Shown here: positions 1-32,917 of the stretch, piece after piece | Layout: the number at the start of each line of letters is the position of its first letter | Numbering within the stretch: the stretch's first letter is position 1 | Assembly (NCBI RefSeq): GCF_028561335.1 | Contig: NZ_JAQQTG010000040.1 | Coordinates: 1 to 32,917, forward strand | From: Aequorivita todarodis | Lineage (GTDB): Bacteria > Bacteroidota > Bacteroidia > Flavobacteriales > Flavobacteriaceae | DNA: 32,917 nt | Direction of reading: 5' to 3' | Translations under genes and position numbers: made by a program | The notes under the pieces: model-generated | The model's input: only the letters and a program-made list of their open reading frames with translations | Told to the model about the DNA's origin: nothing | Databases searched by the model: none

Positions 1-76
1 GCACAATTTAAGAAAGAAAAGTGCCTAAGAAAGGCCAACTTTGCGTCTAAATTTAAAATTACCAAAAAATCATCGC

Positions 77-123
77 CATCAACCAAAAAATAAAAAACCG
101 TCCCAATTAGATTATTGAGACGG
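77..123 (-). terminator. Intrinsic terminator (outer)
   Basis: Arms at 98-107 and 114-123 form a 10-bp stem with a single G.T wobble and a six-base loop. On the minus strand the stem runs into a U-rich tract (complement of 77-97). It is the second of two minus-strand terminators downstream of the LRR gene and may end a separate short transcript from 124-287 or act as a backup. Confidence 0.7.
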
Positions 124-287
124 CTTCCATTTAAAAGCTTGTTTTTTAACCAAATATTAAGCTTTAAGGTCTCTGGAGTGGGTGGGGGCCACTTGATTCA
201 AAGACCTGGGGGCAATCTACTAATAATTTCCAAACTAACAATGCTCTTTAACGATAAAATGTGTTTTTGGTCGCAACTTAAAAAAAT
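124..287. other. Non-coding stretch between two terminators
   Basis: No convincing gene is seen here. The stretch holds two inverted repeats: AAAGCTT at 134-140 with AAGCTTT at 159-165, and GGTCT at 168-172 with AGACC at 202-206. These flank a G-rich plus-strand run (175-190). It could be the body of a small minus-strand RNA ending at the 98-123 terminator, or old debris. No exact promoter match was found for it. Confidence 0.3.
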
Positions 288-309
288 AAGCGACCCTCTC
301 GGGCCGCTT
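281..309 (-). terminator. Intrinsic terminator of the LRR gene
   Basis: The stem is AAGCG (288-292) plus CCC (294-296) pairing with GGG (301-303) and CGCTT (305-309), with one A.C mismatch and a TCTC loop. On the minus strand it is followed by a run of T (complement of 281-287). It lies 25 bases past the stop codon of the LRR gene. Confidence 0.75.
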
Positions 310-333
310 TGGAAATGAGGAAAAAGAATAGTG

Positions 334-1047
334 TCAATCTTCAGATTCGTCCCGCTCCACGGCAATTATGGATTGGGCAGGTTCAATATGTGGGGAGGTG
401 TTGAGTAAATCTAAATTTGCTCCGGAATTAGACAGTAGCACTACTGAAAAATCATCGGGATTGGTAAAATTATTTTCCGCAACCATCAGTTGGATTAGAT
501 TCGGACATTTGGCCAGCTGTGTTGGCAACTTGCCTGACAGATTGTTGTCAAAAACATTGAAAACTTCAATTTCACTAAGGTTTCCCAAACTTTCAGGAAC
601 AGTTCCACTTAATTTGTTACTGCTTAAATGCAATTGTTTCAAGTGTGAAAGCTTCCCCAATTCAGCGGGAATATTGCCTTGGATTTCGGTACCATTCAAG
701 GCCAAGACTTCCAAATTTTCCAGGTTGCCCAACTCCGCAGGAATATTCCCCGAAATTGGATTGAAGGAAAGTTCTAACTTTTTTAAGCCTTTTAATTGGC
801 CCAAAGATGCGGGCAGTGTTCCGTCAATATTGTTGAATAACATACGGATTTCCGTTACCGTATTATTTTCCACCGTTATGCCGTACCAGTCTGCCACAGG
901 CGCTTCCAAACTCCAGGTGTTGGTCCAAGCCTGCCCATTGGTCGCAGCATAAAAATCTAAAAGCACTTGTTTTTCTTGTTTGTTCACCTGTGCTACCATT
1001 AAAGCAGCCATGAACAGGAATCCGCAGGTTAGTATTGCCTTCTTCAT
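334..1047 (-). CDS. Secreted leucine-rich repeat protein
   Basis: A 237-residue protein with a clear signal peptide at residues 1-19 (MKKAILTCGFLFMAALMVAQ), so it is exported. Residues 25-65 resemble the N-terminal cap of plant-type LRR proteins (FYAATNGQAWTN, then DWYGI). About five LRRs of the form LxxLxxLxLxxNxxSGxIPxxLGxL follow at about residues 75-190. The C-terminal tail after residue 195 is acidic, and no T9SS sorting domain or anchor is visible, so it is probably periplasmic or released. The start is the first ATG of the signal peptide. It has its own promoter (1105-1132) and terminator (281-309), so it is a single-gene unit. LRRs of this type bind proteins; no ligand can be named. 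Confidence 0.85.
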   Translation of the reverse strand: MKKAILTCGFLFMAALMVAQVNKQEKQVLLDFYAATNGQAWTNTWSLEAPVADWYGITVENNTVTEIRMLFNNIDGTLPASLGQLKGLKKLELSFNPISGNIPAELGNLENLEVLALNGTEIQGNIPAELGKLSHLKQLHLSSNKLSGTVPESLGNLSEIEVFNVFDNNLSGKLPTQLAKCPNLIQLMVAENNFTNPDDFSVVLLSNSGANLDLLNTSPHIEPAQSIIAVERDESED

Positions 1048-1104
1048 AGTTTGGGGCTATTATTTTTAAAGCGAAGTAAAAGAAAGACAAAACAAGTTAA
1101 AGAA

Positions 1105-1132
1105 CAAACTTATTCGATGAAATGCACGCCAA
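1105..1132 (-). promoter_or_regulatory. Bacteroidetes-type promoter of the LRR gene
   Basis: On the minus strand, TTG (1130-1132), a 17-base spacer and TAAGTTTG (1105-1112) match the Bacteroidetes -33/-7 consensus TTG...TAnnTTTG. The predicted 5' leader is roughly 50 bases before the ATG at 1047. Confidence 0.6.
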
Positions 1133-1140
1133 ACATTAAA

Positions 1141-1782
1141 TTATTTTGAAAGCTTTAGTAAGAATGCGCGGTTAACCTCATGAATTCCTTCAAAAACCTC
1201 AATTTTTAACCGATTTTGGAAGAGTTTGTTGCCCTTTAGTTTTTCCTCGGTTTCCCGGGCCTCGGTTATGTACTGATCCTTATTTCCATAGAGGTAAATT
1301 ACCTGTGCGGTGGATTTCAAAAATTCAAAATCCTTGGCCTGCAGCTCGTTTGGAATTCCCCCCGAATGGAGAATCAACTTGTCGCACTGAATTTTTCGGC
1401 TTGCAACCCAGCGCGTGGCAATGGAAACTCCTTGCGAGTAGCCCAAAATAATCAGGTTGGCTTTAGTGTCCGAAAGTTCTTTTTCAAAAACAGCATCTAT
1501 GTAATTCAATATATTTTGGGTTTCCATTGCTGTATTTTCTCGGGTCAGCCAGGAAGCCCCCACATGTTTAAAATCTCTTCCTTGGTAATACTTTGAAGGG
1601 GCTTGTGGCGCGATAATGAAATTTTCTTCAGCATTCAGTTCCGAAAAATATTTGATGAAATATTTGCTCAGATAACCCATTCCGTGAAAAACAATCCAAA
1701 CGTTTTTCGTTTTCTCGGTTAAACGGTTTAAGGTGGAATAGGTATTTTTTGCGCTGTAGGAAGCTTCTTTTTCGGCCATCAT
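1141..1782 (-). CDS. Alpha/beta hydrolase, predicted serine esterase
   Basis: A 213-residue protein of the phospholipase/carboxylesterase (YpfH-like) branch of alpha/beta hydrolases. The nucleophile elbow is GYSQG at residues 114-118 (Ser116), the oxyanion-loop region is FHGMG at 32-36, and the likely acid and base are Asp169 (YGNKDQY) and His201 (EGIHEVN). No signal peptide is visible, so it is probably cytoplasmic. The protein begins Met-Met; the second Met (1779) is an equally possible start. It is divergent from the thioesterase gene, with its promoter overlapping the start of that gene. The substrate is unknown, and any link to the adjacent menaquinone genes is only positional. Confidence 0.8.
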   Translation of the reverse strand: MMAEKEASYSAKNTYSTLNRLTEKTKNVWIVFHGMGYLSKYFIKYFSELNAEENFIIAPQAPSKYYQGRDFKHVGASWLTRENTAMETQNILNYIDAVFEKELSDTKANLIILGYSQGVSIATRWVASRKIQCDKLILHSGGIPNELQAKDFEFLKSTAQVIYLYGNKDQYITEARETEEKLKGNKLFQNRLKIEVFEGIHEVNRAFLLKLSK

Positions 1783-1809
1783 TTTGTTAAATCCAATTTT
1801 GTACTTTTA

Positions 1810-1841
1810 CAAATGTAAACCAATAGAATGAAGTACACCAA
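1810..1841 (-). promoter_or_regulatory. Promoter of the serine hydrolase gene
   Basis: On the minus strand, TTG (1839-1841), a 21-base spacer and TACATTTG (1810-1817) match the Bacteroidetes consensus. The -7 element sits in a short inverted repeat (TTTAC/GTAAA at 1806-1819). The -33 element lies inside the first codons of the divergent thioesterase gene, so the two promoters may interfere. Confidence 0.55.
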
Positions 1842-2253
1842 CGAAGAAATTTTGGCCGGCTGTAACAAAATGTGCCAAAACACCCTAATGGAAACCTTGG
1901 GCATAGAATTTACCGAGATAGGCGATGATTTTATTGTTGCCAGAATGCCCGTAACCCCAAGGGTCCATCAACCGGACGGCGTTCTGCATGGCGGGGCCTC
2001 GGTAGCTTTGGCTGAAAGCGTGGGCAGTGCCGGCGCATACTTTTTTTTGAATTCGGAAGAGATTGTTATCCGGGGCATTGAAATAGCTGCAAACCACATA
2101 AAAAGTGTGAGCGATGGTTTTGTTTATGCGCGTGCAAGCATAGTCCACAAAGGAAGGACCACGCAGCTCTGGCAAATAAAAATTACAAATGAAGAAGGAG
2201 CACTTGTCTCGCTCGTAAAACTTACAACGCTTACTTTACCCAAAAAAAATTGA
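1828..2253 (+). CDS. PaaI-type hotdog thioesterase, probable DHNA-CoA thioesterase
   Basis: A 141-residue single-hotdog protein of the PaaI/YdiI type. The signature is HQPDGVLHGGASVALAES at about residues 47-64, where the HGG turn and downstream acidic residue (E63) form the usual active site. YdiI/MenI-type enzymes release 1,4-dihydroxy-2-naphthoate from its CoA thioester, the step after MenB. That role is inferred from context: the stop overlaps the start of menF by one base (TGATG), implying one translationally coupled operon with menF and menD. The length is normal for the family. A general phenylacetyl-CoA-type thioesterase is the alternative. Confidence 0.8.
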   Translation: MKYTNEEILAGCNKMCQNTLMETLGIEFTEIGDDFIVARMPVTPRVHQPDGVLHGGASVALAESVGSAGAYFFLNSEEIVIRGIEIAANHIKSVSDGFVYARASIVHKGRTTQLWQIKITNEEGALVSLVKLTTLTLPKKN

Positions 2254-3320
2254 TGGATTACAAGCTACTGACAGAGAAAATTTCAAAGCATTATTCTAAA
2301 AAATTGCCTTTTGTGGTTTTTTCATTACCCGAAAGCAATAGCTTAAACGCGTTTTTTCAAAAAGACGCAAAACAGATCACCATTGAAAAGCTAACGGAAA
2401 ACGGCTTTGTTTTCGCTCCATTTGATAGTAAGGAAACTTCTTTTTTCATTCCTGAGAAAGATTCCGAAAGCTTGCAATGTGAGTTTATAAAGCACAATGT
2501 TGAAGTGATGCCAGTTGCAATTCCCAAAGAAACAGAAGGGAAGGACGGCTATGTTAAATTGCTGGGCAAAGCAGTTGAAACGATCAAAAAAAGAGCTGCA
2601 AATAAAATTGTCATTTCCCGGAAAAAGGATTTTAAGCTGAAGGATTTCTCGATTGAAAAACTTACGGAAAGACTGTTTTCAATATATCCCACCGCATTTA
2701 GATATATCTGGTACCATCCCAAAACTGGATTATGGTGCGGGGCCACGCCGGAAACACTGGTGCAGATTGAAAATAATTCCTTCAAAACGATGGCTTTGGC
2801 AGGCACCCAGCCAATTACGAATAGAACGCCGGTATATTGGGGCCCAAAAGAAATGGACGAGCAACAATTGGTTACCGATTCAATAATCGACAGCCTGCAA
2901 CGGGTTACCGCTGTTTTGAAGGTTTCAAAACCCCATACACACCAGGCAGGATCATTATTGCACCTTCGAACGGATATTACAGGCATTCTAAAAAACGGCA
3001 AGGCCACATTGACCACAATTGCAACGGCGCTCCATCCAACACCGGCTGTTTGTGGAAGTCCAAAGAAATTTTCAAAAGAGTTTATACTTAAAAATGAAGG
3101 TTATAACCGCGAGTTTTACACAGGATTTTTAGGGCCAATTCTTGAAAACGGACAATCCGCTTCATTAATGGTCAATCTTCGATGTATGAAAATTGAAGGG
3201 AATAGTGCCCGCGTTTTTGTGGGCGGGGGCATAACGATAGGCTCCCAACCCGAAGATGAATGGAATGAAACCCAAAATAAAATGCAAACCATGCTACAAG
3301 TATTGCAGCCAATGCTGTAA
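2253..3320 (+). CDS. menF: Isochorismate synthase MenF
   Basis: A 355-residue chorismate-binding enzyme that converts chorismate to isochorismate, the entry step of menaquinone synthesis. The C-terminal chorismate-binding half carries CGATPETLV (about 162-170), ALAGTQP, HLRTDITG (about 233), TALHPTPAVCG (about 256-266) and NEGYNREFYTG (about 279-289), all typical of the isochorismate/anthranilate synthase family. The first 120 residues are divergent, as is usual for MenF. ATG 2253 is preferred over an upstream TTG at 2250 because it shares its A with the TGA of the upstream thioesterase, a classic coupling arrangement. menD follows 31 bases later. EntC-type siderophore synthesis is the alternative function, but menD next door makes menaquinone far more likely. 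Confidence 0.92.
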   Translation: MDYKLLTEKISKHYSKKLPFVVFSLPESNSLNAFFQKDAKQITIEKLTENGFVFAPFDSKETSFFIPEKDSESLQCEFIKHNVEVMPVAIPKETEGKDGYVKLLGKAVETIKKRAANKIVISRKKDFKLKDFSIEKLTERLFSIYPTAFRYIWYHPKTGLWCGATPETLVQIENNSFKTMALAGTQPITNRTPVYWGPKEMDEQQLVTDSIIDSLQRVTAVLKVSKPHTHQAGSLLHLRTDITGILKNGKATLTTIATALHPTPAVCGSPKKFSKEFILKNEGYNREFYTGFLGPILENGQSASLMVNLRCMKIEGNSARVFVGGGITIGSQPEDEWNETQNKMQTMLQVLQPML

Positions 3321-3337
3321 TATTTTCGGCGACTTCG

Positions 3338-3345
3338 TACCTTTG
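3338..3345 (+). promoter_or_regulatory. Possible internal promoter before menD
   Basis: TACCTTTG matches the -7 consensus and sits in the 31-base gap between menF and menD, only six bases before the menD ATG. No good -33 TTG is at the right distance. If active, it would give an almost leaderless menD transcript. Confidence 0.4.
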
Positions 3346-3351
3346 TGAAGC

Positions 3352-5016
3352 ATGAAATTCTCGAATAAGATTCTCTCACAAACCCTTGTACAATTATGTT
3401 TGGACAAGGGTATTGACCATATAGTAATATCCCCTGGTTCACGAAACGCTCCACTTACCATTGGTTTTGGCGAACATCCAAAATTTAAGTGCTTTAGTAT
3501 TGTTGATGAGCGCTGTGCCGCTTTTTTCGCCTTGGGAATCGCGCAGCAATTAAAGAAACCTGTTGCCGTTGTTTGTACTTCGGGTTCGGCCTTGCTCAAT
3601 TATTATCCAGCCGTGGCCGAAGCGTTTTACAGCGATATTCCGTTGGTCGTCATTTCTGCAGATAGGCCGGCAAATTTTATTGATATAGGCGATGGACAGA
3701 CCATACGACAGGAACATGTTTTTGAAAACCATATTCTTTACAGCGCAAATTGCGTTGAGGGTGAAGAGTTTCAAGTGAAAAATGAAACCGAGATAAACGT
3801 TGCCTTAAATACCGCAATTGAACTGCGCGGCCCCGTTCATATAAACATCCCTTTTTCCGAACCTTTATACCACACGGTTGAAAACCAATTGGTTTGGCCG
3901 CAGAACGTTCCTGCACGACAGCGGACAGCAAGCGTTGAGGAAAATCTGGATACTTTTATAGACCGATGGAACTCCAGCAAACGAAAAATGGTTTTAGTAG
4001 GCGTTTTGCCCCCTAACAGTGTGGAAGAACGGTTTGTGGAACAACTTGCAAAGGACGGAAGCGTTTTGGTTTTAACGGAAACCACTTCAAATCTTCACAA
4101 TGAAAATTTCATCGCTGCCATTGACCAACTCATAGCTCCTTTAACGGAAGAAGATTTCAAAAAACTGCAACCGGACATTTTGCTCACCTTTGGCGGAATG
4201 GTGGTTTCAAAAAAGATAAAGGCCTTTCTGCGCGGTTTTTCGCCAAAAGAGCATTGGCACGTCGATTCCAAAAAAGCGAACGATACTTTTTTTGTGTTGA
4301 CGCAGCATTTCAAAACAAGCGTCAATGGTTTTTTTGCTGAATTTCTTCCGAAGACAATTTCGGTGGAAAGTGACTATCAAAGCCATTGGCTCGCAATAAA
4401 GCGACACAGATTGCAACGGCACGCCGCCTACGAAGATGAAATTCCCTATTCGGATTTTATGGTTTTTTCTGAAATATTCAAACAGCTTCCGCGAAATGTC
4501 CACCTGCAATTGAGCAATAGTGCTACTATTAGGTATGCACAGCTTTTTGACATAAACGATTCAGCAGAAGTATTTTGCAATAGAGGGACCAGCGGAATAG
4601 ACGGAAGTACGAGTACTGCGGTGGGAGCGGGCTACGCTTCAAGATTGCCAACGGTCTTTTTAACTGGCGACCTCAGTTTTTTCTATGACAGCAATGCGCT
4701 TTGGAACAATTACATTCCTAAAAATTTTAAAATAATTGTCGTGAATAACGGCGGTGGCGGTATTTTCAGAATTCTTCCCGGGGAAAAGGATTCCCAGCTT
4801 TTTGATACTTATTTTGAAACAAAACACAGCTTAAGCGCAAAACAGCTTTCGGAAATGTTTGGTTTCAAATACGAGACAATTCACGGAAAAGAAGATTTGA
4901 AGGAAATGCTGAAGGATTTTTTCAGAATAACGGAAGGCCCAGCTCTGCTTGAAATTTTTACGCCCTCAACCGTAAATGATAGGGTGCTTTTGGATTATTT
5001 CAAATATATTTTATAG
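3352..5016 (+). CDS. menD: SEPHCHC synthase MenD
   Basis: A 554-residue thiamine-diphosphate enzyme that joins 2-oxoglutarate and isochorismate (2-succinyl-5-enolpyruvyl-6-hydroxy-3-cyclohexene-1-carboxylate synthase). The N-terminal PYR domain has ISPGSRNAP (about 26-34) and DERCAAFFALG (about 51-61), the latter holding the conserved catalytic Glu. The C-terminal PP domain has the ThDP/Mg motif beginning GDLSFFYD near residue 438 and ending near NNGGGGIFR (about 464-472). The length is normal for MenD. It is the third gene of the operon and converges with the SpoIIAA-like gene, overlapping it by six bases. Confidence 0.95.
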   Translation: MKFSNKILSQTLVQLCLDKGIDHIVISPGSRNAPLTIGFGEHPKFKCFSIVDERCAAFFALGIAQQLKKPVAVVCTSGSALLNYYPAVAEAFYSDIPLVVISADRPANFIDIGDGQTIRQEHVFENHILYSANCVEGEEFQVKNETEINVALNTAIELRGPVHINIPFSEPLYHTVENQLVWPQNVPARQRTASVEENLDTFIDRWNSSKRKMVLVGVLPPNSVEERFVEQLAKDGSVLVLTETTSNLHNENFIAAIDQLIAPLTEEDFKKLQPDILLTFGGMVVSKKIKAFLRGFSPKEHWHVDSKKANDTFFVLTQHFKTSVNGFFAEFLPKTISVESDYQSHWLAIKRHRLQRHAAYEDEIPYSDFMVFSEIFKQLPRNVHLQLSNSATIRYAQLFDINDSAEVFCNRGTSGIDGSTSTAVGAGYASRLPTVFLTGDLSFFYDSNALWNNYIPKNFKIIVVNNGGGGIFRILPGEKDSQLFDTYFETKHSLSAKQLSEMFGFKYETIHGKEDLKEMLKDFFRITEGPALLEIFTPSTVNDRVLLDYFKYIL

Positions 5017-5421
5017 GTACGTTTTCCCCCAAATGGCGGCTTCGGTAAGATTGTCGAAAATGCGGAAAGGCTTTTTGCAAAATGTAGATTCCAATTCGGC
5101 ATTGGAGCGCGCCATTTCGTTATAAACCACTATTCCCATGGCTTTCAGCGTCGGCACTTTGTTCAGGTATTTATAGTCCATGGGTTTTACGGAATAGGAG
5201 TGGATGCGGTTTGAAATATAGACCCAAGGTTTTGCGCCCAAATATCCCAAACCCTTTAGCAAAGCCGAAAGTCCATTTTTATGGGAAATAACGATGCCTT
5301 CCTTTGCTTCTACGATTACAAGGGCCCGGTAAAAATAGATGATGCCGATCTCCGTTTCCAATACTTTTTTTAGTTGGAATTCCTCGGGAAGATTATGTGG
5401 CGCAATATGTTCCATTTTCAA
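5011..5421 (-). CDS. SpoIIAA/STAS-like protein, paralogue 1
   Basis: A 136-residue cytoplasmic protein with no signal peptide. Its fold resembles the small SpoIIAA-like (STAS/SEC14-type) proteins common in Flavobacteria, but this is by general pattern only and the function is unknown. It is clearly related to the 126-residue protein at 11211-11591: both share VYISNR, then SY.V.P..Y, and a C-terminal NAELES.F.KK.F.IF signature followed by a conserved Trp. The two copies bracket the split men genes in the same orientation. The stop codon overlaps the end of menD (convergent, six bases). The start is the ATG at 5421; a downstream Met at residue 3 is possible. Confidence 0.7.
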   Translation of the reverse strand: MKMEHIAPHNLPEEFQLKKVLETEIGIIYFYRALVIVEAKEGIVISHKNGLSALLKGLGYLGAKPWVYISNRIHSYSVKPMDYKYLNKVPTLKAMGIVVYNEMARSNAELESTFCKKPFRIFDNLTEAAIWGKTYL

Positions 5422-5487
5422 TGTGAATTTACATTTTAAGTTTGATTTGTATATACGTGTTCGGCATTTTTTTTAACAATAATACAG

Positions 5488-5495
5488 TACCTTTG
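5488..5495 (+). promoter_or_regulatory. -7 promoter element of the S1-domain gene
   Basis: TACCTTTG is an exact TAnnTTTG match ending five bases before the ATG at 5501. That spacing would make the transcript leaderless or nearly so. No clear -33 TTG is seen. Confidence 0.5.
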
Positions 5496-5500
5496 CAGCT

Positions 5501-6331
5501 ATGATAAAATTGGGTGAATACAATACTTTGGAAATTCTTCGGGAAACCGAACCGGGTCTATATTTGGGCGATGACGAGGAAAATGTGGTGCTTTTGCCGC
5601 ATAAATACAAACCGGAGGAATATGAAATAGGCGATGAAATTTCGGTTTTTATTTATCTCGATAATGAAGAACGTCCCATCGCCACCACGCTCGATCCTTT
5701 TCTGCAATTGAACACTTTTGGTTATTTGCACTGTAGCGATGTAACGGAATACGGCGCCTTTATGAATTGGGGCCTGGAAAAGCAGCTTTTCGTTCCCTTT
5801 AAGGAGCAGGCGCGCCCGATGAAAAAAGGCAATTGGTATATTGTCTATCTATATATAGACGAAAAGACCAATCGTTTGGTGGGAAGCAGTAAAACCAATC
5901 ACTTTCTTCAAAACGAATCCTTGACCGTTGAACCTTTTCAGGAAGTGGATATTTTGGTTACCCATTTAACTGAAAAAGGCGCAAATGCAATTGTAAACGG
6001 AGTTCACAAAGGACTGATTTATATTGAGGATATTTTTGAGGACATCCGTACGGGTGACAAAATGAAGGCATTCATTAAAAAAATACGTCCCGACAATAAA
6101 ATTGATCTTGTACTGCAAAAGCCAGGTTATAAAAGCATTGAGCCCAACGCTACTTTTATAAGGGAAGAGTTGGAAGCGGCTGGTGGGTTTTTACCACTTC
6201 ACGATAAATCGGACCCAGATACAATTAAGAATATGTTGGGGATGAGCAAGAAGAGTTTCAAAAAGGCAATTGGGACACTCTACAAAGACAAGCAGATTGT
6301 GATTAAGGAAGATGGAATAGAGCTGATTTAG
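5501..6331 (+). CDS. CvfB-like S1 RNA-binding protein
   Basis: A 276-residue protein matching the YitL/CvfB family: tandem S1-like OB folds followed by a winged-helix C-terminus. The first domain is at about 1-60. A second, with the pattern GYLHCSDVTEYGAFMNWG, is at about 70-130, and a third at about 145-205. The C-terminal region (about 215-276), with GMSKKSFKKAIGTLYKDK, looks like the winged helix. CvfB proteins bind RNA and affect virulence gene expression in Staphylococcus; the role here is unknown. The length is normal for the family. It converges with the MarR gene, and the two stop codons overlap by four bases. Confidence 0.85.
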   Translation: MIKLGEYNTLEILRETEPGLYLGDDEENVVLLPHKYKPEEYEIGDEISVFIYLDNEERPIATTLDPFLQLNTFGYLHCSDVTEYGAFMNWGLEKQLFVPFKEQARPMKKGNWYIVYLYIDEKTNRLVGSSKTNHFLQNESLTVEPFQEVDILVTHLTEKGANAIVNGVHKGLIYIEDIFEDIRTGDKMKAFIKKIRPDNKIDLVLQKPGYKSIEPNATFIREELEAAGGFLPLHDKSDPDTIKNMLGMSKKSFKKAIGTLYKDKQIVIKEDGIELI

Positions 6332-6936
6332 CCCGGCTTTTCCTCAAATTCTGGGCAATCAACGCGGATAGCTTTGGTTTCTAACGGCTTTTGAAGATAT
6401 TCACAATAGTCGCCACCCGCTTTTTTGCTGTGGAATTTACAGGCAAAACACATCCGTTGCACGCTGATTATTCCAGCTTTGTTCAAATTGTAAATAAGCT
6501 GTACAATGGCTTCATAAACAGTTTCCAATTGGGCTGCATCAAAAGTATCGAACTGTTTTTTAAGCGGATTGGCGTAATTTTCGGTTATTGAAACCAGTTC
6601 CTTTCCTTTTTCCGAAAGTACTATTAGATAACTTCGGCTATCAGGATTTGAATAATCCTTTAAGATCAATTTTTTCTGTTCCAAAGACTTCACCGCATCG
6701 CTGATGGTGGGTTTGGTAACGTCAAATTCCTTTGCCAAATAACTGACCGTGCAGAGCGAGCTTTTATGGTAGGCAATAAAAATGAGGATTTGGATCTGGA
6801 TGGGGCTCACGCCAGCTTTTTTTGCTTCGGCCCAGAGTAGTGTTCGGAAAACTTCCGAAATCCGTTCCAGGCCGACCACTATTTTATTGCTCACACTTTC
6901 CTGCTGAAAGGAGGTATCGAAAACACTTTTTTCCAT
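6328..6936 (-). CDS. MarR-family regulator with four-cysteine C-terminal tail
   Basis: A 202-residue winged-helix regulator. The DNA-binding part is in the middle (VSYLAKEFDVTKPTISDAVK), followed by the wing with DSRSYLIVLSEKGKEL. After the usual MarR fold comes a tail of about 40 residues with Cys163, Cys166, Cys178 and Cys194, suggesting a metal site or thiol switch. An upstream ATG at 6999 would add 21 residues but lies upstream of the -7 promoter element, so ATG 6936 (MEKSVFD) is chosen. The neighbouring mini-thioredoxin and the shared promoter palindrome suggest a redox- or thiol-responsive autoregulated pair. The ligand is unknown. Confidence 0.85.
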   Translation of the reverse strand: MEKSVFDTSFQQESVSNKIVVGLERISEVFRTLLWAEAKKAGVSPIQIQILIFIAYHKSSLCTVSYLAKEFDVTKPTISDAVKSLEQKKLILKDYSNPDSRSYLIVLSEKGKELVSITENYANPLKKQFDTFDAAQLETVYEAIVQLIYNLNKAGIISVQRMCFACKFHSKKAGGDYCEYLQKPLETKAIRVDCPEFEEKPG

Positions 6937-6942
6937 AATAAA

Positions 6943-6999
6943 GCCTGTTAAGGGGTAAGCCCTAACAGGCAAAGTTAGTAATCCTAATTGATTTTTCAA
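6943..6999 (-). promoter_or_regulatory. marR promoter, operator and 5' hairpin
   Basis: On the minus strand, TTG (6997-6999), a 19-base spacer and TAACTTTG (6970-6977) form a full Bacteroidetes promoter. The spacer contains TTAGGATTACTAA (6975-6987), matching the palindrome in the thioredoxin promoter. Just downstream, arms 6943-6953 and 6961-6970 (GCCTGTTA core) form an inverted repeat in the 5' leader. The -33 element overlaps the stop codon of the thioredoxin gene. Confidence 0.65.
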
Positions 7000-7229
7000 C
7001 CTTTTACATCCGCCATGGAAGCTCCATAATTTATATGAAGTACATTTCCCGTAGGGGTAACCAAGGCCGGAACCGATTTCACACCAGCATTTTCAGCTTG
7101 TTGGATTTTCGATTTTTCTTCACCCAAATGAACCACTTCAATAGTAGATGGATCCATCAATTCAAGGATTTCGTGTTCGGCACTGATACATACTGGACAA
7201 CCGGCGTGATAAAAAACAGACTTTTTCAT
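6996..7229 (-). CDS. Mini-thioredoxin / glutaredoxin-like protein
   Basis: A 77-residue protein with the redox motif CPVC at residues 11-14, directly after the first beta strand, and the cis-proline motif VKSVPALV at about residues 50-57. This fits a thioredoxin-fold thiol oxidoreductase of minimal length. There is no signal peptide, so it is cytoplasmic. It lies immediately upstream of the MarR gene on the same strand and has a promoter carrying the same palindrome. It probably reduces or senses thiols; the partner is unknown. Confidence 0.8.
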   Translation of the reverse strand: MKKSVFYHAGCPVCISAEHEILELMDPSTIEVVHLGEEKSKIQQAENAGVKSVPALVTPTGNVLHINYGASMADVKG

Positions 7230-7250
7230 AATTAAAAGAATTTAAGTTCG

Positions 7251-7290
7251 AGCAATATTGCTTCTGCAAATATAGTAAGGAATCCTAACT
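7251..7290 (-). promoter_or_regulatory. Thioredoxin gene promoter with palindromic operator
   Basis: TATATTTG on the minus strand (7267-7274) is an exact -7 match. It abuts an imperfect palindrome at 7274-7290 (minus strand AGTTAGGATTCCTTACT) closely resembling the site in the marR promoter. Downstream, at 7251-7262, is a perfect 12-base palindrome AGCAATATTGCT. These are likely binding sites of the adjacent MarR regulator. Confidence 0.55.
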
Positions 7291-7389
7291 AAATAAAATA
7301 TTATATGGCATATTTCTAAAATTGGTTAAAAAAAATAATTGGATTGCCTAAAAAGAAAACGGAATGCTATTCAGAAAGATGGGCTTAAA

Positions 7390-7872
7390 CTACTGTGAGG
7401 GCGTTCCATAGACCCCATAGCCCATATAAAAACCACTGCGACGGGGAGGGCGTTGGTAAAAACCGTAGGAATACGGCATAAGCTCCGGTCTTAAATATCC
7501 GCGAGACTCTTTATAGGCGATATTCCTAACGGCTGTTGATCCATCCACACTATAACTGCTGTTGCCACCATAAACACCATACTCTGTAGGATCTAAGGAT
7601 ATTTGAATATTCGATTTTGAATAATTTTGGCTCGCGGCCATTGCATCGTACATGCTTACCGGTTCGCGATAATTATTTTTATCCATCTTAAAGGAAGGAA
7701 GTTTGGTCGAATTTTTTTTGAAAAAATCTGAATTTGAAAGCAGGGAAGTGCTCATTAAACTTTCAATTTCGGGCAGTTTCACATAATCCAATTTAAATTT
7801 ATTGGACTCAAAATCCAATTGCGCCGAGGCCATCAGCGGAAACAACAAAAGAAGAAATAGCAACTTTTTCAT
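7390..7872 (-). CDS. Secreted protein of unknown function
   Basis: A 160-residue protein with a strong signal peptide (MKKLLFLLLLFPLMASA, cleavage near residue 17). The mature part is polar with no recognisable domain. Its C-terminal 35 residues are rich in Tyr, Gly, Pro and Arg (QRPPRRSGFYMGYGVYG). No lipobox or T9SS domain is seen, so it is probably periplasmic or loosely associated with the envelope. The start follows directly from the signal peptide and from a -7 element five bases upstream. It appears monocistronic. Confidence 0.75.
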   Translation of the reverse strand: MKKLLFLLLLFPLMASAQLDFESNKFKLDYVKLPEIESLMSTSLLSNSDFFKKNSTKLPSFKMDKNNYREPVSMYDAMAASQNYSKSNIQISLDPTEYGVYGGNSSYSVDGSTAVRNIAYKESRGYLRPELMPYSYGFYQRPPRRSGFYMGYGVYGTPSQ

Positions 7873-7877
7873 CGGGT

Positions 7878-7885
7878 CAAAGATA
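7878..7885 (-). promoter_or_regulatory. -7 element of the secreted-protein gene
   Basis: TATCTTTG on the minus strand ends five bases before the ATG at 7872. It is an exact TAnnTTTG match with no clear -33 TTG. The expected transcript would start at or within a few bases of the start codon. Confidence 0.5.
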
Positions 7886-7910
7886 ACAAAATTTGTTCCA
7901 AGTTTAAAGT

Positions 7911-8017
7911 GGGTAGTTAGGTAGTAGGTAGTTAGGTAGTAGGTAGTAGGTAGTAGGTAGTAGGTAGTAGGTAGTAGGTAGTAGGTAGTAGGTAGTAGGT
8001 AGTGGGTAGTGGGTAGT
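7911..8017. repeat. Heptamer tandem repeat
   Basis: About 14 consecutive copies of a seven-base unit GGTAGTA. Variants GGTAGTTA occur at the left end and GGTAGTG at the right end. It lies between the promoter of the secreted-protein gene and the C1 peptidase stop codon. The repeat is out of any reading frame and is expected to be slippage-prone. Confidence 0.95.
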
Positions 8018-8048
8018 ACCCTTCCAGAGTTTAAAACGTTGGAAGGGT
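8018..8048. repeat. Short inverted repeat beside the tandem repeat
   Basis: Perfect nine-base arms ACCCTTCCA (8018-8026) and TGGAAGGGT (8040-8048) enclose a 13-base spacer. No T-tract follows on the minus strand, so it is a poor terminator for the C1 peptidase gene. It looks like a dispersed palindromic repeat of the kind common in Flavobacteria. Confidence 0.7.
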
Positions 8049-8070
8049 TGTGATATGGAGGATTTTGTTT

Positions 8071-9189
8071 TTATAAATTTAATTTTTTAGATGTTTCCTT
8101 TGGTAGCGCATCTTTGTGGACGGTAACGCTAACGGCCTTTAAGCGCATATAGGCTTCACTAAAATATACATAACCGCCATTGGCAACGCGTGTTTCGTCT
8201 GTTCCCCAGCTATTTTTTACTTTGTAATATTTTGTGCCGTTTTGGTCGCGGAGTATTCCCGTAATGTGCATTAAGTGATCATCAGTAGTATCATAATTTT
8301 CAAACTCATCTTGCCGGTATTGTTGCGTAATTTCCTTTTCGGGATAGGTGCTGTGTAGGGCCTTTAAGATATTTTCCTCATTTTCGGGAATAACGGCCAC
8401 CCCGTCTTTTGACGAAAAACTGCGCTCGCTTACATCGCAGTCCAATTCAACGGTAAACCCGTTTTCCAAAGCATTGTCTATGGTCGCCATCATTTCATCC
8501 AACGGAACATTGTAAAAACTACCGTTGCTCCAGTTGTCAGGGATGTTCAGAATAAATTTTGAATAGAAGGGCGCTTGGGTAAAACTGGTAATGTTTACGT
8601 AATCCGCAGGCTGGATTTTGGTCATTGCCAAAAAGGTTTGCGGCGTATATTGTTTTCCCTCAAAAGTGAAATGGGTTACGTTTTTACCGATATACGTATC
8701 CAAAACACCTTCAATGGCAGCACGCCATTTTTTGCTGAGTTTCCGGCCGGGATTGTCAACGTATGTTTTCAGCATTGCTTCCAATACCGCGACCATTTCG
8801 GCGTGGTTATAAACGGTTTCGCCAGCAAAAAGACCGCTGAACGCTTCTTCGGGAACCAAGCCATTTTTTGCTACGGAATTCATCACATCGTGTGCCAAGC
8901 CACCTTCGCCAAACTGCGCTTTTCCTTGGCGCATAATGTAGTTTTCAGCTTTTAGCGGATAGGTATTCCGTACTTGGTACATTTCACTTAAATCAATTTT
9001 CTTTCCCGTAAGACGGATGATTTCGCTCTCCAAAAATGACGTACTGCTAAAACTCCAGCACGTTCCCGTAATTCCCTGGCTTATTACGGGCGTGGCTTCA
9101 AGGTCTGTGACCGTCGTGAATTTGTAGGCTTCTTGGGCGGTTAGGCTTAATGTGAAAAGAATTCCGAAGAAGAAAAGGATGCTTCGCAT
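8071..9189 (-). CDS. Secreted C1 (bleomycin-hydrolase type) peptidase
   Basis: A 372-residue papain-fold cysteine peptidase close to the aminopeptidase C / bleomycin hydrolase branch (C1B). The signal peptide is residues 1-19 (MRSILFFFGILFTLSLTAQ). The catalytic set is complete: Gln38 and Cys44 in SQGITGTCWSF, His308 in HLMHITG and Asn326 in KNSWG. It is shorter than cytosolic PepC (about 450 residues) and lacks a lipobox. The signal peptide points to the periplasm, unlike the usual cytoplasmic PepC. It probably trims peptides for uptake. No partner gene is nearby. Confidence 0.88.
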   Translation of the reverse strand: MRSILFFFGILFTLSLTAQEAYKFTTVTDLEATPVISQGITGTCWSFSSTSFLESEIIRLTGKKIDLSEMYQVRNTYPLKAENYIMRQGKAQFGEGGLAHDVMNSVAKNGLVPEEAFSGLFAGETVYNHAEMVAVLEAMLKTYVDNPGRKLSKKWRAAIEGVLDTYIGKNVTHFTFEGKQYTPQTFLAMTKIQPADYVNITSFTQAPFYSKFILNIPDNWSNGSFYNVPLDEMMATIDNALENGFTVELDCDVSERSFSSKDGVAVIPENEENILKALHSTYPEKEITQQYRQDEFENYDTTDDHLMHITGILRDQNGTKYYKVKNSWGTDETRVANGGYVYFSEAYMRLKAVSVTVHKDALPKETSKKLNL

Positions 9190-9241
9190 TGTTTGTTTTT
9201 TATCGTTATTATTTATTTTGAAGATTTTGAAGGGTATTTTT

Positions 9242-9300
9242 CTTTGCGTTCTCTATGCCTTTGCGGTAAATATCACCGCTGAGGCGCAGAGAAGGCAGAG
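9242..9300. repeat. Imperfect long inverted repeat
   Basis: Two arms of about 29 bases (9242-9270 and 9272-9300) pair with several mismatches around a shared core (GCGTTCTCT...GCCT..GCGGT). The element fills the gap between the C1 peptidase and menB and produces spurious open frames on both strands. It resembles a dispersed intergenic hairpin repeat and has no T-tract. Confidence 0.7.
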
Positions 9301-9351
9301 GTTTTACGGTCATTTCAAAAGAAATAGAAAATAATAATAAACAATATCTTC

Positions 9352-9359
9352 TATCTTTG
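9352..9359 (+). promoter_or_regulatory. -7 element of menB
   Basis: TATCTTTG is an exact -7 match 18 bases before the chosen menB ATG (9378). No convincing -33 TTG was found. Its position excludes the upstream TTG codon at 9357 as a translation start, because that codon lies within the promoter element. Confidence 0.5.
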
Positions 9360-9377
9360 AAAACAAAAATAAGAATT

Positions 9378-10217
9378 ATGATCACACCCAACTGGAAAAC
9401 CGCTAAAGAATATACCGATATAACCTATAAAAAATCAAACGGCGTGGCGCGAATCGCTTTCAACAGGCCCGATGTGCGCAATGCGTTTCGCCCAAAAACT
9501 ACGGCTGAATTGCTAAATGCCTTTCACGATGCACAAGAAGATACTTCCATAGGTGTGGTTTTGCTTTCTGCGGAAGGACCATCTTCCAAGGATGGCGTTT
9601 ATAGTTTTTGCAGTGGTGGCGACCAAAAGGCACGTGGCCACCAAGGCTATGTGGGCGATGATGGCTACCACCGATTGAATATTCTGGATGTGCAACGCTT
9701 GATTCGGTTTATGCCGAAAGCCGTAATCTGTGTGGTTCCGGGCTGGGCCGTGGGAGGCGGGCACAGTTTGCATGTGGTCTGCGATTTAACCTTGGCAAGC
9801 AAGGAACACGCTATCTTTAAACAGACCGATGCCGACGTAACCAGTTTTGACGGTGGCTACGGAAGTGCTTATCTGGCCAAAATGGTAGGGCAGAAGCGTG
9901 CCCGCGAAATCTTTTTCCTCGGAAGAAATTACTCTGCGCAGGAAGCTTTTGAAATGGGAATGGTAAACGCCGTGATTCCCCATGACGAGTTGGAAAATAC
10001 AGCTTACGAATGGGCGCAGGAGATTCTTGCAAAAAGTCCAACCTCAATAAAAATGCTGAAGTTCGCGATGAACCTAACCGACGACGGAATGGTGGGCCAA
10101 CAGGTTTTTGCGGGGGAAGCTACGCGCCTTGCCTATATGACGGATGAGGCGAAAGAGGGCCGTGATGCCTTTCTTGAAAAACGAAAGCCTAATTTTGATA
10201 AGAAGTGGTTGCCGTAG
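9378..10217 (+). CDS. menB: 1,4-dihydroxy-2-naphthoyl-CoA synthase MenB
   Basis: A 279-residue crotonase-fold enzyme that closes the ring of o-succinylbenzoyl-CoA. Motifs in order: VRNAFRPKT (about 31), FCSGGDQKARG (about 77), GWAVGGGHSLHVVCDL (about 124-139), the oxyanion hole and substrate loop, then QTDADVTSFDGGYGS (about 150) with the conserved Asp and Tyr of MenB. It ends in the family-typical FLEKRKPNFDKKWLP. The length is normal. It is separated from menF/menD by about 4.4 kb, and menA, menC and menE are not in the window. A methyltransferase follows 59 bases later on the same strand. Confidence 0.95.
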   Translation: MITPNWKTAKEYTDITYKKSNGVARIAFNRPDVRNAFRPKTTAELLNAFHDAQEDTSIGVVLLSAEGPSSKDGVYSFCSGGDQKARGHQGYVGDDGYHRLNILDVQRLIRFMPKAVICVVPGWAVGGGHSLHVVCDLTLASKEHAIFKQTDADVTSFDGGYGSAYLAKMVGQKRAREIFFLGRNYSAQEAFEMGMVNAVIPHDELENTAYEWAQEILAKSPTSIKMLKFAMNLTDDGMVGQQVFAGEATRLAYMTDEAKEGRDAFLEKRKPNFDKKWLP

Positions 10218-10276
10218 TCAGTACGCAGTAGTCAGTATTCAGTAAAAAATCATTATCAAAATATCCTTCACTTTCA

Positions 10277-11137
10277 ATGAGTAAACTATTCAACTTGCGC
10301 AGTATATGGTATTCGCTTTCGGCGGAGCAACGGTTTTTTATTAGACGGCTTTACTATTTGCCAAAAGATACCTTGGATGGTATTACGGGCAAGCGGCACA
10401 AGTACGTCCCGCCACGCGGCTATATCTATACGGGTTCGCCAGCCTGTGCAGCGGATTATTTGAAACAAGGGCAGCTACAACTAAAAATGTTGAAGGAACA
10501 CGCCAATCTTCAGCCTGGCCACAGTGTTTTGGACATTGGCAGCGGCATAGGCAGGACGGCGATTGCACTGACCGGGTATTTAAGCCAAAACGGAAGTTAC
10601 GAGGGTTTTGACGTGGTGGAAAGAGGCGTGCAGTGGTGCAATTCGCGCATACATAAAGAAAACCCCAATTTCAATTTTAAATATGTGCCGCTGTTCAATG
10701 ATCTTTACAATACGGCGACACTCAAGGCTACGGAATTTATTTTTCCCTATGCCGATAATTCCATAGATGTGGCCTTTTCCTTTTCGGTTTTTACGCATAT
10801 GCAGCTTGAGGAGATCCAGCATTATTTCAATCAGATTTATCGGGTGCTGAAACCCGGGGGAGTTTGTTTTTCAACCTTTTTTCTTTATGACGAAGCTTCG
10901 GAAGCATTTATTTCGACCAAAAAGGATTTCAGTTTTCCCGTAAAAAAGGAAGGTTACAGATTGATGAACGAAAACGTAAAATCGGGCAATATCGCTATTG
11001 ATAAAACAAAACTTTCTGAAATGCTAACAAAGGAAAACTTTGAATTGGCCAAAATTATAGACGGCTTCTGGAAGGATAAAATACGCGATACTGCCAAAGC
11101 GGAATACCAGGATATGGTGGTGTTTAAAAAGGGATAG
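10277..11137 (+). CDS. Class I SAM-dependent methyltransferase
   Basis: A 286-residue protein with a Rossmann-type methyltransferase domain at about residues 65-230. SAM motif I is VLDIGSGIGRTA (about 85-96), the acidic motif II ends in YEGFDVVERG, and motif IV is near DVAFSFSVFTHM. The region LKPGGVCFSTFFLYDE follows. Residues 1-60 are basic and lack a signal peptide. The substrate is unknown. It follows menB but does not look like the UbiE/MenG demethylmenaquinone methyltransferase, so a menaquinone role is not supported beyond position. Confidence 0.8.
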   Translation: MSKLFNLRSIWYSLSAEQRFFIRRLYYLPKDTLDGITGKRHKYVPPRGYIYTGSPACAADYLKQGQLQLKMLKEHANLQPGHSVLDIGSGIGRTAIALTGYLSQNGSYEGFDVVERGVQWCNSRIHKENPNFNFKYVPLFNDLYNTATLKATEFIFPYADNSIDVAFSFSVFTHMQLEEIQHYFNQIYRVLKPGGVCFSTFFLYDEASEAFISTKKDFSFPVKKEGYRLMNENVKSGNIAIDKTKLSEMLTKENFELAKIIDGFWKDKIRDTAKAEYQDMVVFKKG

Positions 11138-11210
11138 TCCAATTTTTTATTGAATGAAAAAAGAAAGCCCTCAATTTTCTTAAAAACTTTCTGCTTTACT
11201 ATTTGTAAGT

Positions 11211-11591
11211 TTAATTTTTTTTCAAGATTACATCCTGAACCCAAGCCATTGCTTTACTGAGCGTTGGAAAAATGGCAAACGTTTTTTTGTAGAACATACT
11301 TTCCAGTTCCGCATTTGTTTTTTTAATATCGTCCTCGGCAACTATCGCTATGGCAAGCAAGTTGTGTATTTTGGAAGTGCCAAGATAAGTGAGCGGATCT
11401 ACGGCGTATGAAAAATACCTGTTGGAAATGTACACCACGTCCCTGTTTGAAAAATGCAGGTCTATAATTTGGCGAAGCTCGTCGTTGTGCTCGGGTTTAA
11501 TTAAGACGCCTTCCCTAATCTGGGTTACCAAGAAATCATCAAAAATAAAAACTTCACAATGGGGGAAGTTGTAATAATGGAATATGCTCAT
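11211..11591 (-). CDS. SpoIIAA/STAS-like protein, paralogue 2
   Basis: A 126-residue cytoplasmic protein of unknown function, paralogous to 5011-5421. Shared features are VYISNR (about 54-59), SYAVDPLTY (about 63-71), and NAELESMFYKKTFAIF (about 93-108) followed by a conserved Trp. The protein is shorter at its N-terminus than the other copy. A near-consensus -7 box (TATCTTTA, 11616-11623 minus) precedes it. No obvious operon partner exists on this strand. Confidence 0.7.
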   Translation of the reverse strand: MSIFHYYNFPHCEVFIFDDFLVTQIREGVLIKPEHNDELRQIIDLHFSNRDVVYISNRYFSYAVDPLTYLGTSKIHNLLAIAIVAEDDIKKTNAELESMFYKKTFAIFPTLSKAMAWVQDVILKKN

Positions 11592-11812
11592 AATTTGGAA
11601 ATTTGGTTGGTCGTTTAAAGATAGAAAAGAATAGTTGAATTACAGCATAGGCGCAGCTTTTTGAAATTGTGATTATTTTTCGGTGAACTATGATCTGAAT
11701 TTTTTCTATAAAGTATATCCCACAACTTTCGGGGGTCAATAGCTTCAAACATACCGCAATTTCAAATCCTTAAAAATTTTTAAATTCGAATTGATCAATT
11801 CTTATTCACAAA

Positions 11813-11846
11813 AAAAGCACCAAAACGAAGAAACGCTTGGTGCTTT
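11813..11846 (-). terminator. Intrinsic terminator of the lipoprotein gene
   Basis: The stem AAAAGCACCAA/TTGGTGCTTTT has arms at 11813-11823 and 11836-11846 with a 12-base loop, and a run of T follows on the minus strand. It lies 32 bases after the stop codon of the lipoprotein. The rest of 11592-11812 shows no gene. Confidence 0.75.
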
Positions 11847-11877
11847 TGTGGTTAGAAAGCATTAGGTATTTGGTTTT

Positions 11878-12297
11878 TTAGCCTTCGGTTTTATCAAAAA
11901 CCAAGGTTTCGGTGTCTTGGTCGTTCCTTACTTTAAGTTCACTCTCCGAAATTGAGAGTATAACTGCGTTTATGGAGTCCGGTCCAATAGTAATGCTTAA
12001 ATTTTTGTTGTTTGTTAAAGTGTAAGTTCCATTATTTATCCCTGAAGATATGCAAGTTCCTGAGTCTTCATCAAATGATTCCAATGTCATGGTGCCATCT
12101 GTCTTAAATAGTAGATAGGTCTTTTTTTCGCAGGCATTGTAGTTTCCAGGAGTTTTGGACTCTTGGTACCATTTTCCGGAAGTCAACAATTCCAGATTTG
12201 TTTTTGGAGGTGTGTTTGATGATGAGTCATCATCTTTGCTACAGCTAAAGGCGACTAATGCAAGGCATGCAAAGGCAAATGTTCTAAGTGTTTTCAT
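11878..12297 (-). CDS. Lipocalin-like outer-membrane lipoprotein
   Basis: A 139-residue protein with a lipoprotein signal ending LVAFSC (Cys19). SKDDDSSSN follows the Cys; acidic residues after a Lys here are a known surface-export signal for Bacteroidetes lipoproteins. The body (about 30-135) resembles small lipocalin-like domains: LLTSGKWYQES at the start, a YLLFKTDGTMTL strand pair and the end strands LKVRNDQDTETLVF. Two Cys (at about 57 and 81) could form a disulfide. Ligand and function are unknown. It is the last gene of the minus-strand surface-protein group. Confidence 0.78.
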   Translation of the reverse strand: MKTLRTFAFACLALVAFSCSKDDDSSSNTPPKTNLELLTSGKWYQESKTPGNYNACEKKTYLLFKTDGTMTLESFDEDSGTCISSGINNGTYTLTNNKNLSITIGPDSINAVILSISESELKVRNDQDTETLVFDKTEG

Positions 12298-12413
12298 TGT
12301 TTTATTATTTATTGTTATTGTCTATTATTATTTATTATTAATTATTTGGTTTTAAGTATTTCTGGGGTAAGGTTTTGATCGTTTTCGTTTTCAATCACAA
12401 TAAAAATTTATTT

Positions 12414-13592
12414 TTAGTATAAAATCAATTTTTTGATAGCGGTTTCTTTTTCAGTTTTTATCTTTATAAAATATACTCCTTGAGCCAACGAGGAGACGTC
12501 CAGCGTGTTTTTCCCCATAGCAATCGTTCCATTTTTTACCACTTGACCATTCATTGTCAGAATACTATAATTGGCATCTTGTTCCATTGAGATATTGAGA
12601 AATTCTTTTACCGGATTTGGATAGATAATGACGCCTTCATTTAGATTCTGGTCATCAACAGATAGGCTGCAATCTTCACTAAAGCTGGTCTGGGGGTCAA
12701 TATCTGTCCAGTTTGCATTGGAATATGCCACATCATCAACGGTAATGCACGTAAGGTCTGGGTTATGGGTAGCATTAAAACCTGAAAAGTTTGTGTTATT
12801 GCCGTTTTTAACATTTAAACTTGTGAGTTGATTGTATCTACAGCCTAAATAGGTCAAGGCGATATTTGCAGAAAGATCCAAACTTGTTATTTGATTGCCA
12901 AAACAATTCAATTGTGTTAAACCCAAGTTTTGGCTCAAATCTAAATCGGTTATTTGATTATTAAAGCACTGTTACAATCTTAAAACAGTATTTTGAGTTA
13001 CATCTAAACTCGTTAATAGGTTGTTCCTACAATCCAAATCATCCAATAGGGTGTTTTGCGTAATATCTAAATTGGTCAATTGATTTTCATAAACATTAAA
13101 TTCCTCTAAATTTGAAAGTGGGGTAACATCTATTGTGGTCAGTAGATTTTCATTACAGGTCAATTGGATTAAGCCCGTATTTTGACTGAGGTCTAGATTG
13201 GTTATTTGGTTTTGTGAACAAGTTAAGGACGTTAAGGCCGTGTTTTGCGTAACATCTAAACTGCTTAGTGCATTAGCCGCACAATATAAAGATGTTAAGG
13301 CTGTATTCTGACTGATGTCTATGCTGGTCAGCAGATTATATGGGCAGTACAAATTGGTTAAAGTAGTAAAATCTTCAATCCCGGTAAGGTCCGCAATATC
13401 TTTGGAGGCTATGCTTAAGCTGGAAACCCCACTAATATTAGCCGTGGTAACATAGTCGTCCAATACGTTGTCATAACCAAGATCAATCAAGGCTTGTTCA
13501 AAATTATCGTCTGGCACATAAGTTTGTTGCGAGTAACCTAATTTGCATAAAAAAAGGACTGCTATAAGACAAAGTGTTTTTAAAGTTCTCAT
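12414..13592 (-). pseudogene. LRR protein with T9SS sorting domain, broken by one in-frame stop
   Basis: One continuous frame of 393 codons, interrupted at codon 207 by TAA (12974-12972). Residues 1-206 hold a signal peptide (about 1-21) and LRRs of the form NTALTSLTCSQNQITNLD. The 185 residues after the stop carry two further LRRs, then a spacer and a C-terminal T9SS type A domain (IIYPNPVKEFLN, then SLAQGVYFIKIKTEKETA). The stop replaces a Leu of the repeat pattern (consensus NTxLxxLxC), and a single change from TTA would give TAA. The gene follows the S74 protein by 26 bases on the same strand. Without read-through the product loses secretion and anchoring. A sequencing error is possible. 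Confidence 0.85.
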
Positions 13593-13618
13593 TTCTTTTT
13601 TGTTTTAAATTATTGGTA

Positions 13619-15406
13619 TTATTTAGTTTCTATTTCTGAAGTAAAACTTGCACTTTTCATTAAGGATTCCAGTTTGTCAAGGCGTTCTTCCAGTTGGTTT
13701 TGTTTTACCAATTTGCCTTTTAAGGTTTCTATTTCGGCTTGTTGTTCTTTAATGGCTTCTACCAATACAGGAATCAGCTGAATGTAGCTTACGCCGAAAT
13801 GTCCTTCATCGTCAATAATGCTTACCATTTCCGGGAAAACCTTTTGAACGTCTTGCGCTATCACCCCATACTCGCGTTTTTTTGCGGCATCATTTTTCAT
13901 AGTATAGGTATAGCCTTTAATGTTTTGAAGTGCTTCTAAAGTATTGTTGATTGGTTTGAAGTTTTCCTTCAGGCGCCTGTCCGAAACATCGGTGATGGTT
14001 CCTGTGTATTCAATGGAACCATTTACATCCAGCGCAACGTTAGGGGCTGTAATGCCAATGCCCACGTTATCGGCAAAAAAATTGGCGGAACCTCCATAGC
14101 CCCAGCTAAAATAGGTGCCATTGTACCATAGGGCTTCACTGCCGTTTACTTGTAAAGCAACACCTGAGGCAACATTTCTATGCAGATTGGTTACCCCACT
14201 TACTTGCAAATTGCCATTAACACGCAATAAGTTGTTATTAAACTCTCCATAGATTAATGCATTGTTGGCATCTGCATTGGAATTTTCTATATATAGTTTG
14301 TTGCTCCCTGTTTCATTATAACCTGATTGATATCCTAAGAAAATATTACGTAGTCCTGTTCCATTTTGCAAGCCTGCTTCGCTTCCAATAGCAATATTAA
14401 ATTGTCCTCCTGTATTTTGTCTTAAAGCTGAATAACCTATACCAATATTGTCATATCCTATACAAGCCCCTAAGGAACTAACTCCAATAGCAACATTTTT
14501 TTCTCCATAGCTATTACTAGCTAAAGCACCATTACCTATAGCTGTATTATAATTTCCGCTTGTATTACCATTTAAAGCATGCATTCCTAAAGCTGTATTA
14601 TATCCTCCACTTGTACTTGACGACAAAGCATAAGCTCCTACTGCAGTATTTTCTTCCCCACTTTTGTTTTGGATCAATGCATAATCACCTATTGCTGTAT
14701 TTTCTTGCCCAACATCATTATTAAACATTGCATATAGACCAATGGCTGTATTACCTTGCCCTGTAGTATTAGAATATAAGGCGGAAGCTCCAACAGCTGT
14801 ATTGTAGCTTCCTGCGTTATTGTATAAAGACGAGTTTCCAACAGCTGTATTGAAGCCTCCTCCATTATTGTATAAAGACGAATATCCAATAGCTGTATTG
14901 TTGTTTCCTAAACTTGTTTTTAGCGAATTATACCCAATGGCTGTATTACCCTCGCCACTTATATTTGATGTTAAAGAATTAAAGCCTATCCCAATGTTCC
15001 TATTGTCTGTAGCATCATCGTTTTTTCCGGCACTGCCACCTAAAAATATGGAAGAACCATCCTCGCTGCCGTCGCTGTCAGATTTTCCATCCATCAATTC
15101 ATCTATATATTTCACGCCCGTAACGCTCTGCCAGTAGGAAATGCTACCGTCCCAGTAATAAAATCCTTTGGGTGGCGTTCCGTTGCCCGTAACAAACACC
15201 ATCATTCCGTCTTGGGCAGCCAATGGGTCAATACTGGGAAAATCATCAATGCGTGGGATTAAAATTCCATCCGTGGTGGTTGGGTTCGCAATATTGCTTG
15301 CGGTAATGTCCAAGGTAGCTTTTGGGTCGGTGTTGTTGATGCCCACTTGGGCAAAAAGATTTAGGCTAAAAAACACGAGGGCAATTGATAGTATCTGTTT
15401 TTTCAT
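13619..15406 (-). CDS. Head-repeat surface protein with S74 intramolecular chaperone
   Basis: A 595-residue exported protein (signal peptide about 1-19). After an N-terminal domain (about 20-110), a long region (about 130-370) consists of repeats of the form NTAIGYNSLxxN, like YadA-type trimeric-adhesin head repeats. A linker follows, then the C-terminal peptidase S74 chaperone of the endosialidase type: SDRRLKEN at 475-482 with the Ser475/Lys480 pair, YGVIAQDVQKVFPEMV, and a coiled coil (about 545-580). Such proteins trimerise and cleave off the chaperone. No T9SS sorting domain is present, so surface export is uncertain. It probably heads an operon with the downstream LRR gene. Confidence 0.85.
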   Translation of the reverse strand: MKKQILSIALVFFSLNLFAQVGINNTDPKATLDITASNIANPTTTDGILIPRIDDFPSIDPLAAQDGMMVFVTGNGTPPKGFYYWDGSISYWQSVTGVKYIDELMDGKSDSDGSEDGSSIFLGGSAGKNDDATDNRNIGIGFNSLTSNISGEGNTAIGYNSLKTSLGNNNTAIGYSSLYNNGGGFNTAVGNSSLYNNAGSYNTAVGASALYSNTTGQGNTAIGLYAMFNNDVGQENTAIGDYALIQNKSGEENTAVGAYALSSSTSGGYNTALGMHALNGNTSGNYNTAIGNGALASNSYGEKNVAIGVSSLGACIGYDNIGIGYSALRQNTGGQFNIAIGSEAGLQNGTGLRNIFLGYQSGYNETGSNKLYIENSNADANNALIYGEFNNNLLRVNGNLQVSGVTNLHRNVASGVALQVNGSEALWYNGTYFSWGYGGSANFFADNVGIGITAPNVALDVNGSIEYTGTITDVSDRRLKENFKPINNTLEALQNIKGYTYTMKNDAAKKREYGVIAQDVQKVFPEMVSIIDDEGHFGVSYIQLIPVLVEAIKEQQAEIETLKGKLVKQNQLEERLDKLESLMKSASFTSEIETK

Positions 15407-15421
15407 GACTAAAATGTTGAA

Positions 15422-15568
15422 TTAATTTTTTCTGAAATGGATTGTTTTGATCACTTTATTTCTCTTTACTATTTTAATAGTGTAATTGCCGTTTGCTAAA
15501 TGGCTTACATTTAAATGAATTTCGTTTGAGCTGAATTTATCAAGGCTTCCTTCATATTTATTGTTCAT
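15422..15568 (-). pseudogene. Orphan T9SS C-terminal tail (48 residues)
   Basis: A short frame (ATG at 15568) whose product ends in LNVSHLANGNYTIKIVKRN and then VIKTIHFRKN, the strand pattern of a T9SS type A sorting domain (compare SLAQGVYFIKIKTEK in the neighbouring LRR gene). It has no signal peptide and is closed by a stop upstream. It is therefore best read as the stranded 3' end of a lost surface-protein gene rather than a working gene. Confidence 0.6.
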
Positions 15569-15668
15569 AAATCTGAATAAACTATGCTATAAAAGTGCTG
15601 TCAAGAAAAAGGGGAAGATTTTCTTATGGTTAAAACTAAAACCAATTGAAGAGAAGCGCTAACAGCCG

Positions 15669-15711
15669 TGTAACAGATGATGCCACAGATGTAACATGGT
15701 CTTAGTTACAA
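15669..15711. promoter_or_regulatory. Possible binding-site cluster (TGTAACA repeats)
   Basis: TGTAACA occurs at 15669-15675 and again at 15690-15696, exactly 21 bases (two helical turns) apart. An inverted GTTACAA lies at 15705-15711. The cluster sits between the hybrid regulator's stop and the surface-protein genes. It could be an AraC-type target site, but this is inference. Confidence 0.35.
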
Positions 15712-15734
15712 GGGTATTTGCTTAAAAATGAAGC

Positions 15735-18698
15735 TTATTTTTGAGAATATTCTGATGGTAAACAGCCAAATGCTTCCCTAAAACATTTGGAGAAATAGGA
15801 AGGATTGTTAAAGCCTACTTGATAGCAAATTTCAGAAATATTTACATCACTTTTCAGTATTAGTGATGCTGCCAATTTTAGGCGTTGCGAGCGTATAAAT
15901 TCTGAAGCGGTCAATCCGGTAATTGCTTTCAGTTTTCTGTGAAGCTGCATTCTGCTCATCCCAACAAGTTTGCTGAAATCTTCTATGCTAAGATCTGGAT
16001 CGGTAAGGTGCGCATCAAGCACCGCCTGTGTTTTTTCAATAAACTTTTGGTCTATGCTTGATATGGAAATGTCCAAAGGTTTAAGAATAATTTCCTGGCT
16101 GTACCGATGGCGAAGTTGTTTCCGGGAAGAGACCAAGTTGTTTACGCGGGTTTCCAACAGCTTCATTTTAAAAGGCTTTGTTATATAGTCGTCGGCGCCA
16201 ATTTCAAGACCTTCGTATTGTGTTTTTTCTCCTGTTTTGGCGGTTAACAATATTATTGGAATATGACTGGTCCGTTCGTCATTTTTAAGCGTTTTGCAAA
16301 GTTCCAGGCCATTTGCCTTTGGCATCATTATGTCTGAAATGATAATATCCGGAACAAAGGCAATGGCTTTTTCTATACCTTCAAAACCGTCGTGGGCTTC
16401 TATAATTTGATATTGGTTTTTAAAAGCATTTTTTATGAAAAGACGAATGTCCTCACTATCTTCAACTACCAATAGAATTGGGGAGTCCTCGTGAATTTCT
16501 TCGGTTAGGGATGTATTGTCTCTTGTATTTTCTGAATCCTCGGTTATTAAAATAGGAACGGGTGCTACGGTTTTATTGACTCTTTCTTCTTCTAAAAACT
16601 GGTTTTTGACAATGGGAAGTACTACCGAAAACAACACGCTTTTACGTGCCGTGTTTGCAACATGGATTGTTCCTTTATGGAGCAAAACCAGTTCCTTTAC
16701 CAGTGCCAGCCCAATGCCCACGCCATCTTTACTGTCGTCTTTTTGGTAAAAACGGTCGAATATTTTTTCAATTTTAGTTTCACCGTATATTTCTCCGTCA
16801 TTTTCAATCGCTATTTCAAGGGTATCGCCTTTGGTGGAGGCGGTGAAGTTTATCGTTCCCTTTTCTGAGACATATTTAAAGGCATTGGACAGTAGGTTGG
16901 TTACAATTTTCTCAACCGCATCTCTATTGAACCAACCATTTATAGGTTCTTGGATGTTGATGTTGTATTTCAGCGCCTGTGTTTTTGCGTTGTGCTCAAA
17001 GGAAGACGCTATTGATTTCAGCAACAACCCGAGATTTCCTTCGGATACTTGCAATTGTAAATTGCCCGACTCCAGTTTTGAAAGATCCAAAAGTTGGTCA
17101 ACCAAGTTCAATAAGCGTTTGGAATTTCGTTGTACCATTTCAAAATCTGCCCGATCCTCTTCATTGAGTTTTTTGTTTTCGAGCTTTTTTTCGATGGGTC
17201 CGGAAATCAACGTCAATGGCGTTCGAAATTCATGGGAAATATTTGCGAAAAAGTTCGATTTTACGGCATCAAGGCTTCTCAGTTTCGTATTAACTTTTTT
17301 TCTGTTGCGGTATAAAAGAAAGAAGAACACCCCTGCGATTGTCGTTATTCCCATTCCCGCTAAGTACAGATTGCGCTGGTTCTTTTTCTGCGCTTCTGCC
17401 AAATCGTTTTTTGATTGCAAAAGGGCTATTTCCTTTTCCTTTTTTTCAGATTGATATTTTGCTTCAAGTTCCTTTGTGTTTTTAATATTCTCCTGTATAA
17501 CCAACGTATCATTAACGCTTCTATATTCTTTGGAATATTGATAGGCTTGTTTATAGTCTCCTAAAGCTTCGGAGTTTAAGTAGAGGAGCTCATAAATATC
17601 CTTTAATTCTGCATAGCTATTCAGTTTAAGTGCCAAGGATTCTGCTTCAAGGGCAAGCTGGCTGCTTCGCGTGAAACTATTTGTTTTGCTGAATATTTTT
17701 GACTGATTGATAAGCGCCATCAATATTCCAATATCGTGATGGTTTTTTTTGCTTAAATCAATGGCCTTTTGCCCCACTTCCAAAGCCTTGTCTGTTTGGC
17801 CGTTATCAAGGTATATTTCGCTTTCGAGTACAAGGAAAACAGCTTCTTGAAGGGGGTTTTTGTTTTCTCTGTAATACGAAATTGCTTTTGAAATATAATT
17901 TAAAGCCTTCGCATAGTTTTTTTGTCTTCTTTCAATAATAGCAAGCTTTCCAAAAATAAAACTTTGCTGGTATTCATTCTCTGCTATTTTGAAAACCGAC
18001 AAGGCCTTGTTTTGATAATTTTTAGCCTCTTCCAAATTTTCAAGTGATTCATAAACATCTCCAATAAAAGATAACGTAAATCCACGTTTATAGCCTTGAA
18101 AATCAATGGAAGTATAAACGCTATCAGATTTTAACAGGTATTGTAAAGCCTTATCGGTTTTTTGATAATTTAAATTATATATTTTTCCAATTTGGCCATA
18201 GATAAAGGCTAAATCTTCCCATAATCCGTATTGAATTGCAATTTTCTCTCCTTCAAAACCGTACGCCAATGCTTTTTCTTTTTCTCCAAACCTTGCATTT
18301 TCTTGGGCCAGTCTGCCATACGTTACCGAAATAAGCTCCGGTCTATTTACTTCTTTTGAATAGCGCAAGGCTTCCAGCAAATTACCGTTAATAAATTCGT
18401 AGCTGTCATCACCAGGTTTCACGAACAACCCAAAATAACTTGCTCTTAAAAAGTGATATTTATAATAGGCTAGCGAAGAGTTATTGTTTTTTGCATAGTC
18501 CCCCAATTTTTTAAAATAGGCCCTACAGCTATCCTCGTCATTTTTTTTGTAATAGTTTATTAATTTAATATACCCATATGTTTTTATACTATCTGAACTA
18601 ATAGGGTTGTTGACAACGTGCTTTAATGAATCTAAGGAAGCTCTGTTTTGCCCAAATGCTACGGAAACGGAAAACAAAAGGAGGAGAAGTTTGTTCAT
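15735..18698 (-). CDS. Hybrid sensor kinase / response regulator with AraC output and TPR sensor
   Basis: A 987-residue one-piece two-component system of the Bacteroidetes hybrid type. The order is: signal peptide (1-16); TPR-rich periplasmic sensor (about 30-410); coiled coil (about 410-440); one membrane helix (about 441-463); HisKA with His489 in ISHEFRTPLTL; HATPase (about 590-705); receiver with phospho-acceptor Asp789 in IIISDIMMPK and Lys in TKPF; and AraC helix-turn-helix (about 885-987, AASLILKSDVNISEICYQVG). All key catalytic residues are present. A TPR sensor replaces the two-component Reg_prop propeller seen in polysaccharide regulators. The surface-protein genes lie directly downstream and are candidate targets. 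An overlapping six-codon upstream frame precedes the start. Confidence 0.92.
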   Translation of the reverse strand: MNKLLLLLFSVSVAFGQNRASLDSLKHVVNNPISSDSIKTYGYIKLINYYKKNDEDSCRAYFKKLGDYAKNNNSSLAYYKYHFLRASYFGLFVKPGDDSYEFINGNLLEALRYSKEVNRPELISVTYGRLAQENARFGEKEKALAYGFEGEKIAIQYGLWEDLAFIYGQIGKIYNLNYQKTDKALQYLLKSDSVYTSIDFQGYKRGFTLSFIGDVYESLENLEEAKNYQNKALSVFKIAENEYQQSFIFGKLAIIERRQKNYAKALNYISKAISYYRENKNPLQEAVFLVLESEIYLDNGQTDKALEVGQKAIDLSKKNHHDIGILMALINQSKIFSKTNSFTRSSQLALEAESLALKLNSYAELKDIYELLYLNSEALGDYKQAYQYSKEYRSVNDTLVIQENIKNTKELEAKYQSEKKEKEIALLQSKNDLAEAQKKNQRNLYLAGMGITTIAGVFFFLLYRNRKKVNTKLRSLDAVKSNFFANISHEFRTPLTLISGPIEKKLENKKLNEEDRADFEMVQRNSKRLLNLVDQLLDLSKLESGNLQLQVSEGNLGLLLKSIASSFEHNAKTQALKYNINIQEPINGWFNRDAVEKIVTNLLSNAFKYVSEKGTINFTASTKGDTLEIAIENDGEIYGETKIEKIFDRFYQKDDSKDGVGIGLALVKELVLLHKGTIHVANTARKSVLFSVVLPIVKNQFLEEERVNKTVAPVPILITEDSENTRDNTSLTEEIHEDSPILLVVEDSEDIRLFIKNAFKNQYQIIEAHDGFEGIEKAIAFVPDIIISDIMMPKANGLELCKTLKNDERTSHIPIILLTAKTGEKTQYEGLEIGADDYITKPFKMKLLETRVNNLVSSRKQLRHRYSQEIILKPLDISISSIDQKFIEKTQAVLDAHLTDPDLSIEDFSKLVGMSRMQLHRKLKAITGLTASEFIRSQRLKLAASLILKSDVNISEICYQVGFNNPSYFSKCFREAFGCLPSEYSQK

Positions 18699-18715
18699 CT
18701 AGTTAGGTTGTTCAT
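18695..18715 (-). CDS. Six-codon upstream frame coupled to the hybrid regulator
   Basis: ATG at 18715 opens MNNLTR and stops at a TGA overlapping the kinase ATG (ATGA). The start region is an 11-base direct repeat of the true start (TAGATGAACAA twice), so it may be only a local duplication. If translated, it would couple kinase translation to the upstream frame. Confidence 0.3.
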   Translation of the reverse strand: MNNLTR

Positions 18716-18820
18716 CTAAAATTACAAAAATGATTTTTATGTTTAAAGAATAAAACCATTAAACTCTTCCTTGGCTTAAGACTTATTGGTAATTGTCTTA
18801 GGCTTCAGAGTTTCAAGATG

Positions 18821-18843
18821 GGCACGCGTTAAAACCGCGCGCC
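18821..18843. repeat. Short palindromic (REP-like) element
   Basis: A 23-base imperfect palindrome with arms GGCACGCG and CGCGCGCC around a T/A-rich loop (TTAAAAC). Closely related copies lie at 20064-20086 and 20092-20114. It sits between the hybrid regulator and tetR, and makes a spurious minus-strand open frame there. No T-tract follows. Confidence 0.75.
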
Positions 18844-18930
18844 AGCAGAGGGGAATAAGCACATTGAGAATGAGCCAATTGCCAATAAAATCCGAGAAAT
18901 TTCTGGTTGCTTGATTAGGTTGGGAACCTG

Positions 18931-19527
18931 CTATTTCTTTTTTGATGCGAAGTAACCTTTCAAAATTAATTGCACGCCCCATTTCATAATTTCCATCGAT
19001 TGTTTATTATTTAGGCCAACAACATCTTTAGTTACTATTAAAGGCTCAATTCCCATTAAAATAGTTAACAGATTTATTAACTTTTCGCTTTCCTTGTTAT
19101 CGATGGATGTATTTTCAAAGGCAAGCTGTAGTGTTTTTTTGCGTCTTGCACCTCGTTTTATTTCTGATGGATTTGAGGTTATGACCGAGCTTAGGTATTT
19201 TCGAAATGCGCTTTCATGTTCTACGGCCAGCGTGTTATAATAATTTTGGATGTAAAGAATCCTATCTTCAAGACTATTCTCTTTGATATTTTCAACAATT
19301 TTATCTGGATTTTCTGCTTGGATATTGAGAGCGGCCTCATTCACTAAAATTTCAATGTTTGAATAATAGCGATAAACTGTGGCTCTTGAAATACCACATT
19401 CTTTGGCGATATCTTCCAGCGTAAATTCTAAATCTTTATTTAGAAAATATTGGGCGCTGTTCAATATTTTATTTCTCGTTTCCAATTTTTGATTTATCCG
19501 ACCGGATTTAAAATATTCCTTTTTCAT
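18931..19527 (-). CDS. TetR-family regulator
   Basis: A 198-residue regulator with the TetR helix-turn-helix at about residues 35-57 (FTLEDIAKECGISRATVYRY). The C-terminal ligand domain is all-helical and unassigned. ATG 19527 is the first start after an in-frame TGA. It is divergent from the cupin gene, and its own start codon overlaps one copy of the operator palindrome found at both promoters. It therefore probably represses both itself and the cupin gene. The inducer is unknown. Confidence 0.88.
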   Translation of the reverse strand: MKKEYFKSGRINQKLETRNKILNSAQYFLNKDLEFTLEDIAKECGISRATVYRYYSNIEILVNEAALNIQAENPDKIVENIKENSLEDRILYIQNYYNTLAVEHESAFRKYLSSVITSNPSEIKRGARRKKTLQLAFENTSIDNKESEKLINLLTILMGIEPLIVTKDVVGLNNKQSMEIMKWGVQLILKGYFASKKK

Positions 19528-19542
19528 AAGACAAATATCTCA
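19527..19542. promoter_or_regulatory. Operator copy 1 (tetR side)
   Basis: TAAGACAAATATCTCA overlaps the tetR start codon and differs from the cupin-side copy at two positions. It is an imperfect palindrome (AGA..TCT core). The two copies share the sequence that follows (TAAAA), so they are direct repeats 53 bases apart. Confidence 0.6.
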
Positions 19543-19548
19543 TAAAAC

Positions 19549-19595
19549 TTGGTTTTTTCAAAATTGTATTTTAAGTTTGTGAGACAAAAATCTCA
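19549..19595 (+). promoter_or_regulatory. Cupin promoter with operator copy 2
   Basis: TTG (19549-19551), a 20-base spacer and TAAGTTTG (19572-19579) form a full -33/-7 match. The perfect-arm palindrome TGAGACAAAAATCTCA (19580-19595) starts one base after the -7 box and ends four bases before the ATG. It therefore covers the transcription start, an ideal position for repression by TetR. Confidence 0.7.
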
Positions 19596-19599
19596 TAAA

Positions 19600-20037
19600 A
19601 TGAAAAATCAAACTACTAAATGGGTATTGGGCCATAAAATAACCACCCACGAGACATCCGGAGACTTCGATCTGATGCTGGCAGAAACTCCCGCACAAAT
19701 TCAGGGACCTCCACCGCATTTTCATAACAAATTCAAGGAATCATTCTTGATAATTGAGGGTGAAATGGAATTTTTAATAAACGGTGAAGTAAAAATTGTT
19801 AAAGCGGGAGAGTCGCTCGACATTCCGCCTAAAACGCTGCATACTTTTACCAATAATAGCAATTTACCCTGTAAGTGGATAAACATTCACAGTCCCAAGG
19901 GGTTTAAAGGTTTTTTTGATGCCGTAGGAATACCTGCTGAAATAGAAAATGCCCGTGAAAAATCCCATACTCCCGAAATTGTCCAGAAAGTAATTGAAAC
20001 TGCCGAAGCATTTGATATGAACATTAAAGTTCAATAA
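19600..20037 (+). CDS. Small cupin-domain protein
   Basis: A 145-residue single-cupin protein. Motif 1 is PPPHFHNKFKESFLIIEGEM (about 36-55) with His-x-His and Glu metal ligands, and motif 2 is PPKTLHTFTN (about 74-83) with the third His. There is no signal peptide. An upstream TTG at 19549 would extend the frame but lies inside the promoter, so ATG 19600 is chosen. It is divergent from and probably controlled by the TetR regulator. The reaction (isomerase, dioxygenase or simple binding) cannot be told. Confidence 0.82.
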   Translation: MKNQTTKWVLGHKITTHETSGDFDLMLAETPAQIQGPPPHFHNKFKESFLIIEGEMEFLINGEVKIVKAGESLDIPPKTLHTFTNNSNLPCKWINIHSPKGFKGFFDAVGIPAEIENAREKSHTPEIVQKVIETAEAFDMNIKVQ

Positions 20038-20063
20038 AAAAAGCCAACGAGATTTAGGACGTT

Positions 20064-20114
20064 GGCACACGTTGTAAACGTGCGCCAGCTGGGCATGCGT
20101 TAAAAACGCGCGCC
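20064..20114. repeat. Pair of short palindromic (REP-like) elements
   Basis: Two 23-base imperfect palindromes lie five bases apart: 20064-20086 (core ACACGTTGTAAACGTG) and 20092-20114 (ATGCGTTAAAAACGCG). Both are bounded by TGG...GCGCCAG. They belong with 18821-18843. They lie between the convergent cupin and delta-60 protein genes. Confidence 0.8.
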
Positions 20115-20134
20115 AGAAGAGGGTAGATTAAGGT

Positions 20135-21493
20135 TTATTGTTTGATTAATTTAGTATTGAAAACTTTTGTTCCATCACTAATTTTTACCAAATATAACCC
20201 ACTTTGTAACTCGCTGCAATCAACGGTTCCATTCTTAGATATGGAAGCGGTTTTCACTAGCTGTCCTGTAATGGTATAGATATTCAGGGAGGTTCTTTGG
20301 TAGGTATTATTCATTTCGATTTTTAAGATATCTATAACGGGATTGGGATAAAGTCTTATAATGCCACTGTTTTCCGTATTATTGATTCCCAATAATTCAT
20401 TGTTCAATCGCGCCATATGATTAATTGGGGTGCCATTAAAGGAGGTAAAATCTCCGCCAATCAATATCTTTCCATCTTGCTGCATGTAAGTGGAATCGAT
20501 ATATGAATCTGCGCCATCGCCCATATTAAAGGTTTGATCTATTGTACCATCGTTGTTTATTTTTGCAATATATTTGCTAGGCAATTCATTGTAAAAGTTA
20601 AAATAGCCATTGATAAGATATTGACCATCTGTAAGTTGTTTTGAATCAAATATTGTATAGTTAAAACCATTTTCTGGAAAGTTGTAAGAATCAAATGAAG
20701 TGTCTAAAGTACCATCGCTATTAAGCCTTGCCATTTGATAACGAAGTACACCATTATAAGTACTAAATGGCCCTGTGATCATTATTTTATCATTCTCAAC
20801 GATATCTATTCCATAAATTTCATCATTAGCTTTAGGATTTCCACCATTAAAAGAAAGGTCTTCTGTGTTATCGGTGTTATATCGTTTAAAGAAGAATGAT
20901 GATGGGTCATAGCCTGCAATTATAACTTTACCATCAGTTTGTACATCGAAATCTCTAATATTTGTTTCTGGTGCTAAATTTAAATTAAAAGAAGTATCTA
21001 AACTTCCATCTGTATTTAAACGAGCCATTCCAGAAATAATAGTTCCACTGAATTCGTCAAAATCTCCACCTATGATAATCTTGCCATCATCCTGTAAAAA
21101 AATTTTTGCCACTCTTCCAAAGGGAATGCCATCACCAGCGTCAAAAGATACGTCCATACTGCCATCAGCATTTAAGCGCACCAAATCTTTTGGGCCAACG
21201 CCACCGGTTAATATTTTTCCGTCAGGCTGAATAACTATGGAATACATAAGAGCATAAAACGTTGCGGGTGCACTAAAACTTGTATCCAAAGATCCATCAG
21301 TATTTAATCTTTTTAAATATTGATAATCGGTAAAATCCCCGCCAATTAATATTTTTCCATCAGTTTGTTGGGCTATTGTCTCTATAAAGGAATCAAGAAT
21401 AGCCGGGGGGGTAAAAGTTGGGTCTAGTTGCCCATCCTGAGCAATCAAACTAAAAGATATAAATAGAAGAAAGATGAATGTATTTGCTCTCAT
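20135..21493 (-). CDS. Delta-60 repeat protein with T9SS sorting domain
   Basis: A 452-residue secreted protein (signal peptide about 1-18). Residues 22-365 hold about seven repeats of about 50-60 residues with the delta-60 signature (DGKILIGGDF..., RLNTDGSLDTSF), which build a propeller-like surface domain. The C-terminal 80 residues are a T9SS type A sorting domain (IIRLYPNPVIDILKIEM, SGLYLVKISDG). It is therefore secreted through the outer membrane and attached or released. The binding target is unknown. It shows no repeat loss, unlike the broken LRR gene. Confidence 0.88.
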   Translation of the reverse strand: MRANTFIFLLFISFSLIAQDGQLDPTFTPPAILDSFIETIAQQTDGKILIGGDFTDYQYLKRLNTDGSLDTSFSAPATFYALMYSIVIQPDGKILTGGVGPKDLVRLNADGSMDVSFDAGDGIPFGRVAKIFLQDDGKIIIGGDFDEFSGTIISGMARLNTDGSLDTSFNLNLAPETNIRDFDVQTDGKVIIAGYDPSSFFFKRYNTDNTEDLSFNGGNPKANDEIYGIDIVENDKIMITGPFSTYNGVLRYQMARLNSDGTLDTSFDSYNFPENGFNYTIFDSKQLTDGQYLINGYFNFYNELPSKYIAKINNDGTIDQTFNMGDGADSYIDSTYMQQDGKILIGGDFTSFNGTPINHMARLNNELLGINNTENSGIIRLYPNPVIDILKIEMNNTYQRTSLNIYTITGQLVKTASISKNGTVDCSELQSGLYLVKISDGTKVFNTKLIKQ

Positions 21494-21640
21494 AACAAGT
21501 TATTTTTATAGATTATTAATCTTTATAAAAATATACTTTTTCATAATAGTACCAAGAGTTGAAGAAAATTTTTAATTTAAGGAACATAAAAAAACTATTC
21601 CCTCATTTCAATAATTAATAATTTTCATCCCTCGTGCAAA

Positions 21641-23335
21641 TTATTTCCCATAGGCATCCGCATGTACATTCTTAACCGCCCGCCCGCTTGGGTCGTTCAT
21701 ATTCTTAAAACTCTCGTCCCAGTCCAAAGCTACTTGGCTACTGCAGGCCACACTCGGTACGCTGGGTACCGTTAAAGCGGCCGCATCGCTGGGAAAATGC
21801 TCTTCAAAAATGGTTCGGTAGTAAAACTCTTCCTTGCTTGTTGGCGTCTGGATGGGGAATCGGTAATGGGCATTGGCTATTTGGTCGTCCGTTACTTTTT
21901 CGTTTACCATTTCTTTTAAGGAATCGATCCAACTGTAGCCCACACCATCGCTAAACTGTTCCTTTTGGCGCCACGCAACTTCTGCCGGCAGCATATCGCC
22001 AAAGGCTTCGCGAAGCACCCATTTTTCCATGGCCTGCTTGTCCTGCGGCGCTTTTTGTCCGGCCAGTATCATTTTATCTTTTGGATTTAGGCGCATGGCG
22101 ACATCCATAAACTCTTTATCGAGAAAGGGTACACGGCCTTCAATGCCCCAAGAAGCCAAGGATTTATTGGCGCGAAGGCAATCGTACATATGAAGTTTGT
22201 CCAATTTTCGTACGTTTTCTTCGTGAAAATCCTTTGCCGAAGGGGCTTTGTGAAAATAGAGATACCCACCAAAAATCTCGTCGGCCCCTTCGCCGGAAAG
22301 TACCATTTTTATCCCCATGGCCTTAATGGCACGCGCCAATAAAAACATAGGGGTAGAGGCGCGAATGGTAGTAATATCATAGGTTTCCACGTGATAGATT
22401 ACATCCTGGATTGCATCCAGCCCTTCCTGGATCGTAAAATGGATTTCGTGGTGCACGGTCCCCAAATGGTCTGCCACTTTTTGGGCGGCAGCCAAATCTG
22501 GCGAGCCTTCAAGACCAACGGCAAACGAATGTAGCCGAGGGTACCAAGCGCCTTCGGTATCGCCGGATTCCACCCGTTTATCGGCATATTTTTTGGCCAG
22601 GGCAGAGGTAATGGAAGAATCCAACCCGCCCGAAAGCAAAACCCCGTAGGGCACATCGCTCATCAATTGTCTTTTTACGGCGGCGTCCAATGCTTTGCGC
22701 AGGTCTTCGATGCTGGTTTCATTTTCCTGAACGGCATCAAACTCCATCCAGTCGCGGGCCCACCATCTTGTTAGTTTACCATCACTGCTGTGCAAATAAT
22801 GTCCCGGAGGAAAAAGTTCAATTTTGGTACAATAGCCTTCCAAAGCCTTCAATTCGCTGGCTACATAAAATGTTCCGTCCTTGTCCCACCCCATATAAAG
22901 CGGAATAATGCCCATATGGTCGCGGGCAATCAAGTATTCGTTCTTTTCGGCATCGTATAAAGCGAAACCGAAGATTCCGTTAAGCTCATCCAAAAAGGAA
23001 GCTCCTTTTTCTTTGTAAAGGGCCAAGATTACTTCACAATCGCTTTTTGTTTGAAAGTTGTATTTTCCCTCAAATTGCTTCCGCAGTTCCATATGGTTGT
23101 AGATTTCGCCATTGGCGGCCAAAACCAGCTTTTTATCTTCAGAAAACAAAGGCTGTTTCCCCGAAGTTGGGTCAACAATAGCCAAGCGTTCGTGAGCCAT
23201 AATTGCTTTTTTGTTATTGAAAATACCGCTCCAGTCTGGGCCGCGGTGCCTCAGGCATTTTGCCATGGTCAATAACTGTGGCCTTAGTTCTTCTGAAGGC
23301 CTTTTAAGATCGAATGCACATACAATTCCACACAT
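21641..23335 (-). CDS. asnB: Asparagine synthase (glutamine-hydrolysing) AsnB
   Basis: A 564-residue class B asparagine synthase that makes asparagine from aspartate, glutamine and ATP. The glutaminase domain starts MCGIVCAFD with nucleophile Cys2, followed by RHRGPDWSG (about 30-38) and ANGEIYNH (about 74-81). The synthetase domain has the PP-loop LLSGGLDSSI (about 229-238) and the C-terminal motif GEGADEIFGGY (about 343-353). It is close to the E. coli AsnB length. Its upstream region holds a leader peptide rich in Asn codons followed by a terminator, suggesting attenuation by charged tRNA-Asn. Two repeats lie between that terminator and the start codon. Confidence 0.95.
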   Translation of the reverse strand: MCGIVCAFDLKRPSEELRPQLLTMAKCLRHRGPDWSGIFNNKKAIMAHERLAIVDPTSGKQPLFSEDKKLVLAANGEIYNHMELRKQFEGKYNFQTKSDCEVILALYKEKGASFLDELNGIFGFALYDAEKNEYLIARDHMGIIPLYMGWDKDGTFYVASELKALEGYCTKIELFPPGHYLHSSDGKLTRWWARDWMEFDAVQENETSIEDLRKALDAAVKRQLMSDVPYGVLLSGGLDSSITSALAKKYADKRVESGDTEGAWYPRLHSFAVGLEGSPDLAAAQKVADHLGTVHHEIHFTIQEGLDAIQDVIYHVETYDITTIRASTPMFLLARAIKAMGIKMVLSGEGADEIFGGYLYFHKAPSAKDFHEENVRKLDKLHMYDCLRANKSLASWGIEGRVPFLDKEFMDVAMRLNPKDKMILAGQKAPQDKQAMEKWVLREAFGDMLPAEVAWRQKEQFSDGVGYSWIDSLKEMVNEKVTDDQIANAHYRFPIQTPTSKEEFYYRTIFEEHFPSDAAALTVPSVPSVACSSQVALDWDESFKNMNDPSGRAVKNVHADAYGK

Positions 23336-23353
23336 AATTGAAAGGTTATTTGG

Positions 23354-23380
23354 TTAATAGTTAATAGTTAATAGTTATTC
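23354..23380. repeat. Heptamer tandem repeat upstream of asnB
   Basis: Three perfect copies of TTAATAG (23354-23374), then a partial copy. It lies 19 bases before the asnB start codon and so in the 5' leader. It is slippage-prone; no function is apparent. Confidence 0.85.
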
Positions 23381-23385
23381 TGTTT

Positions 23386-23490
23386 GACATCCCGCCCCAA
23401 CCCTCTCTTCAAAAGGAGGGAGCCTTTTTGTGACGAACCATTTTAAAGGTTCAGAGTTCCCCCCCCTTTGAAGGGGGCAAGGGGGATGTC
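23386..23490. repeat. GC-rich inverted-repeat element in the asnB leader
   Basis: Ends GACATCCC (23386) and GGGATGTC (ending 23490) face each other; further inward the arms hold C-rich and G-rich tracts, and a small inner hairpin (GAACC/GGTTC) lies at 23434-23451. It has the look of a small non-coding mobile repeat. It sits exactly against the T-tract of the asnB attenuator-like terminator, and similar C/G-rich runs occur at 26532-26551 and 26642-26661. Confidence 0.65.
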
Positions 23491-23528
23491 AAAAAAAAAA
23501 GCCCGCCAAGTAAAAAACCTGACGGGCT
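23491..23528 (-). terminator. Terminator between leader peptide and asnB
   Basis: The stem AGCCCG..CA/TG..CGGGCT (arms 23500-23508 and 23520-23528, one mismatch) is followed by ten T on the minus strand. It lies 21 bases after the stop of the Asn-rich leader peptide. It is either the attenuator of asnB or the terminator of the E1 gene, or both. Confidence 0.85.
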
Positions 23529-23549
23529 GTATATCGCGACAAGTTTTTG

Positions 23550-23597
23550 TTACGGCAGCTCGTTATTATTATTGCTATTTAAACTGATAAAAGACAT
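23550..23597 (-). CDS. Asn-rich leader peptide of asnB
   Basis: A 15-residue frame MSFISLNSNNNNELP with Asn at positions 7 and 9-12, four of them consecutive. It precedes a strong terminator and then asnB. This is the layout of ribosome-mediated attenuation: scarce charged tRNA-Asn stalls the ribosome on the Asn run. ACAAGTTT just before the leader ATG can pair perfectly over eight bases with AAACTTGT just after its stop, offering an alternative fold to the terminator. A weak promoter (TTG 23655-23657, TACTTTAA 23631-23638) lies upstream. The reading of this as asnB control is inference. Confidence 0.72.
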   Translation of the reverse strand: MSFISLNSNNNNELP

Positions 23598-23720
23598 AAA
23601 CTTGTTGTTTTTATTAATTGAATTGCTAATTTAAAGTAATTAATTGTGGACTTCCAAATATTTAATGAAGAAAATGCAATTAATAGTTGAAACTATAAAA
23701 AATTCGATTAAGTGCAGTTT

Positions 23721-26135
23721 TTAACGCAGTTTCGGAAATTCTGATGGATTTGTTTCGTGCATAATTTCATAAACCTTTTCATAAATATCTTCCAAAGAAG
23801 GTTTACTGAAGTAATCGCCATCGGTACCATACGCAGGACGGTGGTCCTTTGCAGTGAGTGTTTGTGGTTTACTATCCAAATATTTATAACCGCCCTGCAC
23901 TTCTACAATGTGGTTTAAGATATAAGCTGAAGCACCACCCGGAACGTCTTCGTCTATAACCAGAAGTCGGTTGGTTTTTGCGACACTCTTTACCATATCG
24001 TGGTTAAGATCTAAAGGAAGTAATGACTGCACGTCAATAACCTCAGCATCTATGCCTGCTTGTTGCAGTTCCCTTGCGGCCTCCTCCACAATTCTTAGGG
24101 TACTTCCGTAGGAAACCAGTGTGATGTCAGTTCCTTCCTTTACGGTTTCAACAATGCCTATTGGGGTTTTGAGTTCGCCCAGGTTGTTGGGCATTTTTTC
24201 CTTTAGGCGGTAGCCGTTCAAACATTCAATTACCAATGCGGGTTCGTCTGTTTCCAGTAAAGTATTGTAAAAACCTGCGGCTTTGGTCATATTTCGCGGC
24301 ACGAGAACGTACATTCCGCGAAGCAGATGGATCAAACCGCCCATTTGTGAACCGCTGTGCCAAATTCCTTCCAGCCTGTGGCCACGGGTACGGACAATCA
24401 AAGGTGCTTTTTGGGTGCCGTTGGTCCGGTAGCGAACGGTTACCAGATCATCGCTCATTATTTGAAGGCAATACAATATATAATCCAAATACTGGATTTC
24501 GGCAATGGGACGCAGGCCGCGCATTGCCATCCCAATTCCCTGCCCGAGAATGGTGGCTTCGCGAATTCCGGCATCGGCAACCCTCAGTTTGCCGTACTTT
24601 TCCTGCATGCCTTCCAAACCTTGGTTTACGTCGCCAATCTCGCCGCTGTCTTCGCCAAAAATCAACACTTCGGGATGTTTTGTGAAAATAGCATCGAAGT
24701 TATCACGAAGTATGACCCTTCCGTCAACTTCCTCGGCATCGTTAGCATAGGAGGGAAGCACCTCTTTTATGGTTTTGGCATTCTCTTTTGCTTCAGAATA
24801 GAGATGCGCACTGTATTTTGGCTGTATTATTTCGAAATAATTGGTTACCCAATCCTGCAACTGCTTCTTTTCAGCTGAATCTTCGCCCACTACATAGCGC
24901 AATGCCTTTCTGGCGGAAGCAATGATCATTCTGCGCAAAGGTTCTTTTTCAGAAGCCAGTTCGTTCTTTATTTTTTCTATGAAATTTTTGTTGGCACTAT
25001 TTTCGGCTAAATTGCCAAGCAACAATACCGCTTCTTCCTGCTCTTTCTTTTGTGGGGCAAGGAAAGCTTCCCAAGCTGCTTTTTTACCGTCGCGGACCCT
25101 TTTCTTTATATCGTTTTCCATTTCGGCCAGTGTCTCTTCCGTGGCAATGTCGCTGGCTATGATCCACTCGCGCATTTTTAGATTGCAATCGAACTTCGCC
25201 TCCCATTCAAGGCGTTCCTTGCTTTTGTAGCGTTCGTGGGAGCCGCTGGTACTGTGGCCTTGCGGTTGTGTGAGTTGTTGTACGTGGATCAATACGGGAA
25301 CGTGTTCTTCTCTTGCAATTTTTGAGGCACGGGTATAGACTTCAATAAGCTCTGGATAGTCCCAGCCTTTTACACGAATGATTTCATAGCCGTTTTCTTC
25401 CTCGGTGCGCTGAAATCCTTTAAGTATTTCTGAAATATTTTCTTTGGTAGTTTGGTATTTAGCATGCACGGAAATTCCGTATTCATCGTCCCAAACGCTC
25501 ATGATCATCGGTACTTGCAACACCCCGGCAGCGTTTATGGTTTCCCAAAATAAACCTTCGCTGGTGCTGGCGTTGCCGATGGTTCCCCAAGCCACCTCGT
25601 TTCCGTTGATGGAGAAATTGGTTTTGTTTTCAATGCCCTTTACATTTCTGAAAATTTTGGAAGCCTGCGCCAAGCCCAATAATCGTGGCATCTGTCCCGC
25701 GGTGGGCGAAATATCGGCACTGCTGTTTTTTTGTGCCGTAAGGTTTTTCCAACTGCCGTCCTCGTTCAGACTGTGGGTTGCAAAGTGCCCGCCCATCTGT
25801 CTTCCGGCACTCATTGGGTCCGCCTTTATGTCTGTATGGGCGTAGAGCCCTGCAAAAAATTGTTCAATGGTAAGCTTTTCGATGGCCATCATAAAAGTTT
25901 GGTCGCGGTAGTAGCCACTGCGCCAATCGCCGTTTTGGAAGGCTTTTGCCCAAGCCAGTTGCGGCACTTCCTTTCCATCGCCAAAAATCCCAAATTTGGC
26001 TTTCCCCGTAAGCACTTCGCGACGGCCCAATAAACTACATTCACGGCTGGTTACTGCAATTTTATAATCGTTCAGAACGGTTTCCTTAAAATCGTTAAAT
26101 GAAATCTCGCCGTTGGTCTTTGGGTCTGTCTGCAT
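23721..26135 (-). CDS. Fused E1 alpha/beta 2-oxoacid dehydrogenase
   Basis: An 804-residue protein with the alpha and beta E1 subunits of a 2-oxoacid dehydrogenase joined in one chain. The alpha half (about 1-400) has the ThDP-binding region AWGTIGNASTSEG (about 180-192). The beta half (about 475-804) has FGEDSGEIGDVNQG (about 493-506), then REATILGQGIGMAMRG and IDEDVPGGASAYI. Fused E1 of this type probably oxidises branched-chain 2-oxoacids, feeding iso-fatty acids. Substrate is inferred from the family. The ATG at 26135 is chosen because a full promoter lies just upstream, which an earlier TTG at 26207 would precede. No E2/E3 genes are adjacent. Confidence 0.88.
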   Translation of the reverse strand: MQTDPKTNGEISFNDFKETVLNDYKIAVTSRECSLLGRREVLTGKAKFGIFGDGKEVPQLAWAKAFQNGDWRSGYYRDQTFMMAIEKLTIEQFFAGLYAHTDIKADPMSAGRQMGGHFATHSLNEDGSWKNLTAQKNSSADISPTAGQMPRLLGLAQASKIFRNVKGIENKTNFSINGNEVAWGTIGNASTSEGLFWETINAAGVLQVPMIMSVWDDEYGISVHAKYQTTKENISEILKGFQRTEEENGYEIIRVKGWDYPELIEVYTRASKIAREEHVPVLIHVQQLTQPQGHSTSGSHERYKSKERLEWEAKFDCNLKMREWIIASDIATEETLAEMENDIKKRVRDGKKAAWEAFLAPQKKEQEEAVLLLGNLAENSANKNFIEKIKNELASEKEPLRRMIIASARKALRYVVGEDSAEKKQLQDWVTNYFEIIQPKYSAHLYSEAKENAKTIKEVLPSYANDAEEVDGRVILRDNFDAIFTKHPEVLIFGEDSGEIGDVNQGLEGMQEKYGKLRVADAGIREATILGQGIGMAMRGLRPIAEIQYLDYILYCLQIMSDDLVTVRYRTNGTQKAPLIVRTRGHRLEGIWHSGSQMGGLIHLLRGMYVLVPRNMTKAAGFYNTLLETDEPALVIECLNGYRLKEKMPNNLGELKTPIGIVETVKEGTDITLVSYGSTLRIVEEAARELQQAGIDAEVIDVQSLLPLDLNHDMVKSVAKTNRLLVIDEDVPGGASAYILNHIVEVQGGYKYLDSKPQTLTAKDHRPAYGTDGDYFSKPSLEDIYEKVYEIMHETNPSEFPKLR

Positions 26136-26155
26136 TTCAATGGGTTTTAGTTTTG

Positions 26156-26186
26156 CAAAAATAGCGAAATTGAGGGTGTTTCGCAA
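26156..26186 (-). promoter_or_regulatory. Promoter of the E1 fusion gene
   Basis: On the minus strand, TTG (26184-26186), a 20-base spacer and TATTTTTG (26156-26163) match the -33/-7 consensus. The start codon lies 20 bases downstream of the -7 box. Confidence 0.65.
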
Positions 26187-26228
26187 CGCATAGTTATACA
26201 CATCCAAATTTTTGAAAGGGAATGCTTT

Positions 26229-26459
26229 TTAAGTTTGATTCTTTTTAAAAGGAACGAGCCTAAGTATCAGCAACCTAAATAACAGGAGGAAAGGCAATCC
26301 GTGGAACAAAACATCAAACCAGTCTGCGGCTTGCATTCCATTGGCGCCACCGGCAATCCATTTTAATTTTCCCCATATATGCGGTTCCGGGAAGAAAGGG
26401 GCAAGGCCCAGCGTGAGGCAAAGAAGGATGATGATACGCCAATTGTTTAGTAGTTGCAT
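26229..26459 (-). CDS. Small two-helix membrane protein
   Basis: A 76-residue protein with two hydrophobic segments (about 8-24 and 50-68) around a short loop (EPHIWGKLKWIAGGANGMQ). It ends in a basic tail (LVPFKKNQT). Similar small proteins are common and conserved in Flavobacteria, but I know of no assigned function. It lies 93 bases upstream of the E1 start on the same strand and may or may not be cotranscribed. Confidence 0.75.
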   Translation of the reverse strand: MQLLNNWRIIILLCLTLGLAPFFPEPHIWGKLKWIAGGANGMQAADWFDVLFHGLPFLLLFRLLILRLVPFKKNQT

Positions 26460-26462
26460 TTT

Positions 26463-26494
26463 CGTTAATTCGTTAATTCGTTAATTCGTTAATT
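26463..26494. repeat. Octamer tandem repeat
   Basis: Four copies of CGTTAATT lie just upstream of the small membrane protein gene. Imperfect relatives (TTAATTGG, TTAATTTG) continue at 26560-26581. Confidence 0.9.
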
Positions 26495-26661
26495 CGGGAT
26501 TTGTGATTTCAGTTTTTGAAAATTGATTTTCTCCCCTTTAGGGGCAGGGGGTCAGGCTTGTTAATTGGTTAATTTGTTAATTCGGGATTCGTTGATTCGG
26601 GATTCGGGATTTGTGATTTCAGTTTTTGAAAATTGATTTTCTCCCCTTTAGGGGCAGGGGG
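26492..26661. repeat. Exact 60-base direct repeat
   Basis: 26492-26551 and 26602-26661 are identical over 60 bases, separated by 50 bases. Each copy ends in a short C/G-rich inverted repeat (CTCCCCTTTAGGGGCAGGGGG). A recent duplication or paired small repeats is the likely explanation. The surrounding 26460-26690 holds no gene. Confidence 0.9.
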
Positions 26662-26690
26662 CAATTCTGATTTGGCTTTGGAAATAAAAA

Positions 26691-26710
26691 ATCCCCGGCG
26701 GACCGAGGAT
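26691..26710 (-). terminator. Intrinsic terminator of the YegP-like gene
   Basis: The stem ATCCCCGG/CCGAGGAT (one mismatch, four-base loop) is followed by a run of T on the minus strand. It lies 19 bases past the stop at 26730. Confidence 0.75.
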
Positions 26711-26729
26711 TCTTTTTAATGAAAAAAAT

Positions 26730-27050
26730 TTACGCCACTTCCTTCACGGAAGCTCCGGGCGCATTCTTCTTAACAGATTCAATGCCCGTGGCAACGCCGC
26801 TTTCGGAGGCATACATTTGGCTGCTGCCTATTATCTGGCCGTTTGTAGATTTCACGTTGAAATGAAATTTTCCGTTTGCCGCTGTCTTTTTTTCGTACAT
26901 CGAATCGTTGCCACAGTTGGTTTTAACAGATTCAATACCGTTCATTGCCGAAGCTTTTGAGGCGTACATCTGGCTGGAAAGGATTACCTGTCCGTTGGCC
27001 GCTTTTAACACAAAGTGAAATTTATCACCGCTTTTTTTGAGTTCAAACAT
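26730..27050 (-). CDS. YegP-family (DUF1508) two-repeat protein
   Basis: A 106-residue protein made of two DUF1508 repeats, residues about 1-50 and 55-100. Each has the pattern KFHF.LKA.NGQVI..SQMY.S...... GIESVK (with GQIIGSSQMYASES in the second). Two repeats match the normal family architecture. It is cytoplasmic. The function of the family is not established. Confidence 0.88.
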   Translation of the reverse strand: MFELKKSGDKFHFVLKAANGQVILSSQMYASKASAMNGIESVKTNCGNDSMYEKKTAANGKFHFNVKSTNGQIIGSSQMYASESGVATGIESVKKNAPGASVKEVA

Positions 27051-27152
27051 AATTAGGTGTTTAAATGATTACTGAAAATTTTTCAGCTCTCAATATCGTG
27101 AAAAACGGCGTGCCTAAAAAATTGCCGAAAGTTTTTATAATAAGTTTAGCAT

Positions 27153-27476
27153 TTATTTGAACATATCCATCCCCGGAATGTTCGGCATGCCTTCTTTTGC
27201 AACGGCGGCAATTTCGGTTTCGTTCACGTTTGTTGCTTTTTCGATGGCTTTGTTCAAGGTGAGGATTAAATAATCTTCCAATTGCTCTTTGTCTTCAAGC
27301 AAAGCATCGTCAATTTCAATCGTTTTGATCTGTCGGTTTGCGGTAAGGGTTATTTTTAGAAGGCCGTCGCTGCTGCTCTCATCAATCATTACGGTGTCCA
27401 GACGTTTCTTCGTCGCCTCTACCTTTTCTTGGGTCTCTTTTAATTTCCCCATCATTCCCATTAAATCTCCAAACAT
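27153..27476 (-). CDS. YbaB/EbfC nucleoid-associated protein
   Basis: A 107-residue protein with the family pattern: a charged N-terminal helix ([20 protein letters not shown]), a central [19 protein letters not shown] strand pair and a Leu-rich C-terminal helix with [18 protein letters not shown]. Such proteins form dimers and bind DNA. The start is [10 protein letters not shown]. It has its own promoter and is divergent from the oligopeptidase gene. Confidence 0.9.
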
Positions 27477-27500
27477 ATATTTTTGCGTTTAAGTTTGTTG

Positions 27501-27529
27501 CAAATTTACTACTTTGCGTGGCTATTCAA
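27501..27529 (-). promoter_or_regulatory. Promoter of the YbaB gene
   Basis: On the minus strand, TTG (27527-27529), an 18-base spacer and TAAATTTG (27501-27508) match the consensus. The divergent oligopeptidase gene has only a weak match (TACTTTG at 27510-27516) in the same 63-base gap, so the two may share control. Confidence 0.6.
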
Positions 27530-27539
27530 CAACCTTACA

Positions 27540-29678
27540 ATGATGAAAAATAGTTTAATTGTTTCAATTGCTTGCCTTACTTTTGCCGTTGCTTGCAAAA
27601 ATCAAGATACTTCAGAAAAAGATATGAAAATCACTCCCCCGAAAGCCGAAAAAATAGCCAAGGAATTAAAGGCCCATGGCGATGTTCGCATAGACAATTA
27701 TTATTGGCTCAACAATCCCGAAGATGAAAAGGTAATTGATTATTTGAAGGCAGAGAACGACTATTACGAAGCAATGACCGCGCACACCAAAAAATTCAAG
27801 GAAGATCTTTTTCAGGAAATGAAGGCGCGCATTAAGGAGGATGACGAATCGGTTCCCTATAAATTGAACGGTTATTTTTACATAACCCGCTACGAAACCG
27901 GAAAGGATTACCCAATCTATACCCGAAAAAAAGGCAGTTTGGATGCCGAAGAGGAAATTCTTTTTGATGTAAACGAAATGGCAAAAGGCCATTCCTTTTA
28001 CAACCTTGCGGGCTTAAATGTTTCCGAGGACAACAATCTTGTTTCCTTCGGCGTAGATACTTTGAGCAGGCGGAAATACGACATCTTCATAAAAAACCTA
28101 AAAACCGGTGAAATCTATCCCGAACGAATTCCTTTGACAACAGGAAGCGCAACCTGGGGCAGCGATAACAAAACGCTTTTTTACACCCGAAAGGATGAAA
28201 AAACCCTGCGTGCCGATCGAATTTATCGTCACACCTTGGGCACGGACCCCATTGCGGATGAACTTGTTTTTACGGAAGATGACGATACCTTCAACACTTA
28301 CGTTTACAAAACAAAATCGAAAAAATTTATTGTCATTGGCAGCTACAGTACGCTAACTTCAGAATATCGTGTTTTGGAAGCCAATAACCCAATGGGCAAA
28401 TTCAAAATCTTCCAACCGCGCGAAAGAGGGTTGGAGTACAGTATTTCGCACTACGGCAACAATTGGTACGTTTTGACCAACAAGGACAAAGCGCTCAATT
28501 TCAAACTCATGAAAACTTCGGAAGATAAAACTTCCAAGGAAAATTGGGAAGATATGATTCCGCACCGCGATGATGTGCTTTTGGAAGACATCGATATTTT
28601 CAAGGATTATTTGGTAGTGAGCGAACGGAATAACGGGCTTACACAAATCCGGATCAAAAAGTGGGACGGCAAAGAAGATTATTACCTTCCTTTTGACAAC
28701 GAAACCTATACGGCCTATTCCACGCAAAACCCAGAGTTTGACACTAAAATATTGCGCTATGGCTACAATTCCTTGAATACGCCCGCTTCGGTTATTGATT
28801 TCAATATGGAAACCAAGGAGAAAACGGTTATGAAAGAAACGGAGGTTTTAGGCGGAAAGTTCGACAAAAATAATTATGAAACCGAGCGTTTATGGGCAAC
28901 GGCTGCCGATGGCACAAAAATCCCAATGTCGGTTATTTATAGAAAGGGTATTAAAAAAGATGGTAAAAACCCAACGCTGGTTTATGGGTATGGCTCCTAT
29001 GGCGCCACGATAGACCCCTACTTTTCGTCCGTGCGATTAAGTCTTTTGGACCGTGGGTTTATTTTTGCGATCGCCCACGTTCGCGGCGGCGAATATATGG
29101 GCAGACAATGGTACGAGGACGGAAAACTGTTGAAAAAGAAAAACACCTTTACCGATTTTATTGACGCTTCAAAATACTTGGTTGAGCAGGGCTACACTTC
29201 CCCGGAACATCTATATGCTTCCGGCGGATCCGCGGGCGGACTTTTAATGGGCGCTATTGCAAACATGGCTCCTGAATTATACAATGGCATTATCGCTTCA
29301 GTCCCATTTGTGGATGTGGTTACTACAATGCTGGACGATTCCATTCCGTTGACGACCGGGGAATATGACGAATGGGGAAACCCAAACGATGTGGAATACT
29401 ATAATTATATAAAAAGCTATTCACCTTATGACAATGTAGCGGCAAAAGCCTATCCAAATATGCTCGTAACCACCGGGCTGCACGATAGCCAAGTGCAATA
29501 TTGGGAGCCCGCTAAATGGGTCGCGAAACTTAGGGATTTAAAAACCGACAAAAATATACTGTTATTGCAAACCAATATGGATGCTGGCCACGGCGGGGCT
29601 TCCGGACGTTTTGAAGCCTTGAAGGAAGTGGCGATGGATTACGCTTTTCTATTGGATTTGGAAGGAATTAAGGAGTAA
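27540..29678 (+). CDS. Oligopeptidase B-type S9 peptidase lipoprotein
   Basis: A 712-residue prolyl-oligopeptidase-family serine peptidase, close to oligopeptidase B. It has an export signal with a lipobox ending FAVAC (about 15-19), so it is a lipoprotein. An N-terminal propeller (about 75-420) gates the active site. The catalytic domain has GGSAGG with Ser564, HDSQVQYWEPAKW with Asp649, and GHGGASGR with His684. All three are present. Either of two adjacent ATGs (27540, 27543) could be the start; an upstream in-frame start at 27483 lies in the promoter region. Confidence 0.92.
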   Translation: MMKNSLIVSIACLTFAVACKNQDTSEKDMKITPPKAEKIAKELKAHGDVRIDNYYWLNNPEDEKVIDYLKAENDYYEAMTAHTKKFKEDLFQEMKARIKEDDESVPYKLNGYFYITRYETGKDYPIYTRKKGSLDAEEEILFDVNEMAKGHSFYNLAGLNVSEDNNLVSFGVDTLSRRKYDIFIKNLKTGEIYPERIPLTTGSATWGSDNKTLFYTRKDEKTLRADRIYRHTLGTDPIADELVFTEDDDTFNTYVYKTKSKKFIVIGSYSTLTSEYRVLEANNPMGKFKIFQPRERGLEYSISHYGNNWYVLTNKDKALNFKLMKTSEDKTSKENWEDMIPHRDDVLLEDIDIFKDYLVVSERNNGLTQIRIKKWDGKEDYYLPFDNETYTAYSTQNPEFDTKILRYGYNSLNTPASVIDFNMETKEKTVMKETEVLGGKFDKNNYETERLWATAADGTKIPMSVIYRKGIKKDGKNPTLVYGYGSYGATIDPYFSSVRLSLLDRGFIFAIAHVRGGEYMGRQWYEDGKLLKKKNTFTDFIDASKYLVEQGYTSPEHLYASGGSAGGLLMGAIANMAPELYNGIIASVPFVDVVTTMLDDSIPLTTGEYDEWGNPNDVEYYNYIKSYSPYDNVAAKAYPNMLVTTGLHDSQVQYWEPAKWVAKLRDLKTDKNILLLQTNMDAGHGGASGRFEALKEVAMDYAFLLDLEGIKE

Positions 29679-29692
29679 TAAAAATAATTCCT

Positions 29693-29700
29693 TACCTTTG
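29693..29700 (+). promoter_or_regulatory. -7 element of the CapA-like gene
   Basis: TACCTTTG is an exact match 15 bases after the oligopeptidase stop. It precedes the leader containing a terminator hairpin, so the leader would be transcribed before the gene. No clear -33 TTG is at the right distance. Confidence 0.5.
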
Positions 29701-29701
29701 T

Positions 29702-29773
29702 CGGGTTGAAAATTTGCCCGACTGATTATTTAGGATGGCAGGCGGGATTCAGTTTTCGGACTGAGTCTTTTTT
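29702..29773 (+). promoter_or_regulatory. Candidate attenuator leader before capA-like gene
   Basis: Three hairpins can form. CGGG (29702-29705) pairs with CCCG (29717-29720). CCCG can instead pair with CGGG (29743-29746). GATTCAG (29746-29752) pairs with CTGAGTC (29761-29767) and is followed by six T, a terminator ending 18 bases before the gene. ACTGA (29721-29725) can pair with TCAGT inside the terminator arm, an antiterminator. A short frame MAGGIQFSD (29735-29764) crosses the terminator stem. This could also simply be the oligopeptidase terminator. Confidence 0.55.
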
Positions 29774-29791
29774 ATAACGAACTCCCTCTTT

Positions 29792-30829
29792 ATGAAAGAA
29801 GAAATAAAAGCCCACAATAATGTGTTGGAACTTATAGGCAACACACCGTTGATTAAGCTTAACAAGATTACCCAAAAGATGAAGGGTAATTATTTCGCAA
29901 AGGTTGAAGCATTCAACCCGGGGCATTCTACCAAAGACCGCATTGCACTTTACATTATTGAAGAAGCCGAAAGAAAAGGCATTCTAAAACCTGGCGATAC
30001 CATTATTGAAACCACCAGTGGCAACACGGGTTTCAGTATTGCGATGGTTAGCATCATTAAGGGGTACGAATGTATTTTGGCAGTAAGTTCAAAATCCTCG
30101 GCAGATAAGATTGATATGCTGAAAACCATGGGCGCCAAGGTTTATGTGTGCCCGGCCCACGTGAGTGCGGACGATCCACGTTCGTATTATGAAGTGGCGA
30201 AAAGACTTCATAACGAAATAAAAGGTTCGGTTTACATCAATCAATATTTTAACGAGTTGAATATTGATGCGCATTACCAAACCACCGGCCCCGAAATTTG
30301 GGAGCAGACTGCTGGAAAAATCACGCATTTAGTGGCCTGCAGTGGAACCGGAGGAACTATTTCAGGTACGGCTCGTTTCTTAAAAGAGCAAAACCCGAAT
30401 ATAAAAGTTATAGGAATCGACGCTTATGGCTCGGTGCTTCAGAAATACCACCAAACCAAGGAGTTTGACGCCAACGAAATCTATCCCTATCGAATTGAAG
30501 GTTTGGGTAAAAACTTGATTCCAACCGCAACCGATTTCGATATTATTGACAAATTTGAAAAAGTAACGGACGAGAGTAGCGCACACACGGCCCGTGAGCT
30601 TGCAAAAACCGAAGGGCTGTTTGTAGGCTACACCAGCGGCGCTGCAATGCAGGGTTTGAAACAGTTGGAAGAAGAAGGCGAATTTGATGAAAACAGCAAC
30701 ATTGTTGTTATTTTTCCGGACCACGGTTCCCGATATATGAGCAAGATTTACAACGATGAGTGGATGAACCAGCAAGGTTTCTTTGATTCGGAAACCGCTG
30801 CAATCCATCAAATTGAATACGTAAAGTAA
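29792..30829 (+). CDS. capA: Cystathionine-beta-synthase-like PLP enzyme, probable cysteate synthase CapA
   Basis: A 345-residue fold-type II PLP enzyme without CBS domains. The PLP lysine is Lys48 (NPGHSTKDR), the phosphate-binding loop ETTSGNTG is at about 69-76 and [10 protein letters not shown] is at about 184-193. The overall match is to cystathionine beta-synthase. In capnine biosynthesis CapA makes cysteate from O-phosphoserine and sulfite and is described as close to cystathionine beta-synthase. The gene is followed by an alpha-oxoamine synthase that fits CapB. Function is therefore inferred from family plus neighbour. An ordinary cysteine or cystathionine synthase is the alternative. 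Confidence 0.62.
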
Positions 30830-30880
30830 TTTTAGACTTGCCTGACGGCGGGTAGGTTTACGATTTTAGATATACGATTT

Positions 30881-30911
30881 AAAAACCGATTGTTATTTTC
30901 AATCGGTTTTT
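30881..30911 (+). terminator. Intrinsic terminator after capA-like gene
   Basis: The stem AAAAACCGATTG/CAATCGGTTTTT has a seven-base loop and is followed by TATTTAT. Arms lie at 30881-30892 and 30900-30911. It works in either direction. It separates the capA-like and capB-like genes into two transcripts unless read through. Confidence 0.75.
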
Positions 30912-30930
30912 ATTTATATGATTTTCATGG

Positions 30931-30958
30931 GTAGGCGCGCGATTAATCGCGCGCCTAC
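30931..30958. repeat. Perfect 28-base palindrome
   Basis: A perfect palindrome with a G/C-rich core (GGCGCGCG...) and an ATTAAT centre lies between the two sulfonolipid candidate genes. It resembles the REP-like elements at 18821 and 20064 but is a perfect inverted repeat. No T-tract follows. Confidence 0.85.
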
Positions 30959-31022
30959 GTATTTTGATTTGGGTTGTCTAAAATCTCACGTCTAAAATCT
31001 AATATCTCACAAATAATTTAAT

Positions 31023-31030
31023 TAATTTTG
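31023..31030 (+). promoter_or_regulatory. -7 element of the capB-like gene
   Basis: TAATTTTG matches TAnnTTTG and lies 25 bases before the ATG at 31056. No -33 TTG at consensus distance is seen. Confidence 0.45.
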
Positions 31031-31055
31031 TCGCACATTTTTAACTAAAGATTTA

Positions 31056-32315
31056 ATGAAAGATTTATTCGATAAAATCTACAAAGATAAAGGTCCGTTG
31101 GGAAAATGGGCCGAACAGGCGGAAGGCTACTTTGTTTTCCCAAAACTGGAAGGACCAATTTCCAATAGAATGAAATTTAAGGGCAAAGAGGTAATCACTT
31201 GGAGCATCAATGATTATTTAGGACTTGCAAACCACCCGGAAGTTCGAAAAGTAGATGCCGAAGCCGCCAAAAAATGGGGCTCTGCCTACCCGATGGGCGC
31301 ACGGATGATGAGCGGCCATACCGATCTTCACGAACAACTTCAAAGAGAACTCGCAGCATTTGTACATAAAGAAGCAGCTTATTTGCTGAATTTTGGATAC
31401 CAAGGAATGGTTTCAACCATTGACGCCCTCGTTTCAAAAGACGATGTGATTGTTTACGATGTTGATGCCCATGCTTGTATTATTGATGGCGTTCGTCTTC
31501 ACTTGGGGCAACGCTTCACTTATAAGCATAACGATATGGAAAGTATCGAAAAAAACCTGCAGCGCGCCACAAAAGTTGCCGAAAAAACGGGCGGCGGAAT
31601 TCTGCTTATTTCTGAAGGTGTTTTCGGAATGCGCGGCGAACAAGGAAAATTGAAGGAAATTATAGCACTTAAGAAAAAATACAACTTCCGCTTTTTTGTG
31701 GATGATGCCCACGGTTTCGGAACGCTTGGTAAAACAGGTGCCGGAGCGGGCGAGGAGCAAGGTGTGCAGGATGGAATTGACGTTTATTTTGCAACTTTTG
31801 CAAAATCTATGGCAAGCACCGGCGCTTTTATTGCCGGTGATGAAGAAATAATGAACTACCTAAAATACAACCTGCGTTCACAAATGTTCGCAAAATCATT
31901 ACAGATGGTTTTGGTGGAAGGTGCCTTGAAGCGTTTGGATATGCTCCGCACCATGCCCGAACTGAAAGAAAAACTTTGGGAAAACGTAAACGCACTTCAA
32001 AATGGATTAAAAAAACGCGGCTTTGATATTGGAACCACACAAAGCTGCGTGACCCCGGTTTATTTAAAGGGAAGCATCCCGGAAGCGATGGCCTTGGTAA
32101 AAGACCTTCGCGAAAACCACGGAATTTTCTGCTCAATCGTTGTGTATCCGGTAATTCCGAAAGGATTGATTCTTTTAAGAATGATTCCGACGGCTTCACA
32201 TACCATGCAAGATATTGAAGAGACTTTGGAAGCATTTTCATCTATCCGCGAGCGCTTGGAGAATGGAACTTACAAACGTCTTTCTGCAGCTGTTGCGGCG
32301 GCTATGGGAGAATAG
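31056..32315 (+). CDS. capB: Alpha-oxoamine synthase, probable cysteate-C-fatty-acyltransferase CapB
   Basis: A 419-residue PLP enzyme of the alpha-oxoamine synthase family (serine palmitoyltransferase, KBL, BioF). Motifs: SINDYLGLANHP (about 50-61), GARMMSGH (about 85-92), the Asp-Ala-His of FFVDDAHGFGTLG (about 214-226), and the PLP lysine Lys250 in FATFAKSMAST. The ending (SSIRERLENGTYKRLSAA) and length fit the serine-palmitoyltransferase-like branch. CapB condenses cysteate with an acyl-CoA to dehydrocapnine, the step after CapA. The adjacent CapA-like gene supports this. Serine palmitoyltransferase or 2-amino-3-ketobutyrate CoA ligase are the alternatives. Confidence 0.65.
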   Translation: MKDLFDKIYKDKGPLGKWAEQAEGYFVFPKLEGPISNRMKFKGKEVITWSINDYLGLANHPEVRKVDAEAAKKWGSAYPMGARMMSGHTDLHEQLQRELAAFVHKEAAYLLNFGYQGMVSTIDALVSKDDVIVYDVDAHACIIDGVRLHLGQRFTYKHNDMESIEKNLQRATKVAEKTGGGILLISEGVFGMRGEQGKLKEIIALKKKYNFRFFVDDAHGFGTLGKTGAGAGEEQGVQDGIDVYFATFAKSMASTGAFIAGDEEIMNYLKYNLRSQMFAKSLQMVLVEGALKRLDMLRTMPELKEKLWENVNALQNGLKKRGFDIGTTQSCVTPVYLKGSIPEAMALVKDLRENHGIFCSIVVYPVIPKGLILLRMIPTASHTMQDIEETLEAFSSIRERLENGTYKRLSAAVAAAMGE

Positions 32316-32342
32316 ATTTAAAAACTGAATATTTATATATTG

Positions 32343-32372
32343 AAAAATCCACCTTTTTTGGGTGGATTTTTT
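32343..32372 (+). terminator. Intrinsic terminator after capB-like gene
   Basis: The stem AAAAATCCACC/GGTGGATTTTT has arms at 32343-32353 and 32361-32371, a seven-base loop and a T-run after it. It ends the capB transcript and, in reverse, may also stop the minus-strand gene. Confidence 0.8.
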
Positions 32373-32417
32373 ATGTTTATAAAAATAATTTGAGAAATTA
32401 ATTTTATATACATTTTT

Positions 32418-32804
32418 TTAATTCCCCTTCTTATTTTTAGACAATTCACTTCTTAAAACTTTTTCATTAATTATATAGGTTTCGTGAAATCTTAATGTAT
32501 TAACCTGAATAATTATTTCTCTTATTTCTCCAGAATTTAATTTTATTTTTCCTAAATCAATATTAATACTATCGGAAGTGTTGCTTGCATAAAATTCATT
32601 GTTAGTCAATTTTAATGAATATTCGTCAGGAATAACATAGAAATCAGATTCCCCGAAAAGATCACGCAAATTTGCTTCGTATTTTATTAATGAACCATCA
32701 AGTTTAGCACTGAATAAATAAAAATCTTCAGGTATATCTGATGCATCCGAATTAGTTAACTTAATTATTAAACGTGTATAGTTAGTTTCATTTGTAAGCT
32801 TCCC
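32418..32804 (-). pseudogene. 3' fragment of an unknown gene, cut off by the IS element
   Basis: An open minus-strand frame of 129 codons from 32804 to the stop at 32418, with no credible start of its own (the first frame codon follows a TAA at the border with the IS element). The product is rich in beta-strand-like and Asn/Asp/Ser residues (NETNYTRLIIKLTNSDAS, LKLTNNEFYASNTSDS) and ends in a basic tail SKNKKGN. No domain is recognised. The 5' part was probably lost by insertion. Confidence 0.55.
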
Positions 32805-32917
32805 TTAAAACCGAACTGTTTAAAAGTAGAATAATTATCTTAATTTTAAACAGTATTATGAGACGAAGTAAATTTTCACCGCAACAAATTGCAAAGATTT
32901 TAAAAGAATTCGACAAC
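32805..32917 (+). mobile_element. Left end of an IS3-type insertion sequence (truncated by window)
   Basis: The open frame of the minus-strand gene fragment ends here and a transposase begins 50 bases in. The exact left terminal repeat cannot be fixed from one end. An 11-base inverted repeat (ACTGTTTAAAA at 32815-32825 and TTTTAAACAGT at 32844-32854) sits just before the transposase ATG and could hide it from read-through transcripts. Confidence 0.6.
32858..32917 (+). CDS. IS3-family transposase OrfA, 5' end only
   Basis: Twenty codons reach the window edge, starting MRRSKFSPQQIAKILKEFDN. This is the typical start of the IS3/IS911 OrfA helix-turn-helix transposase subunit. The remainder lies outside the window. 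Confidence 0.8.
   Translation, partial: MRRSKFSPQQIAKILKEFDN

Follow-up and report, generated by a model that had tools for sequence, protein, structure and literature searches.

Transcription attenuation by translation of a leader peptide is best known from the classical amino-acid attenuators, the trp, his, phe, thr, leu, and ilv leaders of proteobacteria. The leader that we analyze here, which lies upstream of an asparagine synthase gene (asnB), is like them in having a run of cognate codons, alternative 1:2, 2:3, and 3:4 pairings, an intrinsic terminator, and a biosynthetic gene downstream. It differs from them in its Asn codons, in its Flavobacteriaceae host, and in a segment 1 that is located before the start codon, whereas theirs is located inside the frame. 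Within Bacteroidetes, the Bacteroid-trp RNA is read as a Trp attenuator. This RNA (RF01692) has been listed among probable cis-regulatory RNAs of Bacteroidetes (Weinberg 2010, PMC2864571). Going by its name, it concerns another gene and another amino acid than the asnB leader, and RF01692 did not match the asnB leader region at the gathering score or up to an E value of 5.

Two further systems come close to the asnB leader. The ilvB uORF motif of Corynebacterium combines a short, conserved frame containing many cognate codons with a P1 element containing an antiterminator sequence and a P2 terminator (PMC11109978). It is similar in plan to the asnB leader, with different amino acids, genus, and gene, and we claim no likeness in sequence. 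The His leader peptides of Bacillus hisS/hisZ are an example of leader-peptide attenuation outside Proteobacteria that involves tRNA synthetase genes, His codons, and Firmicutes, and the words “asparagine” and “Bacteroid” are absent from the main text of that paper (Naville and Gautheret 2010, PMC2965389). Among open-access papers, judged by titles and abstract openings, we found no prior report of leader attenuation for Asn or asnB, and the openly accessible papers on attenuators in Flavobacteria or Bacteroidetes included none on asnB regulation of the attenuator kind. The preliminary description of this locus had named a terminator-based Asn leader for asnB as one not known to be described in Bacteroidetes, which agrees with our having met no earlier case in that open-access literature. 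By each sequence feature tested, the mechanism type would thus be the known one of a classical leader-peptide attenuator, and its application to Asn and asnB appears to be new in searchable papers.

The window, by which we mean the whole 32,917-nt stretch of Aequorivita todarodis DNA that was analyzed (contig NZ_JAQQTG010000040.1), contains asnB on the minus strand as the gene directly downstream of the leader terminator. NCBIfam NF006949 identifies its product as asparagine synthase B, with 915 bits against a cut-off of 499. In 5' to 3' order on the minus strand, the locus comprises a promoter-like site, segment 1, the leader frame, segment 2, a linker, the terminator, a repeat, and asnB, with the following coordinates:

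23626..23657, minus strand: probable promoter judged from sequence, with TTG (23657-23655), a gap of 21 nt, and TAAATTAG (23633-23626)
23598..23605, minus strand: segment 1, ACAAGTTT, which abuts the leader ATG on its 5' side and has segment 2 as its partner
23550..23597, minus strand: leader peptide frame, MSFISLNSNNNNELP followed by a stop codon, 15 codons, five of them Asn
23539..23548, minus strand: segment 2, AAAAACTTGT, with mutually exclusive partners, either segment 1 (via AAACTTGT) or segment 3 (via AAAAACTTG)
23513..23521, minus strand: segment 3, CAGGTTTTT, which pairs with segment 2 as the antiterminator and also contributes to the 5' arm and loop of the terminator
23491..23528, minus strand: intrinsic terminator, a 12-pair hairpin (23528-23500) and a U run (23499-23491)
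23378..23498, no strand: dispersed palindromic repeat with arms 23378-23393 and 23483-23498, the outer arm overlapping the U run
21641..23335, minus strand: asnB, encoding glutamine-hydrolysing asparagine synthase B, the predicted regulated gene

The sequence confirms each element that had first drawn attention to the locus, namely a 15-residue frame with five Asn codons (codon 7 and the four consecutive codons 9-12 of the minus-strand ORF 23597-23550), a terminator, and then asnB. On sequence grounds, we consider it very probable that the locus is a classical ribosome-mediated transcription attenuator in which the supply of charged Asn-tRNA sets asnB transcription. This reading is well supported by conservation, the reading frame, three alternative pairings, linkage to asnB, and geometry; promoter use, ribosome stalling, termination, and its relief are the steps that we infer.

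Chance does not readily account for the leader frame. Among ATG frames of 8 to 30 codons on both strands of the window, only the leader contained four consecutive Asn codons, and 60 dinucleotide-shuffled windows yielded a single frame of this sort, which lacked a terminator. Thirty-nine named loci, each about 8 kb long (309,679 bases altogether), contained 36 Asn-run frames, all of them leaders preceding asnB; these loci had been selected for holding the core of the leader, so that the informative point is the lack of an Asn-run frame elsewhere in them. The terminator rule of the frame scan was satisfied by 34 of the 36.

Conservation was followed outward from the genus. When 28 Aequorivita genomes were searched with AsnB, 24 matched, 23 with an orthologue and one with a distant relative only. 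The preliminary description had looked to close relatives for conservation of the Asn run and terminator, and both are kept in the leader that precedes asnB in all 23 genus orthologues. The leader was also present in 26 of 27 next-closest family loci, but among 40 family asnB loci at greater distance it occurred in just two (L090 and L094), the 40 being half of a list of distant family loci that comprised four batches of 20. In the other 38, an Asn leader was not found by eye or in ORF listings. The regions upstream of asnB in these loci without an Asn leader (L089 to L128 except L090 and L094) appeared by eye to be AT-rich, often with a promoter-like TTTG near the gene. The leader occurs in part of one family whose other members have asnB without it, which would, if the attenuator reading is true, offer the gain or loss of an attenuator for study.

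Our alignment of 62 distinct leaders drew 51 rows from AsnB similarity alone (the 23, 26 of 27, and 2 of 40 above), L129 and L130 from model R1, and nine from a pattern holding the stop codon and segment 2. The motif rule by which leaders were recognized itself demanded the stop codon and CTTG. It omits exact duplicates, two leaders truncated at the start of their stretch (L154 and L169), L057, which has no leader, and a stray match in L165. Eight loci retrieved later stand outside it (L192, L198, L199, L203, L221, L222, L223, and L225), among which the L198 leader is the same as that of L168.

Among 397 family genomes, 47 were matched at an E value of ≤0.001 by a covariance model built from the 62 leaders, and at least 41 of these genomes, from 25 genera, have leaders, with asnB seen downstream in 40 and cut off by a contig end in one. 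The matches in three of the six other genomes (G070, G285, and G589) were inspected and rejected as terminators without an Asn leader; G233, G559, and G573 were outside this inspection. In a draw of 296 genomes across the phylum, including the window's own family, there were four model matches, and a leader occurred only in the window's own genome. Because filters used on many genomes miss weak matches, these leader counts are lower bounds. An exact pattern for the 23-base core, run against 84,980 species, each represented by a single genome, found 39 matches with asnB next in all 39, in Aequorivita, Altibacter, Marixanthomonas, Luteirhabdus, Mesonia, Ulvibacter, Aureisphaera, Zunongwangia, and others. 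Since the pattern demands the exact core, these matches speak for linkage to asnB and not for the full spread of the leader. Nine model matches outside asnB (L131, L132, L133, L135, L218, L219, L220, L224, and L226) were judged by eye to be terminators without an Asn-rich leader, and another, L134, was a Trp-rich frame; inspection of the model matches did not extend to the second match in G312 and some weak rows. An Asn leader was not found in eight non-family loci (L176 to L183). Separately, L184 (G157) has a frame, MIFTFNNNNSNCLFAS, upstream of asnB; by eye no terminator accompanies this frame, which may be there by chance or as a remnant.

All 62 distinct leaders are open frames of 11 to 19 codons with 3 to 10 Asn codons, their translation being predicted only. 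Asn accounts for 408 of the 949 codons. The longest Asn run ranges from 1 to 10 codons and reaches at least four in 58 leaders, and in L090 the Asn codons are scattered without a run. The CTTG in segment 2 lies 18 nt after the last Asn codon in 52 leaders; this spacing is 12 nt in eight leaders that have an additional Asn in their tail and 24 nt in the other two. The codons 3' of the Asn run vary freely (ELP, QLP, AKT, GNP, YMP, and others), and their number is mostly three. An LP-stop peptide signal, seen in 23 of 23 genus leaders, was rejected because the leaders of relatives have other endings, the last residue being Pro in 53, Thr in 8, and Arg in 1 of the 62.

The terminator of the window (23530-23491) folded alone at -20.8 kcal/mol with a z score of -8.6, and the entire window leader gave a z score of -2.7. 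Over the 62 leaders, 99.1% of 558 terminator cells were paired, and double changes occurred in six of nine pairs versus 3.2 in shuffles, six being reached in 2 of 500 shuffles; the number of pair types showed no excess over shuffles. The predicted antiterminator, which the preliminary description did not include, joins AAAAACUUG (23548-23540) with CAGGUUUUU (23521-23513), at -8.5 kcal/mol in the window. Its alignment columns, 88-95 with 121-128, were paired in 99.8% of 496 cells, and 14 cells had double changes versus 4.8 in shuffled alignments, with none of 500 shuffles matching either the paired share or the number of such cells, although kinship among the leader sequences inflates covariation scores of this kind. 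Double changes were confined to one pair, 88-128 (40 leaders with A-U, 7 with G-U, 14 with G-C, and one without pairing), and the counts of such pairs (one) and of pair types (six) were at the level of shuffles.

The third pairing had been singled out in the preliminary description. As stated there, ACAAGTTT (23605-23598) before the leader ATG is perfectly complementary to AAACTTGT (23546-23539) 3' of the leader stop codon, but we assign this 1:2 helix the role of a protector and not of the antiterminator. A CARG motif at most 16 nt before or overlapping the start codon was present in 54 of 62 leaders versus 9 of 155 starts of other genes. The longest helix that the upstream DNA could form with segment 2 averaged 6.5, compared with 4.3 when this DNA was shuffled. 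Segment 1 is absent or weak in some divergent leaders, the longest helix being 3 to 4 in 3 of 62. In a column test, the 1:2 pairing reached 66.4% paired with a covariation score equalled by 60 of 500 shuffles; segment 1 is out of register there, and the test is blind to this pairing because segment 1 shifts by a few bases relative to the start codon. In L199, all three segments are altered jointly, by eye, to AAGGT, ACCTT, and AGGT. The linker between segments 2 and 3 is conserved as CGCGATATA or ACCCTATA without a supported pairing. An extension of the antiterminator into this linker (columns 97-98 with 118-120) was rejected, as it was possible in 56 of 62 leaders versus a mean of 57.8 in shuffles, 1,960 of 2,000 of which reached 56.

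With the usual ribosome footprint size, the edge of a ribosome that has the stop codon in its A site (stop codon +12) coincides with the final base of CTTG in 61 of the 62 leaders. A ribosome at the stop codon would therefore cover segment 2, and one stalled on the Asn codons would leave it free, as this modeled geometry predicts. When a ribosome was placed on the last Asn codon and only the RNA 3' of it was folded, up to the end of segment 3, the antiterminator had a mean pair probability of 0.90 and exceeded 0.5 in 61 of 62 leaders; with the ribosome at the stop codon, this probability was 0.00, the segment being masked by construction. Before segment 3 is made, segment 2 of free RNA was predicted to pair with the segment 1 region at a probability of 0.92, exceeding 0.5 in 59 of 62 leaders. 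In free RNA through the end of segment 3, the antiterminator remained at 0.09 in the window's own leader and exceeded 0.5 in 27 of 62 leaders, so that the ribosome-free state is not predicted everywhere. Protection in the absence of a ribosome is thus predicted clearly for the window's own leader and less so for other leaders. Mean energies were -17.6 kcal/mol for the terminator versus -5.0 kcal/mol for the antiterminator helix, whose best fold was -8.1 kcal/mol. In the finished transcript, the terminator prevailed on average in each state (0.96 to 0.98, and 0.96 with a stalled ribosome), which implies that a switch between these structures must be kinetic and decided during RNA synthesis.

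These predictions suggest the following course of events. Transcription would start some 20 to 25 nt upstream of the leader frame. When Asn is sufficient, the ribosome would reach the stop codon and its footprint would lie over segment 2, leaving segment 3 free so that the terminator forms and asnB is not read. When Asn is short, a ribosome stalled on the Asn codons would leave segment 2 free to pair with segment 3 ahead of synthesis of the 3' arm of the terminator, and RNA polymerase would enter asnB. In the absence of a ribosome, segments 1 and 2 would pair and the terminator would form. The layout of ribosome-mediated attenuation that had been proposed at the outset is backed by conservation, codon-level constraint, covariation, and geometry. 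If this interpretation is correct, classical attenuation would extend to a further amino acid, asparagine, and a further gene, asnB.

An alternative is that the terminator merely ends the transcript of the upstream gene (23721-26207), which lies on the same strand as asnB and the leader, and that the Asn run, which is AAT-rich (287 AAT and 121 AAC codons over the 62 leaders), is an AAT microsatellite in a frame open by chance. We consider this very improbable, since the leader stays with asnB as its upstream neighbor changes (about half of the 23 genus loci have the FPKLR-type gene of the window and most others have another) and since a promoter-like site separates the upstream gene from the leader. 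AAT and AAC are also mixed in the run, Lys interrupts it in only 2 of the 62 leaders (L090 and L129), and no untruncated leader is without a start codon (ATG in 61, GTG in one), whereas a microsatellite would leave the antiterminator and geometry unexplained. The promoter-like site, 23657-23626, is one that we take by consensus to be of the Bacteroidetes -33/-7 type. Its columns T20, A21, T24, T25, and G27 (TAnnTTnG) were unchanged in 23 of 23 genus sequences. Across the wider 62 leaders, a claim for this promoter is weak because the strict motif occurs in only 28, 20 of which have TTG 17 to 23 nt upstream versus 5.9 of 62 in shuffled windows.

Alternatively, the terminator might be governed by a riboswitch or T-box, an RNA that binds a metabolite or tRNA, with the short frame being incidental; the conserved linker, for which no pairing is supported, speaks for this reading. 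This is likewise highly unlikely given that the frame and its Asn codons are conserved and that we found no further conserved structure besides the alternative hairpins. In the window, no Rfam family reached its gathering score; for the leader region, all 12 Rfam rows with an E value of at most 5 fell under gathering scores, and none of these rows was a T-box. The idea that the leader works mainly via reinitiation or translational coupling to asnB, for which one paper offers a precedent in proposing that leader genes boost translation of a nearby downstream gene (PMC4833913), is extremely unlikely because the U run ends anywhere between 18 and 157 nt ahead of asnB over the 62 leaders and the terminator intervenes between the leader frame and asnB.

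Returning to attenuation by a translating ribosome, we offer tentatively the further possibility that this is an Asn-specific attenuator of a Flavobacteriaceae lineage whose exact ribosome geometry and conserved linker, which might be a site of polymerase pausing, imply a tight coupling of transcription and translation in these bacteria, most of which lack Shine-Dalgarno sites. To our knowledge, such coupling has hardly been tested in Bacteroidota, for which the leader would, if the attenuator reading is true, provide a natural reporter.

The spacer between the U run and asnB is 155 nt in the window. A palindromic repeat had been reported between terminator and gene, and it is indeed present there, with arms (23378-23393 and 23483-23498) of 16 nt that are 88% complementary. 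Its core occurs in 10 places in the window's genome at three or fewer mismatches, including the copy at 23378-23498. Because the variable spacer is as short as 18 to 33 nt in some relatives, the repeat is not needed and is unrelated to the attenuator.

With respect to other asparagine genes, a search of the window's genome did not find AsnA and detected AsnS. The same genome encodes two distant AsnB-like genes with 36 to 40% identity over parts, and asnB is therefore not necessarily its sole source of Asn. Five genomes of the same genus (G005, G013, G018, G024, and G025) are without an asnB orthologue, G005 having the distant relative only; AsnA was likewise not found in them, and four of the five are listed as at least 99% complete.

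A Trp-run pattern occurred at 56 places in the window's genome versus 51 for a reversed control. In another genome (G298), a gene that by eye resembles tryptophan synthase beta is preceded by a terminator and a short frame, MRKLTLNKTWWWHSLKQACYFAIGIY, in which there are three Trp codons (L134:457-609, plus strand). The region of this frame had no Rfam match at the gathering score, and from its sequence the frame is a probable Trp leader.
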